Origin: Campylobacterales bacterium
GTDB taxonomy: Bacteria; Campylobacterota; Campylobacteria; Campylobacterales; Sulfurimonadaceae
Direction of reading: 5' to 3'
Assembly: GCA_026390115.1 (NCBI GenBank)
Contig: JAPLGO010000003.1
Location: 62,001 to 126,000, forward strand
Length of the DNA stretch: 64,000 bases
Notes under the pieces: generated by a model
The model's database searches: none
Seen by the model: the letters and a program-made list of their open reading frames with translations, nothing else
Told to the model about the DNA's origin: nothing
Shown: positions 1 to 64,000 of the stretch, piece by piece
How positions within the stretch are numbered: the first letter of the stretch is position 1
Layout of the letters: every line of letters starts with the position of its first letter
Translations under genes and position numbers: made by a program

Positions 1-975
1 GAAAGGGAGCAGCTTTTAGGAAAAAAGATGTCGGATTTTGTTTTTAGGGAGGATCAAGATATTTTTTATCTGCATCAGCAAAAAATTCTTGAATTAAGTG
101 AGCCGCAGACATGCGAGCTTCGCATTGCAAAAAGCGATGGTTTACCTGTTTGGATGAATATATCTGCTACTGCAAGCCATGATAAGAGAGGAAATCGTAT
201 TTATCACTTAGTCTTTAATAATATAGATGAGCGAAAAATGATAGAAGAGAGGCTAAAAAATAAAGAGAAGATGCTCCTTGTGCAGTCGCGATACGCCGCC
301 ATGGGAGAGATGATTTCGATGATAGCGCATCAGTGGAGACAGCCTCTGAATATTATCGGGTTGGCAACTGCCAACATGAAAACAAAACAGATGCTTCACA
401 TGCTTGATGAAGCATCCATGGATGAAAATACGGAGATTATTACCGAAAATATAGCTTTTATGTCGGACACTATTGACGATTTCAGAAATTTTTTCAAGCC
501 CGATGCCCCAAAGGAACCTGTAACCATTGAAGAGGTTATAACTATTGCTTTAAAGGTTATAGGTCAAAGCTTGGTAGCCAATAATATTACATTCGCTGTT
601 CACAATAACAGTAAAACTTCTCTTCTCATGCACAAAAATTCATTGGTTCAGGTCTTGCTGAATATTATTGGAAATGCAAAAGATGAGCTTATATTTAAAA
701 AAGTGGAATCGGCTGTAATTGATATAACCGTGAATGAAACAGAAGACAAAATTGCCATCACTGTGTGCGATAACGCGGGCGGAATACCAAATGAGATAAT
801 GGAAAAAATTAATCAGCCCTATTTTACAACCAAAAAAATATATGGCACAGGATTAGGCTTGTACATCTCTCAAACAATTATAGAGAAACATTTTTTCGGA
901 ACCTTGACTTGGTATAACAAGCATAGCGGTGCATGTTTTGTAATAACTTTAAATAAAAAAGAGAGAGTAGGGTGA
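1..975 (+). CDS. PAS-domain sensor histidine kinase, 5' end outside window
   Basis: The reading frame is open back to base 1, so the gene begins upstream. The visible part starts in a PAS-like fold (roughly the first 80 codons) and passes a short helical linker ending in ERLKNKEKMLLVQSR. The dimerisation/phosphoacceptor box is MIAHQWRQPLN, a variant common in Campylobacterota kinases. The ATPase domain follows with an N box (NIIGNAKDEL), a G1 box (DNAGGIP), an F box (YFTTKK) and a G2 box (GTGLGLYIS), so it looks catalytically complete. No transmembrane segment is visible in this part. No response regulator lies downstream, so the partner is upstream or elsewhere. The signal sensed cannot be read from the sequence. 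Confidence 0.9.
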   Translation, partial: EREQLLGKKMSDFVFREDQDIFYLHQQKILELSEPQTCELRIAKSDGLPVWMNISATASHDKRGNRIYHLVFNNIDERKMIEERLKNKEKMLLVQSRYAAMGEMISMIAHQWRQPLNIIGLATANMKTKQMLHMLDEASMDENTEIITENIAFMSDTIDDFRNFFKPDAPKEPVTIEEVITIALKVIGQSLVANNITFAVHNNSKTSLLMHKNSLVQVLLNIIGNAKDELIFKKVESAVIDITVNETEDKIAITVCDNAGGIPNEIMEKINQPYFTTKKIYGTGLGLYISQTIIEKHFFGTLTWYNKHSGACFVITLNKKERVG

Positions 976-996
976 GAAGTGAGTGATTTGAGAAGA

Positions 997-1024
997 ACTT
1001 CCATAGACAAAAGCCTATAGAAGT
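997..1024. terminator. hairpin after the histidine kinase
   Basis: Arms of 10 positions (ACTTC-ATAG and CTAT-GAAGT, one mismatch) enclose an 8-base loop just after the kinase stop. There is no clear T tract, so function as a terminator is an inference. Confidence 0.35.
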
Positions 1025-1030
1025 AAAGAA

Positions 1031-1105
1031 TCTGCCTCAAAAAGGCAAGCTTTAGTGCCTTAGCGGTTAGCGTAGCAAAATGGACTTGTTCATTTTGCGT
1101 ATAAA
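1031..1105 (+). repeat. intergenic palindrome element, copy 1
   Basis: A small TGCC/GGCA hairpin (1033-1047) is followed by AAGCTTT, then TTAGCGTAG, a 24-base palindrome (1075-1098) and CGTATAA. The palindrome centre is GGACTTGTTC. Its outer arms GCAAAATG/CATTTTGC pair perfectly. The same plan recurs upstream of rpmF, and the palindrome core recurs near 33.4 and 39.8 kb. It lies between two convergent genes, so it may double as a terminator. Confidence 0.6.
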
Positions 1106-1106
1106 A

Positions 1107-1703
1107 TTATAGTGCTTCTGCGTGTGAAGCCAAATATTCAGCAACGCCCTCAGTAGAAGCTTTCATCCCCTCATCCCCTTTTACCCAGCCTGCAGGACAA
1201 ACCTCTCCATGCTCATTTGTAAAAAGCATCGTGTCCACCATACGAATCATCTCATCAATATTTCGCCCAAGCGGTAAATCATTTACCACTGCATGACGCA
1301 CTGTACCGTCCGCATCAATCAAAAATGAACCGCGAAGAGCAACAGAATTATCAAAAAGTACATCATAATCTTTTGAAATTTGTTTTGTTAAATCTGCAAC
1401 TAAAGGAAACTTGACTCTGCCGATACCGCCCTGATTTACAGGAGTCTCTCTCCAAGCAAAGTGTGAAAATTGACTGTCAACTGAAACACCGATTACATTC
1501 ACTCCACGGCTTGTAAACTCTTCAATTCTGTGAGAAAAAGCAATAATTTCAGAGGGACAAACAAAAGTAAAATCAAGTGGATAGAAGAATAAAACCGCAC
1601 CTTTTGTGCCTAAGTTTTTGTAAAGATTGAAATTTCCAACGATTGAACCATCTGCTAAAACTGCTGTTGCCGTGAAATCCGGAGCTTTATTTGTTACTAA
1701 CAT
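1107..1703 (-). CDS. ahpC: typical 2-Cys peroxiredoxin (AhpC/TsaA)
   Basis: A 198-residue thiol peroxidase that reduces hydrogen and alkyl peroxides in the cytoplasm. The peroxidatic cysteine is Cys49 in FVCPSE and the resolving cysteine is Cys169 in EVCPAGW, the arrangement of the Prx1/AhpC group. A GGIG loop is present at 92-95, but the C-terminal YF motif of overoxidation-sensitive enzymes is missing, so a peroxide-robust form is expected. AAGGAAAT precedes the ATG. No ahpF is nearby; in this phylum the electrons usually come from thioredoxin (family knowledge). In C. jejuni ahpC is divergent from fdxA; here metK has come between them. Confidence 0.93.
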   Translation of the reverse strand: MLVTNKAPDFTATAVLADGSIVGNFNLYKNLGTKGAVLFFYPLDFTFVCPSEIIAFSHRIEEFTSRGVNVIGVSVDSQFSHFAWRETPVNQGGIGRVKFPLVADLTKQISKDYDVLFDNSVALRGSFLIDADGTVRHAVVNDLPLGRNIDEMIRMVDTMLFTNEHGEVCPAGWVKGDEGMKASTEGVAEYLASHAEAL

Positions 1704-1792
1704 AGTATTTCCTTGTGTTTTTTTATTTGCAGAATTTTAACTAAAAAAGAATTAATCAAACTCAAAAAAATAAATAAGTGGATTAATTTAAG

Positions 1793-1846
1793 GATAATTT
1801 TTATCTTTTAAAAAATAAAGATATTTTTATACAAATAAGATATAAT
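1793..1846. promoter_or_regulatory. divergent ahpC/metK control region
   Basis: GATAATTTTTATC (1793-1805) is an inverted repeat (GATAA/TTATC) of the Fur/PerR half-site type, placed where it could act on ahpC. TATAAT at 1841-1846 is a good -10 box for metK. No -35 box is recognisable, which is usual for Campylobacterota promoters; instead the upstream DNA has phased A/T runs. The PerR/Fur reading is a guess from the half-site alone. Confidence 0.3.
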
Positions 1847-1894
1847 TTTCACGATTTATGGGGCTGGACTCTGTACTTCAATAAGGAAAAATCG

Positions 1895-3070
1895 ATGACA
1901 AAAGAAGCAAAAGCTCTCAAAGAGCATATATTCACTTCAGAGTCTGTAACAGAAGGGCACCCTGATAAGATGGCAGATCAAATCAGTGATGCAATTCTGG
2001 ATTATATTATTGAACGAGATACTACTGCGCATGTAGCGTGCGAAACATTAGTATCAAATGGTTTTTGTATAATTGCAGGCGAACTGAAAACAACGGCGTA
2101 CGCGCCAATGCAAGAGATAGTTCGCAAAGTTGTTCAAGAGATAGGTTATACAGATGCAACCTATGGTTTTGATTACCGTTCATGTGCGGTCTTAAATGCT
2201 ATAGGCGAACAATCACCGGACATAAATCAGGGTGTTTCTCAAGCAGACGGTGAAATCGGAGCAGGGGATCAGGGCTTAATGTTCGGTTATGCATGCCGAG
2301 AAACAGATGTTTTGATGCCTCTTCCTATTTATCTGGCGCATAAACTGACAAGAAGATTGGCTGAAGTTCGTAAAGATGGAATTATTCCTTATCTTCGACC
2401 AGACGGAAAAGCACAGATTAGTGTTAAATATATTGGCGACAAACCTGTTTCGGTTGAGACAGTAGTTATCTCTACGCAACATGCGCCTGATGTTTCTCAA
2501 GAAAAAATACATGAAGATGTTATCAAAGAGGTTATCAGACATGTTATTCCTGCAGAGATGATGAACGAGAGTACAGTTTTTCACATCAATCCGACAGGAA
2601 AATTTGTAATTGGCGGACCGCAAGGCGATGCGGGACTAACGGGACGAAAAATTATAGTGGATACTTACGGCGGAAGCTGCCCGCATGGCGGAGGTGCGTT
2701 TAGCGGAAAAGATCCGACCAAAGTGGATAGAAGTGCGGCGTATGCGGCGAGATGGGTGGCTAAAAATTTGGTAGCTTCAGGCGCCTGTGATAAAGCTACT
2801 ATTCAAGTTGCTTATGCGATTGGCGTTATTCAACCGGTTTCTATTATGGTAGATACGCATGGAACAGGTAAAGTAGATGAGGCAAAAATTGAAGCATGTG
2901 TGAAAGAGCTTTTTGATCTCTCTCCAAAAGGAATCATTGTGGCCCTTGATTTATTGCGCCCGATTTATAGGCTAACCTCTGCTTATGGTCATTTTGGAAG
3001 AGAGGAAGCATCTTTCACGTGGGAGAAAACAAATAGAGTGGATGAGATAAGAGAATATCTAGGGCTTTAA
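1895..3070 (+). CDS. metK: S-adenosylmethionine synthetase
   Basis: Makes S-adenosylmethionine from methionine and ATP in the cytoplasm. The 391-residue length is normal for the family. Signature segments are all present: [10 protein letters not shown] near residue 20 (catalytic His22), GAGDQG at 122-127 (adenosine binding), and [21 protein letters not shown] in the third domain (phosphate loop). AAGGA sits at the usual distance before the ATG. The gene stands alone between ahpC and fdxA. SAM made here would serve several enzymes in the window: MiaB, RimO and the surface-polysaccharide methyltransferase. Confidence 0.97.
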
Positions 3071-3071
3071 T

Positions 3072-3092
3072 CTGCCGACTTCTTTATGGCAG
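3072..3092 (+). terminator. weak hairpin after metK
   Basis: CTGCC and GGCAG enclose an 11-base loop directly after the metK stop, followed by TTTATTC. The short stem makes this only a possible terminator. Confidence 0.35.
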
Positions 3093-3193
3093 TTTATTCG
3101 CTATTTAGAAGTTTGTTTTGTGCATAAGAAAAGTAACTATTTTGCAGAAAATTGTTCTTTAAAATCGTTTTTTAGCTCTCTTTAAAAATCTTT

Positions 3194-3202
3194 TGTTATA
3201 GT
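3194..3202 (+). promoter_or_regulatory. extended -10 promoter for the ferredoxin gene
   Basis: TGTTATAGT is an extended -10 (TGn plus TATAGT) 27 bases before the ATG, which itself follows an ATAGGAGA ribosome site. No -35 box is visible. Confidence 0.45.
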
Positions 3203-3228
3203 TATCTAAATTTAAATAGGAGAAAATA

Positions 3229-3513
3229 ATGGCAGTACATATTAGTGACACATGTATCAACTGCGGTGCTTGTATTGATGAGTGCCCAGTAGAAGCAATC
3301 GTAGATGAGGATGATAATCCGACGGGCGAAGAGATATACTATGTTTATAATGATAAATGCGTAGAGTGTGTTGGTCATCATGATGAACCTGCGTGTGCTA
3401 CGGCATGTCCTACAGAAGGTTGTATAACTTGGGATGCAATCGGTGCCAGTCCATCACACCGTGAAGATATTACAGACGAACAACGCGCGAATAAAGTGCC
3501 TGTTGTAGATTAA
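3229..3513 (+). CDS. fdxA: 2[4Fe-4S] ferredoxin, Allochromatium type
   Basis: A small cytoplasmic electron carrier of 94 residues with two [4Fe-4S] clusters. The first motif is Cys9, Cys12, Cys15, then Cys19-Pro. The second is Cys44, Cys47, Cys56, Cys60-Pro, with the eight-residue insert between the second and third cysteines that marks the low-potential Alvin group. An extra Cys65 follows, as in that group. The clusters are made by 9/12/15+60 and 44/47/56+19 (family rule). The tail is acidic. The symbol rests on C. jejuni synteny, where fdxA sits between ahpC and ndk. Confidence 0.85.
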
Positions 3514-3522
3514 TTTTCTTCC

Positions 3523-3549
3523 TGCAAAGTACTTTATTAGTACTTTGCA
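3523..3549 (+). terminator. fdxA terminator
   Basis: A perfect 11-bp stem (TGCAAAGTACT / AGTACTTTGCA) with a TTATT loop, followed within a few bases by a T run. It separates fdxA from ndk. Confidence 0.75.
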
Positions 3550-3643
3550 AACCAATTTTTTAGAAAATCCCCCGCATTTAAACTCAAATAAGTTAAACTT
3601 TCGATATGCTTCCGCTCTAATTTTATATTTTACAGGAGATTTG

Positions 3644-4057
3644 ATGGAACGAACACTATCAATAATTAAACCAGATGCAGTTGCTAAAGGTTTTATAGGC
3701 AAAATTTTAGATCGTTTTGAGACGGATGGTCTTAAGATAGCGGCAACAAGAAAACTTCAACTTTCTCGTGCAGAGGCAGAAGCTTTTTATGCTGTTCACT
3801 CTGAGAGACCTTTTTTCAACGATTTAGTTGATTTTATGATTAGCGGTCCGGTAGTTGTTTCAGTTTTGGTTGGTGAAAATGCTATGGCAAGAAACCGTGA
3901 CCTTATGGGAGCTACTAACCCTAAAGAGGCTGAAGCTGGCACAATCCGTGCAGATTTTGCTGAAAATATAGATGCAAACGCAGTTCATGGAAGCGATTCT
4001 GTTGAAAATGCAGCTGTTGAAATTGCATTCTTTTTCTCAGAGAGAGAAATTTCGTAA
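3644..4057 (+). CDS. ndk: nucleoside diphosphate kinase
   Basis: Balances nucleoside triphosphate pools by moving the gamma phosphate through a phosphohistidine. The catalytic residue is His115 in NAVHGSDS; Lys9, Tyr49, Arg102 and Asn112 match other active-site positions. The frame is open further upstream, but ATG at 3644 is chosen because AGGAG lies 7 bases before it and the resulting 137 residues are the standard length. It heads a run of closely spaced genes with yceD, rpmF, plsX and fabH. Confidence 0.96.
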
Positions 4058-4064
4058 GTAAATA

Positions 4065-4424
4065 ATGAAAGTAGCACTAAGAAAAATAACAAGCACACCA
4101 TTAGATTTTGATATAAAATCTAATGAAATAACTTTTAAAGGTTATTTAGAGTATCATTCCGGCAAATTAATTTTGCTCAAAGCAAGATTAAATGGTTTGC
4201 TTGACATTCAGTGTAATCAGTGTGGTGAAGATTTCAAGTTGCCGGTAGATGAAGAGGTAGAAATATTTATCTCCGATGGCATCTATGAGGATAGCGAAGA
4301 TATCGAACTTGACGTAGTAGAATCATTAGATTCTATGGCTGATTTAGATGAAATTCTAAACTCTGAGCTTGAGCTTATAAAAAGTGATTATCATTGTTGC
4401 GACAATTGTGAAGATTCTAGATAA
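4065..4424 (+). CDS. yceD: YceD/DUF177 family protein
   Basis: A 119-residue protein of the DUF177 family, which is almost always encoded just before rpmF and has been linked to 23S rRNA accumulation (family knowledge). Visible features are a central CNQC pair (Cys50, Cys53), a strongly acidic middle (DGIYEDSEDIELDVVE), and a C-terminal HCCDNC cluster (Cys111, 112, 115). The two cysteine groups could together hold a zinc ion; this is inference. It starts seven bases after ndk and is separated from rpmF by the structured leader described below. Confidence 0.85.
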   Translation: MKVALRKITSTPLDFDIKSNEITFKGYLEYHSGKLILLKARLNGLLDIQCNQCGEDFKLPVDEEVEIFISDGIYEDSEDIELDVVESLDSMADLDEILNSELELIKSDYHCCDNCEDSR

Positions 4425-4471
4425 AAAAGTTAAAGTGAGCTGAAGAATTAAAAATTTTAGTTCATAAACTC

Positions 4472-4592
4472 TGTCTCGAAAGAGACAAGCTTTTACAAGA
4501 AATCACTAAATGATTTCTTTGCATTGGATTTTAAATTAGAAGTAACCGAAGCAGTTTTAGCGTAGAAAAAAGAACATGTTCTTTTTTCGTAT
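4472..4592 (+). repeat. intergenic palindrome element, copy 2, in the rpmF leader
   Basis: Three stacked hairpins lie in the 192 bases between yceD and rpmF. TGTCTC-GAAA-GAGACA (4472-4487) has a GAAA tetraloop. AAGAAATCA/TGATTTCTT (4497-4519) has a 5-base loop. A perfect 24-base palindrome (4565-4588) is centred on GAACATGTTC. The blocks GACAAGCTTT and TTTTAGCGTAG, and the right flank CGTAT, match copy 1 at 1031-1105. Because it lies in the transcribed leader of rpmF-plsX-fabH it may affect expression. Confidence 0.6.
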
Positions 4593-4616
4593 TAATTAAA
4601 TGAAAGGATATAGATT

Positions 4617-4766
4617 ATGGCAGTACCTAAAAGAAGAGTATCTCACTCTCGCTCAGCTAAAAGAAGAACTCACTACAAAATTACTTTAGCTAAACCAATT
4701 AAAGATAAAGATGGAACTTATAAGCTTCCACACCATATCAACCCAGTAACTGGTGAGTATAAATAG
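4617..4766 (+). CDS. rpmF: 50S ribosomal protein L32
   Basis: A 49-residue ribosomal protein beginning [19 protein letters not shown], the standard L32 N-terminus. It lacks the four zinc-binding cysteines of the C+ form, so it is the zinc-independent type. GAAAGGATA precedes the ATG. The stop is three bases before plsX, so the two are co-translated. It belongs to the conserved yceD-rpmF-plsX-fabH set that links ribosome and lipid synthesis in many bacteria. Confidence 0.96.
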
Positions 4767-4769
4767 TCA

Positions 4770-5768
4770 ATGGTCAAGATTGCTATTGACGCAATGGGCG
4801 GGGACTTTGGTCCCGAGCCGATTATTAAGGGCTGTATTGCTGCACTCAAAACAAAATCTTTTGAGCCTATTCTTGTAGGTAAATCGTCAGAAATTTTACC
4901 TCTGTTACCAAAGCGTTATAGAGGTAAGATTTTAATTGTTGAGGCGGATGATGTTATCTCTATGCATGAGGCAGCAACCGAAGCAGTGAAAAGAAAAGAA
5001 AGCAGTATATATAAAGCTGTTGAATTAGTTAAAGATGGTAAAGCAGATGGCGTCGTATCGGCTGGACATAGCGGTGCTACAATGGCATTAGCGACTCTTA
5101 GATTGGGTCGTCTTGCAGGTGTTTCAAGACCTGCTCTCGTTACTCTAATGCCTACAAAAACTGGTCGTCGTTCTGTTGTTCTGGATGTTGGAGCAAATGT
5201 TGACTCCAAGCCTGAACATTTAGTAGAATTTGCCGTAATGGGTGGATGCTACGCAGAAGATGTTTTAAAAATTCAAAATCCATCAATCGGGCTTTTGGCA
5301 AATGGAGAAGAGGATTCAAAGGGTAATGAAGTAACAAAGGCAGCTTTTAAATTACTAAAAGGCTATAGAGGCTTTAAGGGAAATGTTGAAGGCGGAGATA
5401 TCTTTAACGGAAGTTGCGATGTTATTACCTGTGATGGATTTATTGGAAATTTAGTTCTAAAAACAAGCGAAGGCGTTGCATCTACGATAAGTCAGCTCAT
5501 TAAAGATTATATTAGAAAATCACCCATCGCAATTACAGGAGCTCTTTTGATGAGAAAAGTTTTTAAGCTTCTTAAAAAAGAGATAGATTATGCTGAAATT
5601 GGTGGTGCTCCACTTATCGGCATTAAGGGTTGCGCTATTGTAAGTCACGGTAAAAGTGATGCAAGGGCTATAGAAAATGCTATCTATCAAGCTATAAAAT
5701 ATGTAGATACGGGTGTAAATGAACATATTATTTCAAGACTTGCAGTAATAAAGCAAAAGGAAGTTTAA
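4770..5768 (+). CDS. plsX: phosphate acyltransferase PlsX
   Basis: Converts acyl-ACP to acyl-phosphate, the acyl donor for PlsY in phospholipid synthesis; a peripheral membrane enzyme. The 332 residues open with the family signature [17 protein letters not shown]. Later segments [24 protein letters not shown] and [15 protein letters not shown] are all PlsX-like. It starts three bases after rpmF, and its stop shares one base with the fabH start. Confidence 0.96.
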
Positions 5769-6769
5769 TGGCCTACGCAGCTTTTCGTTCTATAGGTGCT
5801 TATGCTCCGCAGAAGATATTAACAAATGAAGATTTATCTAAGATGGTTGATACTACTGATGAATGGATTACGAAAAGAACGGGTATTAAAGAGAGACATA
5901 TTGCTGCAACAAATGAAACAACGAGTGATATGGGTGTTGAAGCTGCAAAAAAAGCTATAGAGCGAAGCGGCATAAATAGATCTGAGATAGACATGGTAAT
6001 TTGTGCCACTATTTCTCCTGATTATTTTTGTATGCCATCTACTGCAACAATAATTGCAAATAAACTCTCCCTTGAGCATGTAACTGCATTTGACATCTCT
6101 GCTGCATGTACAGGTTTTGTTTATATCCTCTCAATAGCTAAAGCATTTATAGAATCTGGCATGAAAAAAAATATTCTTATTATTGGAGCAGAAAAGCTCT
6201 CTGCTATTACAGACTACACAGACAGGGGAACCTGCATACTTTTTGGTGACGGTGCCGGTGCTGCAATAATTAGTGCAACCGATAACAAAGATGAGGCTAT
6301 CATAGATATTCATACAGGTTCTGACGGCACCTATGCAGATTTACTTATGACTCCTAATGGCGGCAGCGGTTCGATTCATGACTCTATAGACCAAGAGTCA
6401 AAAGCATGTTTTATGCAGATGAAGGGAAATGAAACATTTAAAGTCGCAGTAAGAACTTTGACAAAAGATGTTGTTGAGATATTAGAAACAAATAGTATTG
6501 AGAGTTCGCAAATTACCCATTTTATTCCGCATCAGGCAAATCTTAGAATTATAAAAGCTGTTGGTGAAGCACTAAAACTTAATGATAATCAAGTTGTTAT
6601 AACAGTTGAAAAGTATGGAAACACATCAGGTGCTTCTATTCCAATGGCAATAAATGAAATATATGAAAACGGTTCACTAAAAGCCGGTGAGCTAATGCTT
6701 CTTGATGCTTTTGGCGGAGGGCTAACATGGGGTTCTGCGCTAGTTCCATTCTCACCCACTTTAAAATAA
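5768..6769 (+). CDS. fabH: 3-oxoacyl-ACP synthase III
   Basis: Starts fatty-acid synthesis by condensing acetyl-CoA with malonyl-ACP. The 333 residues carry the catalytic triad in the expected order: Cys114 in SAACTGF, a His near 255 in PHQANLRI, and an Asn near 285 in [13 protein letters not shown] at the start couples it to plsX. It is the last gene of the cluster that begins at ndk; fabI, the other fatty-acid gene here, lies 31 kb away in the gap-pgk-tpiA operon. Confidence 0.96.
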
Positions 6770-6777
6770 CTCTTTTA

Positions 6778-6874
6778 CTCGATTTCTGCGTTGAGTTATA
6801 ATTTATTTTTGTCACATACTAGAGTATGCTCCTCAAAGAAATTATAATTCGCCTTGAACTAGAGCAAAATAGAG
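6778..6874. repeat. 97-base nested inverted repeat after fabH
   Basis: The outer ends are CTCGATTT and AAATAGAG. Inside these, GTTATAATTTATTTTTG faces CAAAGAAATTATAATTC, and the centre is CATACT-AG-AGTATG. The whole segment can fold into one long imperfect hairpin. It follows the fabH stop, so it may work as a terminator, but it is much longer and more ordered than one needs to be. A weaker hairpin (6925-6947) lies between it and the HIT gene. Confidence 0.6.
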
Positions 6875-6953
6875 AATTTTAAAAAGAAGTTTTTTTCTGC
6901 ATAGAATTAATATTCTAATATCGACATGTGAAATTTATTTTTACATGCCATAT

Positions 6954-7346
6954 TTAAACATCCTTGAGAGCTTCTCTTACTTTTTCATAAAACTCATTTT
7001 CATCCGGCAAATCCAACTTAGCTTCTCTTAATTTTTCTCCCCACATGGAGTTTGGAAAGTAGCTGTCATTTTCAAATCTTGCCATTACATGAATATGAAC
7101 TCTCGGGAGCATATTTGCAAATGAAGCCATGTTTATTTTTTTTGGATTGTAATAATTTTTCATCTCGAATTCTATAATGTCATAGACATCCCAAAGTCTT
7201 ACTCTTAAACTCTTTGGCAAATCTCCTAACTCCCTGTAAGGCTCTTTTGTGAAAATTTTTAGCCAAGGAATTTCACTGCTCTCTATCTCTATATATATAT
7301 CATCGTCTTCATAGACTATCATATGTGAAATCTCCATTTTTGACAA
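6954..7346 (-). CDS. HIT-like protein
   Basis: A 130-residue cytoplasmic protein with a short HIT-type histidine motif, VHIHVMARF (residues about 82-90), near a tryptophan-containing segment (NSMWGEKLRE). HIT enzymes hydrolyse nucleotide phosphoramidates or dinucleoside polyphosphates. The usual triad is HxHxH; here the third histidine is replaced by methionine, so the catalytic histidine position needs care. The N-terminal half (YIEIESSEIPWLKIFTKEPYRELGDL) fits a HIT fold. It is transcribed in the same direction as the helicase gene but separated from it by a palindromic terminator. Confidence 0.7.
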   Translation of the reverse strand: MSKMEISHMIVYEDDDIYIEIESSEIPWLKIFTKEPYRELGDLPKSLRVRLWDVYDIIEFEMKNYYNPKKINMASFANMLPRVHIHVMARFENDSYFPNSMWGEKLREAKLDLPDENEFYEKVREALKDV

Positions 7347-7393
7347 TTATAACGAAATTTTTTGTGGTTTGATTAAGTATGTAGAATTGGACT

Positions 7394-7417
7394 GATATGT
7401 GGAAATTTCCACATATC
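7394..7417. terminator. 24-base perfect palindrome between HIT gene and helicase
   Basis: GATATGTGGAAA is followed immediately by its exact reverse complement. It lies just after the helicase stop and before the HIT gene start on the minus strand, consistent with a terminator for the helicase. The lack of a loop means that in RNA a few central bases would open. Confidence 0.55.
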
Positions 7418-7442
7418 ATAGTAAAGTATGAAAGTTTGAGAA

Positions 7443-9059
7443 TTAATCTCTGTGTCTAAGTGTACTGCTTCTTGGAGTACTGCTTCTGCTTCCGCCAGCT
7501 GCATTTCCTCCACGGTATCCGCCACCGCTTCCACCTTCACGACTACGAGTTGCTCCGCCGGCTGAAGAGCCACCACCATCGCGACTGCGGCTTGCCCCGC
7601 CACCAGAACGGTTTCCGCCGCTTGAAGAACGATTTTTGCCTTTGTATCCGCCACCTGAACCTCTTGTATCTCTTCTTCTTCCGGCTCTCTCTAAAATTTC
7701 TTCAATTCTATCAGCTGGGATACCGATGTTGTTCGGTCCCTTTATCTCTTGATTATCTAAAAGCATAGAGATAAGTTTATAAGCCATTTTCTCTTCATCA
7801 ATATCTAAACGAAGAAGGTCTAAAACTTTATGAGCTTCATCATAGATATGCTGGTCTTCAATCTTCTTAACTAAAGCAGTGAGTGTTGTTTTTCTTAACT
7901 CATTTTTACTTGGAACAAAAGCATGTGCCATTGAAGTCCCGACTTTTTGTTTGATTCTTTGAAGTTCTTTAAACTCTAGCGGAGTTAAAAGTGTAATCGC
8001 CTTACCTTTAGTTCCGGCACGACCTGTTCTTCCGATGCGGTGAACATAGCTCTCTGGGTCAAATGGGATATGGTAGTTGAATACATGCGAGATATTGTCA
8101 ACATGTATGCCGCGCGCAGCAACATCTGTTGCAACAAGAACTTTTACGCCATTATTTTTGAAACCTTTAATAACTGTTTCTCTCTGGCGTTGCTCCATAT
8201 CCCCATGCAGACCATTTGCCAAATAACCCGCACTTGAGAGTACATTTGAGAGTCTATCTACTTCACTTTTTGTTCTACAAAAAACGATTGACTTGTCCGT
8301 ATCTTCTGAGTCCATAAGACGAATAATTGCATCATCTCTCTCGCTCTCTTCAATCACATAGTAGAGCTGTTCAATATCTGTATTCGTCGTTTCGCCCTTA
8401 GTAATCGAGATAAATTCAGGATTGTCAAGAATTCTGCTCGCCAAAGTTTTGATTGGCTGAGGCATAGTAGCCGAGAATAGAAGTGTTTGACGAGAAGTTG
8501 GAAGGTAAGAAAATATTTCATTAATATCATCTAAAAATCCCATGTCAAGCATTTCATCTGCTTCATCAAGTACAACCAAAGTAGGAGCGAAATTTTTTAC
8601 TAAATTCTTTTTAAGAATGTCTAAAAGACGACCCGGAGTTGCAACAACGATATTTCCGCCTCTCTCAATTAGGTCGATTTGTCTATTGTATGAACTACCT
8701 CCGTAAACTGTTACAGTTTTAACACCTAAATTTCTGCCGTACTTGAAAAGCTCATCAGAAACCTGCGTAGCAAGTTCACGCGTTGGAGTAATAACTAAAA
8801 CTTCAACACCACCTTTTAAGTGCATGTTTGAAATGGCTGGAAGACCAAAAGCTGCAGTTTTACCTGTCCCTGTGTGTGCTTGCCCGACTATATCGCGACC
8901 CGCTAAAACAAAAGGAATAGCTTGTGCTTGAATAGGACTTGGAATTGTAAAACCTGCATATTTAACTGCTTGTAATACTTCTTTTTTTAAGTTTAAATCA
9001 TCAAATGTGATTAACGCTTCTTCTTTTGGAGTGTTTGTTTGTGCATTTTCTTGCATCAT
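7443..9059 (-). CDS. DEAD-box ATP-dependent RNA helicase
   Basis: A 538-residue RNA helicase, likely acting in ribosome assembly or mRNA turnover. Motifs run in order: Q motif (GFTIPSPIQAQAIP), AHTGTGKT, PTRELA, TPGR, DEAD, SAT, ARGIHVDNISHVFNYHIP and HRIGRTGRAG. After a family-typical helical extension, the last 80 or so residues are a low-complexity tail of Gly, Ser and Arg (repeated RSRDGGGS, GGGYRGGN). Such tails bind RNA without sequence choice. The leader can fold into a nested hairpin. It is DeaD/CshA-like, but the exact orthologue is not certain. Confidence 0.93.
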   Translation of the reverse strand: MMQENAQTNTPKEEALITFDDLNLKKEVLQAVKYAGFTIPSPIQAQAIPFVLAGRDIVGQAHTGTGKTAAFGLPAISNMHLKGGVEVLVITPTRELATQVSDELFKYGRNLGVKTVTVYGGSSYNRQIDLIERGGNIVVATPGRLLDILKKNLVKNFAPTLVVLDEADEMLDMGFLDDINEIFSYLPTSRQTLLFSATMPQPIKTLASRILDNPEFISITKGETTNTDIEQLYYVIEESERDDAIIRLMDSEDTDKSIVFCRTKSEVDRLSNVLSSAGYLANGLHGDMEQRQRETVIKGFKNNGVKVLVATDVAARGIHVDNISHVFNYHIPFDPESYVHRIGRTGRAGTKGKAITLLTPLEFKELQRIKQKVGTSMAHAFVPSKNELRKTTLTALVKKIEDQHIYDEAHKVLDLLRLDIDEEKMAYKLISMLLDNQEIKGPNNIGIPADRIEEILERAGRRRDTRGSGGGYKGKNRSSSGGNRSGGGASRSRDGGGSSAGGATRSREGGSGGGYRGGNAAGGSRSSTPRSSTLRHRD

Positions 9060-9072
9060 ATACCTTTAATTA

Positions 9073-9116
9073 AGGAGATGATACAAGCATACTTTTGCAG
9101 TATGGCACCTTCTCCT
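9073..9116 (-). promoter_or_regulatory. structured 5' leader of the helicase gene
   Basis: Read on the minus strand, AGGAGA (9111-9116) can pair with TCTCCT (9073-9078). Nested inside is CATACT-loop-AGTATG (9088-9104). The structure ends a few bases before the AAAGGTAT ribosome site. A foldable leader on a DEAD-box helicase gene suggests temperature or autogenous control; this is inference. Confidence 0.4.
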
Positions 9117-9202
9117 AGAAAATTTTGCGAATTGTATCTAAAAATTCATAAAGAATAATTAAAGTTAAATATATTTAAAATAATTTAAGTTAATGATGTT
9201 CT

Positions 9203-11368
9203 TTATTTATACACTACAGTAGTGTTTCTTCCACTTTTTTTAGCTTCATATAAAGCTTCATCAGCTCTTTGCAAAATTGTTTTTACATTTTTGTCCTCTT
9301 TTAAATCTGCAATTCCAATGCTTACACTATATTTAATAGTTTGAGATTCTATTGTTAGACTTGAGTTAAAAACTTCTTTACGCAATCTTTCCGAGAAATT
9401 ATATGCACCATCTATATTTGTTTCCGGAAGAATGATTACAAATTCTTCTCCGCCGATTCGAGCTACTATATCTGCTTCTCTTGCTATATTTTTACAAATA
9501 TTTGCAAAATGCTTTAAAACTTCATCCCCAATTGCATGTCCATAAGTGTCATTGATTTTTTTAAAATAATCTATGTCCAACATTAGCAGAGTTAAATTGC
9601 GGTTGTAACGCTTTGATTGTTTTATTTCAAGTGCAGACAATTCTTCAAATTTACGACGATTTAACATTCCCGTTAATATGTCATGAAATGCCATTTCTTC
9701 AAGTTTAATATTTTCTCTTTGTTTGCTTTTCAGTTCTATATCTTTTTGATTTTTATATAACTGTGTAAATATGTCTCCTTTTAAAAGTTTTAGTCTGGTT
9801 GTTTCATAAGAGTCATACATACATGCTATTTCGTCTCTGTTAATCATAATTGGAGAGAGTCGAAAACTTCTTCCACCACTTGCCAAATCTTTCATAGCAT
9901 CTGTAAGTTGGGAAATTTGCTTTGTTGAGCTTTTCTTTAGTGTGTAGAGTATAAAAAAAGTAGTAGCCAATATGATTGTATTGAAAAGAATCCATAAAAA
10001 AAGATTTTGAATCGTACCGCTTATGCGGTTGTCAATTAAACCATTAATTTCAATCAAAAGCTGATCTTCAAAATTTTTTACACTATCTATTAGTTCTGTG
10101 AGTGAATTGAACCAAGTTTCAGAATCTAAGTTTTCAAAATCTCTGTTTTTTAGTTTTTCCTCAGATTCGGATATTTTTTTTGCAATGACAGAGTTAAAAA
10201 TAGTCTCCTTTGTGCTCTTTTGATTTTGTGATGCTGTTTGCTCAAACATAAGTAAAAAAGATTTTTGAGCACCAAGAAGTTGCATAAATGAAATATTTTC
10301 ATCTCTGGTTGTGCTTTTTTTCTCTATAAGCATTGTTCCATAGGCTCTCTCTTGCCCTAGAGCCTCTTTTAGATGTAAAATAGACGATAAAGTTGATATG
10401 GAGGAGGAGATTTCTCCGTCAATATTGAGAAAGGCTATTCTTGGGGTGATGGAGAGTATATTTCTTAATATCTTAGAATAAGTGTTTATTGCATCAATTT
10501 GAGAGATTTTTTTATCGTTTATCTGCTTACGAAGATTATTTAATGTGAGAATATCTTCCTCAAATATATTTATAAACGGCTGTATTGCAATTAGCTTCTC
10601 CTTGTGAACAGTTTTGAGTTTATTTACGAATGAGACTACATCATTGTTCACAATTTCTTTTTGTTTTTGCAGTCTATCATCAAACTTATTTTCTATTGAT
10701 GTTAGATACCCGCTGCTTAACCCTCTTTCAATTTGGATATTGTGAGCAAGTGTATTAATATTTCCGATAGTGTATGTTATACTGGATGTACTTTTCATCT
10801 CTTCATATTTTTGATAATTATTCCAAAGAATTATAGAGCCAAAAAAAAACATTCCGATAAGAGGAATAAGAACAGAGAGCAATATTCTCTTGGTAAAACT
10901 AAATGTATCGGTTGTTTTTTTTATTAATCGTTGAAATAAAGATTCTTTTTTGCTGTTTTTATTTTTAGCAAGTTCACAGTTCTCAAAGAAATTTATTAAT
11001 GGTATATCCTCTGTAATAATATGGTTGAGTAACCAATCAATTAAATAGATAGTTGCGTCTTGGGCTGCAACATAATCACTTGTACTTAAAAATTTAGCTT
11101 TGAGTTGCGGTATTTTAGAAATAAAATCATCGTGCTGCTTTTTATGCTCGGCAAGAGCATTTTGATTGCACTGCTTTATATAAGACTCTTCTTGATTGAA
11201 ATGTATTAGAGAATACTCTTCTAAATCTTTAAAAATATTGTTTAGCGTACTCTCTGACGCATTTGTATCTATCGCTTCAGAGAGTTGATTAATAATGTCC
11301 AAAAGTTTTTTATGATTATTGTCCAGCACTTCAACACCAACACTTAATCCGTCATTCCACTCTATCAT
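9203..11368 (-). CDS. hemerythrin-NIT-GGDEF diguanylate cyclase
   Basis: A 721-residue membrane sensor that likely makes cyclic di-GMP. Residues 1-130 are a bacteriohemerythrin with all seven iron ligands visible (His19, His56, Glu60, His75, His79, His116, Asp121), so it should bind a di-iron centre and oxygen. A membrane segment near 155-180 leads to a periplasmic helical region resembling NIT nitrate/nitrite sensors (ERGLSSGYL, later GQERAYGTM). A second membrane segment lies near 455-478. Then come a HAMP-like linker and a GGDEF domain with intact GGEEF at 639-643. Two inputs, cytoplasmic oxygen and a periplasmic anion, would meet at one output. Confidence 0.85.
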   Translation of the reverse strand: MIEWNDGLSVGVEVLDNNHKKLLDIINQLSEAIDTNASESTLNNIFKDLEEYSLIHFNQEESYIKQCNQNALAEHKKQHDDFISKIPQLKAKFLSTSDYVAAQDATIYLIDWLLNHIITEDIPLINFFENCELAKNKNSKKESLFQRLIKKTTDTFSFTKRILLSVLIPLIGMFFFGSIILWNNYQKYEEMKSTSSITYTIGNINTLAHNIQIERGLSSGYLTSIENKFDDRLQKQKEIVNNDVVSFVNKLKTVHKEKLIAIQPFINIFEEDILTLNNLRKQINDKKISQIDAINTYSKILRNILSITPRIAFLNIDGEISSSISTLSSILHLKEALGQERAYGTMLIEKKSTTRDENISFMQLLGAQKSFLLMFEQTASQNQKSTKETIFNSVIAKKISESEEKLKNRDFENLDSETWFNSLTELIDSVKNFEDQLLIEINGLIDNRISGTIQNLFLWILFNTIILATTFFILYTLKKSSTKQISQLTDAMKDLASGGRSFRLSPIMINRDEIACMYDSYETTRLKLLKGDIFTQLYKNQKDIELKSKQRENIKLEEMAFHDILTGMLNRRKFEELSALEIKQSKRYNRNLTLLMLDIDYFKKINDTYGHAIGDEVLKHFANICKNIAREADIVARIGGEEFVIILPETNIDGAYNFSERLRKEVFNSSLTIESQTIKYSVSIGIADLKEDKNVKTILQRADEALYEAKKSGRNTTVVYK

Positions 11369-11499
11369 TTACCGTAACCACCTTTCTTTATTGTAAATAT
11401 TATATAGTTAATTTTATATCAATGAGATTAAAATCGACACTTATGGATTAAGCAATAGTAATATTGTATAATTTTTATATTTTATTTCAGGGTTGGCAT

Positions 11500-12750
11500 G
11501 TGGATTTATATTTGATACTTTGTGTAGTTGCTCTTGTTGTGATTTTGTTTTTACTCTATCTATTGTTGAACAAAAAAGAGGCTTTTTTAAAAATTGTTTA
11601 TGAAAATGAGGAGCTGAAGGCTCGGCATGCAGAGCTTCAAAACTCTAAGAGCGAGTTGGAGATAAGACATGCTGTTTTAAATACCCGCTATGAAAGTGAG
11701 ATACAATCTTCTCACGAAAAATTATCAATACTTCAAAATGCCAAAGATGAGTTAAGTAACGAATTTAAAGTATTGGCGAATCAGATATTTGAAGATAAAT
11801 CAAAACAGTTTAATCATACGCACAAAGAGCAGTTTGAGATACTTCTAAAACCTTTTCGTGAGCAGATAAGCAACTTCTCCATGCAGTCAAAAGAACAGTT
11901 TAATACAGAATCCAAAGACAGACATCTTCTCAAAGATGAACTTATTAGGCTTAAGGAAATGAATGCCAGACTTTCAGAGGATGCGCTCAATCTTACAAAT
12001 GCACTCAAAGGTGAGAACAAAACGCAAGGAAATTGGGGCGAAATAGTTTTGGAGAAAATTTTGGAGGAATCAGGTTTGCGAGAGGGAATGGAGTATGAAA
12101 CTCAGGCTACTCTAAAATCGGCTGATGGCAAAATATATCGTCCTGATGTAATCATTCACATGCCACAAAACAGAGATATTATCATTGATGCAAAAGTCTC
12201 CCTTGTAGCCTATGAGAGATTTATGAGCGGAGATAATCCGCAAGCCAAATCTCTGGCACTCAAAGAGCACCTTCAAAGTATTTCGGCTCATGTAAAAGGT
12301 CTTAAAGAGAAGCAGTATGAAAAATTAGAGGGCGTAAATACACTCGATTACGTGCTGCTTTTTATGCCTATAGAGGGTGCATTTTTACTCGCTCTTGCAG
12401 AGGATGGTGAATTTTTTAAACGGGCGTACGAAAATAATATTTTGATTGTTTCTCCCTCTACTCTGCTAGTGACTCTCAAAACCATAGAACACATCTGGAG
12501 AACTCAAAGACAGCAAGACCATACAAAAAAAATAGTGGATGAAGCAGAGGCCATGTATGACAAGCTAGTTCTGTTTGTAGAGGAGATGCAAAGTATCGGT
12601 ACCTATCTGCAAAAGAGTCAAAATTCCTATGATAGCGCTATGAAAAGGTTGAGCAGCGGAAAAGGAAATATAATAAAAAGAGCTGAAAATATGAGAGAGT
12701 TGGGTTTGAAACCTAAAAAACTTTTAGAAATCAGCAGCTTTGAAGAGTAA
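11500..12750 (+). CDS. rmuC: DNA recombination protein RmuC
   Basis: Membrane-anchored RmuC-family protein, thought to limit DNA inversions through a nuclease-like domain. The N-terminus is one membrane helix (LYLILCVVALVVILFLLYLLL), followed by a long coiled coil to about residue 165. The conserved RmuC core then includes KTQGNWGEIVLEKILEESGL, YRPDVIIHMP and IIIDAKVSLVAYERF. The frame is open from a TTG at 11464, but GTG at 11500 is preferred because CAGGG precedes it at a workable distance and the protein then begins at the membrane helix, giving 416 residues. Confidence 0.9.
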   Translation: MDLYLILCVVALVVILFLLYLLLNKKEAFLKIVYENEELKARHAELQNSKSELEIRHAVLNTRYESEIQSSHEKLSILQNAKDELSNEFKVLANQIFEDKSKQFNHTHKEQFEILLKPFREQISNFSMQSKEQFNTESKDRHLLKDELIRLKEMNARLSEDALNLTNALKGENKTQGNWGEIVLEKILEESGLREGMEYETQATLKSADGKIYRPDVIIHMPQNRDIIIDAKVSLVAYERFMSGDNPQAKSLALKEHLQSISAHVKGLKEKQYEKLEGVNTLDYVLLFMPIEGAFLLALAEDGEFFKRAYENNILIVSPSTLLVTLKTIEHIWRTQRQQDHTKKIVDEAEAMYDKLVLFVEEMQSIGTYLQKSQNSYDSAMKRLSSGKGNIIKRAENMRELGLKPKKLLEISSFEE

Positions 12751-12777
12751 AAATAAATTTTTAGGTATGATTTTGAG

Positions 12778-12975
12778 ATGAATATACAAACACAATACAG
12801 CTATGAAAAGACATGGAGTGATACAAAAGAGGCTGATCTGTTAAGGATTATAGAAGAGGAGGTCGGAGACTCTGACCCAAAAGGAATACTGGCATACATC
12901 AAAGAAGCAATTGCTGGTGGAAAAGTTATAACGGTTGGAAGTTGCAGATTTAAAAAGAGTAAAAAATCCAACTAA
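12778..12975 (+). CDS. small hypothetical protein
   Basis: 65 residues, acidic in the first half (EADLLRIIEEEVGDSDPKG), then an AGGKVITVG turn, one cysteine and a lysine-rich tail (RFKKSKKSN). There is no signal peptide or membrane segment. It begins 27 bases after rmuC, is probably co-transcribed with it, and has a weak AGG 13 bases before the ATG. I do not recognise the family. The charge pattern would suit a small adaptor or nucleic-acid contact, but nothing shows a function. Confidence 0.6.
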   Translation: MNIQTQYSYEKTWSDTKEADLLRIIEEEVGDSDPKGILAYIKEAIAGGKVITVGSCRFKKSKKSN

Positions 12976-13007
12976 AGATAATTCGATTGAGTATCCATTA
13001 AAATTTT

Positions 13008-13565
13008 CTACGGATGTGGAACTTTAAGAGTAGAATTTAAACTCCATCCGATGAGTGCCATAAGTGCTATAACTGCGAAGGTTGGTAGAAGTGAATAAGT
13101 GTGGCTAAGATAAATTAGCCAGAGCAGAATTGCTCCGAGCGGTGTCGGAACACCCGTAAAAAATTTAGAAACTTCGCCTGCATGTGCGTTGATATTGAAG
13201 TGTATAAGTCTTCTAAGCCCAGATATCACATAGTAGATGCTTATTATTGCAGCCGCAATCAACCACCCTCCGGAGAGAGAGGTTGTATAAACTGCCTGAA
13301 AAATCAGAAACACAGGCACAAGTACAAAACTTAGGAAATCTGCAAAACTATCAAGTTGAATTCCAAACTCGTTTGATAATTTATATTTTCTAGCAATCTT
13401 TCCATCAAAAATATCAAAAGCACCGCCAACCCATGCAAGTATTATCGCTATAAAAAAATTATTTTGAGTTATGAAGTAGGTTGCCGTAAGACCGGCAGTA
13501 ATGTTTACAAAAGTAAAGAGGTTTGCCAAGTTAAAATGCGATGATGCGTTATATAGAAATTTCAT
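13008..13565 (-). CDS. pssA: CDP-alcohol phosphatidyltransferase, PssA-like
   Basis: Integral membrane enzyme with the full CDP-alcohol phosphatidyltransferase signature DG-x2-AR-x8-G-x3-D-x3-D, seen as DGKIARKYKLSNEFG then QLDSFAD. It most likely joins serine to CDP-diacylglycerol, the step before phosphatidylethanolamine. At 185 residues with about five membrane segments it is shorter than many PssA proteins. The substrate alcohol cannot be settled from the motif alone; phosphatidylglycerophosphate synthase is the main alternative. It is a lone minus-strand gene. Confidence 0.72.
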   Translation of the reverse strand: MKFLYNASSHFNLANLFTFVNITAGLTATYFITQNNFFIAIILAWVGGAFDIFDGKIARKYKLSNEFGIQLDSFADFLSFVLVPVFLIFQAVYTTSLSGGWLIAAAIISIYYVISGLRRLIHFNINAHAGEVSKFFTGVPTPLGAILLWLIYLSHTYSLLPTFAVIALMALIGWSLNSTLKVPHP

Positions 13566-13683
13566 AAATTACCTTTAAAATTAATTCGTAATTGTAGCTC
13601 AATTTCTTTTGTAAAATTTGAAAAAGGATTAATAATATATTTTTAGTTATGAATTATCTACTTTGTTATATAATCCAAACAAG

Positions 13684-14007
13684 ATGGAGAAACGTAAAAA
13701 TAATATACTATTTGTTCTGCTGTTTGTTTTCGCATTTCTTGTTATACATGATTATGCAATAGAGTCTTTTGATGCAGATACACAGCATGAGCTCTGTTAT
13801 TTAGGCAGTGATTTCTCCTCATTTTTAAACAAAAGTAATTTAGATTTAGCATCTCAGGTTCATAGCAGTATTCACACTCTCTTAGAAATAAATATAGTAC
13901 AACAAATGCCAATAGTCTTAATTCCTCTTAAAATTAATCCACCTTCCATGGAAGTAGCTTCGACATCCTATATCGATTTCGTCCTTCAACGCCCACCGCT
14001 CATATAA
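13684..14007 (+). CDS. small exported or membrane protein heading RND operon 1
   Basis: 107 residues from ATG 13684. A basic start (MEKRKNN) is followed by one hydrophobic helix (ILFVLLFVFAFLVIHDYAI), so it is either anchored in the inner membrane or exported. The rest has a single cysteine (HELCYLG), several histidines and a C-terminus ending QRPPLI. It sits 49 bases before a TolC-type gene and shares its direction. Small exported proteins of unknown role are common at the head of CzcCBA-type operons (CzcI is one example), and this could be an analogue, but I see no firm homology. No good ribosome site precedes the ATG. Confidence 0.5.
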   Translation: MEKRKNNILFVLLFVFAFLVIHDYAIESFDADTQHELCYLGSDFSSFLNKSNLDLASQVHSSIHTLLEINIVQQMPIVLIPLKINPPSMEVASTSYIDFVLQRPPLI

Positions 14008-14056
14008 CTCATAGTACACACCCAAAAATTAAATATATTTTTTAAAAAGGTTATCA

Positions 14057-15250
14057 ATGAGATACATACTGTTTTTTATACTAATTATGTCCATCAATCT
14101 TAATGCACAAAATTTAGCACAAATTTTAGAAGCATTAAAAGTGAGCAATAAAGCAAAAGCAATTTTAGAAAAAACAAAATCGAAAATCACACAAAATGAG
14201 CTTTATGCAACGAATGAGGCTCCAACACTTGGAGCAACTCTCTCACATGCTAAAGAGAGTGTAGAAAAGGGTTCGGAGTACTCTCTAGGCTTTTCTCAAA
14301 AACTGAGTCATCCATTCGCGGCATCTCAAAAAGAGCGAGGCGTTGCGCAGTTTAGTAAGGCAATAGAGCAGGAGACAAAACATGAGCTTCATCTATTAAC
14401 TTTAGATGTTGCCTCTAAGTACCACAATTCATGCGTCTCAAAAGAGATAAGAGACAAAGCGATACTTTTGTTTGGGGAGCAGTCAAAAAGAGTTGCACAG
14501 ATTCAAAAAGCTTATGAATTGGGAGAGATATCTAAAAAAGATTTGCTCTTTAATAAGTTAGATTTAGCAAAACTTCATCAAAATGTAAACAACTATAAGA
14601 GAACATATTTATCAGCGCTTGCAGGGCTGCAGGAGAGAGTGGATACTCTTGTTATCAACGATATAGAGTGCAGTGACCTGTTTACTCCAATCCGGCATGT
14701 GGAATTAAAACCATTATCCCAGCATGATGAGTTGAAATCAATAGAGTATAAGATGCATGCATCTAAAGCTTTTTATGAAGTGCAAGATTCATCTTTCTCC
14801 TCTTTAGGGTATGAATTTTTATATGAAAAAGAGTTAAATACACAAAGATATACGGCTGGCTTAAGCATTCCTTTGGATACTCTGAGCTCACAAAAAGAGA
14901 AATTAAGAGCCCAGCAGCTCTTTATGAGTTCATCCTATGCGTTTGAAAAAGCTTCGTTAGAGTCTGAGATACAAAACTCTTCAAATGCTTTCGTATCAAA
15001 ACTTGAAGCACTCTATGATGAGCTTATTTTACTCAAAGATGAGATAGTGCCACTCAATGAAGAGCTTGCAAATCTCTCAAAGAAAGCTTTTGATGAGGGT
15101 GAAGGTAATATTATGGAGTACCTTGATGCAACCCGCTCCTACTCCCTTAATTTATTAGGAATGTTAGAAGTTAAAAAAACTTATTACAACGAACTTTTTG
15201 AACTATATAAAAAAGCAGATTTAGATTTTGGAGAAAATAATGCACAGTAA
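14057..15250 (+). CDS. TolC-family outer membrane factor of RND system 1
   Basis: 397 residues with a signal peptide (MRYILFFILIMSINLNAQ). It shows the long amphipathic helices of an outer membrane efflux protein (for example EIRDKAILLFGEQSKRVAQIQKAYELGEISKKDLL and a matching C-terminal copy ending FDEGEGNIMEYLDATRSY). It would form the outer membrane tunnel for the adaptor and pump that follow. AAAAAGG precedes the ATG. It overlaps the adaptor gene by 11 bases. Confidence 0.88.
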   Translation: MRYILFFILIMSINLNAQNLAQILEALKVSNKAKAILEKTKSKITQNELYATNEAPTLGATLSHAKESVEKGSEYSLGFSQKLSHPFAASQKERGVAQFSKAIEQETKHELHLLTLDVASKYHNSCVSKEIRDKAILLFGEQSKRVAQIQKAYELGEISKKDLLFNKLDLAKLHQNVNNYKRTYLSALAGLQERVDTLVINDIECSDLFTPIRHVELKPLSQHDELKSIEYKMHASKAFYEVQDSSFSSLGYEFLYEKELNTQRYTAGLSIPLDTLSSQKEKLRAQQLFMSSSYAFEKASLESEIQNSSNAFVSKLEALYDELILLKDEIVPLNEELANLSKKAFDEGEGNIMEYLDATRSYSLNLLGMLEVKKTYYNELFELYKKADLDFGENNAQ

Positions 15251-16331
15251 AATAACTGCTCTAGGGCTAAAAATAGTCATCACAACACATCTGCTTGGAT
15301 TTGCTCTTTTTGGTGCGCAAACTATAGAGATTTCGCAAAAACAACAGAAAGATTTAGGTGTGAAGTGCCAAGCGGTAACAAAAGTAGAAACCATCTCTTT
15401 TGGTCCATACAATGGGGTTGTAATTCTTGATAAAAATGATATTTATTCTATTAGTTCAAATGTTGAGTCAATAGTAAAAGAGATACATGTTAGAAAATTA
15501 GAATATGTAAAAAAGGGACAAAAACTTTTAACACTTAAAAGCAATGAACTTTTAACTCTTCAGCAAGAGTATATTCAAGCACTTTTAGAGAGTGACAATA
15601 TAAACCAGAATCATGAAAGAAATATTAAGCTTTATGCAGAAGGCATTATTTCAAATAAAAAGCTTTTAGAATCAGAAAAATTAAAACGAAGCAGCGATTT
15701 AGATGTTCGATTAACGGCGAATCAACTCTTAACAAATGGTTTCAACGAAGCAATGCTAAAAACTCTTCAAGCAACAAGCCGCCCGATTGTTGAAAAAACT
15801 ATTTATGCCTCACAAGATGGTACTGTTTATGAAGTAAATGTAAATATTGGCGAGTATGTTCAAGCGGATTACAAGATGATTCAGATTTATGCCGATGGCA
15901 CAAGATTTATTCAACTGACACTTCCTGTAAAAATTGTAAAGAATGTATCGATTGGCGACATATGTACATTTGATTCATATCGTGCAAAAGTGAGCGCCAT
16001 CGGAAATGTAGTAAATAGTGCTTCCCAGTCGGTTGAGGTGAGGGCTACGATAGAGAATGCAAAAGATATTATGATAAACAGAGTTTATGAAGTGACCCTG
16101 ACTGATGCTATCAGTGATGCATTTAAAGTTACAAAAAATGCTTTAGTTTTTGACGAAAATAGATCCTACCTCTTCAAAAAAGTTCCACTAGGTTTTGAAA
16201 TGATAGAGGTGAAAATAATAAGCGAGGGAGTTAACTGTTATGTTGTAACAGGCGATTTGAGTGTGGGTGATGAAGTGGCTGCTAGTTCAACCTCTGCACT
16301 GTTAAGTGCAAGGGAGAGTAAAAGTGAGTGA
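15240..16331 (+). CDS. periplasmic adaptor (membrane fusion protein) of RND system 1
   Basis: Bridges the inner membrane pump and the outer membrane channel. A signal sequence (LGLKIVITTHLLGFALFGAQ) leads to a split lipoyl/barrel-sandwich domain (VESIVKEIHVRKLEYVKKGQKLLTL and later YASQDGTVYEVNVNIGEYVQA), with a short alpha-hairpin between and beta-barrel domains after. ATG at 15240 is preferred to an upstream TTG because GGAG lies 7 bases before it, giving 363 residues. It overlaps both neighbours (11 and 8 bases), so the three products are made together. CusB-like by partner; no methionine-rich metal site stands out. Confidence 0.86.
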   Translation: MHSKITALGLKIVITTHLLGFALFGAQTIEISQKQQKDLGVKCQAVTKVETISFGPYNGVVILDKNDIYSISSNVESIVKEIHVRKLEYVKKGQKLLTLKSNELLTLQQEYIQALLESDNINQNHERNIKLYAEGIISNKKLLESEKLKRSSDLDVRLTANQLLTNGFNEAMLKTLQATSRPIVEKTIYASQDGTVYEVNVNIGEYVQADYKMIQIYADGTRFIQLTLPVKIVKNVSIGDICTFDSYRAKVSAIGNVVNSASQSVEVRATIENAKDIMINRVYEVTLTDAISDAFKVTKNALVFDENRSYLFKKVPLGFEMIEVKIISEGVNCYVVTGDLSVGDEVAASSTSALLSARESKSE

Positions 16332-19300
16332 GCACTTAGTTAACTTTGCCCTTAAGCAGAGGGTTTTAATACTTTTCCTTGCTGTCGGCGTACTTTTTTT
16401 TGGTGCATGGTCTATGTGGAAACTTCCGGTAGATGCGTATCCGGATGTAGCACCTACGCAAGTGAAGTTGATTTTGAAAGCTTCCGGAATGACACCGGCA
16501 GAGATGGAAACAAGAGTTACCATTCCTGTTGAGCAGAACATGCAGAGCCTTCCAAATAAAAAAATTGTTCGCTCTTTGTCAAAATATGGAATATGCGATA
16601 TAACGATTGATTTTGAAGATGGAGTTGATATCTATTGGGCAAGACAGCAAGTGGCTCAAAGACTCTCGGAAGTTACGGGCGAACTTCCTTCTAGCGTTAA
16701 TGGAGGATTGGCACCTATTACAACTCCCCTTGGCGAAGTTTTGATGTTTACAATAGAATCAGACACTCTGAATTTAATGGAAAAAAGAACTCTGCTTGAT
16801 TGGATTATAAATAAACGCCTTCGCAGCATTGATGGGGTCGCTGAAACAAATGCGCTTGGCGGATATGTAAAAACATATGAGATTATTCCCGATTTTGCAA
16901 AGATGAAACAGTACCAAATCACTATGGAGATGTTAAAAAATACCCTTTCTCAGAATAATAAAAATGATGGTATCGGAAGACTTTCATTGGGTGAACAGAG
17001 TCTCTATATTCGCTCAGAGGGAAGACTTAAAAATATAGAGGATATCTCAAAACTTATAATAAAGCATGAACAAGGTAATAATATAAGAGTCTCTGACATA
17101 AGCAGTGTGCAAATAGGTTCATTAACAAGGGCAGGTTTTGTAACTAAAGATGGCGAGGATGAAGCAGTTGAAGGTCTTGTACTCTCAAGAAAAGGTGTCG
17201 ATACCTCAGGCCTTTTAACAAGAGTAAAGGCTGAAATACAAAGAATAGAAAAAGATTTGCCAAAAGGAACTAGCATAAATATTTTTTATGACCGCTCAAA
17301 TTTAGTTTCAAAAGCTATAAAAACAGTCTCGTCAGCTCTATTAGAGGCTCTAGTGTTGATTGTTCTAGTTCTTTTTATATTTTTAGGCAATTTTGCATCT
17401 GCATTCAGTGTTTCGATTATCTTGCCTTTTGCCGCTATGATGACTTTTATAGCAATGGGTTATTTTGGAATAAGTGCAAATCTGATGAGCCTCGGAGGGT
17501 TGGCAATCGCTATTGGGATGTTGGTAGATGCCGGTGTTGTGATGGTTGAAAATATAAGCGAGCATCTGCAAGATGAAAAATATAGGAATGAACCGAAGCT
17601 TGACTTGGTTTTAAAATCGGCAAAAGAGGTTGCAAGTCCTGTTTTTACAGGTATTTTGATTATTATCATATTCTTTTTGCCGCTATTAACACTCGAAGGG
17701 TTGGAGGGAAAACTCTTTGTTCCCGTTGCCCTGAGTATAGTTTTCGCACTTAGCTCATCACTTCTATTGGCTCTTACCTTTATCCCGATAGTAAGTTTTT
17801 ATGTTTTAAAGCAAGTCCCACATGCCAAAGTTTCTCTGATGGTTTTTTTAGAGCATTGGTACGAGAAGATTTTAAGATACTCACTATCGAATCAAAAAAT
17901 TGTTTTTTTCACTGCAGGAATTTTATGGATACTTGCCCTTGGCGCTTTCACACAGGTTGGAAAAACTTTTATGCCAACACTGATGGAAGGAAATATAATC
18001 ATCGGCATAGAAAAAAATCCCTCAATCTCTCTTGAGTCAAGCCGTGATATTGATATTAAAATTCAGCAGGCACTTATGCGTGATGTTCCAGAGATTTTAT
18101 CTATTATTGCTCGCGGCGGCAGCGATGAGATAGGTCTTGATCCGATGGGGTTAAATGACACAGATACATTTTTAGTGCTTAAGCCTAAAGATGAGTGGAG
18201 AGTTCCATCAACTGAGTGGCTCCATGATGAATTTAGAAAGGTATTGGATCAATTTGTAGGAATTAAGTATGGATTTACGCAGCCAATCGCCATGAGAATA
18301 TCAGAAATGCTTAGTGGCTCGCGGGGCGATATCGTTGTCAACATATATGGAGAAGATTCTGCAAAATTAGAAGAGATTGCAAAAAAGGTTTTTATTATAG
18401 CAGAAGCTACAAAAGGCAGCAGTGATGTTTATAAAAAAGCAAATGAGGGTGTTGCATACTGGGAGATAGAGTTTAAAAATGAAGCAATGGCTCGTTATGG
18501 CGTGAGCAGAGATGAACTTTCACTCTATCTCCAGAGTTCAATTAATGGAGTTCAAGAGGGAATAATCCAAGAGGACTTAAGAAGAATACCGCTGATGATT
18601 AAAGGCTCTAAAGACATGCAGACAAGCATGATAAAGAGTATTAATTTACAATATGTTTTGGAGGACGGAAACAGCATTGAGTTGAATGAGCTGGTATCGT
18701 TTAAAATGACGCAGGGACCTGTTCAAATAAATCATGAAAACGGACTCAGAAAAACTTTGGTGCAGACAAATGTCGTAGGTCGTGATTTAGTTAGCTTTGT
18801 TGATGAACTTAGCACAAAGATAAGCAGTAGCATAAAGTTACCGCAAGGTTATTTTATCGAGTTCGCAGGAGAGTACAAAAATCAGCAGAGAGCATCTAAA
18901 AAACTCTCTTACATTATTCCTCTTAGTATAGGACTTGTTTTTATACTTTTATTGTTAACATTTAAATCATCTTTACAAGCATTTCTCGTTCTGCTTAATA
19001 TTCCATTCGCACTCATTGGCGGAGTCTTTGGACTTTACTTCACAGGTGAATACATGAGTGTTCCGGCTACTGTCGGGTTTATTGCTTTAATGGGGATAGC
19101 TGTACTCAACGGTGTTGTAATGCTTAACTATTTTAACTCTTTAAAGCATAGCGTAAATAACTCTTTAGAACTTGTTACTATAGGTTCAATAAGAAGGCTT
19201 CGACCGGTTCTTATGACTGCTTTTATAGCAGCACTTGGACTTATTCCTATGCTTTTTGCAACAGGGCCAGGTTCTGAGATACAGAAGCCACTGGCAATTG

Positions 19301-19386
19301 TTATTATCAATGGGCTTGTTTCATCTACTTTTTTAACATTAGTTTTATTGCCAATTTTATATCAAAGATTTGTGGCTAAAAAGTAA
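16324..19386 (+). CDS. RND heavy-metal efflux pump, CusA-like
   Basis: Inner membrane proton-driven pump of about 1020 residues with the RND plan of twelve helices and two large periplasmic loops. The fourth helix reads AIAIGMLVDAGVVMVENI, with Asp402 and Glu409. This fits the Cu(I)/Ag(I) group (AIGxxxDA...EN, as in CusA) better than the divalent group (DFGxxxDGA). GTG 16324 is chosen over GTG 16306 because GGGAGAG lies five bases upstream. Copper or silver export is inference from the helix-4 signature and operon type. Confidence 0.85.
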   Translation: MSEHLVNFALKQRVLILFLAVGVLFFGAWSMWKLPVDAYPDVAPTQVKLILKASGMTPAEMETRVTIPVEQNMQSLPNKKIVRSLSKYGICDITIDFEDGVDIYWARQQVAQRLSEVTGELPSSVNGGLAPITTPLGEVLMFTIESDTLNLMEKRTLLDWIINKRLRSIDGVAETNALGGYVKTYEIIPDFAKMKQYQITMEMLKNTLSQNNKNDGIGRLSLGEQSLYIRSEGRLKNIEDISKLIIKHEQGNNIRVSDISSVQIGSLTRAGFVTKDGEDEAVEGLVLSRKGVDTSGLLTRVKAEIQRIEKDLPKGTSINIFYDRSNLVSKAIKTVSSALLEALVLIVLVLFIFLGNFASAFSVSIILPFAAMMTFIAMGYFGISANLMSLGGLAIAIGMLVDAGVVMVENISEHLQDEKYRNEPKLDLVLKSAKEVASPVFTGILIIIIFFLPLLTLEGLEGKLFVPVALSIVFALSSSLLLALTFIPIVSFYVLKQVPHAKVSLMVFLEHWYEKILRYSLSNQKIVFFTAGILWILALGAFTQVGKTFMPTLMEGNIIIGIEKNPSISLESSRDIDIKIQQALMRDVPEILSIIARGGSDEIGLDPMGLNDTDTFLVLKPKDEWRVPSTEWLHDEFRKVLDQFVGIKYGFTQPIAMRISEMLSGSRGDIVVNIYGEDSAKLEEIAKKVFIIAEATKGSSDVYKKANEGVAYWEIEFKNEAMARYGVSRDELSLYLQSSINGVQEGIIQEDLRRIPLMIKGSKDMQTSMIKSINLQYVLEDGNSIELNELVSFKMTQGPVQINHENGLRKTLVQTNVVGRDLVSFVDELSTKISSSIKLPQGYFIEFAGEYKNQQRASKKLSYIIPLSIGLVFILLLLTFKSSLQAFLVLLNIPFALIGGVFGLYFTGEYMSVPATVGFIALMGIAVLNGVVMLNYFNSLKHSVNNSLELVTIGSIRRLRPVLMTAFIAALGLIPMLFATGPGSEIQKPLAIVIINGLVSSTFLTLVLLPILYQRFVAKK

Positions 19387-19837
19387 AAAGAACAATTTTT
19401 AAAACACCTTAATCTTAATAATAATGATGATGATTTTTATCATTATTAAGAACTTTGCAAGTTTATATCCACTTTCTAAAATAGTTAGATATACCAGTCT
19501 GAAATGATGTATGTTTTTTTTGTATCATAGCTGAATAATAAAACACCGATTGCGATAAAAAAACAAAAAAATGCAAGGTCTTTAGGTGGAGAATTTTTGT
19601 TTTGATACGGCTAAAATTTATGGACATTCTACGCACTTCTCAGGATACACTTTTTTACTTCTCAGTGAGACAAATCCAAGCAAAGATAATATAAACAAAG
19701 ATTTTTTTAGACGTAAATAAGAAATATTTTATATATATGGGCAAGGCAAAAGTTGATTATAAATGCAAGAAAATTGGTGTCAAATTTTATTAAATCGAGG
19801 GAGGGGGAAGGAGTTTCTTGATGGTACATCATTACTA
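19387..19837. other. intergenic region before the OprB-like porin
   Basis: About 450 bases without a convincing gene. It holds the inverted repeat listed at 19414-19450 and long A/T runs. On the minus strand a short open stretch of about 37 codons ends at 19618 (...KKVYPEKCVECP), with one hydrophobic segment. It has no good start or ribosome site and may be a gene remnant. The promoter for the porin begins at 19838. Confidence 0.5.
19414..19450. terminator. inverted repeat after RND operon 1
   Basis: CTTAATAATAATGAT and ATCATTATTAAG pair with a three-base bulge. Placed 28 bases after the pump stop, it may be a terminator. The AATGAT/ATCATT half-sites also resemble Fur boxes, so a regulatory role is possible. 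Confidence 0.4.
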
Positions 19838-19887
19838 TTGACATCAGCAACGATTTTATGTATACTTTGCAAATGATAACCATTATT
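19838..19887 (+). promoter_or_regulatory. strong promoter with Fur-box-like operator
   Basis: TTGACA (19838-19843) and TATACT (19861-19866) are separated by exactly 17 bases, a near-consensus sigma-70 promoter and rare in this AT-rich genome. Bases 19869-19887 match the 19-base Fur consensus at 15 positions (core ATGATAACCATTAT) and cover the expected transcription start. That is the classic place for iron-dependent repression. The ribosome site AAAAGG follows, then the ATG at 19903. Confidence 0.65.
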
Positions 19888-19902
19888 GAAAAGGTAAAAT
19901 AA

Positions 19903-21231
19903 ATGAAAACTATTTTTAAAACTGTTCTGCTAAGTAGTATAATGGCCGGAAGCGTAAATGCTCAGGATTATGCAACAACGCTTGAGCCATGGAATGCAGG
20001 TCTTCAGACGACCTCCATTTGGCAATATAAACCATCAATCAATGCGCCATACGGCATTTATGGCGACAATATTCATAGTATATTGCCTAAGAGTGAAAGC
20101 GTATATTCGATTAGCGTCTCTCCAACATTCGGTCTTAGAGTTTGGGATGGAGGTGAAGTTTATTTTACTCCTGAGATGTTTTCAACAAAGATGATGTCTG
20201 AAATGACAGGTTTTGGCGGGTTTCCGAATGGTGAAAACCAAAGAGGTGGAAGTGAAAAACCTAAGTCCTATATTGCAAAATTATTTTTTAGACAAACATG
20301 GAATTTAGATGGAGACTATACAACTGTAGCATCTGAAGCCGGGCAACTCGCGGGAAGTGTATCAAGTCAACGAATAGTCTTGACGATTGGACAAATGGCT
20401 CTTCCGGATATTTTTGACAACAATAAATATTCACACAACCCTCGCACTCAATTTATGAATTGGTCATTAATGTCGGGCGGTGGATACGATTATGCCGCTG
20501 ATATTCGCGGTTATAATCAAGGTGTAACGCTCGAGTATTATAATTATGAATGGGTTTACCGAATTGGGCGATTTAAAGAGCCTACAATTCCTAACGGTCT
20601 TGAATTAGATTTACATTTTTTGACGCATTACGGAGATCAGATAGAAGTTGAGCATGAACATACTATTGCTTCTCAGACAGGAAAAATTCGAGCATTGGTA
20701 TTTCGTGATAAAATGCAAATGGGATCTTATGCAGATGCTCTTACCTTGGGACAAACTTCTTCTGAAATACCGGATCAAACACTAGTACGCAAAGAAAATA
20801 CTAAATCCGGATACGTAATCGGGCTTGAACAGGCATTATCGAATGATGTAGGAGTTTTCGGGCGTTACAGCTGGTGTGACGGTAAAACAGAAATGTACTC
20901 ATTCGCAGAGATAGATGAATCACTTTCCGGAGGCATTTCTATTCAAGGAGAAAAGTGGGAGCGTAAAGATGATACCTTTGGTATTGCAATCGCTTTGAAT
21001 GACTTATCAAAAATTCACCGTGAGTACCTTGCGCAAGGTGGACTGGATTTTATAATTGGAGATGGAAAAATCAATTATCATCAAGAACAAATTCTTGAAA
21101 CTTATTATAGTGTTCGCATCAATAAAAATATATGGACTTCACTTGATTATCAACATATTGTAAATCCTGCATACAATAGTGATCGCGGTCCTGTGAACAT
21201 TTACGGCATTCGTTTGCATATGGAATTTTAA
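19903..21231 (+). CDS. OprB-like outer membrane porin
   Basis: 442 residues with a signal peptide (cleavage likely after SVNA). The segment HNPRTQFMNWSLMSGGGYDYAADIRGY is the hallmark of the OprB carbohydrate-porin family. Many alternating beta strands follow and the chain ends with aromatic Phe (LHMEF), as outer membrane barrels do. OprB members pass sugars, but relatives in other bacteria are iron-responsive. The Fur-box-like operator and the neighbouring metal pumps favour a role in metal or iron-limited growth here (inference). Its 3' end shares a two-way terminator with RND operon 2. Confidence 0.75.
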   Translation: MKTIFKTVLLSSIMAGSVNAQDYATTLEPWNAGLQTTSIWQYKPSINAPYGIYGDNIHSILPKSESVYSISVSPTFGLRVWDGGEVYFTPEMFSTKMMSEMTGFGGFPNGENQRGGSEKPKSYIAKLFFRQTWNLDGDYTTVASEAGQLAGSVSSQRIVLTIGQMALPDIFDNNKYSHNPRTQFMNWSLMSGGGYDYAADIRGYNQGVTLEYYNYEWVYRIGRFKEPTIPNGLELDLHFLTHYGDQIEVEHEHTIASQTGKIRALVFRDKMQMGSYADALTLGQTSSEIPDQTLVRKENTKSGYVIGLEQALSNDVGVFGRYSWCDGKTEMYSFAEIDESLSGGISIQGEKWERKDDTFGIAIALNDLSKIHREYLAQGGLDFIIGDGKINYHQEQILETYYSVRINKNIWTSLDYQHIVNPAYNSDRGPVNIYGIRLHMEF

Positions 21232-21264
21232 CACCAAAGGTTAAAAAATTTCTATATTTGAGGT

Positions 21265-21298
21265 TATACTAAAAGCCTTTTTGTAGGCTTTTAGTATA
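21265..21298. terminator. two-way terminator between porin and RND operon 2
   Basis: A perfect 14-bp stem (TATACTAAAAGCCT and its complement) closes a six-base loop TTTTGT. It lies between two convergent genes and has A/T runs in each arm, so it can stop transcription from both sides. Confidence 0.85.
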
Positions 21299-21300
21299 AA

Positions 21301-24300
21301 TTAATTTTTTATTTCATTGTTTTCAAGCAATGTAGTTTCAAAAAAATATTGTTTACATTTTACAAAACGTAATAATGCTGGCAATAATATCAGTAGAATT
21401 AATGTTCCAATGAACATCCCTCCAACGACAACAATGGCAAGAGGTTTTTGTATTTGACTTCCTACCCCAGTGGAGAGCATTGCTGGCAATAATCCAATGG
21501 ATGCGGTTAATCCTGTCATTATAATGGCTCTAAATTTATCCGATGCAGTTTGAATAATTGCTTCTTCAAGATCAATATCTTTGCGTAGTTGCAAAAAGTG
21601 AATAACAAAGATGGACGCATTTAAAATACTTACTCCTAGAATAGAAATAAATCCTACTGATGCAGAAACACTCATAGGTTGCCCCAATAAAAGCAAAAAT
21701 GCCAATCCTCCAAAGACAGAAAAAAGCGCAGCTGTAAAAATTATAATTGTATTTCTAATGGATCCAAAATAGATAAACAATACTAAAGTAATTAAGAGAA
21801 GCGACGCAGGTGTCATGATTGCCAATCGGCCAAAAGCATTTTTCATCTGTTCAAATCGTCCTGATAAATTGGTTCTATACCCTTCTGGCATGGTAATAGT
21901 ATCAATAGCCTCTTTAACTTTTGCTACAGTTCCTGCTAAATCACTTGAAGTAACGGAAAACTTAATGGGGATAAATCGCTTAAAATTTTCACGATAGATA
22001 AACGAGGCTCCCGTATCATAATAAATTTTTGTAACTTTGGAAAGCGGGATGGTTCCTCCATTTGCCAGCACAACTGGAATTTCCTTGATATTTTCAATAC
22101 TTTTTCTGTACTCATCAGGAAATTTAACAAGTAAATTAAAATGCATATCTTGTTCAATAATTTGAGTGATAGCATTTCCATTTAAAGAGGAAGCGACGAT
22201 ATTTAACAGATCTGCAACATTCATTCCATATAATGCAGCTTGTTTACGATCGATTTCTATGATTAGATTCGGTTGTCCAGTCTCTTTAAAAATTCCAACA
22301 TCAGCAACACCCTCAATATTCTTGATTTTACTTTCGACTTCTGTGGCCAATCGGTCCAATACATCAAGATCATCTCCAGAAATTTTAACGGAGTTTTCCC
22401 CTTTAACACCAGACATTGCTTCCGCCAGGTTATCTTCAATGTATTGAGATACAGTGATATCAACATTAGGAAATTCATTTTTAAGTTCTGTTCGAACTCT
22501 ACTTTCTAAATCTTCTTTGCTAAAACCTTGAGGTAACTCTTTATAATCTTTCAGTTGTACAGAATATTCAGTATTGAATGCTCCTGAGGGATCAGTCCCA
22601 TCCTCTGGGCGACCAGCTTTAAATTGAACGGTTTTTAGTTCCGGAAATTTGATTAATATATCTCGTATTTTTTTAGAATTTTCATAACTTTTACTGAGAC
22701 TGATAGAATAAGGAAAAATAGCACGAATATAGAGATTTCCCTCATCCATTTTTGGTAAAAATTCAGCACCGAGACTCCCTGCGATAAAAAAAGTTAAAAC
22801 AAAAATTACCCCAGTAGTCACGACTGCTACTTTGCCCGTGATGCGAGTAATCAATTTCATATATTTGGTTTTTATCCACTCTAATAATGGCAACACTTTT
22901 TCATTAGAATTTCGTAGGAAACTGTATTTACTGGCAAATAGAAAACTGAATGTGAGGATAAATGCGAAACTAATTGCATAGACATAGGTTTTTGCCATCG
23001 GAAGAAAAATCTGAGATTCAGCCCCATTCATCGCAAAAAGAGGAATAAATGCCAAAAATATTATAAGAATTGCAAACATAATCGGCTTGCCAACTTCACT
23101 TGCTGTTTGAAGAATTGCGGGAACATGCTGACGCCCCTGATGCTTAAGCCTAAAATAATTCTCGATCACGATTAATGGAATATCAACAATAATACCAAAG
23201 TCAATCGCTCCTAAAGAGAGTAAGTTAGCCGATTCATGTTTCCCGGCCATAAGAGCAAGGGTGTAGAGGAGTGATATCGGGATAATGGAAGATACAATGA
23301 CTGCCGCACGCAAATCGCCTAAAAATAGAAGTATAATAACAAATACCAAAATCATTCCGACGGATGCTGTCTCTTTTAGTTTATCCACAACGGTATGAAG
23401 TAAATCCTGACGATCATAAAAAGGGACGACTTTGATATCTTTGGGAAGAATACCGTTATTAAGTTCATCAATTTTTTTATGAAGTTCGCTCATCGCCACG
23501 ATGCTCGGTGCATTTTTAGCTAAAACAACAACACCTGTAACAATCTCATCGGTTTGATTAATCCCTGTTATTCCAGTTTTTGGCGCAGAGGAAATCGAAA
23601 CTTCAGCAATATTTTTTATGTAAATAGGACGATTATTAATCGTTGTAACGATAGTATTTTCGATATCGTCTGTAGTTTTAATCAACCCGACCCCACGAAT
23701 AGTATAATATTGATCTCCGAATTCCAATACACGACCGCCGACATTTACATTACTGTTTGAGAGAGCTTGTATAACAGTGCTAAAAGGAATCTTGTATTTG
23801 ATAAGATCATCTGGATGCACTACTACGGCATATTCTTTGATTGCACCGCCAAAGCTTGGAATATCAGCAATGTTTTGTACTGTTTTCAGATAACGCGCTA
23901 TTACCCAATCCTGATAAGTACGCAACTCAACCAAACTTCGATTTCCAACAACACGGTAACGCATGATTTCACCAATCGCACTAGGAACAATATTTGGGGT
24001 TACACTGGCTGGAAGAGTAGCTTGCGTTAAGCGATTTAAAACTTCTTGTTTAGCCTCTTTGTAAGAAACATCATAGGTGAATTTACATTTGATATCAGAT
24101 AATCCATATAAAGAGATACTGTTGATATTCTGAAGTCCTGGCATTCCTGCGAGAGCAATTTCTAGTGGGGTTGTAATTTGTTTCTCCATATCTTCAGCAG
24201 AGTGACCTTCATTAACAGTTACTATTTCAAGAATTGGAGGTGCTGGATCAGGGAATGCTTCGATATTAAGATCCCGCACTACAACGATACTTACAGCAAC

Positions 24301-24366
24301 AGTGATGGCTGTAAAAAGTAAAACGGCAAGAAAATTATCAATAAAAAAGTTGGCGAGTCTACCCAT
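21301..24366 (-). CDS. RND heavy-metal efflux pump, CzcA-like (divalent type)
   Basis: 1021-residue proton-driven inner membrane pump. The fourth helix reads LGAIDFGIIVDIPLIVIEN, with Asp389, Asp395 and Glu402. This DFGxxxD...EN signature belongs to pumps for divalent ions such as zinc, cobalt, cadmium or nickel, unlike the CusA-type pump 5 kb away. The GA after the second Asp is replaced by Ile-Pro, so the subgroup is unclear. The N-terminus (MGRLANFFIDNFLAVLLF) and the duplicated helix blocks are typical. One base separates it from the adaptor gene. Confidence 0.86.
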   Translation of the reverse strand: MGRLANFFIDNFLAVLLFTAITVAVSIVVVRDLNIEAFPDPAPPILEIVTVNEGHSAEDMEKQITTPLEIALAGMPGLQNINSISLYGLSDIKCKFTYDVSYKEAKQEVLNRLTQATLPASVTPNIVPSAIGEIMRYRVVGNRSLVELRTYQDWVIARYLKTVQNIADIPSFGGAIKEYAVVVHPDDLIKYKIPFSTVIQALSNSNVNVGGRVLEFGDQYYTIRGVGLIKTTDDIENTIVTTINNRPIYIKNIAEVSISSAPKTGITGINQTDEIVTGVVVLAKNAPSIVAMSELHKKIDELNNGILPKDIKVVPFYDRQDLLHTVVDKLKETASVGMILVFVIILLFLGDLRAAVIVSSIIPISLLYTLALMAGKHESANLLSLGAIDFGIIVDIPLIVIENYFRLKHQGRQHVPAILQTASEVGKPIMFAILIIFLAFIPLFAMNGAESQIFLPMAKTYVYAISFAFILTFSFLFASKYSFLRNSNEKVLPLLEWIKTKYMKLITRITGKVAVVTTGVIFVLTFFIAGSLGAEFLPKMDEGNLYIRAIFPYSISLSKSYENSKKIRDILIKFPELKTVQFKAGRPEDGTDPSGAFNTEYSVQLKDYKELPQGFSKEDLESRVRTELKNEFPNVDITVSQYIEDNLAEAMSGVKGENSVKISGDDLDVLDRLATEVESKIKNIEGVADVGIFKETGQPNLIIEIDRKQAALYGMNVADLLNIVASSLNGNAITQIIEQDMHFNLLVKFPDEYRKSIENIKEIPVVLANGGTIPLSKVTKIYYDTGASFIYRENFKRFIPIKFSVTSSDLAGTVAKVKEAIDTITMPEGYRTNLSGRFEQMKNAFGRLAIMTPASLLLITLVLFIYFGSIRNTIIIFTAALFSVFGGLAFLLLLGQPMSVSASVGFISILGVSILNASIFVIHFLQLRKDIDLEEAIIQTASDKFRAIIMTGLTASIGLLPAMLSTGVGSQIQKPLAIVVVGGMFIGTLILLILLPALLRFVKCKQYFFETTLLENNEIKN

Positions 24367-24367
24367 C

Positions 24368-25429
24368 TTAGTCTCTTTCTAAAGCGATTGGCTCAAGCGC
24401 AATTTGGGTATTTGTTTTTAGCCCTCTGACAAGAGAAAAATTATCTGTTGAGTGATCACTGACAATGTTGATATTAAGAGGAGAAAATTTATCTCCTTCT
24501 TTAACTAAAACAATAAATTTTCCATTCTTGTAAATAATCGACTTATTAGGAATACGGAATACATCTTTTATATCAACGCTAGATATGACATTAACAAACA
24601 TATTAATGCGTAGTTCAGAGGAATCTATTGCAGGCTGAATATAAACTTTTGTTGTTTTATTTTCCGAATCCTGCACATCGCTGATATACATAACTTTTCC
24701 TTTTATGTTCAAGTGCTGCTCGTTGTCTAAGTCTATGTTGACTTCTTTTCCTACATTAAATGCTGAAATATCTTTTTCATAAACTGTGGCAACCACTATT
24801 TTTTTATGAATATCAACAATTTTAATGAGTGGTTGTGTCGTATCATTAGTGACATGTTCCCCTAAATGTGTTCCTATCTCATAAACTACCCCACTAATAG
24901 AAGCATGAAGAGCAAGTGTTTGGTTTGATGAAGCACCAAAATAGGCTAATTTTTGTGAATATCCCTTCATTGTGGCTTCAGCTTGTTGAAAATTACTGTG
25001 AGACAATAATAAATCATTCTCCGTTATAGCACCAAGGTTAAATAACTCTTTATTCATTTCATAGGCATGTTTTGTTTGCGTAAAAGCAGCTTCTGCTGCA
25101 AGTTGGCTACTCTGTGTATCGCTTATATCAGATGAACGAATGGTTATAAGTGGGGAAGCCGGCGTAATCTTATCTCCAATGTGCACATCAATATTAGATA
25201 TCACTCCACTCACTGGAGCACTTATAGATATAATCCCGTCTGGTGCAGGTTGAACTGAAGCTGCCATCGAAACTTGAATACTATATGTTCCAAACTCTGG
25301 AACAACTGTTTTTATTTCAGATTTTTTAGGTGTTTCTGCTGTTGATATATCATTTGAATGTTGATTGTTGCATCCTGCAGTTAAAAGTAGAGTAACAATA
25401 CAAACTAGTGAAAAAAGTGGAAAACGCAT
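24368..25429 (-). CDS. lipoprotein periplasmic adaptor of RND system 2
   Basis: 353 residues. The start MRFPLFSLVCIVTLLLTAGC has a lipobox ending at Cys20, so unlike the adaptor of system 1 it is expected to be lipid-anchored. Barrel-sandwich halves are visible as SGVISNIDVHIGDKITPASPL and SGVVYEIGTHLGEHV, with a helical hairpin between them. A beta-barrel segment (VEKDISAFNVGKEVNIDLD-like) follows. It starts by a TAATG overlap with the outer membrane factor gene and is followed at one base by the pump. Confidence 0.86.
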   Translation of the reverse strand: MRFPLFSLVCIVTLLLTAGCNNQHSNDISTAETPKKSEIKTVVPEFGTYSIQVSMAASVQPAPDGIISISAPVSGVISNIDVHIGDKITPASPLITIRSSDISDTQSSQLAAEAAFTQTKHAYEMNKELFNLGAITENDLLLSHSNFQQAEATMKGYSQKLAYFGASSNQTLALHASISGVVYEIGTHLGEHVTNDTTQPLIKIVDIHKKIVVATVYEKDISAFNVGKEVNIDLDNEQHLNIKGKVMYISDVQDSENKTTKVYIQPAIDSSELRINMFVNVISSVDIKDVFRIPNKSIIYKNGKFIVLVKEGDKFSPLNINIVSDHSTDNFSLVRGLKTNTQIALEPIALERD

Positions 25430-26664
25430 TAATATTCCTTTGAATTAGTTAGAGGTAGACCAGAATTTAATTTTAAACGTGCTAAAACAATATGTAGGTC
25501 GATAATGGCTTGAGTCAAGTTTTTTTGATAATCGCGATAACTTTTTTGAGCATCCAGAAGTTCGAGAATTGAAATTCCTTTAATTGCAAAGATTTTTTCT
25601 TGTTTCTCCTTGAGCTTTTTAGCTAATTCATATCCATGCTGCATTGAATCATATATAGAACGCTGAGCCTGATATTGAATAAATGATTGTTTTACTTCAG
25701 AGTTTGCTTGTCCTAATGTTTTGGACAGTTGGGTTGAGGCTTGAAGCGCTGTAACGCGTGATTTCTCAATAGCTCCCTGATTGCGATCATAAATTGGTAA
25801 AGGCATTGTAACTCCGATTCCGGCAAGAGAACCATATTGTGGAGCGGAGTTTTCTGTTTCTACTCCGATACTAATATTTGGAATTGCATTCGCTTTTTCA
25901 AGTTCTACAGAAGCAGCGGATACATGAATATTTTGCTGTGCTGCCAAACAATCTGAGCGATTTTGTTGCGCATATAGAATTAGTTCATCCTCAGATTGTA
26001 AAAAAGTTTCTGGCAGAGCTATTGGAGTTAGAACTATGTCTTTACTATTCATTGAGAGCAAAAATGCAAGATTTTCTCTGTCTGCAGAGAGCGCAGCTTT
26101 GTTTAATTCAAGGTCTTTGTCATAACCTATTGTTAGTAATCGAAGTTTCTCTAAATCAATTTCAGTTAAAAAACCATGCTCATATTTAGATTGAGCGATG
26201 GCGATAAGACCTTCAAAATCATGACGGTTTGCAATTGAGTTTATAAGATTGGTTTCATCAGCTTGTACCTGATAATAGGCATTGACCAAGGTGAAAAGTT
26301 GCTCCCTTTTCGTTTCTTTTAACCAATCTTTGGCATAAGTAATATTCTCCTTTGCGTTTTCAATTCTACGATCTCGTTTTCCACCGAGCTCGATTGGATA
26401 ATCAACATGAAGAATTGTTTGAGAGCTATCTGAATTAAAATTGTGTCTGAGATCCAAATTGAGAAAAGATGCTGAAATAGTGGGATTTGGGCGAAGTTCT
26501 GCAGTTGTTAAATCAGCCGTTGATTTATCTGCTTCCTGACTTGCTATTTTTAAATCATAATTATGATTTAAAAATTGAGTAACAGCTTCATCAAAGGAAA
26601 GTGAAGCTCCAAATAACTGAAGAGTTGCAAGAAATAACACTGAACTATATCTGAAAATGCGCAA
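25429..26664 (-). CDS. TolC/CzcC-type outer membrane factor of RND system 2
   Basis: 411 residues with a signal peptide (MRIFRYSSVLFLATLQLFGA) and two copies of the outer membrane efflux helices; ELGGKRDRRIENAKENI and YDRNQGAIEKSRV are typical of CzcC-like members. The start is TTG: AAGGAGA lies a few bases before it and an in-frame TGA directly precedes it, so no earlier start is possible. It is the first gene of the operon, so control elements should lie in 26665-26880. Confidence 0.86.
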   Translation of the reverse strand: MRIFRYSSVLFLATLQLFGASLSFDEAVTQFLNHNYDLKIASQEADKSTADLTTAELRPNPTISASFLNLDLRHNFNSDSSQTILHVDYPIELGGKRDRRIENAKENITYAKDWLKETKREQLFTLVNAYYQVQADETNLINSIANRHDFEGLIAIAQSKYEHGFLTEIDLEKLRLLTIGYDKDLELNKAALSADRENLAFLLSMNSKDIVLTPIALPETFLQSEDELILYAQQNRSDCLAAQQNIHVSAASVELEKANAIPNISIGVETENSAPQYGSLAGIGVTMPLPIYDRNQGAIEKSRVTALQASTQLSKTLGQANSEVKQSFIQYQAQRSIYDSMQHGYELAKKLKEKQEKIFAIKGISILELLDAQKSYRDYQKNLTQAIIDLHIVLARLKLNSGLPLTNSKEY

Positions 26665-26703
26665 TCATTCTCCTTTTTTTTTTCGAATATTATCGCAATT
26701 TTT

Positions 26704-26720
26704 ATTTACTTGTAGTAAAT
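26704..26720. promoter_or_regulatory. operator-like inverted repeat before RND operon 2
   Basis: ATTTAC-5-GTAAAT, 40 bases upstream of the operon start on the minus strand. It is a plausible regulator site, but no regulator gene lies beside the operon and no clear -35/-10 pair could be fixed. Confidence 0.35.
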
Positions 26721-26816
26721 ACTTTTTATCCTAGATAATGTTCGTACAGATCAAACTCAGATATTATTATTGATTATGTTGTAAATGAAGATAAAAAGAC
26801 AGAGGTAAAAACAATA

Positions 26817-26854
26817 TTTGATGATAATCAAATTCAAATTGTATTAAAATACAA
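26817..26854 (+). promoter_or_regulatory. two inverted repeats upstream of feoA
   Basis: TTTGAT-GATA-ATCAAA (26817-26832) contains the GATAATCA core of a Fur box (about 13 of 19 consensus positions). TTGTATT-AA-AATACAA (26839-26854) lies seven bases further on and could hide a -10 box (TTAAAAT). Both sit within 70 bases of the feoA start. Fur control of feoAB is common in bacteria; here it is inferred from the site. Confidence 0.45.
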
Positions 26855-26882
26855 CTTCAAAATAAAATATAAGAAATCAATT

Positions 26883-27110
26883 ATGAAAAAATTATCCATG
26901 TGTGCAAGAGGCGAGAAATTAAAAGTGATAAAACTAAACGCCAATAAAGAGCTTAAGCAGAGACTTATCTCTTTTGGAATCATGAAAGGAACAATGGTGG
27001 AAGTTCTAGAACACGCACCTGCAAAAAGTACAATAGAGATAAAAGTCGGCAAGATGAGAGTAGCTCTTAGAGCCCAAGAAGCGGATATGATAGAGGTAGA
27101 AACAGTATGA
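26883..27110 (+). CDS. feoA: ferrous iron transport protein A
   Basis: 75-residue SH3-like cytoplasmic partner of FeoB. The segment ELKQRLISFGIMKGTMVEVLEHAP, followed by EIKVGKMRVALRAQEADMIEV, is the FeoA core and ends in the usual metal-repressor-like fold. It overlaps feoB by four bases (ATGA). There is no strong ribosome site before the ATG. Confidence 0.93.
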   Translation: MKKLSMCARGEKLKVIKLNANKELKQRLISFGIMKGTMVEVLEHAPAKSTIEIKVGKMRVALRAQEADMIEVETV

Positions 27111-29245
27111 GAGATTCGAGCGGAAAATTCTGCCCCGTAATAGCAAAACATATAAAAGTAGCCCTAGTCGGGCAGCCGAATGTCGGTAAAAGTATGCTTA
27201 TTAATTCCATTTCAAACGCGCACCTGCATGTTGGAAATTTTACAGGCGTGACGGTTGAAAAATCTGAGGTACTGTTTGATTATAAAGAGTACCACTTTAC
27301 TGTTGTAGATCTGCCGGGTACTTATGCCTTTACTGATTACACGATTGAAGAGAGAGTTACGCATGATTACCTTTGTGCAGAGAGTTATGATTTGATTATA
27401 AATGTAGTTGACTCTACAAACTTAGAGAAAAATCTTCAACTTACCTCTGAACTTATGAGCATGAGCAAAAGCATTGTGATTGCATTAAACATGAGTGATG
27501 AAGCTGAGAAGGAGGGTATAGAGATAAACTCTGAGTATATGTCGCAACTTCTTGGTGTTCCATGCGTAAAAGTATCTGCTGCTACAAAGATGGGAATAGA
27601 AGAGCTTATAGAAGCCTTGATAACACAACATGAGAATGGTATACAAGAGCATAAACTTATATTCAGTGAAGCTGTTGAGGAGGAGATAGCTGTTATTGTT
27701 GATTATTTGAACAAACATAAATATGAGACTCTGAATTCATACAGAAATGTTGCAATAAATCTTCTTAAAAACAATAAAAAAACTTATGAAAAAATTCATA
27801 ATAATCCTATCTGGACAGGTTTGCAGCCAATTTTAATAGAAGCCACAAGACATGTAGAACTTCACCATGACAGCGATGATATAACCGAGGCATTTGCAGA
27901 AGAGTATGCTTCCTTTAATAGAGGCATAGTTGCTGAGGTTCTAAAGCAGGAGAAGCAGGAGGAAAAAAAGAGTCTGACAGAGAAGATTGACAGCGTCTTG
28001 ATTCATCCGATTTTCGGAATACCGATATTTTTATTTTTTATGTGGTCTCTTTTTCAGATTACGTTTGAACTTGGCTCTATCCCGATGGAGTGGATTGACG
28101 CATTCTTTGGCTGGTTTGGAAACACTATTGGTGCTACAATTCCAAATGATGACATTCGCTCACTCGTAGTCGATGGAGTAGTTTCAGGTGTCGGAGCAGT
28201 TGTTCTTTTTGTACCAAACATCATTATACTTTTCATTGGAATTGCTCTTTTGGAGAGTACGGGGTACATGTCAAGAGTGGCGTTTTTGCTTGATGGGTTT
28301 TTTCATAAATTTGGACTTCATGGACAATCTTTTATACCTCTTGTAACTGGTTTTGGCTGTTCAATTCCTGCCTACATGAGTGCCAGAATTCTAAAAAATG
28401 ACCGTGACAGACTCTTAACCCTGTTTATCATCAGCTTTATGAGCTGCGGTGCGAGACTACCTGTTTATGTACTCTTCGCAGGTGCTTTTTTTGCTCCGGA
28501 GATGGCAGGAAATATTCTATTTGCAATCTATATTTCAGGTGCAATGCTGGGGCTCATGGCGGCTAAAATATTGAAACTTACAGCTTTTAAAGGGGCAGAT
28601 GAGCCGTTTGTTATGGAGATGCCAAAATATAGACTTCCCTCCGTTAAACTCATTTGGCATACAGTTTTGAGTAAAACATTAATGTACCTAAAAAAAGCGG
28701 GAACTTTTATAGCAGCGGCTTCTATGCTTATCTGGTTTTTAAGCAACTATCCGCATGTCAAAGAGGTAGAAGATGCCTTTGCCACAAAAATAGAGATGGC
28801 ATCAAGTGAAAATGAAAAAGCAAATCTAGCAAATGAACTTGCAATGGCAAATTTGGAACAGAGCTATTTGGGAACAATCGGAAAATTTTCGGAGCCTGTT
28901 TTCGCACCGCTTGGTTTTGATTGGAAGATGAGTATAGCCCTTCAAACAGGTCTGGCTGCAAAAGAGGTTGTTGTCTCAACGCTTGGAGTACTTTACTCTT
29001 TAGGGAAAGATGTCAAAGAAGAAAACGCCTCTTTAGCTGATGCAATATCTAAAAATATTCCTTTTGCTTCGGCGATCTCTTTTATAGTTGTAATTATGAT
29101 TTATCTTCCATGTTTGGCAGCATCAGTAGTTTTTACCCGAGAAGCAGGAGGCATAAAATACTTCTTTTATCTCTTTCTTTTTACCTCAATAACCGCGTAT
29201 GGCTTGGCGTTTGTTGCTTACAATATAACAAAATATTTCACCTGA
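27107..29245 (+). CDS. feoB: ferrous iron transporter FeoB
   Basis: 712-residue inner membrane Fe(II) importer with an N-terminal GTPase: G1 GQPNVGKS, G2 threonines in NFTGVTVEK, G3 DLPGTYAF and G4 NMSD. A helical spacer then leads to the membrane part with the two Gate motifs. The likely metal-path cysteines are in GFGCSIPAYMSARI and SFMSCGARLPVY. AAKEVVVSTLGVLY near the C-terminus is also conserved. It begins inside feoA and ends with a strong hairpin. It brings iron in beside two pumps that send metals out. Confidence 0.96.
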   Translation: MRDSSGKFCPVIAKHIKVALVGQPNVGKSMLINSISNAHLHVGNFTGVTVEKSEVLFDYKEYHFTVVDLPGTYAFTDYTIEERVTHDYLCAESYDLIINVVDSTNLEKNLQLTSELMSMSKSIVIALNMSDEAEKEGIEINSEYMSQLLGVPCVKVSAATKMGIEELIEALITQHENGIQEHKLIFSEAVEEEIAVIVDYLNKHKYETLNSYRNVAINLLKNNKKTYEKIHNNPIWTGLQPILIEATRHVELHHDSDDITEAFAEEYASFNRGIVAEVLKQEKQEEKKSLTEKIDSVLIHPIFGIPIFLFFMWSLFQITFELGSIPMEWIDAFFGWFGNTIGATIPNDDIRSLVVDGVVSGVGAVVLFVPNIIILFIGIALLESTGYMSRVAFLLDGFFHKFGLHGQSFIPLVTGFGCSIPAYMSARILKNDRDRLLTLFIISFMSCGARLPVYVLFAGAFFAPEMAGNILFAIYISGAMLGLMAAKILKLTAFKGADEPFVMEMPKYRLPSVKLIWHTVLSKTLMYLKKAGTFIAAASMLIWFLSNYPHVKEVEDAFATKIEMASSENEKANLANELAMANLEQSYLGTIGKFSEPVFAPLGFDWKMSIALQTGLAAKEVVVSTLGVLYSLGKDVKEENASLADAISKNIPFASAISFIVVIMIYLPCLAASVVFTREAGGIKYFFYLFLFTSITAYGLAFVAYNITKYFT

Positions 29246-29246
29246 A

Positions 29247-29283
29247 ATCTTTTCACATGTCTAGCTTAGACATGTGGAAAGAT
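29247..29283 (+). terminator. feoAB terminator
   Basis: A 17-bp stem with one T-G wobble encloses a GCT loop, starting right after the feoB stop. The core ACATGTCTA/TAGACATGT is perfect. There is no long T run. Confidence 0.7.
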
Positions 29284-29340
29284 ATATAAAATCACTATAG
29301 TTACTTTCATTTATACTATTTCAAAGTTCTTGCATATTTT

Positions 29341-29379
29341 TTTAAGTTTAAAGTGGTTATATATCATTTTAAGTTTAAA
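29341..29379 (+). promoter_or_regulatory. direct repeats upstream of the EF-hand gene
   Basis: TTTAAGTTTAAA occurs at 29341-29352 and again at 29368-29379, 27 bases apart, with TGGTTATATATCATT between. Spacing near two and a half helical turns suggests paired binding of a regulator. The target is unknown. Confidence 0.4.
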
Positions 29380-29420
29380 AGGAGTACATTACTGAATATA
29401 TCAAAAATGGAGGGTGTATT

Positions 29421-29747
29421 ATGAAAAATTTAGTAAAAATAGTGAAGTTAAGTTTAGCAGCAGTCGGAGTTTTGTCGGTTGTTTCAACGAGCATGTCAGC
29501 GGAAGGTTTGCCTGCAAAAAGTATTCTCCCTTTTGCCTCTTATGACAAAAATCAAGATGGGTTTGTGAGTAAAAGTGAATTTATTCAAGTAAACTCGGCG
29601 AGAGCATCTGCAAAAGAGACGCAAGGCATGCCTTTGATGCATTCTGCCAATGCTCCCGACTTTAGTGAATATGATACGGATAAAGACGGACAACTGAGTG
29701 AGTCAGAGTTTCTGAAGTCATGTAAGCACTGCCATGTAAATCGATAG
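29421..29747 (+). CDS. exported EF-hand protein with a C-terminal CxxCH motif
   Basis: 108 residues with a signal peptide (LVKIVKLSLAAVGVLSVVSTSMSA). Two canonical EF-hand loops follow, DKNQDGFVSKSE and DTDKDGQLSESE, with acidic residues at positions 1, 3 (or Asn), 5 and 12, so calcium binding is expected. The last eight residues are CKHCHVNR: Cys101-x-x-Cys104-His105 is the covalent heme c attachment motif. Whether it carries heme, binds another metal or forms a disulfide cannot be told from sequence. An AGGGTG-type ribosome site precedes the ATG. It stands alone between feoAB and a two-component system. Confidence 0.75.
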   Translation: MKNLVKIVKLSLAAVGVLSVVSTSMSAEGLPAKSILPFASYDKNQDGFVSKSEFIQVNSARASAKETQGMPLMHSANAPDFSEYDTDKDGQLSESEFLKSCKHCHVNR

Positions 29748-29845
29748 ATACAAAAAATGGAAAAAAGATAAGTTCTGATTAAGTAGGCAATAAAAATCAC
29801 TACACATTAACTCATTATTAGCTCTTATCTTGCTAAAATGATGCT

Positions 29846-30508
29846 ATGAAAAAAATATTAATGATTGAAGATGATTTGGAACTGGCTGAGATACTAACAG
29901 AGTATCTTGAACAGTTTGACTTTAAAGTTGTGACGGAAGATGACCCTTTTAAAGCGGTTAGTATTTTAAAATTAGAGCCATTTGATTTGGTGATTTTAGA
30001 TTTAACACTTCCAGGTATGGATGGTTTAGAAGTTTGTGAAGCGATTCGCGAGCGTCAAGATATCCCTATCATCATATCGTCGGCTAGAAGTGATGTAACG
30101 GATAAGGTAAAAGCACTTGAACTCGGCGCCGATGATTACCTGCCAAAGCCTTATGACCCAAGAGAGTTGGAGGCGAGAATTCACTCAGTTTTAAGAAGAT
30201 ATGAAGCAAAATCAGAGTCAAAAGAGGAGTCAAAAAGTGACTTTAGATGTGACAAATCGACCATGGTTATCACCTACAAAGGGAGAAATATAGACCTTAC
30301 AAATGCTGAATTCGGAATCCTCTCCTACATGATTGCAAAGCAGGGGCTTGTAGTTTCGAGAGAAGATTTGATACACAATGTGAATGCAATAAATGAGGAT
30401 TCATCTAATAAAAGCATTGATGTAATGGTCGGCAGAATCAGAAATAAACTTGGAGACAAAACTCTTATAGAGTCTGTTAGAGGTTTAGGCTACAAGCTTC
30501 TTAAATAG
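29846..30508 (+). CDS. OmpR-family response regulator
   Basis: 220 residues. The receiver domain has Asp9/Asp10, phosphoacceptor Asp52 (VILDLTLPGMDG), a switch Ser (IIISSARSD) and Lys in LPKPYDP. The C-terminal winged helix (FRCDKSTMVITYKGRNIDLTNAEFGILSYM to VRGLGYKLLK) binds DNA. It is followed after 50 bases by its histidine kinase. The pair resembles the acid-responsive ArsRS system of Helicobacter pylori in kinase sequence style, but the signal here is unknown. The nearby feoAB, EF-hand and MltF genes are possible targets. Confidence 0.92.
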   Translation: MKKILMIEDDLELAEILTEYLEQFDFKVVTEDDPFKAVSILKLEPFDLVILDLTLPGMDGLEVCEAIRERQDIPIIISSARSDVTDKVKALELGADDYLPKPYDPRELEARIHSVLRRYEAKSESKEESKSDFRCDKSTMVITYKGRNIDLTNAEFGILSYMIAKQGLVVSREDLIHNVNAINEDSSNKSIDVMVGRIRNKLGDKTLIESVRGLGYKLLK

Positions 30509-30558
30509 ATATGATTTTTTTTACATCAGGCTTTTGTTTAAAAGTCACAGAGATCTAG

Positions 30559-31833
30559 ATGCAAAAGCATGCTGTTTTAATTACCGTACTCTTTGCTCTA
30601 GTGGTTACGCTTTTTAGCGTAAGCATGATTTTTTGGGAATTTTACAAGTTAAATAGACAACAGTATATAAGTAATATTTTTACAAAATATTCAGTAATCA
30701 CACAAATTTATCGCGAACATAAACAGAGAGACAGTTCTGAAATTATGCTAGAAGCTAATCTGGCGGTTTATAATTTTCGTATTGAAAAAGATAGTAAAGA
30801 GCGAAAAATGGTAATCCAAAAGGGTGAAGTTTTAAAAAGAGAGGGCTTTGAGAGTGCAAACGATATCCTAATCTTTAGTAAGCAGGGTTTTAGTTTTGAA
30901 AATGACGAAGCCGGTTTAAGAGCGACAATGATTGAACTTCGCAGAAAAATATATTTCTATATCGAATCTTCAAGAGGATCTATTCTTATAGAGGATGAGG
31001 AGCTTACTCCGTTTAAGCCTTGGAATATCCTTTACTCCTACACAATGATTATAGCAATTATATTCATATCATTTTTTTTGATTTTGCAGAGGCTGAGACC
31101 GCTTATCCGTCTAAGAAGAAAAATAGCGAGGTTTGGAGACGGAGATTTAACTATATCTTTTAAAACAGACGGAAGTGATGAGATAGCTCTTGTCGCAAAC
31201 GAACTCGAATCAGCGAAGTTAAAGATAAACTCTATACTGGAATCACGAACCCTCTTTTTGAGAAATCTTATGCATGAGCTGAAAACGCCTATCGCTAAAG
31301 GCACAATCGCAACCCAGATGCTAAGCTCACAAAAGCAGATAGATAGGTTCATCTCCATATTTGGAAGATTAGAGTCCCTCGTTTCGGAGTTTGCTATGAT
31401 TGAGGAACTCACTTGCGTTGACAGCAAAAAAGATTTTAAAGAGTATCGTCTAATAGATATTATTGACGGTGCAATAGACATGGCGATGGTTGAGAGAAGC
31501 AGTGTAAGTGTCGATATCAGCTCAAGTGTAAAAATATTTGCTAATTACAGACTCTATACAACGGCAATTAAGAATATGATAGATAATGGCATCAAATACT
31601 CTACAGATGCACATGTAAGGATTTTGATAGTAAAAGGGGAACTCTCTTTTGACAGCAGAGGCGAGTGCATATCAAAACCTCTTCAATATTATATTGAGCC
31701 ATTCACAAAAGATAATCCTTCCAAAAGCAGTTTTGGTCTGGGTCTTTATTTGGTTGATTCAATTTTAAAAGTACATGATAAGGTTCTGGCACATGAGTAC
31801 AAAAATGGCATTAATCGTTTTATCTTTGCATAA
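30559..31833 (+). CDS. sensor histidine kinase, ArsS-like
   Basis: 424 residues, the partner of the regulator before it. The first membrane helix is at the N-terminus (VLITVLFALVVTLFSVSMIFW), a periplasmic region of about 130 residues follows, and a second helix (MIIAIIFISFFLILQRL) leads into a HAMP linker. The phosphoacceptor is His239 in LMHELKTPIAKG. The ATPase domain has an N box (NMIDNGIKYS) and a G2 box (SSFGLGLYLV). The usual DxGxG G1 box is not recognisable (the segment reads EPFTKDNPSKSS after YYI), a reduced form I associate with this Campylobacterota group. Confidence 0.88.
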   Translation: MQKHAVLITVLFALVVTLFSVSMIFWEFYKLNRQQYISNIFTKYSVITQIYREHKQRDSSEIMLEANLAVYNFRIEKDSKERKMVIQKGEVLKREGFESANDILIFSKQGFSFENDEAGLRATMIELRRKIYFYIESSRGSILIEDEELTPFKPWNILYSYTMIIAIIFISFFLILQRLRPLIRLRRKIARFGDGDLTISFKTDGSDEIALVANELESAKLKINSILESRTLFLRNLMHELKTPIAKGTIATQMLSSQKQIDRFISIFGRLESLVSEFAMIEELTCVDSKKDFKEYRLIDIIDGAIDMAMVERSSVSVDISSSVKIFANYRLYTTAIKNMIDNGIKYSTDAHVRILIVKGELSFDSRGECISKPLQYYIEPFTKDNPSKSSFGLGLYLVDSILKVHDKVLAHEYKNGINRFIFA

Positions 31834-31857
31834 GGTTATAAAAAAAAACTGTACATT

Positions 31858-33255
31858 ATGAAAAAAAATATAAATTTATCACTCTTTTCACTCTTTGCAA
31901 TACTCTTTTTTATTTTAGGGTGGATAACGCACTCCTCTTATATAAAAAGCGATATTATAAGCAGCTTCTCACTTCTAAATAAAATTAAAAAAGAAGGAGT
32001 TCTCAATGTAGTGCTTCTGAATGCAGCTACAACCTACTATATTGGAACGGATGGTCCGCAAGGTTTTGAGTATGATCTTTTAAATGCGTATGCCAAACAT
32101 TTAGGTGTTGCGCTCAAAATCACTTCGGCTAATACAGTAAAAGAGGCAATAGAACTTAGCAAAAACAGTGATATCCATATAACATCGGCAGCGCTCGCAA
32201 AAACAGAAATCAGAAAAAAATCGTTTAACTTCGGTCCCTCTTATTTTGAAGTTCAGGAACAGGTAGTCTGTAACCGTTCAATGATGGGAACCAATAAGTT
32301 TCCAAGGGATGTGGAGGGCTTGTCAGGGCTTAACATAACTGTCGGGGACGAAACAAGCTATAGTGAAACAATTAAATCCTTGCAAAAAGAGGGTTTTGAT
32401 ATTAATGCTGCATATACATCTGAATTTTCAACCGAGGAGCTTTTAGAAAAAGTTTCAGCGCATGAGATAGATTGTACTATCGCTGATTCAAATATATATT
32501 CGCAAAATCTTAGATACTTTCCAGAGATAGCGTTGGCATTTACTATCGGACCAAGAGAGCAGTTGGCGTGGGTACTGGGAGATGACTCTAAGGAGCTAGA
32601 AGCAGATATGTATGCATGGCTCAATAGTTTTAGTCAAAGCGGTGCCATGACTGAGTTAAAAGACCATCATTATGGATATGTAATGCTTTTTGATTACAGC
32701 ACTGCAGCACTTTTATATAAACAAATCAAATCAATTCTGCCAAAATATAAAGACCATTTTGTAGATGCTGCAAATAAAAATGATATACCATGGGCACTTT
32801 TAGCTGCTATATCCTATCAAGAGTCACATTGGAATCCCGATGCAAAAAGTATGACAGGGGTGAGAGGGTTGATGATGCTTACCCAAAATACGGCTGATAT
32901 TTTAGGGGTGCAAAATCGTTCTGATCCTCATGAGAGTGTACTTGGCGGGGCAAAATATATAAAACAGATGATAAAAGGTGTTCCGGAAGGAGTGGAGGGT
33001 GAAAATCGCCTTAAGTTTGCTCTTGCAGCCTATAATATAGGAATGGGACATGTAACTGATGCACAAGAGTTGGCTAAAAAAACAGGACTGAACCACAATA
33101 TATGGACAGATTTGAAAAAGGTTTTACCTCTTTTATCTCAAAAAAAGCATTCAAAAACATTAAAGTATGGTTACGCAAGGGGAAGCGAAGCGGTTAAATA
33201 TGTGGATGCTATATATAACTATAAAGATATTGTTGAAAAAACTATTGAAGACTAA
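31858..33255 (+). CDS. mltF: MltF-like membrane-bound lytic transglycosylase
   Basis: 465 residues that cut peptidoglycan glycan strands in the periplasm. An N-terminal membrane anchor ([17 protein letters not shown]) leads to a solute-binding (SBP_bac_3) domain, residues about 40-270. A C-terminal SLT domain follows, with catalytic Glu322 in [13 protein letters not shown], then [13 protein letters not shown] and [10 protein letters not shown]. This order is the MltF plan. It starts 24 bases after the kinase stop and may be read through from the two-component operon. Confidence 0.88.
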
Positions 33256-33333
33256 CAGCTTGCAGAGAAGAAGAGCTAAATAGTAATTTGATGCTATTCC
33301 ACCGGTTTAAAGCAGTGCGTAAAACACCTAATG

Positions 33334-33469
33334 ATTCTCGAAAAACAAAGTTTTTACTAAAGAAACATTTTCGCTATGCGAAAAACGATTCTCTTGTTTT
33401 GTAGCTTTAGGGGGTTGTAGGGATAATTTGCAACAGCCATTCAAACGGACGCGTCCGTTTGAATGTGTA
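33334..33469 (+). repeat. intergenic palindrome element, copy 3
   Basis: Begins ATTCTCGAAAAACAA (33334-33348), includes a TTTTCGC-TAT-GCGAAAA hairpin (33368-33384), then the 23-base block 33401-33423 (core GCTTTAGGGGGTTGTAGGG). It ends with a perfect 28-base palindrome (33438-33465) centred on GGACGCGTCC and the flank TGTAAT. The starting block and the 23-base block recur in reverse orientation at 39.8 kb; the middle 45 bases are extra here. It lies between convergent genes. Confidence 0.7.
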
Positions 33470-33472
33470 ATA

Positions 33473-33811
33473 TTAAAAAGAGGCTTCGCCCTCTCTTCCA
33501 TCGGCTAGTGCAGTTAAAAAACTCTCCATGTCATATTTAACTCTATATTCAGGAGTCATAATATGTATGAGTATGTCACCCAAATCAATAACTATCCAAT
33601 CACCGCTCTCATCTACATGGTTAAACTTCTCACTGCCTTTTAAATCTTTTTTTAAGTGATCCAAGAGCGCTGAGGTATGTCTTGTGCCCAGTGATGATGC
33701 AATAATTGCATAATCAACAAAGTAGTTCTTCTCTCTTAAATCAAAAACTTCTATACTCTCTGCTTTGTTTTTATCAAGCACCTGCGTTATTCTTTCTATT
33801 CTATTTTTCAT
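33473..33811 (-). CDS. rsfS: ribosome silencing factor
   Basis: 112 residues of the RsfS/Iojap family, which binds L14 and blocks subunit joining in slow growth. Key segments are DKNKAESIEVFDLREKNYFVDYAIIASSLGTRHTSAL and DWIVIDLGDILIHIMTPEYRVKYDMESF. The frame is open further upstream, but ATG at 33811 is chosen because AAGGA precedes it. It then overlaps the nadD end by 11 bases. The nadD-rsfS pair is common in bacteria. Confidence 0.93.
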   Translation of the reverse strand: MKNRIERITQVLDKNKAESIEVFDLREKNYFVDYAIIASSLGTRHTSALLDHLKKDLKGSEKFNHVDESGDWIVIDLGDILIHIMTPEYRVKYDMESFLTALADGREGEASF

Positions 33812-34343
33812 TGTTTTCCTTGTAATATTCACTTATTTCTACTGCACACTCTTTTGGGAGTTTTGATATATCCATATGCTCTCTAAGTTCGGATGAGGAG
33901 ATATTCTCATCAATATCGAGTGTTAGAAATTTTTTTGGTATCTCAATTTTGCTCCTGCCTGCTACAACTATCGTAACCAATTTATGAAGCTCTTCATACC
34001 TATCCCACATTGAAAGCGATGATAAATTGTCGGCACCGATAATGAGATATACCTTTTTATACTTTTTCAAAAGATATTTCACGCTCACAATAGTTGAGAC
34101 TTTTTGAGCATGATTTACTTCAAAATCATCAATCTCTACATTTTCATAAGAGGAGAAAATTTTTTGTAACCATGCAACTCTTAACACCGCTGGAGCATGA
34201 GATTTCTGTTTAAAAGGGTTTATGAAAGTTGGCATAATAACAACTTTGTTGACATCCCTAAAATGTAACAAAGCTCTGACGATAGCAACATGACCGATGT
34301 GTGGAGGGTCGAATGAGCCACCAAAAAGTGCAATAGTTTCCAT
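33801..34343 (-). CDS. nadD: nicotinate-nucleotide adenylyltransferase
   Basis: 180 residues. The nucleotidyltransferase signature GGSFDPPHIGH is at the N-terminus, LIIGADNLSSLSMWDRYEELH in the middle, and a C-terminal ISSSELREHM-type motif completes NadD. It makes the dinucleotide precursor of NAD. It is transcribed away from gap, with which it shares the 70-base region 34344-34413. Confidence 0.93.
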   Translation of the reverse strand: METIALFGGSFDPPHIGHVAIVRALLHFRDVNKVVIMPTFINPFKQKSHAPAVLRVAWLQKIFSSYENVEIDDFEVNHAQKVSTIVSVKYLLKKYKKVYLIIGADNLSSLSMWDRYEELHKLVTIVVAGRSKIEIPKKFLTLDIDENISSSELREHMDISKLPKECAVEISEYYKENNEK

Positions 34344-34413
34344 ATTTAAAGCGAATTATAACTAACTTTGGGTAAAATAATCGACTTTATTTTTATAGGT
34401 TAGAGGAAATGGA

Positions 34414-35415
34414 ATGGCGCTTAAAATAGCGATTAACGGATTTGGCAGAATTGGCCGCTGTGTTACTCGTATAGTAGCCCAGAGAGACGATGTCGAATTA
34501 GTAGCTATAAATGATTTGGCAAGTATAGACATGATGCTTTATTTATTAAAAAATGACTCTGTTCATGGAACTTTTAATGGCAGTGTTGAACAGATTGATG
34601 AAAATTATATTGCTATTGCCGGTAAAAAAGTACGCGTTTTTTCAGACCAAGAGCCAAAAAATTTAAAATTTGCCGATTGCGGCGCAGATATAGTCTTAGA
34701 ATGTACAGGCGTATTTTTAACGCAAGAATTTGGAAGAATTCATATCAATAACGGTATAGAAAAAGTACTTTTTTCTGCTCCTTCAAAAGATAATGAGACG
34801 GCCACATTTGTTATGGGTGTCAATGAACATCTCTATGATGGGCAAAAAATAGTTTCAAATGCTTCATGCACGACAAACTGCCTTGCTCCTATCGCAAAAA
34901 CTCTTGACGATGCTTTTACGATAGAGAAAGGGTTGATGACAACTATTCACTCTTACACGAATGATCAAAATATTTTAGATGTAAAGCATGTGAGCGATAA
35001 AAGAAGAGCAAGAGCTGGTGCTATCAACATGATACCTACTAGCACGGGAGCGGCGAAGGCAATTGGCTTGGTTCTTCCTCAGTTGGTTGGTAAACTTCAT
35101 GGGCAAAGTGTTCGTGTGCCTACCCCAAATGTCTCTATGCTCGATTTGAATGTTATAGTTAGAAAAAAAACTACACTAGAAGAGGTTACTCAGGTCTTGA
35201 ATACGGTTGCAAACAGTACCTTAAAAGGAATCCTTTTAATAGATCAGGAGATGAGAGTTTCTCAAGATATTGTAGGTTGCCCATACAGTGCTATTGTAGC
35301 CGAAGATTTAACGCAAGTCATTGGTGAAGACATGGTTAAAATTATGGCTTGGTATGACAATGAATGGGGATACTCTTCAAGATTAGTAGATATGGCGTTA
35401 CACATTAACAAATAG
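34414..35415 (+). CDS. gap: glyceraldehyde-3-phosphate dehydrogenase
   Basis: 333 residues with the NAD-binding start [14 protein letters not shown], catalytic Cys152 in [11 protein letters not shown], the partner His in [11 protein letters not shown], and [11 protein letters not shown] near the end. It is the first gene of the operon with pgk, tpiA and fabI. In an autotroph such as Sulfurimonas it would mainly run toward sugar synthesis (inference). AGAGGAAA precedes the ATG. Confidence 0.97.
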
Positions 35416-35423
35416 GAGAATAT

Positions 35424-36623
35424 ATGGAATTACTAAATGTAAAAAACCTCAATATGGTCGGTAAAAAAGTTTTTATCAGATGTGACTTTAATGTACCGAC
35501 GGATGAGTTTGCAAATATATCAGATGACCGTCGTATTCGTTCTGCAATTGCAACAATCAACTACTGTCTAGATCAGGAGTGTGCGGTTATCCTGGCATCA
35601 CATTTGGGTCGTCCGGATGGTAAAGTAAATGAGAAATACTCTCTTGCTCCCGTTGCACGAAGATTGCAGCAGTTGCTAAAAAGGGATGTTGCCTTGGCAG
35701 GGGATGTTGTCGGTAAGGATGCCATGGAAAAAGTTGGGGCTCTTAAAGAGAGAGAGGTTTTACTTTTAGAGAATATTCGTTATGAGGCAGGTGAGACAGA
35801 AAATGATGAGGAGCTCTCCCGCAAGCTGGCTAGTATGGCTGAGTTTTATATAAATGATGCTTTTGGTGTAAGTCACAGAGCACACTCCTCGGTCGAAGGT
35901 ATTACCCATTTTTTCGATAACGAACATAAGGCAGCCGGATTTTTACTTCAAAAAGAGATTCAATTTTTTGGAAAACTTATAGAAAACCCTGTTCGTCCAT
36001 TTGCTGCGATTGTCGGCGGTTCAAAAGTCTCCGGTAAGCTTGAAGCCCTTATAAATCTGCTTCCTAAAGTTGATAAAGTCCTAATCGGCGGCGGTATGGC
36101 ATTTACATTTTTAAAGCAGATGGGTTACAATGTAGGCGCTTCGCTGGTGGAAGATGATTTGCTCGAAGATGCACAGCACATTATGGATCAGGCAAGAAAA
36201 CTCGGTGTCAAATTTTACCTCCCTGTGGATGTTGTTGCAGCTGAAAAGTTTGCAGAAGATTCTGTAAGTAAGCTGGTTTCAGTTCAAGAGATACCGGATA
36301 ATTGGATGGGTTTAGATATAGGACCCGCAACTGTTAGACTCTATGGGGAAGTTTTAAATGATGTGCAAACAGTACTTTGGAATGGGCCAATGGGAGTTTA
36401 TGAAATGGATAAATTTGCCCGAGGTTCAAATAAAATAGCACACTTTGTTGCAGATAGTTATGCGACTTCTGTTGTAGGTGGCGGTGATACGGCAGATTTA
36501 GTTCAACGAATAGGTCTTGATGAAGAGATGACCTTTATCTCAACGGGCGGCGGTGCATCATTGGAACTGCTTGAGGGTAAGATTTTACCGGGCGTTATGC
36601 CATTAATAGCAGAAAAGGTGTAA
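35424..36623 (+). CDS. pgk: phosphoglycerate kinase
   Basis: 399 residues with the substrate signature [14 protein letters not shown], the HLGRPDG loop, and the nucleotide loop [13 protein letters not shown] followed by [19 protein letters not shown]. Normal length for a bacterial enzyme. Starts eight bases after gap with AGGAG ahead; tpiA follows after four bases. Confidence 0.97.
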
Positions 36624-36627
36624 CAAG

Positions 36628-38179
<1,552 letters not shown>

Positions 38180-38188
38180 ATAGTTTTT

Positions 38189-38213
38189 AAATTCCAAGAT
38201 TGTCTTGGAATTT
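38189..38213 (+). terminator. terminator of the gap-pgk-tpiA-fabI operon
   Basis: A perfect 11-bp stem (AAATTCCAAGA / TCTTGGAATTT) with a TTG loop, ten bases after the fabI stop. T run on the left arm side, so it may also serve the other strand. Confidence 0.75.
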
Positions 38214-38321
38214 AGCTACTTGCTTATCACAAATCATGACTCCAACTTCTTAAGATGTGGCTTTTCTTCGTTTTTTTAAACTCTCATATCCTCTTTCATT
38301 AAAAATTATATTTTTAAAAGA

Positions 38322-38338
38322 TGATTAATTTTTAATCA
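38322..38338. promoter_or_regulatory. operator-like inverted repeat upstream of the porin
   Basis: TGATTAA-TTT-TTAATCA is a perfect 7-bp-arm repeat 73 bases before the porin ATG. The 230 bases between fabI and the porin hold this, the terminator, and AAAAAGGAG just before the ATG; no other signal stands out. Confidence 0.4.
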
Positions 38339-38410
38339 ATATGTTGGTCTATTAATAAATCATCTACGATAAACTTACTTTACAAATTTGTTAATAAAAA
38401 AGGAGAATAT

Positions 38411-39745
38411 ATGAAAATAGTAAAAATGAGTTTGGTAGCGGCGCTACTAGTAGGTTCAAGTGTATTTGCAGTTGAAAATGTACAGATGTCCGGTGATGCA
38501 CAAGTTATGTATAACACAACTGATTCTAAGGGGCTAACAAGTAATGTAATAGGTGGAAAAAAAGCAACAGATTCCGGTACTTTATTTGATAAAGATTCAT
38601 CCGCTGCAGATGCTGCATTAAATCTAAATGTCACTGCTGATTTAGCTAAAAATGATTTAGTAACTGTGAGTACGGGTGCCGGATATACAGTTCTTTCTAC
38701 TTTAGGCTTAGAAAATAACTTCGTAAGTAATGTTTGGGGCGGTGCACATACTGCTACAGCTCCCACTGCTGCAAATTATGGACATGCAATTGGCGGAGCC
38801 AAAGTTGAAAATGCTAATTGGCTTAACGAAGGATGGGTAGCTGTAACTACAGGAAAATCTACTGCAAAACTTGGTCGCATGGAACTTGATACTCCATTAG
38901 CATTTACAGAGAAGTGGTCAATCGAGAAAAATACCTTTGAAGCTGCTGTATTAATGAATCAAGATATTCAAGATACAACTTTAGTAGCGGCATATGTAGG
39001 AAATGGTAACGGAACTGAAACATTCGGTCAAAATGCAAACAGTAATGTACACACACTTGGATTAGCAACAGGTCCGGTTGTAAATAGAAACGGTGAATTT
39101 ACAACGTATGGCTCAAATGGAGCGTATGCAGTGGGTGCTATAAATAACTCATTTAAACCACTTACAGCTCAAGCTTGGTACTATGATGTATCTCAACTTA
39201 CTCAAGCGTATTGGTTACAAGCCGATGTTAAATGCTCTTTAGTAGAGGGTGTTTTAATCGGTGCTCAATACACTGGCTTAACGATTGACAAGGGAAGCGT
39301 AGCCGGCAATGCTAAAGATATATCTTCAAGTGCTATAGCTGTAATGTTGGGATATGTGGTAAAAGATGTGGTAACCGTTAAAGGTGCTTACTCTTCTGTA
39401 GATACTGATTTCGGTGCTGGTTTCAATACTGCAACTGCTACTGGTACTGCGCAATCTAAACTTTATACTGAAGCATGGTGGTCTTATGGCTTCGTAACAC
39501 AAAAAGATACTACTGCTATGGCTGTTAGTGCCGTATCTCCGGTACAAGGTCTATTTGATTTAGGTCTTTACTATACAAAAGCTGATCAAACTGCTAAAGC
39601 CGGCGATAGAGATCTGTCAGAGTTTGCGTTAACTGCAGGTAAAGTTTTCGGTCCACTTGAAACTACATTAGCACTTATAAACTCTAAAGTTGCTACTGCT
39701 GATGCGTATAATACAGTTCAAGCGTATTTAAAATTAAAATTCTAA
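38411..39745 (+). CDS. major outer membrane porin (Campylobacterota type)
   Basis: 444 residues. A signal peptide (MSLVAALLVGSSVFA, then VENVQMSGDAQVMYNT) is followed by alternating beta strands, many glycines and alanines, and a C-terminal Phe (AYLKLKF). This fits an OprD/MOMP-like 16- to 18-strand porin as abundant in this group. A single Cys lies in the middle (VKCSLVEG). It stands alone, with a strong ribosome site, suggesting high expression. The substrate is not evident. Confidence 0.78.
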   Translation: MKIVKMSLVAALLVGSSVFAVENVQMSGDAQVMYNTTDSKGLTSNVIGGKKATDSGTLFDKDSSAADAALNLNVTADLAKNDLVTVSTGAGYTVLSTLGLENNFVSNVWGGAHTATAPTAANYGHAIGGAKVENANWLNEGWVAVTTGKSTAKLGRMELDTPLAFTEKWSIEKNTFEAAVLMNQDIQDTTLVAAYVGNGNGTETFGQNANSNVHTLGLATGPVVNRNGEFTTYGSNGAYAVGAINNSFKPLTAQAWYYDVSQLTQAYWLQADVKCSLVEGVLIGAQYTGLTIDKGSVAGNAKDISSSAIAVMLGYVVKDVVTVKGAYSSVDTDFGAGFNTATATGTAQSKLYTEAWWSYGFVTQKDTTAMAVSAVSPVQGLFDLGLYYTKADQTAKAGDRDLSEFALTAGKVFGPLETTLALINSKVATADAYNTVQAYLKLKF

Positions 39746-39750
39746 CTGAT

Positions 39751-39848
39751 GTTACGCACTAAAACGAACACGTCCGTTTTAGTGGCAGGGACTAAAGTCC
39801 CTACAACCCCCTAAAGCTACGAAAAACATTGTTTTTCGAGAATTACAA
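39751..39848 (-). repeat. intergenic palindrome element, copy 4 (inverted to copy 3)
   Basis: Read on the minus strand it starts ATTCTCGAAAAACAA, has a perfect hairpin at 39820-39838 and the same 23-base block as copy 3 (39798-39820). A GGGACT-AA-AGTCCC hairpin (39788-39801) follows, then the 26-base palindrome (39758-39783) centred on GGACGTGTTC with the flank GCGTAAC. On the minus strand the two arm differences are G-U pairs, so the folded RNA is preserved. Confidence 0.7.
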
Positions 39849-39982
39849 GGTTTTTTTATTCATTTCTCATTTTTCTCTCCTGATTTTGAAAAGTGAGAAT
39901 TTTACCCATTCTTTTTCTCCCTGTTTTTCATACAAAAAAGTCATTCGTTTTGTATGTTGAATGGGTAAAATATTTACTTTTT

Positions 39983-39991
39983 TGCTATAAT
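39983..39991 (+). promoter_or_regulatory. extended -10 directly before the permease start
   Basis: TGCTATAAT is an extended -10 box with the TATAAT at 39986-39991. Transcription would begin about seven bases on, at or next to the ATG at 39998. No ribosome site lies between, so the message may be leaderless. Confidence 0.5.
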
Positions 39992-39997
39992 TTCCAC

Positions 39998-40957
39998 ATG
40001 TTAAAACTACTGAAAAAACTTTTTTATCTTCTGTTTATGCTTGCGTTAATTTCTATAATCTCATTTTTGGCTATTCACTCCGCACCCAATAGTTTTTTTG
40101 CCGGAGGTGAACTTAATCCAAATATGACAAAAGAAGCGATTGAACAGCTCAAGGCTGTTTACGGGCTTGATAAATCTCTTTCAGTCCAATATATGGATTG
40201 GATTGTAAATATTTTCACTCTCAATTTTGGCGTCTCATTCGTAAGCGGACAAGATGTAAGTTCGGAGATACTCAAACGATTACCGGTTACTCTCGCTATG
40301 AACATTACGGCACTCATCTTCGTCTTTGTGATTTCGCTCTACCTAGGTATAAAATCAGCACTCTCCTATGAAAAAAAAGCCGATTATCTTATCCGCCAAA
40401 TCTCATTAATCTCCTTTTCTATGCCATCGTTTTATCTTGCACTTCTGTTTATAATATTTTTTAGTCTCAACCTAAATCTCTTTCCAATAGCTGGGTTACA
40501 CTCTATCGAAGAAAAAGAGGGAGTATATTACATCGCGGACATGGCTTGGCATCTTGCTCTTCCCATTAGTGTTATGATATTTGTGGGGCTTGGAAGTATG
40601 ATAATTTATATTCGCTCTCTAACTCTGGAGATATTAAAAAGTGATTACTACTTTTTTGCCCTATCTCGGGGATTTAGCAAAAAAACATTGCTACGATTTT
40701 ATATACTTCCAAATCTAATACCTCCCATCGTCACACTTTTGGGTCTCTCTTTTCCAGGTCTTATCGGAGGAAGTGTTATTTTAGAGTCTATTTTTGGAAT
40801 AGAAGGAATGGGACAACTCTTTTTTATGAGTGCTCTTAGTCGTGATTATCCGGTGATTATGGGGACTTTGATGATAACGGCATTTTTAACTCTTTTGGGA
40901 AATATGATAGCGGATTTGGTACTTTTAAAGTTAAACCCCTACATGAAGAGAGGATAA
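39998..40957 (+). CDS. peptide/nickel-type ABC transporter permease, orphan
   Basis: 319 residues of the DppB/OppB/NikB permease family. An N-terminal helix leads into the conserved VYGLDKSLSVQYMDWIVNI segment and NFGVSFVSGQDVSSEILKRLPVTL. The permease loop ALSRGFSKKTLLRFYILPN contacts the ATPase, and LESIFGIEGMGQLFFMSALSRDYPVI is near the end. The frame is open 105 bases upstream, but the first part there does not look like a permease and covers a promoter. No second permease, ATPase or binding protein is adjacent, which is unusual for this family. Confidence 0.85.
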   Translation: MLKLLKKLFYLLFMLALISIISFLAIHSAPNSFFAGGELNPNMTKEAIEQLKAVYGLDKSLSVQYMDWIVNIFTLNFGVSFVSGQDVSSEILKRLPVTLAMNITALIFVFVISLYLGIKSALSYEKKADYLIRQISLISFSMPSFYLALLFIIFFSLNLNLFPIAGLHSIEEKEGVYYIADMAWHLALPISVMIFVGLGSMIIYIRSLTLEILKSDYYFFALSRGFSKKTLLRFYILPNLIPPIVTLLGLSFPGLIGGSVILESIFGIEGMGQLFFMSALSRDYPVIMGTLMITAFLTLLGNMIADLVLLKLNPYMKRG

Positions 40958-40992
40958 ACTCTGATACCACCAGATACCAGAGTTTAAATCTA

Positions 40993-42129
40993 TTAGTTAA
41001 ACAGTGCTTCTAATGCATTCATTCCATCTTTTTGTTCATCTTTTCTGGTTTCTTGAGTCGCGTCTTTGCTGTCACTCTCAATAAGCTCTATATTCATTCC
41101 TGTCAGCATAGAAGCCAAACGGATATTGATTCCGCTTTTTCCAATCGCTTTTGATTTTTGATCCGCAGGAAGTGTGATAATAGCTTTGTCATTTTCGCCG
41201 TCAGCACTTTTGACGATTTCTACATGAGAGATAATCGCCGGACTCATAGTACGAGATATAAAAAGTTCAGGAATAGTTGTATATTCGATGCAGTCGATGT
41301 TCTCGCCGATTAACTCTTGACTAACGGCATTTATACGAACACCCTTAACCCCGACAGTTGCTCCAACAGCATCTACTTGCGGATGCATGCTGATGAGCGC
41401 AACTTTTGCTCTTTCTCCTGGAATTCTGGCACATTTCTCTATTATAACCGTTCCGTCAGAAATTTCAGGTACCTCTAAAGCCAAAAGCTCTTCTAAAAAT
41501 TTTGGAGATGTTCTTGAGAGTTCTATCTGTATACCATTCTCTTTATCCATGTTTACGCGTCGGACAACTGCTTTGATATGGTCTCCAACTTTAAAAAACT
41601 CGCCTTTAATACGGCTTTTCATAGGTAGTACGGCACGAACTTCGTCCACTTCTATATAAGTAGAATTTTGAGAATCTACCCTTGTAACTCTGCCTGAGAC
41701 TAAATTTCCAATTTTTGATTTGTACTTGTTAAATAGTTCATCTTCAACGAGTCTCTGAATGTGAAACTCTATTTCACGGTGAAGTGAAGAGGCTGCCGTT
41801 CTTCCATGCTCCTCTAAGTCATGCTCTATCTGGAGCTGATCGCCTAGCTCAACTTGGTCATCATACTCTCTTGCGTCACTGATTGAAATGTATGCCGGTG
41901 CCATCTGCTCATCTTGAAGTTTTGCATCGTCATTTGCCACAACAGTGATGGTTTGAACGACATTAATTGTTTTTTTTACTTTATCTATTTGAGCTTCAAA
42001 AGCAAAATTTTGATTGATAACTCTTTTTGCAGTTTGAACAAACGCCGCTTTGAGAGCCTCTAGTACCTTTTCGGGCTGAAGTCCTTTTTCATGGGCTATC
42101 GCGTCTGCTATATCTAAAACTTTTTCCAC
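40993..42129 (-). CDS. nusA: transcription termination/antitermination factor NusA
   Basis: 378 residues. The N-terminal RNA-polymerase-binding domain (VLDIADAIAHEKGLQPEKVLEALKAAF) is followed by an S1 domain (GNLVSGRVTRVDSQNSTYIEV) and two KH domains (VGVKGVRINAVSQELIGENIDCIEY; AIGKSGINIRLASMLTGMNIELI). It lacks the C-terminal acidic repeats of E. coli NusA, as most bacterial forms do. It is not joined to rimP or infB. The position opposite the HP0268-like/miaB genes matches C. jejuni as I recall it. Confidence 0.95.
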   Translation of the reverse strand: MEKVLDIADAIAHEKGLQPEKVLEALKAAFVQTAKRVINQNFAFEAQIDKVKKTINVVQTITVVANDDAKLQDEQMAPAYISISDAREYDDQVELGDQLQIEHDLEEHGRTAASSLHREIEFHIQRLVEDELFNKYKSKIGNLVSGRVTRVDSQNSTYIEVDEVRAVLPMKSRIKGEFFKVGDHIKAVVRRVNMDKENGIQIELSRTSPKFLEELLALEVPEISDGTVIIEKCARIPGERAKVALISMHPQVDAVGATVGVKGVRINAVSQELIGENIDCIEYTTIPELFISRTMSPAIISHVEIVKSADGENDKAIITLPADQKSKAIGKSGINIRLASMLTGMNIELIESDSKDATQETRKDEQKDGMNALEALFN

Positions 42130-42258
42130 GGATTATCCTTTTAAAGGGTTGTTTCACAAAAAATATAAGTAATAATTTTGGGGATTTCTTATGAAGTATA
42201 GAATTATATCTAAGAATCTATAAAAACATCTTTAATGCACCTTTTAGTAGAGTTTATA

Positions 42259-42264
42259 TATAAT
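42259..42264 (+). promoter_or_regulatory. -10 box upstream of the HP0268-like gene
   Basis: TATAAT within GTTTATATATAATGC, leaving a leader of about 45 bases before the ATG at 42315. No -35 box is visible. AAAAGGATA precedes the ATG. Confidence 0.4.
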
Positions 42265-42314
42265 GCAAAACTTTTTATTATGAAAAATAATAGTTTAAAT
42301 TAAAAGGATATTCT

Positions 42315-42560
42315 ATGGAATTAAAATTTGCAAGAACTGATGTGGATGCGAAACCAAAAAAAGTTGAGCTAGAGAAGATAGAGCATAGTGTTGAAAAACA
42401 AGATAGCGTGATTTTTTACTTTGATAGAGAAAATTCACACAAAGATTTGCTAGAACTTCAAGACTATTTTGAAGCAAAAGGCAAAAGTTTTTATATGAGC
42501 GAAGTAAAATATGGGCTTGCAGATAATGAGTATATGTATCAAGTCCATATCGTAAGCTAA
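42315..42560 (+). CDS. HP0268-family small nuclease
   Basis: 81 residues. VELEKIEHSVEKQDSVIFYFDRENSHKD with a C-terminal YMYQVHIVS matches the H. pylori HP0268 pattern. That protein has been described as a small nicking nuclease with purine-specific RNase activity. It lies nine bases before miaB, as HP0268 lies before HP0269. The physiological role is not known; the constant link to miaB suggests an RNA-related job (inference). Confidence 0.8.
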   Translation: MELKFARTDVDAKPKKVELEKIEHSVEKQDSVIFYFDRENSHKDLLELQDYFEAKGKSFYMSEVKYGLADNEYMYQVHIVS

Positions 42561-42569
42561 GCGAATAAA

Positions 42570-43871
42570 ATGAGTAAAAAGTTATTTATTGAAACTCTGG
42601 GTTGTGCTATGAACTCTCGTGACAGTGAGCACATGATTGCCGAACTTCATGAAAAAGAGGGGTATGAAACAACAAATATTCTCTCAGAAGCGGATTTGAT
42701 TTTAATAAATACCTGTTCAGTGCGAGAGAGACCGGTTCATAAACTTTTCTCAGAACTCGGAGGATTTAACAAAAAGAAAAAAGCAGGCGCAAAGATAGGT
42801 GTTTGCGGTTGTACAGCTTCGCATTTGGGTGAAGAAATACTTAAACGTGCTCCCTACGTCAGTTTTGTTTTGGGTGCCAGAAATGTATCCAAAATAAGCG
42901 AAGTCCTTCACAAAGATAAAGCGGTAGAGATAGATATAAACTATGACGAGTCAGAGTTTGCATTTCAAGATTTCCGCTCCTCGCCCTTTAAAGCTTATAT
43001 AAATATCTCCATCGGCTGCGATAAATCCTGTACATTTTGTATTGTTCCTAAAACGCGCGGTGAAGAGATTTCAATACCTGCTGATTTAATTATAAGCGAA
43101 GCAAAAAAAGTTGTGAATAGCGGAGTAAAAGAGATTTTTCTTTTGGGGCAAAATGTAAACAACTACGGTCGCCGCTTTTCCGGCTCGAATGAAAAAGTTG
43201 GATTTACAGAACTCCTTAGAAGACTCAGTAAAATAGAGGGTTTGGAGAGAATCCGTTTTACCTCTCCGCACCCTCTGCACATGGACGATGAATTTATAGA
43301 GGAGTTTGCAAAAAATCCTAAAATATGCAAATCGATGCATATGCCGCTCCAAAGCGGTTCGAGTAAAGTTTTAAGAGAGATGAAGAGAGGCTATACAAAA
43401 GAGTCCTTTTTAAATCGTGTAGAGAAGCTAAAAAGTGTCTGTCCTAGTGCTAGCATCAGTACGGATATTATCGTAGGTTTCCCCGGAGAGAGTGACGAAG
43501 ATTTTGAAGACACTTTGGATGTTGTCAGAGCAGTTGGTTTTGAACAGATTTTCTCTTTCAAATATTCTCCTCGTCCAGAGACGGAAGCAGAGCATTTTAC
43601 AAATGTGGTCGATGATGAGATAGCCTCTGAAAGACTCTCTACTCTTCAAGCCCTTACAAATGAAATAATCGATGAAAAAAACAAAAAACTTCTCGGCAAT
43701 GTTTACAGAGTCTATTTTGAAGATTTAAATAGAGATAACTTTGTAGCGGGCAGAAGTGACAATAATATTGTCATAAAAGTAAAAGGCTCAGAGGAGCTTT
43801 TGGGTCAATTCAGAGATGTTAAAATTACCTCAATAGGACGAACGATTCTAACAGGTGAGATTGTTGCTTAA
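42570..43871 (+). CDS. miaB: tRNA-2-methylthio-N6-dimethylallyladenosine synthase
   Basis: 433-residue radical-SAM methylthiotransferase that modifies A37 of tRNAs reading UNN codons. The first cluster uses cysteines in [22 protein letters not shown] and VCGCT. The radical-SAM cluster is CDKSCTFC, followed by IVPKTRGEE, and a TRAM domain is at the end ([23 protein letters not shown]). It shares its family with RimO 5 kb away. It overlaps the following acyltransferase gene. Confidence 0.96.
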
Positions 43872-44502
43872 AAAATTTTTCCGTTCTTTAGCTTTAGTAA
43901 TTGTTCCACTTTTAGGCTCATTGCTCATTAGATTTATCTACTTTACAAATAAAAAAGTGTTTCATACTCCAAAATCGATAGCAGAAGAGCCAACTATTTT
44001 TGCTTGTTGGCATGGAGAGCTTTTGATGCTTTCGCATCTTTACTCTCATTATAGAAAAATTCCACATGCAAAAGCTCTAATCTCAAGCCATTTTGATGGA
44101 TCTCTGGTTTCAAAAACTATAAAACATTTTGGACTAGACACTATCGAAGGTTCAACAAACAGAAATGCAGCCAGAGCACTGATTCAAGCGATTAAAGCTC
44201 TAAAAGATGGATATGATATAGGAATTACTCCAGATGGCCCCAAGGGCCCAAGACATGAAGTGGCAGATGGAATTGTTGTTATGGCGCAGAAAACTAAGGC
44301 AAAGATATTTTTGGTAGAGATAAAAGCTACAAAATATTGGAAACTTTCAAGCTGGGATGAATTTGTAATACCAAAACCATTTGGCACTTTGCACTTCTTT
44401 TCAAACGGCCTCATAGATGTTAGTAAAATGGAGCTAGAAGAAGCAAGGACTTTTATAAAAAACAGTTTACTAGAACATGAAAAAGTTAATAAGCAAATAT
44501 AA
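43855..44502 (+). CDS. DUF374 lysophospholipid-acyltransferase-like protein
   Basis: 215 residues with an N-terminal hydrophobic helix ([20 protein letters not shown]), [13 protein letters not shown] and the DUF374 signature [19 protein letters not shown]. The family is related to lipid A acyltransferases. The start is uncertain: GTG 43855 is the longest, but TTG 43864 has AGGTGAG just before it. It overlaps the end of miaB, and the following Xer gene starts inside its end. Same order as HP0268-HP0269-HP0270. Confidence 0.8.
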
Positions 44503-45313
44503 AAGAGAGTTTTTAACCTATTTAGAGACCCCAAGGGGTTATTCTGATTTGACTATAAAAAGTTATGATGAAACCATAACTGAAGCTCTTTTACTTGTAG
44601 AAATGGTTAAAGAGGACGAGCATTTAGTTTTTAATCTTATGCCCTATCGTATAAAAATATCGCACTTAAATCCAAAAACAATATCTAAAAAATTGAGTGC
44701 AATTAGAACATTTGCAGAGTACCTCAATGAGAATGGAACAAAGGTAGTTTTAAAGGCTGACAACAGTGTAAAAGTGGCTAAAACTTTGCCAAAACCAATC
44801 TCTCACAAACATATTCTCGAAGCACTTGAACACGCAGAGGAGGAGGAGCGCTTGGTTGTCGTTTTGCTCTATACTTTAGGACTTCGTATATCAGAGCTCG
44901 CCTCACTGAAAATAGACGAAATATCAGAACAATGGACAAGAGTTTTAGGCAAAGGAAATAAACAGAGAGATATTCCGCTCATGCACTCAACAAAGGTTTT
45001 GCTAGATGGGTACTTGGCAAAAAATTCTCGGGTAAAATTTGTTTTTGAAAAAGATGGCGAAAAATTAAGCGAAAATAGTCTAAGATATATCGTTAATAAA
45101 GTCTTTAAAAGAGTTGCTATCAAAGCCACCCCTCATCAGCTTCGTCACTCTTATGCATCAGCTTTGTTGAATAACAATGCTAGAATTTCTGATGTTAGTG
45201 AGCTGTTGGGACACTCTTCTATGGCAACAACACAAATATATACAAAATTAGGAAGTGCATTGAAGCAACAAAATTATAACAAAGCACATCCGCTTTGTAT
45301 GGTAGATGAATAA
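44477..45313 (+). CDS. Xer-type tyrosine recombinase
   Basis: 278 residues with a complete catalytic set: Arg137 (LGLRISELA), Lys159 (GKGNKQR), His220 and Arg223 (HQLRHS), His246 (LLGHSS) and Tyr255 (IYTKLG). The N-terminal SAM-like domain (GYSDLTIKSYDETITEALLLV) binds DNA. The length and the housekeeping setting point to a chromosome-dimer resolving Xer enzyme rather than a phage integrase. Campylobacter XerH is longer (about 350), so the subtype is left open. It overlaps DUF374 before it and the PilM-like gene after it by one base (TAATG). Confidence 0.88.
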   Translation: MKKLISKYKREFLTYLETPRGYSDLTIKSYDETITEALLLVEMVKEDEHLVFNLMPYRIKISHLNPKTISKKLSAIRTFAEYLNENGTKVVLKADNSVKVAKTLPKPISHKHILEALEHAEEEERLVVVLLYTLGLRISELASLKIDEISEQWTRVLGKGNKQRDIPLMHSTKVLLDGYLAKNSRVKFVFEKDGEKLSENSLRYIVNKVFKRVAIKATPHQLRHSYASALLNNNARISDVSELLGHSSMATTQIYTKLGSALKQQNYNKAHPLCMVDE

Positions 45314-46326
45314 TGTTTGACGTAATAAATAAACTTTTGTACTCTACTGTATTTGTAAATATTATTGTAAAACACTCTTCTACATCTGTTTATATTGAAA
45401 TAGTAAAAAATAAAGTTGTTCTTGATTCAGTACAAAAAAGTTTTGAGACCACGGCTGTTGATGAAGAGATGCATGAATTTATAACTTCTTACACAAGAGA
45501 ATCGCCATTTTATTATATCTCTCTTCTCGACCCGTCGGAGGAGCAGGGTGCAGTTCCAACATGTTCAAAAAATTCTATATGGAGTTTTAGCGATTTAAGC
45601 AACTCTGAGCATATATGTTTTAATAATAAATGGACATATTATTCCTCCAAGTATGATGTATTGAATTTAGAAAAAAAATATGCAACAATCGGTTTAGACT
45701 TTCTCTTTTCACCTTTTATTATTTTACATAACTTTTTTATAGATAAGATTGATACGCATAAAGCTATGTATGTATTGATAGAGGAGAGCTACATGTCTTT
45801 AGCTATATTTGATAATTCAGAGTTGTTGTTCGCACAACATATTGATGTTGAAAACTATAAGCAGAGTGATGAACTTTCAATGGAAGAACATGGTGCATTA
45901 GAAGAAGAATTGGAAGAGTTGGAAGATACTATTGATTTGGATGACTTAGATGCATTAGAGGAATTGGATGATTTTGGAGATATAGAAGATTTAGATACTC
46001 TTGAAGAGATGGATGATTTTGCGCAAACGAAGGACTTGGAAGAGGAACTCAAACAAGATGAAGAGATTAAACTATTAGAAAGAGAATCAGAGAACTTTAA
46101 TGAAGATTATCAAAGATTTTTACTCATTCAAAGTGCTATTAAATATTTTTACAAAGATGATAAATTTAACAGCGAATTTATAGAAACTATTTATATCGCT
46201 GATTCAATAAAAGTGAGCAGAGATTTAAAAAAATATCTTGAAGAAGAGATGTTTTTGAGTGTATACATGCGCCACATGGATTTAGTTAAAGAAATTTGTG
46301 AAACAGCAAAGTTGGAGCTTCAATGA
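45313..46326 (+). CDS. PilM/GspL-like protein with an acidic insert
   Basis: 337 residues, no signal peptide. The first 190 residues (SVYIEIVKNKVVLDSVQKSFE, YYISLLDPSEEQGAVPTCS, FSPFIILHNFF) look like an actin-fold assembly protein of the PilM/GspL kind. Residues about 195-260 are a strikingly acidic low-complexity stretch (EELEELEDTIDLDDLDALEE and similar). The fold appears to resume in QRFLLIQSAIKYFYKDDKFNSEFIETIYIAD. The assignment rests on the two following genes as much as on the sequence. It begins on the last base of the recombinase gene. Confidence 0.5.
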   Translation: MFDVINKLLYSTVFVNIIVKHSSTSVYIEIVKNKVVLDSVQKSFETTAVDEEMHEFITSYTRESPFYYISLLDPSEEQGAVPTCSKNSIWSFSDLSNSEHICFNNKWTYYSSKYDVLNLEKKYATIGLDFLFSPFIILHNFFIDKIDTHKAMYVLIEESYMSLAIFDNSELLFAQHIDVENYKQSDELSMEEHGALEEELEELEDTIDLDDLDALEELDDFGDIEDLDTLEEMDDFAQTKDLEEELKQDEEIKLLERESENFNEDYQRFLLIQSAIKYFYKDDKFNSEFIETIYIADSIKVSRDLKKYLEEEMFLSVYMRHMDLVKEICETAKLELQ

Positions 46327-46892
46327 AGTTTAGCTATATACGCCCAAGAAAAAAGAGTATTTTTACTCCCGATGTAAAATTGGTTATGCTCTTTTTTGGC
46401 ATGACGCTTTTTATGCTCTTTTCTACATACTCCTATTTAGTACTTAAAAATTATAATTTTTCCCAAAGTAAGATAGAAACAATACAAGAGAGAGAGGATA
46501 CAAAAATTAATATAGGTGCCATGAATAAGGAGATTGCATTTATAGAGAGAGAAAACAGACTATCTATGAGAATATTTACAAAAAACAGTGTACTAAAGGA
46601 TTCAATCGCAAATATGTTTGATTTGGTTCCGCAAAGAATTACACTCTCTGAAGCCAAATTACTTGAAAACGGACTTATTCTTTATGGAATTACTCCAAAC
46701 AAAGATGTATATAATTTTATGCTTCAAGCTCCTCTTCGCTCAATTTTTCATAGAACATACAGCAGTTTTTATCCGGCAGAGAATGGATGGTTAAGATTTG
46801 TGTCAACTAACTTTGTTGACGATGAAGAATCTGATGCTCTCCAGCATAATGAAGAAGAGACTAATACAAAAGGGATAGATTATGAAAATTAA
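46323..46892 (+). CDS. PilN-like bitopic membrane protein
   Basis: 189 residues. About 20 cytoplasmic residues (KFSYIRPRKKSIFTPD) precede one membrane helix (VKLVMLFFGMTLFMLFSTYSYLVL). A coiled-coil segment follows, then a small periplasmic alpha/beta domain (SVLKDSIANMFDLVPQRITLSEAKLLENGLILYG). This is the layout of PilN, the partner that links PilM to PilO. It overlaps both neighbours by 4 and 11 bases. Assignment by topology and order; sequence identity to known PilN is not obvious. Confidence 0.5.
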   Translation: MKFSYIRPRKKSIFTPDVKLVMLFFGMTLFMLFSTYSYLVLKNYNFSQSKIETIQEREDTKINIGAMNKEIAFIERENRLSMRIFTKNSVLKDSIANMFDLVPQRITLSEAKLLENGLILYGITPNKDVYNFMLQAPLRSIFHRTYSSFYPAENGWLRFVSTNFVDDEESDALQHNEEETNTKGIDYEN

Positions 46893-47514
46893 AACTATCA
46901 CTAGACAAACTATCTATCTCTCTGTTGTGTCACTACTTCTATTTGTTTTTGTATTTGTATTTTCGTTTTTAGTTCTGATTCCTGAGGGAAAAATGTACAG
47001 AATACAAAAAAGTGAACTAAAAAAAGAGAATCTTGAACTCGAAAAGTATCAGGAATTTAACAATGAGACATTAGATAGATTAAAAAAACTTCAAAGTGAT
47101 AATGCACATATAATAACTGCTTTTAAAACACCTTTTAATGCTGAACAATTTGAAAAATTAAATAAAATCTACTTTAACTCTTTGAGTATTTCAGAAAAAA
47201 TAAAAGTAGATAATGAGGAAGAGTTTAGTGTGTATGAAGTAAATACAACATCTAAAATAAACTCGCCAAAGGTTTTTTATGATTTTTTAGATGCAATCAA
47301 TAAAAGCGAATGGATAATTGCTGTCAATTTCCCGATAAATTTTAAAAAAGAGGCAGATATGATTCGCTCCAGTTTTACTATGAAAGTTTACTCGAATGAG
47401 TTAAATGCAAGCCAAAACAAATCAAGCACACATGGATCGATTGCTAGTGAAGATAAATCAGCCCCTCATGAGGCAAGTGCTCACGATTCTCACAACTCAA
47501 ATGCTACCCATTAA
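46882..47514 (+). CDS. PilO-like bitopic membrane protein
   Basis: 210 residues: a membrane helix near the start (TIYLSVVSLLLFVFVFVFSFLVLIP), a coiled coil (RIQKSELKKENLELEKYQEFNNETLDRLKKL), and a ferredoxin-like periplasmic domain (KVFYDFLDAINKSEWIIAVNFPINFKK). The layout is PilO-like. The last 40 residues are low complexity and rich in Ser, His, Asn and Ala (SAPHEASAHDSHNSNATH), which could bind metal or be disordered. The 3' end overlaps the tilS 3' end by 18 bases on the other strand. Confidence 0.5.
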   Translation: MKIKTITRQTIYLSVVSLLLFVFVFVFSFLVLIPEGKMYRIQKSELKKENLELEKYQEFNNETLDRLKKLQSDNAHIITAFKTPFNAEQFEKLNKIYFNSLSISEKIKVDNEEEFSVYEVNTTSKINSPKVFYDFLDAINKSEWIIAVNFPINFKKEADMIRSSFTMKVYSNELNASQNKSSTHGSIASEDKSAPHEASAHDSHNSNATH

Positions 47515-48498
47515 CTCTTTTACCTTTAAAAAAGCGTCACTGTTTTTGTAGAGGTACGCTCTGAGTTTTGGCTCTATTTTTAGAGTTCTCATCTCCTCTT
47601 TAAACTCTTTTGGCATGACTGTTTCATCTGTCATATAGGGAGCAATAAAGATAAAACCAGAATCCTGAACCACTAAAAATTTTCTTCCCAACACAACACA
47701 CGTCTCTTTTTCTAGTAACTCTCTCTCTTTGGAACTTAACATGTGAAGCTCAGACTTTAGATATTTATCAATGGCGTAAATATCAGCTCTCTTATTATGT
47801 GAACTTTTAAAATAGGCGAAATCTTTGATGGTTTTTACCTCAATTTTATCTATCAAACACTCTCTGTCTCTATCGAGATAATCAAAACTTTTTTTAATGC
47901 CGCCAAGATATTTTTCTATCAAAGGCAGAGAGTAGTTATGTCTAAACGCATTTCGTTTTATATCCTCATTTAAGTTGCTTTCATCTTCAAAGTAGTGAAT
48001 CTCATTTGCATGCAGATAGACCAGAAGCTCCTTTTTATCAAGGTGCAGAAGAGGTCGGAGGAGTGTATAGTTTTTTCTTTGCTGCATCTTTTGCATCCCT
48101 GCAATCTCCGCGCATCCGGCACCCTTGCAAAACTGCATAAGCATCCACTCAAATCTGTCTCCGAGGTGATGAGCAGTTATGAGATTTTCATATTCATAAG
48201 AGTTTATAAGCTCTTCAAAAAAGTTGTATCGTATCTCTCTCGCACTTGATTCGAAGTTTTTCTCACACTTTGGAGCGCTCAAGAGATGGCATGTTAAGTT
48301 ATGAGTGTGTGCTAGAGCTTGTGCATATGCAACTTCTTCTTTGCTTTGCGCTCTTATTCCATAGTCAACAATGGCGATATCAAATTTTATATTGTGGTTA
48401 AGGAGTATAAAAAAGAGGGCGGTGGAGTCACCTCCACCCGAGAATGCCAAGAGGTTTTTTTTGCCTTCTAGCAGTTGGAGTGAAAATGGCTCAAGCAT
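47497..48498 (-). CDS. tilS: tRNA(Ile)-lysidine synthetase
   Basis: 333 residues. The PP-loop SGGGDSTALFF near residue 20 activates the tRNA with ATP; AIVDYGIRAQSKEEVAYA and ITAHHLGDRFEWMLMQF are typical TilS segments. It converts C34 of the AUA-reading isoleucine tRNA to lysidine, an essential step. ATG 48498 is chosen over TTG 48504. It starts inside the end of rimO (8-base overlap). I recall the tilS-rimO pair as adjacent in C. jejuni too. Confidence 0.92.
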   Translation of the reverse strand: MLEPFSLQLLEGKKNLLAFSGGGDSTALFFILLNHNIKFDIAIVDYGIRAQSKEEVAYAQALAHTHNLTCHLLSAPKCEKNFESSAREIRYNFFEELINSYEYENLITAHHLGDRFEWMLMQFCKGAGCAEIAGMQKMQQRKNYTLLRPLLHLDKKELLVYLHANEIHYFEDESNLNEDIKRNAFRHNYSLPLIEKYLGGIKKSFDYLDRDRECLIDKIEVKTIKDFAYFKSSHNKRADIYAIDKYLKSELHMLSSKERELLEKETCVVLGRKFLVVQDSGFIFIAPYMTDETVMPKEFKEEMRTLKIEPKLRAYLYKNSDAFLKVKELMGSI

Positions 48499-49807
48499 TA
48501 TCAACTGTAGCGGTCAAGATAGTGCCAATAAGCTCTGTCACTTTAGCCTTGTAGATTACGCCAAACTCTAACTCTTCGTCTGAAGTTTTATCATTTACAT
48601 AAATCTCACCGTCTATCTCAGGTGCCCATAAAAGTTTTCTGGCACTGAGCAGTGATTCATGCTCATCACTCTCACCGTCAATCACAAGTTCAATCTCTTT
48701 TCCAATTTCATTTAAAAGTGATTTTTGCATTACTTCGCTGCTGATTGCACCCAGCATCTCAGCTCTTAGAGCAATTACATCTGCAGAGATTTTGTGGCTC
48801 ATCTCATGTGCCGGAGTTGTCTCCTCGTCCGAGTAGGAAAAAACATTGATTCTGTCAAAACCGAACTGCTCGGCAAATTCACACATCTCTTCAAACATCT
48901 CAGGAGTCTCTTGCGGATGCCCGACGATAAAACTTGTTCGCACAAAGGAGTTCGGCAAAGCTCTCATAAAATCTAAAAGTTCAAGAGTTTTATTTTTGCC
49001 GAATCCTCTCTTCATAATACGCAACATGTCGTCGTTAATGTGCTGAATCGGCATGTCAAAGTAGTTGTGGAAAATTTCGCTTTTAGCAATGTTTTTAAGG
49101 AGTGAAATAGTGGTTGTTGATGGGTAAAGATATAAAATTCTTGCACTCTTTACACCTTCAATCAGCTCTATGCGCTGAATGAGCAGACTTAACCCGTCTT
49201 TTATATTTTGGTCTCGAAGATACGAACTGCTGTCTTGTGAAACAAAGCTGAAGTCGAAGTACCCTTTTGTAACAAGCCCCTCAACTTCTTTGGCAATAGA
49301 ATCGAGATTTCTCGAATTTAATTTGCCTTTAAAAGAGGGAATTGCACAGAAACTGCATGTCTGATTGCATCCTTCAGAGAGCTTGATGTATGCATGGTAT
49401 GATGAACCTGTAACCACCCGTTCTGCTCCGTCAATCAAAAATACTTTGTCAGAAAAACGGCTCTTCTTCTCACTCAAAAGTTCATCAATTCTGTCATAAT
49501 CGCCTACTCCTGTGAAAATGTCAACTTCAGGCATGTCCGCTGCCAATTCCTCTTTGTACCGCTCGCTCAAACACCCTGCCATAACGAGAACGGAGTCCTC
49601 TTTTCGTGCTTCATGCAGGTTCAAAACAGTGTTGATTGACTCTTGTTTTGCAGCGTCAATAAATCCGCATGTATTGACGATGATAACATCCGCCTCCTCT
49701 TGATTATCAGTCAGCTCAAAGTTTTGAAGTTTCCCCATCATAACTTCCGTATCGACAAGATTTTTGGTGCATCCAAGAGACACAATGTGGAGTTTATTAT
49801 TTGTCAT
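48491..49807 (-). CDS. rimO: ribosomal protein S12 methylthiotransferase
   Basis: 438-residue radical-SAM enzyme that adds a methylthio group to Asp of S12. First cluster: cysteines in VSLGCTKNLVDTE, NTCGFIDAAKQE and MAGCLSERY. The radical-SAM cluster is CNQTCSFC, followed by AIPSFKGKLNSR, which separates RimO from MiaB. A C-terminal TRAM domain ends near LIGTILTATVDNA. Good family length. Confidence 0.95.
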   Translation of the reverse strand: MTNNKLHIVSLGCTKNLVDTEVMMGKLQNFELTDNQEEADVIIVNTCGFIDAAKQESINTVLNLHEARKEDSVLVMAGCLSERYKEELAADMPEVDIFTGVGDYDRIDELLSEKKSRFSDKVFLIDGAERVVTGSSYHAYIKLSEGCNQTCSFCAIPSFKGKLNSRNLDSIAKEVEGLVTKGYFDFSFVSQDSSSYLRDQNIKDGLSLLIQRIELIEGVKSARILYLYPSTTTISLLKNIAKSEIFHNYFDMPIQHINDDMLRIMKRGFGKNKTLELLDFMRALPNSFVRTSFIVGHPQETPEMFEEMCEFAEQFGFDRINVFSYSDEETTPAHEMSHKISADVIALRAEMLGAISSEVMQKSLLNEIGKEIELVIDGESDEHESLLSARKLLWAPEIDGEIYVNDKTSDEELEFGVIYKAKVTELIGTILTATVDNA

Positions 49808-50034
49808 TTGTTATTCAATCCTATTTATATGGTTTATATGCTTTATTATTCGCAACCACTGTTTAATAATTTTTGTATTATACAGTATGTTGCCATTTTT
49901 CTTAATTTGTATCTAGGATAATGGCTGTTTTGGCATGTCACTACTCTCTATTTTAATTATCAAGATTGTCTGTTTTTTGCTATGATGTTTAAATTAATTA
50001 TTTTTTTAACAAAAAATCTACTGGGAGGGATAGT

Positions 50035-52020
50035 GTGAGCATTAAATATAAGGTGTTCTTACCTGTGCTTTTTATGGTTTTTTTAATACTCTCTTTAATA
50101 AGTTATTTTAATATTCAAAATACAATTCAGAATATTCAAAAACTTTCTATTGAGCATTTACACTCATTGGGGCAAGTTACAAAAGAAAGAATAGACCAGT
50201 ATCTAAAACAAACAGAAGAACAAATCATTTCATTCAATAGTCGTGTACGATTAAGAAAAACTCTTGAAAGTTATATGAATGAGCCAACAAAAGAGATACT
50301 TGGTACACTTAGCACACTTGTGAAATCTTCTTATACAGGTAATGGAACAATAAAAGACATTATTATTTTAGATACAAACGCTAAAATTATTGCCTCAATG
50401 AGCAACAGCATTATTGAAAACAATTTTTCTTCAGCAATGTTTGATAAATCAAAAAATGGAATATATTCACATTTAAGCTTTATGGATAACGGTAAAATAC
50501 CAATACTGTGCATAGGTGCGCCAATATTTGATAACAATATATTTGTCGGAGTAAGTATATTTAAAATAAAAATTGATTATTTGAATGAAATATTACTGCA
50601 AAGAACCGGACTTGGCAAAACGGGGGAATCCTTAATAGGTACATACGATGAGAATAATAATGTTGTTCTTTTTTCACCGCTCAAATATTCAGAATCAACA
50701 TTGGTACTATCTCCTTCACAGTTCAAACAAGCAATTCCTATGAGGCTCGCACTTGAAAATAAAGTTGATAAAATAGAAAATGGGCTAGATTATAGAAATG
50801 TCCCTGTTATATCCTCCATGGATTACTATGAACCCTTAAAAATAGGGATAGTAGTTAAAAAAGATATTCAAGAAATCATGGAACCAATCAATAAATTAAT
50901 GGAAGAATTAATAATAATTTCTATAATTGGATTTATTCTATCTATCATTATAAGTTTTTTAATTGCAAGACATATTACTTTTACAATCAATAAAATAGTA
51001 GATATTGCTTCAAGTATATCAGAAGGAAATATTCATAAAAGAGTTGAAGTTTTTACAAATGATGAACTTGGAATATTGTCACATTCAATTAATAAAATGG
51101 CAGATTCACTTGTAAATATGAATTTAACCCTTGCAAACAAAGTTCATGAACAAACAATTAAACTCGAAAATGCCAACACGCAATTGGAAAATATTTTTAA
51201 TATCACTCCAAATATCACATTGCTTACAAATGGTACAACACTTATAAAAGCAAATAGTGAATTTTATAACTTTACCGGATATAAAAATTTAGAGAATTTT
51301 CTAAGTGATTACAATTGCATTTGTGATATGTTCACAGATTTAGAGGGTTATTTGACACCAATAGTAGAAGGTGTTTCTTGGATTAAATATGTTGCTGCAA
51401 ATAAAGAAAAAATTCATAAAGCTGTCATAGAAAAAGATGGTGGGGAGTACCTATTTCTTGTGAATGCAACAGAGTATTATGAAAATGAACAAATATACTT
51501 TATTGCAGTTTTTGAGAATATTACCGAACTCCAAAAAGTAGCCTATACTGACCATTTAACAAAGCTCATGAATCGTATCAAAATTGATGAAATGCTTGAG
51601 AGATGTGCCAATAGTTATAAACGATATAAAAATATTTATTCTGTGATTTTGCTCGACATAGATCATTTTAAATTAGTAAATGATACATATGGGCATTTGG
51701 TTGGAGATGATGTTTTAAAACATGTAGCTAAGATATTGAGTAAAAATACAAGAAATATTGATTTAGTCGGTAGATGGGGCGGAGAGGAATTTTTAATCAT
51801 TACAAAAGAGACAAACATAGAAGGAGCTTCTGCATTAGCTGAAAAAATAAAAAAAAGTGTTGAATCTTATGAGTTTGAAATAGTAAAAAATCAAACCATA
51901 AGTCTTGGTGTTGCTCAAATAAAAGAGAATGAAACAATTGATGAACTTCTAAAAAGAGCAGACGATGCCCTTTATGAAGCCAAAGAAAGCGGAAGAAATA
52001 GAGTAGTTGTATCAAATTAG
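50035..52020 (+). CDS. Cache-HAMP-PAS-GGDEF diguanylate cyclase
   Basis: 661 residues with a GTG start behind a strong GGGAGGGA site. An N-terminal helix (VFLPVLFMVFLILSLISYF) leads to a periplasmic double-Cache sensor region (about 35-290; for example IILDTNAKIIASMSN and GTYDENNNVVLFSPL). A second helix (LIIISIIGFILSIIISFLIARHI), HAMP, a PAS-like segment (LENIFNITPNITLLTNGTTLIKANSEF) and a GGDEF domain with GGEEF at 582-586 follow. It should make cyclic di-GMP in response to a small periplasmic ligand. Standalone gene; the 227 bases before it show nothing else notable. Confidence 0.88.
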   Translation: MSIKYKVFLPVLFMVFLILSLISYFNIQNTIQNIQKLSIEHLHSLGQVTKERIDQYLKQTEEQIISFNSRVRLRKTLESYMNEPTKEILGTLSTLVKSSYTGNGTIKDIIILDTNAKIIASMSNSIIENNFSSAMFDKSKNGIYSHLSFMDNGKIPILCIGAPIFDNNIFVGVSIFKIKIDYLNEILLQRTGLGKTGESLIGTYDENNNVVLFSPLKYSESTLVLSPSQFKQAIPMRLALENKVDKIENGLDYRNVPVISSMDYYEPLKIGIVVKKDIQEIMEPINKLMEELIIISIIGFILSIIISFLIARHITFTINKIVDIASSISEGNIHKRVEVFTNDELGILSHSINKMADSLVNMNLTLANKVHEQTIKLENANTQLENIFNITPNITLLTNGTTLIKANSEFYNFTGYKNLENFLSDYNCICDMFTDLEGYLTPIVEGVSWIKYVAANKEKIHKAVIEKDGGEYLFLVNATEYYENEQIYFIAVFENITELQKVAYTDHLTKLMNRIKIDEMLERCANSYKRYKNIYSVILLDIDHFKLVNDTYGHLVGDDVLKHVAKILSKNTRNIDLVGRWGGEEFLIITKETNIEGASALAEKIKKSVESYEFEIVKNQTISLGVAQIKENETIDELLKRADDALYEAKESGRNRVVVSN

Positions 52021-52081
52021 AGAAATGATGTTTACTCTTTTTTGCTTCTGGTAATAGTATAAGTTTTAGTATAATACAAAG

Positions 52082-53269
52082 ATGAAAATATATGATGTTT
52101 TAATATTGGGTGCGGGTGCGAGCGGTTTGATGTTTGCATCGCAAATAGATGAAGCCCTCCATGTAGGAATTGTAGATGTCAATGACAAAGTTGCCGCAAA
52201 GCTTAAAATCTCAGGCGGTGGCAAATGTAATATTACCAATCTAGAAGTCAGTACTAACAATTATGATAGTAAAGATGAAATTGTTTCGAATGTTTTAAGT
52301 GTTTTTTCGAAAGAAGATTTATTAGATTTTTTAAACAAAAATGGCGTCAAACTTGAATTGAGAAAAAACCGTTACTACTTTTGCAAAGACTCTTCCGATG
52401 AGATTATAGATGTTCTAAAAAAACTCACGCGTCATGTGGAGATGTTATTAAATACAGAAATTTTTGAAGCCGCAAAAGTGGATGACATTTTTCACATAAA
52501 AACTTCAAGAGGCATTTTAAAATCAGAAAAACTTATTGTAGCAACAGGCGGCAAAAGCTATACAATTCTGGGTGCAAGTGAAGTCGGTCTGAAAATCGCA
52601 AAAAGTTTTGGACTCAAAGTCAAAGAGTTCTCTCCGGCGCTTGTGGGAATGACACTCCAAAAAGAGCAGTTTTGGATGAAAGAACTGAGCGGACTGAGCT
52701 GCCATGTTCACATAAAAGTGGGTGATAAAATTTTAAATGAGGAGATGCTTTTTGCACACAAAGGCATAAGCGGACCTGCCGTTTTATCCGCTTCACTCTA
52801 CTGGCAAAAGGGAAATATGAGCATCAATTTTTTGCCGCAGAATAATATTTTTGACTTGATTAAGGGAAGCAAAAAACAGCTCAGTTCAGTAATCCCCCTC
52901 CCAAAAAGGCTATCAAAAGCAATTTTAGAAGCTCTGGGTATTGATGACATAGAGTGTAAAAAGATTACTCCACAGGTACTGGCGCAACTCCAAAAAATAC
53001 ATAACTACAAGTTCGCTCCTGCCGGAAATTTCGGCTTCACAAAAGCAGAAGTAAGTCGCGGCGGAGTCCTAGCAGAGGAGCTGAATCCAAGCACTTTAGA
53101 GGCACACCATGTTAAAAATCTTTACTTCATAGGAGAGGTAGTAGATGTCACAGGAGAGCTAGGCGGATACAATTTTCAATGGGCATTCAGCAGTGCAGTG
53201 GTATGTGCGGTGAGTGTAGAGAGGAACTATTCTTGGGCGTGCAAAAGCAGTAAAAACAACATAAATTAA
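52082..53269 (+). CDS. BaiN/HI0933-family flavoprotein
   Basis: 395 residues. The FAD-binding start is DVLILGAGASGLMFASQI, with the family signature LKISGGGKCNITN at 40-55 and a C-terminal GEVVDVTGELGGYNFQWAFSSA motif. Members have been described as NAD(P)/FAD reductases of unsettled substrate. It is followed by the polysaccharide operon after 61 bases but probably has no part in it. Confidence 0.9.
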   Translation: MKIYDVLILGAGASGLMFASQIDEALHVGIVDVNDKVAAKLKISGGGKCNITNLEVSTNNYDSKDEIVSNVLSVFSKEDLLDFLNKNGVKLELRKNRYYFCKDSSDEIIDVLKKLTRHVEMLLNTEIFEAAKVDDIFHIKTSRGILKSEKLIVATGGKSYTILGASEVGLKIAKSFGLKVKEFSPALVGMTLQKEQFWMKELSGLSCHVHIKVGDKILNEEMLFAHKGISGPAVLSASLYWQKGNMSINFLPQNNIFDLIKGSKKQLSSVIPLPKRLSKAILEALGIDDIECKKITPQVLAQLQKIHNYKFAPAGNFGFTKAEVSRGGVLAEELNPSTLEAHHVKNLYFIGEVVDVTGELGGYNFQWAFSSAVVCAVSVERNYSWACKSSKNNIN

Positions 53270-53330
53270 TAAGTAACGAAGTAAATTTTTACTACAATTC
53301 ACCCCTTAAATTAGAAGGATATTTTGCAAC

Positions 53331-54704
53331 ATGACTAATATAATTTTATGCGGTGGAAGCGGAACGAGACTTTGGCCCATCAGCCGTAACCTTATGCCCA
53401 AACAGTTTGTGAAGCTTTTTGACGACAAATCACTTTTTCAACTGACACTCAAGCGAAATGCAAAGCTCTGTAGTACACAGTTTATAGTTTCAAATGCCGA
53501 TCAATATTTTTTGGCACTCGACCAAATAGAAACTTCAAATGAGAGTGTTAAATATCTTCTTGAACCGGTTGGAAGAAATACGGCACCTGCAATCGCCCTT
53601 TCTTGCATGCTATGCGAAGATGAAGAGATTGTTTTGGTTACTCCCTCAGACCACTTAATCAAAAACGAAGCAGAGTATGAAAAAGTTCTAAAACGCGCAA
53701 AAGAGTTGGCAGAGCAAAACTATCTTGTCACATTTGGCATCACTCCGACATTTGCCGAAACAGGGTTTGGCTACATCGAAGCCGTAAATGGAGAAGATGT
53801 AAAAGCTTTCCATGAAAAACCGGATTTCGAACGTGCCACAAACTATCTCAAAGCCGGAAATTACTACTGGAACAGCGGCATGTTCTGTTTTAAAGCAGGC
53901 ATTTTTTTAGAAGAGCTTAAAAAATATTCACCGGAGATTTACTCGGCATGTGAAAATGCTCTAAAAAGTACAGATTCTCAAACTGGGTTGATAAGAATTA
54001 AACATGAAGAAATGCTGAAAATTCCTGAAGACAGTATCGACTATGCAGTGATGGAGAAATCTTCTAAAGTAAAAATTGTACCTTCAAATATCGACTGGTC
54101 AGATTTAGGCAGTTTTGATGCACTCTATGAAGAGTTGCCAAAAGATAAAAATAACAATACGCAAAATCCGAATCATATAGCGATAGACTCAAAGAACAAC
54201 CTTGTTTACGGATATGAGAGAGTTATAGCCACGGTGGATATAGAAGATTTGATAATCATAGACACAGGCGACGCACTTCTTATAAGCAAAAAAGGATCTT
54301 CACAAAAGGTAAAAGAGGTAGTAAACCAGATTAAAATCCGCGGAAATAATTTACACAATATTCACCTCACTGCCCACCGTCCATGGGGAACATATACCAT
54401 TTTAGAAGACAGTCCGGGATATAAGATAAAACGCATTGAGGTAAAACCGGGTTGCAGACTCTCCATGCAAAAACATTTTCATAGAAACGAGCACTGGATT
54501 ATCGTAAGCGGAACGGCAACAGTGACGGTAGGTAACGAAACAAGGCTCGTACGACCGAATGAGAGCACTTACATAAAAATGGGAGAAGTTCATAGACTCT
54601 CTAACGAGGGCAAAATTCCGGTAGTGCTCATAGAAGCGCAAGTTGGAGAATATACGGGCGAAGATGATATCATAAGAGTCGAAGATGATTTTAAAAGGTT
54701 ATAA
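53331..54704 (+). CDS. manC: mannose-1-phosphate guanylyltransferase / mannose-6-phosphate isomerase
   Basis: 457 residues, two domains. The N-terminal nucleotidyltransferase has the signature LCGGSGTRLWPISRNLMPKQF, GRNTAPAIALSC and FHEKPDF. The C-terminal cupin (about 350-457) has HRPWGTYTILEDSPGYKIKRI and QKHFHRNEHWIIVSGTATV, the type II isomerase. It supplies GDP-mannose, so the surface glycan likely contains mannose or a sugar derived from it. No manB is visible. The wzm start follows its stop directly. AGAAGGATA precedes the ATG. Confidence 0.94.
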   Translation: MTNIILCGGSGTRLWPISRNLMPKQFVKLFDDKSLFQLTLKRNAKLCSTQFIVSNADQYFLALDQIETSNESVKYLLEPVGRNTAPAIALSCMLCEDEEIVLVTPSDHLIKNEAEYEKVLKRAKELAEQNYLVTFGITPTFAETGFGYIEAVNGEDVKAFHEKPDFERATNYLKAGNYYWNSGMFCFKAGIFLEELKKYSPEIYSACENALKSTDSQTGLIRIKHEEMLKIPEDSIDYAVMEKSSKVKIVPSNIDWSDLGSFDALYEELPKDKNNNTQNPNHIAIDSKNNLVYGYERVIATVDIEDLIIIDTGDALLISKKGSSQKVKEVVNQIKIRGNNLHNIHLTAHRPWGTYTILEDSPGYKIKRIEVKPGCRLSMQKHFHRNEHWIIVSGTATVTVGNETRLVRPNESTYIKMGEVHRLSNEGKIPVVLIEAQVGEYTGEDDIIRVEDDFKRL

Positions 54705-55478
54705 TTGAAACACAATATTTTACTGGCTTTTAGTTTTGCAAAAAGAGACTTCAAGGAGCGTTATGTAGGAACAGGGCTGGGGCAAATCTGGTACATACTC
54801 TCTCCGATTATTACCATACTCATTTACACCGTTATATTTTCAGATTTTATGAAAATGAAGCTGAATATCATAGATAACTCCTACGCATATAGCATCTATC
54901 TCGTTCCGGGACTTCTTGCATGGACATCCTTCAGTACGATTATTATGCGATTAAACAGCTCTATCTTAGAAAAATCAAATCTCATCAAAAAAATAAGCGT
55001 GCCGATTTATGTCTATCAACTAAGTATAATTATCACCGAATTTGCCCTTTTACTGCTCTCTTACTCATTTGCCCTGATTTTTTTACTTTTGGTAAACCAC
55101 CCGATAACTGCAACTTTTTTATATCTTTTTCCAATTCTCTTTTTGCAAACAATTTTTGCTTTTGCATTAGGTGTGATACTCTCTCTCTTTACCCCTTTTT
55201 TCAAAGATTTAAAAGAGGCTATCCCCATCGTAGTGCAGTTATGGTTCTGGATGACACCCGTTATCTACATGAAAGAGATGTTGGCAGATAAATATCCGGC
55301 TCTTTTAGTTTATAACCCGTTTTTTTACTTTGCAAACATATATCAAGAGATATTTTTGTACTCAAAAGCACCGGCATTGAATGATCTAATGGTTTTAACT
55401 CTTATCACGGCAGTAACGCTTTTTTTAGCAGGATTTTTATATAAAAAAATGATAGCAACTATAAAAGATATTATCTGA
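54705..55478 (+). CDS. wzm: polysaccharide ABC exporter permease
   Basis: 257 residues, six membrane segments, ABC-2 type. The cytoplasmic N-terminal KRDFKERYVGTGLGQIWYILSPI is the Wzm/KpsM hallmark. Start is TTG at 54705, right after the manC stop and 6 bases past AAAAGG. It pairs with the ATPase 1.3 kb downstream to export a finished glycan attached to a lipid carrier. Confidence 0.93.
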   Translation: MKHNILLAFSFAKRDFKERYVGTGLGQIWYILSPIITILIYTVIFSDFMKMKLNIIDNSYAYSIYLVPGLLAWTSFSTIIMRLNSSILEKSNLIKKISVPIYVYQLSIIITEFALLLLSYSFALIFLLLVNHPITATFLYLFPILFLQTIFAFALGVILSLFTPFFKDLKEAIPIVVQLWFWMTPVIYMKEMLADKYPALLVYNPFFYFANIYQEIFLYSKAPALNDLMVLTLITAVTLFLAGFLYKKMIATIKDII

Positions 55479-55480
55479 AC

Positions 55481-56740
55481 ATGCCAAATAAAATATATCT
55501 AGACTGCACGCACACCTACAACTCGGGACTTAACACAGGAATTCAAAGAGTTGTAAAAAATATTGTAAAAAATATTCCGCAAGTTTCAAAAGAGCTGGGT
55601 GTAGAGGTTATACCGGTCGTATCCATTTCAAATCAATACTACTCGTTTGATGCTTTTCCCGATATAAATAAAAAAAACAATCAACTGAAATCACTCTTAA
55701 AATTTTTTTATACAAAGCTAAGAGCGCTCATTGTATTTATATTGCCGTCTAAATTAAATAACATTTTATACCATCCAAATATTGGAATTTTTTTAAATAA
55801 GTTGACGGATAAAATACTTTTTTCAAAAAGAGTAGATTCAGACAATTTGGTATTTTTGAAATCAGATGATATTCTAATCCTTCTTGATACAACTTGGCTC
55901 AACAACAACTACAAACAACTAGATACCCTGAATCAAAAAAATGTAAAAATCGTAGCAGTTATTTATGACATCATCCCCATAACTCATCCGGAGTTTTGTA
56001 CTCTTGATTTAATCCTCTCCTTGAAAGATTGGTACAAAAAAGCCACAAAACAGATTGATGGATACATTGCAATATCCAATAGTGTAAATGAGGATACATA
56101 CGCATATATAAAAGAGAATATAAACCCAAATATAGAGAAACAAAAGTTTGACTATTTCTATCTAGGCACAAATTTCAGCACAGAATATGATGAAAAAAAA
56201 GTTCCAAACTCATTTAAAGAGTACTTCAAAAATCAAAATATCTATTTGAGTGTCAGTACAATAGAACCACGAAAAAACCACTCCTATATCTTAGATACCT
56301 TTGATATATTGTGGAGCAATAACGAAGATGTTACCTACATCATGATAGGGCGAATCGGCTGGAACACGGAGAGCTTAATTAAGAGAATTAAATCGCATAA
56401 AGAGTACAACAAAAGGCTTTTTCTTCTTGAAGATATAGACGACAACTCCCTTGTTTATGCCTATAAAAACTCAAAAGCACTTATCTTCGCTTCACATGTA
56501 GAAGGTTTTGGACTACCTATCATAGAGAGCCTTTTTTACAAATTGCCTGTCCTCGCCTCAAACACTCCTATTCACAGAGAGATAGCAAATGAGAATGCAA
56601 GCTATTTCGACTTATCTGACACTCATAGTTTGTTAAGTATAATAAAAAACAAAAATATTAAGCCCGTAAACGATTTTATCTGGCAAGATTGGCATCAAAG
56701 TACAAAAGAACTGATATTAAAAAGCAAAGAGATAGTATGA
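55481..56740 (+). CDS. GT4-type glycosyltransferase
   Basis: 419 residues of the GT-B fold. The N-terminus has LNTGIQRVVKNIVKNI, a start shared with the last partial gene in this window. The donor side has STIEPRKNHSYILDTFD and the E-x7-E region HVEGFGLPIIESLFYKLPVLASN. A cytoplasmic enzyme that likely adds a sugar, plausibly mannose, to the growing chain. It lies between wzm and wzt and overlaps wzt by four bases. Confidence 0.85.
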   Translation: MPNKIYLDCTHTYNSGLNTGIQRVVKNIVKNIPQVSKELGVEVIPVVSISNQYYSFDAFPDINKKNNQLKSLLKFFYTKLRALIVFILPSKLNNILYHPNIGIFLNKLTDKILFSKRVDSDNLVFLKSDDILILLDTTWLNNNYKQLDTLNQKNVKIVAVIYDIIPITHPEFCTLDLILSLKDWYKKATKQIDGYIAISNSVNEDTYAYIKENINPNIEKQKFDYFYLGTNFSTEYDEKKVPNSFKEYFKNQNIYLSVSTIEPRKNHSYILDTFDILWSNNEDVTYIMIGRIGWNTESLIKRIKSHKEYNKRLFLLEDIDDNSLVYAYKNSKALIFASHVEGFGLPIIESLFYKLPVLASNTPIHREIANENASYFDLSDTHSLLSIIKNKNIKPVNDFIWQDWHQSTKELILKSKEIV

Positions 56741-57954
56741 AAAAAGTTTTAGAAGTAAAAAATATAACAAAAATCTATAAAATTTACAAAAACAACATAG
56801 ATAGGCTTAAAGAGGTTTTTTTAAATAAGCCATACCATAAAGAGTTTATCTCAAATAATGGTATATATTTTGACCTTTACGAAGGAGAAACTCTTGGCAT
56901 TATCGGAGTCAATGGTGCAGGAAAATCAACCATTCTTAAAATAATAGCAGGGGTTATAAATCCTTCAAGCGGAGCAGTGTTAAGACATGGCAGAGTAACT
57001 GCACTGCTAGAACTCGGCACCGGTTTTAATGATGAGCTGAGCGGACATGAAAATATTTTCTTAAACGGCACGCTAATAGGTATGACGCAAAGAGAGTGCG
57101 AGCAAAAAGTAGAAGAGATAATGGCTTTTAGCGAGTTAGGCGATTATATATATGAACCCATAAAAACCTACTCCTCAGGCATGAAGATGCGTTTGGCATT
57201 CTCAATAGCCATTTATTCAGAACCACAAATACTTATAGTCGACGAAGCGCTTTCGGTGGGAGATGCTCACTTTGCAGCAAAATGTACAAAAGCGCTTAGA
57301 GAGAGAAAAGAGCAAAACATGTCTATCATCTATGTTTCACATGACTTAAACTCTTTAAAACTTCTTTGCGATAGAGTTATCCTGTTAAACCATGGCACGG
57401 TGGTAGAAGAGGGCAAACCGGAAAGCGTCATCAACAGCTATAACTTTCTGATTGCAAAGCTAAATGACGAAGAAGAGAAGATGAGCATTAAAGATTCTCA
57501 AAATTCATCTTTTGGAACTTTTGAGGTGGAAATTATGAATGTTTCCATAAAAGGGGAACACTCAAATTCAAATGTTATAAGCTCAGGTGAAATGGCAAAT
57601 ATAGAGATAAAAATAGCTTCAAAAAAAGATACTTCAAACATGACTGTCGGCATAATGATACGCGATAAATTTGGGCAGGATATTTTCGGTACAAATACGT
57701 ACCACTATAAATTAAATATAGATTTTAAGGCAAACAAAGAGTACATTTGCAACTATAAAATGCCTCTAAATATCGGAAGCGGCAAATACAGCATAACAAC
57801 AGCTCTTCATTCGGAAGATACACATCTCTCGAACTGTTCACATTGGCTAGATTATGCGTGCGATTTTGAAATAGCGGGAGTAGAAGGAAATATTTTTATA
57901 GGGCTTTGCAGGCTAGAACCAACTATTGATTTTAAAGAGGTAGAAACTAAATGA
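56737..57954 (+). CDS. wzt: polysaccharide ABC exporter ATPase with C-terminal glycan-binding domain
   Basis: 405 residues. Walker A GVNGAGKST, the loop LELGTGFNDELSGHENIFLNG, the signature YSSGMKMRLAF, Walker B ILIVDEALSVGD and the switch His VSHD. After about residue 250, a further 150 residues of beta-rich sequence (FGTFEVEIMNVSIKGE, NMTVGIMIRDKFGQDIFGTNTYHY) match the Wzt C-terminal module. In O9a-type systems that module binds the capped end of the glycan before export. Start at ATG 56737 overlaps the transferase gene by ATGA. The ATGA at its end couples it to the methyltransferase. Confidence 0.92.
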   Translation: MKKVLEVKNITKIYKIYKNNIDRLKEVFLNKPYHKEFISNNGIYFDLYEGETLGIIGVNGAGKSTILKIIAGVINPSSGAVLRHGRVTALLELGTGFNDELSGHENIFLNGTLIGMTQRECEQKVEEIMAFSELGDYIYEPIKTYSSGMKMRLAFSIAIYSEPQILIVDEALSVGDAHFAAKCTKALRERKEQNMSIIYVSHDLNSLKLLCDRVILLNHGTVVEEGKPESVINSYNFLIAKLNDEEEKMSIKDSQNSSFGTFEVEIMNVSIKGEHSNSNVISSGEMANIEIKIASKKDTSNMTVGIMIRDKFGQDIFGTNTYHYKLNIDFKANKEYICNYKMPLNIGSGKYSITTALHSEDTHLSNCSHWLDYACDFEIAGVEGNIFIGLCRLEPTIDFKEVETK

Positions 57955-59693
57955 TAGAGATTAATATACCAAATCTTACATCTAAAGAGATAATGCAAAA
58001 GATAGAGCGCGAGGTAGAAAAAATTGACTTAGCACCCTCGCAAACACTCCCGACAGAGTCCATGTCTAAAACTTTGCAACAAACAAATGTAAGAGCCAAC
58101 AGCAGCTACGGTTTCGCAAAAAAAGTAGGCAAATTTTTACAAAAAAAAGGGTTGGGTACATTTGTCAAATATATACAAAAAACATTCAAGCTTTATCCAC
58201 AAAACCGCATACATGTAATAAGTGATTTTACAAAATTCTATGATGAAAATTTTATAAACAATGCTTACAATCTTATTTTTTATAGAGAAGCGGATACGAA
58301 TGAAAAGAATCACTATTTATCTCTTTTAAGAAGTGGTAAACTCTCAAAAACAGAGATTATAACATCACTCTACTTCTCAAAAGAGGGGAAAGAACAAAAC
58401 CTAATCATTTTGGGAATTAAAAAAAGATATGCTATTGCACTGCTTTATAAAATACCGTTTTTAGGATATATTGCAAAAATGCTTTTTACATTAGTGACCT
58501 TACCAAAGCTTATAGTTCGTCTAAATAGCTATGAAAATCAACTCCAAACAAAATCATCTAATGAGACGGTTTCAAATCTCGCGAAGCATCTAGAATGGAT
58601 GATTGAGACAAAATCATCGAATGAGACAGTCTCAAACCTTGCAAAGTATTTAGAATCAGAACTCCAAACAAAATCATCCAATGAGACACTCTCAAATCTC
58701 GAAAAATATTTGGAATTGATGCTTGAAACAAAATCATCCAATGAGACACTCTCGAATCTCGCAATACATTTAGAGTCAGAACTTCAAACGAAAGCATCCA
58801 ATGAGACACTCTCGAATCTCTCAAAGCATTTAGAGTCAGAGCTTCAAACAAAAGCAGAGATCAATCAGTTTGAGCTTTATCTCCAAACTGTAAATCATGC
58901 AAAAAAGTACATGAAATTAACCGAACAAACTATGCAGAATCTTATAGATGAAGCAAAAAAAAGATTACCGGATGCGGTATTCAATCAAAAAGAGTTAAAA
59001 CTTATCACAGATGAAGAGAGATATAAATTTGATAACTTCTATATAGAGTTTGAAGATAAGTTTAGAGGTGACAGGGCTGAGATAAAAAAGAGGGTAAAAG
59101 TATATCTTCCATATATCCGAAACCTACCTTTTAAAAAAGAGGATATAAAATCTTTAGATGTAGGCTGCGGCAGGGGTGAATGGCTGGAACTTTTGGAAGA
59201 AAATGGCTATACGGATGCAAGAGGGATAGATTTAAACCGTGCGATGGTAGCAAAATCAAAAGAGTTTGGGCTTGATGTAAAAGAAGCAGATGTCATAGAG
59301 TATCTATCAAATCAAAAAGATGAGTCGCTCTCTTTTATCACGGGATTTCATATCATAGAGCATCTCCCTTTTGAAGTTCTCATGCGGTTGTTTCAAGAGA
59401 GTTACAGAGTTCTACAAAAAGGCGGTATGGTAATTTTTGAAACGCCGAATCCGGAAAATATAGCGGTCGGAGCTTGTAATTTTTATACAGACCCAACACA
59501 TCAAAATCCGATTCCTCCAATTACAGGAGAGTTTCTACTGCAACAAAATAGTTTTACAAATACAAGCATATTGAGATTAAATCTTTTAAAAGAGGCGAAG
59601 TACATCGAGGATAGCAGTTTTAGCGATGTCAACGATATACTTTTTGCTCTCACCAAAGAGCAAGATTATGCGATTATAGGATACAAAAAATGA
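57951..59693 (+). CDS. methyltransferase with DUF4214-like domain and tandem 20-residue repeats
   Basis: 580 residues. Residues about 92-150 (FINNAYNLIFYREADTNEKN to SKEGKEQN) resemble DUF4214. A hydrophobic stretch follows (YKIPFLGYIAKMLFTLVTLP, about 165-185). Residues 200-299 are five near-identical 20-residue repeats, the fourth reading TKSSNETLSNLAIHLESELQ. A helical linker leads to a class I SAM methyltransferase with motif I LDVGCGRGEWLELL near 401 and GFHIIEHLPFEVLMRLF. Coupled by ATGA to both wzt and the large transferase. By position it is the counterpart of WbdD, but there is no kinase domain. Confidence 0.8.
   Translation: MIEINIPNLTSKEIMQKIEREVEKIDLAPSQTLPTESMSKTLQQTNVRANSSYGFAKKVGKFLQKKGLGTFVKYIQKTFKLYPQNRIHVISDFTKFYDENFINNAYNLIFYREADTNEKNHYLSLLRSGKLSKTEIITSLYFSKEGKEQNLIILGIKKRYAIALLYKIPFLGYIAKMLFTLVTLPKLIVRLNSYENQLQTKSSNETVSNLAKHLEWMIETKSSNETVSNLAKYLESELQTKSSNETLSNLEKYLELMLETKSSNETLSNLAIHLESELQTKASNETLSNLSKHLESELQTKAEINQFELYLQTVNHAKKYMKLTEQTMQNLIDEAKKRLPDAVFNQKELKLITDEERYKFDNFYIEFEDKFRGDRAEIKKRVKVYLPYIRNLPFKKEDIKSLDVGCGRGEWLELLEENGYTDARGIDLNRAMVAKSKEFGLDVKEADVIEYLSNQKDESLSFITGFHIIEHLPFEVLMRLFQESYRVLQKGGMVIFETPNPENIAVGACNFYTDPTHQNPIPPITGEFLLQQNSFTNTSILRLNLLKEAKYIEDSSFSDVNDILFALTKEQDYAIIGYKK
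58548..58847 (+). repeat. five tandem 60-base coding repeats
   Basis: Units begin at 58548, 58608, 58668, 58728 and 58788 with ACAAAATCATCNAATGAGAC or a close variant, with a decayed sixth start at 58848. The period is exactly 60 bases. Units differ at only a few positions, so copy number may vary between strains. Confidence 0.95.
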
Positions 59694-62600
59694 GTAAAAT
59701 AATAATTAATCAATTTCATTCGGGAAGCGCTTACGGCGATGCCGTTACAAACAGCCTGTTTTATACTCAAAAGATTTTACAAGAGCTGGGTTTTGAGTCA
59801 GAAATCTATTGCGAACATGTAGCACCGGAGTTAAAAGATAAAATTTTACACTACTCAAAATACAAAACATCACAGAAAAATATTTTACTTCTGCACCATT
59901 CAATGGGGCATGACTTGGACGAGTGGATTTTAAATCTTAAAGATAAGATAGTTTTGGTGTACCACAACATAACGCCGCATGATTTCTTTCCGCGGGAAAG
60001 CCCATTTTATCACTACTCTCTCAAGGGCAGAGAACAGCTTGAAATGTTCAAAAAAATCTCACATGCAAGCATAGGTGATTCAAAATTAAATGTAGATGAA
60101 CTTCTCGATAGTGGTTTTTCAGAAGAAAAAACAAAGGTTATACCACTTCTTATAGAGTACGACAAGGTAAAAAATCATCCATGGAACCATCTGCTTTTTG
60201 ATGCAAATGCAAAAACCTACAATATTCTTTTTGTAGGTCGCATAGCACCGAACAAGGGTCAATTTGAGCTTATAGAACTTTTTGCCCATTTTAGAAAACT
60301 CTTCTTGCTTCCGTCAAAGTTGTTTCTTGTAGGCGGAACCACTGACAAAAACTATGAGCAGAGCCTGCACGACCTTATTAAAGAAAAAAATCTTCAAGAT
60401 TCCATACATATAACTGGAAAAATTCCATACGAAGATTTATATGCCTATTACCGCGTTGCAGATGTTTTTGTTTGTCTGAGCGAGCATGAAGGTTTTGGAG
60501 TTCCTCTTATAGAAGCTATGATTTTTGATGCTCCCGTTGTAGCCTATGACAGCAGTAATATTAAAAATACATTAGGCGGCTCAGGAGTTCTTTTTAAAGA
60601 AAAAAATCTACGATACATGGCAGGTTTTTTATCTCTTCTTTCAAAAAACAGAGCGCTTAAGAGAGCTATTATTAAAACGCAAAGAGAGAATCTTCTTGAT
60701 TTTCAACACAACAAGATAAAGTATGATTTGGCACAATTTTTAAATAATCAAAATCTTACATCTATTGATTTAGAGGCTCTCCCAAAAACAGACTCTCTGC
60801 AAAGTGATGCTATTCAGATAGAAGGTCCTTTTGACTCAAGTTACTCTTTGGCACTTCTCAACCGAGAAATGGCAAAAACACTCGAAAAAATAAAACCCGA
60901 TACCGTATCACTTTTTTCTACTGAAGGTTTGGGTGATTTTGAGCCGAATCAAACTTTTTTAAAGCAGAATCCATTGTATGACACACTGTTTAAAAGAGCA
61001 AAAAAAGCTAAAGCGGCAGCGGTAGTGTTAAGAAATCTCTATCCGCCAAGGGTTTATGATGCAAAAGGTCTCATAAATCTCACAAATTCTTACGGATGGG
61101 AAGAGTCATCTTTTCCTCAAAATTATATTCAAGACTTCAACAGACACTTAGATGCGCTTCCCGTCATGAGCCGCTATGTACAAAAAGTGATGATAGATAA
61201 CGGTTTATTGATTCCGGCTCCGGTTGTAGGCGTTGGAGTAGATCACATGTTGGGCATCGAGCCAAAAGAGTATAAACTAAAAACAAAAAAAAGATTTAAG
61301 TTCTTACACATCTCCTCATGTTTTCCAAGAAAGGGCATAGATGTGCTTCTTAAAGCGTATGAGAGTGCATTTACACTCTCGGATGATGTATGTTTGGTTA
61401 TAAAAACATTTCCAAATCCGCACAACAATATAGAAGAACTTTTAAAAAATCATAAAACCGACAATAAAAACTTTCCTGAAATAGAACTTATAAATCAAGA
61501 TTTAGAAGATGCCTTTATAGTAAATCTTTACAAACAGTGCAGTGCTCTTGCCGCGCCTAGCCGTGGAGAGGGTTTCGGACTTCCTATGGCAGAGGCTATG
61601 CTTTTTGACATGCCCGTTATTACAACAGGATTCGGAGGGCAATGTGATTTTTGTACGAACGAGACATCATGGCTTATTGACTATACTTTTGAAAAAGCAC
61701 AAACGCACATGAACCTCTTTAACTCCTATTGGGCAGAGCCATCTTCCGAGCATCTTGCACAATTGATGAAGTTGCTCCATGCGATGCCAAAAGAGGAGAT
61801 AGAACAAAAAAGCAAAAAAGCAAAAGAGAATATTTTAGCCAACCATAAATGGGAACACTCTGCTGTAAGAGTTCTGGATGTGGTCTCCGTCATAGAGGCG
61901 TCTCCGATTTTCAGTGACAAAAAAACAGCTATCGGCTGGGTTAGTACCTACAACACTAAATGCGGTATTGCAACCTACTCGGAACTTTTATTAAATCATT
62001 TTGATGAAGAGCTATTTGACATAAAAATTTTGGCGAACCATGTAGATAAAGATGAGATTATCAACCCTCAACTAGAAACAGATGTATATAGAATTTTCAA
62101 CAACGCTAGTGACAAAACTCTTAATCCGCTTTATGATACCATTCTTCAAAACAACCTGAAAACGGTTGTTATTCAGTTCAATTTTGGTTTTTTCAATCTT
62201 ACGGCTTTGGGAGAACTCTTAGAAAAATTGCATGCTCAAGGTGTCAATGTCTATATCACGCTTCACTCCGTAAAAGATGTGGATAAGCCGGATTTTAAAG
62301 CTTCTCTATCATGGATTGTCGACTCTTTAGAAAAAGTAAAAAGAATTTTTGTTCATAATATTGATGATTTAAATATATTAAAGTCATTCGGTTTAGTTGA
62401 AAATGTATCTCTCTTCCCACATGGTGTACAAAAAAGAGAGCAAGGAGAAGAAAAATCACTGCAAAAAAAAGAGGAGCTCTCTTTAAATGGTAAAGTCGTT
62501 ATCTCTTCGTATGGTTTTATGCTTCCGCATAAAGGTATAAAAGAACTTATTGAAGCCTTTAGCATACTTAGAAACAACCACAAAAATTTGTATCTTCTCT

Positions 62601-63052
62601 TAGTAAATGCGATATATCCAAACCCAATCTCAAATGCGTATGCCGATGAGTGCAATAAAATCATCAAAGAGTCAGGATTAAGCAAAGATGTCACAATGAT
62701 AAATGATTTTTTAAGTGACAACGACTCTTTTACCTACCTTGACTGCTCAGATATACTTGTTATGCCCTACCGAGAAACTCAAGAGAGTTCAAGCGCAGCG
62801 GTGCGCTATGCTCTTTCTACAAACAAACCGGTAGTATGCACTCCTATATCTATTTTTAACGATGTATCCGATATCGTCCATTTCTCTCAGGATGTATCTG
62901 CTCAGAGCTTAGCACGGAAGATAGATGCTCTTTTGCAAAATCCAAAACTGCTAAACGCCAAAGATGCCACTCAAAAAGAGTGGATACAGATTCATGACTG
63001 GAGAGAAGTATCTACGAGATTACAAAATATTATTTCAAATACACAAAGTTAA
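59690..63052 (+). CDS. three-domain glycosyltransferase
   Basis: 1120 residues made of three GT-B units. Unit 1 (about 1-370): ILFVGRIAPNKGQFELIELF and SEHEGFGVPLIEAMIFDAPVV near 263. Unit 2 (about 380-730): LHISSCFPRKGIDVLLKAY and SRGEGFGLPMAEAMLFDMPVI near 623. Unit 3 (about 740-1120): AIGWVSTYNTKCGIATYSELL, SSYGFMLPHKGIKELIEAF, then YRETQESSSAAVRYALSTNKPVV near 1025, where the glycine-rich E-x7-E form is altered. Multi-unit transferases of this kind build repeating mannans (WbdA is one). It starts inside the methyltransferase stop. Confidence 0.88.
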   Translation: MSKIIINQFHSGSAYGDAVTNSLFYTQKILQELGFESEIYCEHVAPELKDKILHYSKYKTSQKNILLLHHSMGHDLDEWILNLKDKIVLVYHNITPHDFFPRESPFYHYSLKGREQLEMFKKISHASIGDSKLNVDELLDSGFSEEKTKVIPLLIEYDKVKNHPWNHLLFDANAKTYNILFVGRIAPNKGQFELIELFAHFRKLFLLPSKLFLVGGTTDKNYEQSLHDLIKEKNLQDSIHITGKIPYEDLYAYYRVADVFVCLSEHEGFGVPLIEAMIFDAPVVAYDSSNIKNTLGGSGVLFKEKNLRYMAGFLSLLSKNRALKRAIIKTQRENLLDFQHNKIKYDLAQFLNNQNLTSIDLEALPKTDSLQSDAIQIEGPFDSSYSLALLNREMAKTLEKIKPDTVSLFSTEGLGDFEPNQTFLKQNPLYDTLFKRAKKAKAAAVVLRNLYPPRVYDAKGLINLTNSYGWEESSFPQNYIQDFNRHLDALPVMSRYVQKVMIDNGLLIPAPVVGVGVDHMLGIEPKEYKLKTKKRFKFLHISSCFPRKGIDVLLKAYESAFTLSDDVCLVIKTFPNPHNNIEELLKNHKTDNKNFPEIELINQDLEDAFIVNLYKQCSALAAPSRGEGFGLPMAEAMLFDMPVITTGFGGQCDFCTNETSWLIDYTFEKAQTHMNLFNSYWAEPSSEHLAQLMKLLHAMPKEEIEQKSKKAKENILANHKWEHSAVRVLDVVSVIEASPIFSDKKTAIGWVSTYNTKCGIATYSELLLNHFDEELFDIKILANHVDKDEIINPQLETDVYRIFNNASDKTLNPLYDTILQNNLKTVVIQFNFGFFNLTALGELLEKLHAQGVNVYITLHSVKDVDKPDFKASLSWIVDSLEKVKRIFVHNIDDLNILKSFGLVENVSLFPHGVQKREQGEEKSLQKKEELSLNGKVVISSYGFMLPHKGIKELIEAFSILRNNHKNLYLLLVNAIYPNPISNAYADECNKIIKESGLSKDVTMINDFLSDNDSFTYLDCSDILVMPYRETQESSSAAVRYALSTNKPVVCTPISIFNDVSDIVHFSQDVSAQSLARKIDALLQNPKLLNAKDATQKEWIQIHDWREVSTRLQNIISNTQS

Positions 63053-63056
63053 AATA

Positions 63057-64000
63057 GTGCTAGTTTACATAGATATAAGTGAATTCATAAAATCTCGTGC
63101 ACTCACAGGTATCCAAAGAGTTCAAAAAGAGTATATTCAAAAAGCAATTCTCAATGCAGAGCCATTAAGAATATTAAATTTCAATCCGGCAATCAACTCT
63201 TTTGAACTTATACCGAATGATGAGGTATTAGAATTTTTTAAAGATATAAAAAATTATCAACTGAAGCAGTATGAACCATTGGATATTTTTGCCCAGCATC
63301 AAGAAGATAAAATCTTTTTTGATATGGATTCGGTATGGAATGCAACACCCAAAAGAAGGATTCTCTATCCCAAGTTAAAAGAGAGTGATTTTCAAATATT
63401 TAATTTTATTTACGACTTCATACCCTTTCTCTTTCCAGAATACTCTCATGCTAAATCTGCTAGAAATTTTCCATCATTTTTGAGTGCTGTTTATGAGTGT
63501 AGCGACCTTGTCTTTTTTGATTCGCACTCTGCAAGAAAAGATTTTTTTACCTTAAAAAATGAGTTAAAAATAGATAAAGTCTATCCTACAGAAGTGATAC
63601 CGCTAGGCTCAGATTTTACGAAGGTAAACACACCAAAACCGCAAGAGTTTGAAGCGCTCTTAAACTCAAAATATATTCTTTTCGTAGGAACACTGGAGCC
63701 AAGAAAAAACCAGCAAAAAGTTTTGGAAGCGTTTGAGCTTTTAGTTCAAAAATATGAAGATTTAAACCTTGTTCTCATAGGTAAACAGGGGTGGAAAGTA
63801 GATGATTTTGCACAAATATTGGCAGCTCACCCCTTAAAAAATAAAAAACTTTTTTGGCTGCAAACAATAGATGACAATACTCTGAACCATTTTTATGAAA
63901 ATGCCTTTATTGTTACCTATCTTTCCCAATATGAAGGGTACGGACTTCCGATAGCCGAATCACTCAACTTTGGAAATATAACCATTGCTTCAAAAAACAG
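63057..64000 (+). CDS. glycosyltransferase, 3' end outside window
   Basis: Open from GTG 63057 to the window edge (314 codons). The N-terminus SRALTGIQRVQKEYIQKA parallels the transferase at 55481. FIYDFIPFLFPEYSH, SDLVFFDSHSARKDFF, ILFVGTLEPRKNQQKVLEAF and YEGYGLPIAESLNFG are GT4 features with the E-x7-E donor site. Five bases after the triple transferase, so part of the same operon. Probably a second mannosyltransferase. Confidence 0.82.
   Translation, partial: MLVYIDISEFIKSRALTGIQRVQKEYIQKAILNAEPLRILNFNPAINSFELIPNDEVLEFFKDIKNYQLKQYEPLDIFAQHQEDKIFFDMDSVWNATPKRRILYPKLKESDFQIFNFIYDFIPFLFPEYSHAKSARNFPSFLSAVYECSDLVFFDSHSARKDFFTLKNELKIDKVYPTEVIPLGSDFTKVNTPKPQEFEALLNSKYILFVGTLEPRKNQQKVLEAFELLVQKYEDLNLVLIGKQGWKVDDFAQILAAHPLKNKKLFWLQTIDDNTLNHFYENAFIVTYLSQYEGYGLPIAESLNFGNITIASKN

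Follow-up and report, generated by a model that had tools for sequence, protein, structure and literature searches.

Can a single membrane enzyme read both oxygen and nitrate, and answer with cyclic di-GMP? This question is raised by a minus-strand gene in a 64,000-nucleotide stretch of DNA from a Campylobacterales bacterium of the Sulfurimonas group (the whole stretch being referred to here as the window), the product of which carries a bacteriohemerythrin (Hr), a NIT domain and a GGDEF domain in one chain. The observation itself is confirmed: the open reading frame starts with ATG and contains no internal stop, and its features are collected in Table 1. Pfam recognised Hemerythrin (residues 11-121, E 1.7e-13), NIT (PF08376, residues 207-440, E 4.7e-36, 125.8 bits against a curated cut-off of 24.9) and GGDEF (residues 560-715, E 5.1e-47), all above their curated cut-offs. 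NCBIfam agreed for Hr and GGDEF, with the bacteriohemerythrin family NF033749 scoring 103.8 bits (cut-off 84). The first-pass annotation had described a bacteriohemerythrin with all seven ligands, a GGEEF cyclase domain and one output domain for two sensor domains; the profiles, the ligand table, the intact GGEEF and RxxD motifs and the domain order Hr-TM-NIT-TM-GGDEF all bear this out. RxxD corresponds in spacing to the inhibitory site (I-site) of diguanylate cyclases. The seven-ligand motif of bacteriohemerythrins, H-HxxxE-HxxxH-HxxxxD (PMC9388753), is complete.

Table 1 Features of the cyclase gene and its product, in window coordinates
Feature	Position	Strand	Basis
Whole gene, Hr-TM-NIT-TM-HAMP-like-GGDEF	9203..11368	-	721 aa; ORF and Pfam
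Bacteriohemerythrin domain, residues 1-130	10979..11368	-	Pfam and NCBIfam; ligands H19, H56, E60, H75, H79, H116, D121
TM1, residues ~158-182	10823..10897	-	Hydropathy; helix 158-223 in AlphaFold2 model
NIT domain, residues 207-440, predicted periplasmic	10049..10750	-	Pfam; NasR match by phmmer and Foldseek
NIT motif Q-x-x-R, Q212 to R215	10724..10735	-	Alignment; motif described in PMC8199190
NIT motif G-x-x-R, G338 to R341	10346..10357	-	Aligns with G-Q-E-R of NasR
TM2, residues ~455-478	9935..10006	-	Hydropathy; helix 416-496 in AlphaFold2 model
HAMP-like linker, residues ~479-535	9764..9934	-	Pfam HAMP matches in 10/26 members, not in the window protein
GGDEF diguanylate cyclase domain, residues 556-719	9212..9703	-	TIGR00254, E 1.5e-54; Pfam
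RxxD inhibitory site (I-site), residues 630-633	9470..9481	-	Sequence motif, intact
GGEEF active-site motif, residues 639-643	9440..9454	-	Sequence motif, intact

Hydropathy places two hydrophobic stretches (~156-184 and 455-478) on either side of NIT. Lysine and arginine are commoner on the Hr and GGDEF sides of both TM segments (seven in 140-165 before TM1 and four in 476-495 after TM2) than on the NIT side (two in 183-200 and one in 440-456), which fits a topology, estimated from charge balance and hydropathy rather than by a topology program, with Hr and GGDEF inside the cell and NIT outside. The membrane layout of the first-pass annotation, with a cytoplasmic N-terminal Hr ahead of the first TM helix, is supported.

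We then examined the fold. AlphaFold2, given 26 aligned sequences, modelled the full chain with a mean pLDDT of 87.6 and a pTM of 0.50; with so low a pTM the relative packing of the domains in the model is uncertain. Hr is helical in this model and is followed by a poorly defined linker (137-140). One predicted helix (158-223) runs from TM1 into NIT and another (416-496) from NIT through TM2; a further helix (513-561) precedes the GGDEF part of mixed helices and strands. The best PDB match came from a Marinobacter diguanylate cyclase, in its GGDEF domain. A full-length fold search gave GGDEF-containing entries among the 50 matches listed, and NIT was therefore modelled alone (pLDDT 91.7, pTM 0.87). 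Foldseek matched this model to both chains of NasR from Klebsiella oxytoca (PDB 4akk; E 5e-9 and 1.4e-8), with a TM-score by query of 0.78, and to nothing else in the PDB below E 0.001. The first-pass annotation had let its reading depend in part on the identity of the periplasmic part; the Pfam match, a phmmer match to NasR and the NasR-type predicted fold all identify it as NIT, and the notion of a domain that is NIT-like but not NIT was rejected on the Pfam match and the fold.

What NIT may bind is a separate matter. R215 and R341 align with the two nitrate-pocket arginines of NasR, R341 probably being R176 in the numbering of PMC7496416, given an offset of 27 inferred from the alignment. 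The nitrate motif has been given as G-x-x-R, with a glutamine for one glycine in NasR (PMC8199190), and the window protein shows the NasR pattern, having glutamine instead of glycine in its first motif. Q212, R215 and R341 are present in all 35 distinct Hr-NIT proteins gathered below, and G338 in 34/35. One Sulfurovaceae member (L068, 4333-6456) has alanine where the second motif has glycine in all others. As controls we inspected other NIT domains. The pocket motif was whole in 26/26 of those from the window genome (three) and of the best-scoring ones from other Campylobacterota (23), and in 12/13 NIT domains that the gamma- and alphaproteobacterial carriers have outside the Hr-NIT set (23 rows, 10 of which were sorted by hand as members and set aside). 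Because it is near-universal in these controls, the arginine motif was rejected as proof of nitrate sensing; read from sequence, it marks the NIT family and not the ligand. Moreover, the NIT domain of Pseudomonas aeruginosa PA4520 showed no binding of nitrate or nitrite (PMC6381276).

It is therefore quite conceivable, although not our favoured reading, that NIT senses another anion or a protein partner and that the enzyme combines oxygen or redox state with that other ligand. Besides the near-universal arginines, this is favoured by one carrier genome (G050) in which no napA match was found; against it stand the presence of both NasR-type arginine motifs and the higher frequency of napA among carriers. 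The window genome itself has a napA match over the cut-off. Counting matches stronger than E 1e-100, a threshold chosen after the table was seen, napA occurs in 18/19 carriers versus 125/181 non-carriers of a 200-genome sample (Fisher p 0.016, uncorrected for kinship or genome completeness). Including ten further matches of lower strength (about E 1e-52 to 1e-76) raises the non-carriers to 135/181 and p to 0.050, likewise uncorrected. Nitrate is our best guess for the NIT ligand, and it should be taken as a guess.

Next, we asked how widespread the architecture is, a search in other genomes having been proposed by the first-pass annotation. Using the window protein as query against 200 family genomes, we obtained 21 full-length relatives in 19 genomes, the window genome included; the remaining matches listed start after residue 380, i.e. 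in the GGDEF part. A genus-level search placed the gene in 19/135 genomes, and in a phylum sample of 397 genomes matches spanning Hr and NIT occurred in at least seven. Among named genome contigs, scanned with two Hr-derived patterns through the best 80 of 344 relatives, at least 27 loci had a match spanning both sensors. Carriers there include Sulfurimonas and other Campylobacterota, nine Gammaproteobacteria (two Neptuniibacter, Pontibacterium, Marinobacterium, Motiliproteus, two Colwellia, Litorilituus and a Methylococcales bin) and the alphaproteobacterium Telmatospirillum. With duplicates and two contig-end fragments left out, the set comprised 35 distinct Hr-NIT proteins (25 from Campylobacterota, nine gamma, one alpha). 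GGDEF is the C-terminal domain of 34 of these, and an MCP domain that of the remaining one. Pfam found Hemerythrin, NIT and GGDEF in 26/26 members of one alignment and HAMP (PF00672, E 0.001 or better) in 10/26. With the full architecture repeated in so many genomes, a chance match or assembly artefact is ruled out. Carriage on plasmids was likewise rejected, no match being found in a plasmid collection at E 1e-60.

In a quick tree of Hr and NIT, the Campylobacterota separate from the Gammaproteobacteria, whereas in the GGDEF tree Motiliproteus, on a long branch, groups with four Campylobacterota. This difference in placement suggests that an output domain may have been swapped. Near the Marinobacterium gene, an opposite-strand protein of 373 aa (L065, 9558-10679) has, by eye, a hemerythrin-like start.

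The gene also has a characteristic position. In the window it lies between two genes (the three spanning 7443-12750) which we take, from their sequences, to be of deaD and rmuC type. Most carriers of the Sulfurimonas group share this position. Surveying 31 loci in 21 carrier genomes besides the window, we found the arrangement rmuC-type/cyclase/deaD-type in 13 genomes; the other eight include one in which rmuC is followed by the contig end and one (L016, genome G053) with flanks of only 1.5 kb. Among ten non-carriers, six have rmuC and deaD matches 319-572 bases apart, leaving no room for the gene; the remaining four have a distant rmuC match (about 41%). Thus, with the site empty in 6/10 non-carriers, the gene comes and goes at one site between rmuC and deaD. 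By eye, no nitrate reductase- or oxidase-like gene appears among the listed open reading frames of window positions 1-30000, a point against the two-input reading proposed below. Two genes resembling RND-type efflux pumps, judged by eye, are close neighbours on opposite strands (16306-19386 and 21301-24366; 1026 and 1021 aa), both adjoined by smaller genes resembling pump partners.

Conservation of the catalytic part bears on whether the enzyme makes cyclic di-GMP at all. GGEEF and RxxD are whole in 34/34 members with GGDEF, and GGEEF together with the core columns D600, N606, D607 and D615 is invariant in 26/26 aligned members. A GGDEF domain with little enzymatic activity, serving instead as a receptor of c-di-GMP or GTP, is a reading possible in principle for which nothing favourable was found; it is very improbable given this invariance and the match to the Marinobacter cyclase domain.

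The diiron site is less strictly kept. All seven ligands are whole in 31/35 members, the window protein included, and the site is broken in the other four, all of which keep their NIT and GGDEF sites. In L016, positions 75, 79 and 121 are occupied by Y, Q and N; genome G099 has one copy with R at position 75; L019 has N at 116 and lacks one residue; and one copy in Sulfurimonas OB8 (same contig as G139) lacks one residue between H116 and D121, a shortened loop that may still be able to bind iron. For some members, then, Hr sensing would appear to be dispensable, 4/35 having a broken site. Two genomes hold tandem pairs (L035, 7254-11637, and L054, 6001-10373), each of one intact and one broken copy. 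The copies are orthologous across G099 and OB8 (NIT identity 72% and 66%, versus 44-47% across paralogues), and the broken copy comes second in G099 but first in OB8, i.e. it is a different paralogue. To judge by these alignments, duplication seems to have been followed by reciprocal loss of the diiron site, in two cases only. The Hr:NIT identity ratios of the four broken copies (1.01-1.12) fall inside the range of intact group members (0.96-1.35). In absolute Hr identity, L019 and L016 rank lowest among 19 rows (38.6 and 43.4%, the rest 45.0-56.0%), and the three broken copies scanned score 31.1-46.8 bits against Pfam Hemerythrin, versus 51.6 for the window protein; because of these low identities and scores, decay of the whole Hr domain is possible in L019 and L016.

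Broken sites beside whole NIT and GGDEF domains could also mean that Hr merely holds or scavenges oxygen or iron at the membrane, with NIT alone setting the cyclase, and the hemerythrins of Campylobacter jejuni do protect iron-sulphur enzymes (PMC4257069). We consider this unlikely, in view of the retention of all seven ligands in most members across Campylobacterota and Proteobacteria and of the redox-regulatory role of the fused Hr in Bhr-HD-GYP and in Bhr-DGC of Vibrio cholerae (PMC9388753).

Together, these results point to a two-input, membrane-bound diguanylate cyclase as the probable nature of the protein. In such an enzyme, the N-terminal diiron Hr inside the cell would report oxygen or redox state and, by analogy with the V. 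cholerae enzyme, its reduced, low-oxygen form would favour cyclase activity. Oxygen binding as such is not supported as the Hr signal by the characterised Hr enzymes: the Hr cyclase and the Hr phosphodiesterase both follow the redox state of the iron and not ligand binding (PMC9388753). Outside, the ligand of the NasR-fold NIT would be a small oxyanion, with nitrate or nitrite the likeliest, and its binding would shift the two helices that the model shows passing unbroken through the membrane. Through the HAMP-like linker this shift would set the pairing of two GGDEF domains in a presumed dimer. Hr, being attached to TM1, could bias the same helix bundle or contact HAMP or GGDEF on its own side of the membrane. 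Cyclic di-GMP is the predicted output, with the I-site limiting its synthesis. The parts, their order, their conservation and the NasR-type predicted fold come from the analysis; the ligands, the direction of each response, the dimer and the coupling are inferred.

How does this protein compare with known systems? Among the closest known systems is Bhr-DGC of Vibrio cholerae, reportedly characterised by Schaller et al. in 2012. Like the window protein, it has an N-terminal bacteriohemerythrin and a C-terminal GGDEF domain (PMC9388753, PMC8846402), and its activity is tenfold higher in the diferrous than in the diferric state, ligand binding having no regulatory effect (PMC9388753). No NIT domain is described there between Hr and GGDEF, where the window protein has TM1-NIT-TM2 and the HAMP-like linker. 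NasR shares the NIT fold and both arginine motifs with the window protein, including Q for G in the first, but its output is an ANTAR RNA-binding domain (PMC7496416), whereas here NIT lies between TM helices and is joined to GGDEF. DcrH of Desulfovibrio vulgaris likewise joins Hr to a membrane sensor in a single protein (PMC9388753); it differs in that Hr is C-terminal, after an MCP domain, and the periplasmic part is not termed NIT in that account. The protein of Telmatospirillum siberiense (L073) carries Hr ahead of TM-NIT-TM as in the window protein, with a chemoreceptor and not a cyclase as output. In this Hr-NIT-MCP protein (6001-8508), both sensors thus sit on a chemoreceptor, with a HAMP match under the Pfam cut-off. 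Three further NIT proteins in the window genome (L001, L002 and L003) have the NIT domain and the pocket motif; they lack a hemerythrin match, and their outputs are, by eye, MCP-like (L001 and L002) or histidine kinase-like (L003).

The first-pass annotation had called the domain order uncommon. This does not hold for an N-terminal Hr with a C-terminal GGDEF, the second most frequent Hr architecture in a 2016 survey, with 22 proteins (PMC4919030); it does hold for the membrane-spanning NIT placed between them. A literature search, covering few subscription journals, found no description of an Hr-NIT cyclase. The one paper found to mention both hemerythrin and the NIT domain, PMC1592074, does so at separate places, and the main text of a census of c-di-GMP sensors (PMC8846402) lacks the whole words "NIT" and "nitrate". 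The 56 Hr architectures in a supplementary figure of PMC4919030 may include an Hr-NIT cyclase. What is new is that one cyclase combines the two sensors, that some members have lost the diiron site but retain the NIT site, and that each tandem pair has one intact and one broken copy, in different paralogues.

According to a 2019 review, the Proteobacterial systems for adapting to electron acceptors, ArcA, FNR and NarPL, are absent from Campylobacterota (PMC6682613). An enzyme with Hr and NIT sensors would offer a direct means of weighing oxygen against nitrate and of choosing between swimming and settling. In its widest form, which we offer as a doubtful proposal, a conserved cyclase family would join oxygen or redox state inside the cell with nitrate outside, partly replacing the missing Arc, FNR and Nar systems in Campylobacterota, and tandem duplicates would split the task, one copy keeping both inputs and the other, a different paralogue in each genome, becoming nitrate-only by loss of its diiron site. 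Natural members that combine a broken diiron site with a whole NIT site offer ready-made controls, and with them the family makes one answer to how oxygen is weighed against nitrate testable.
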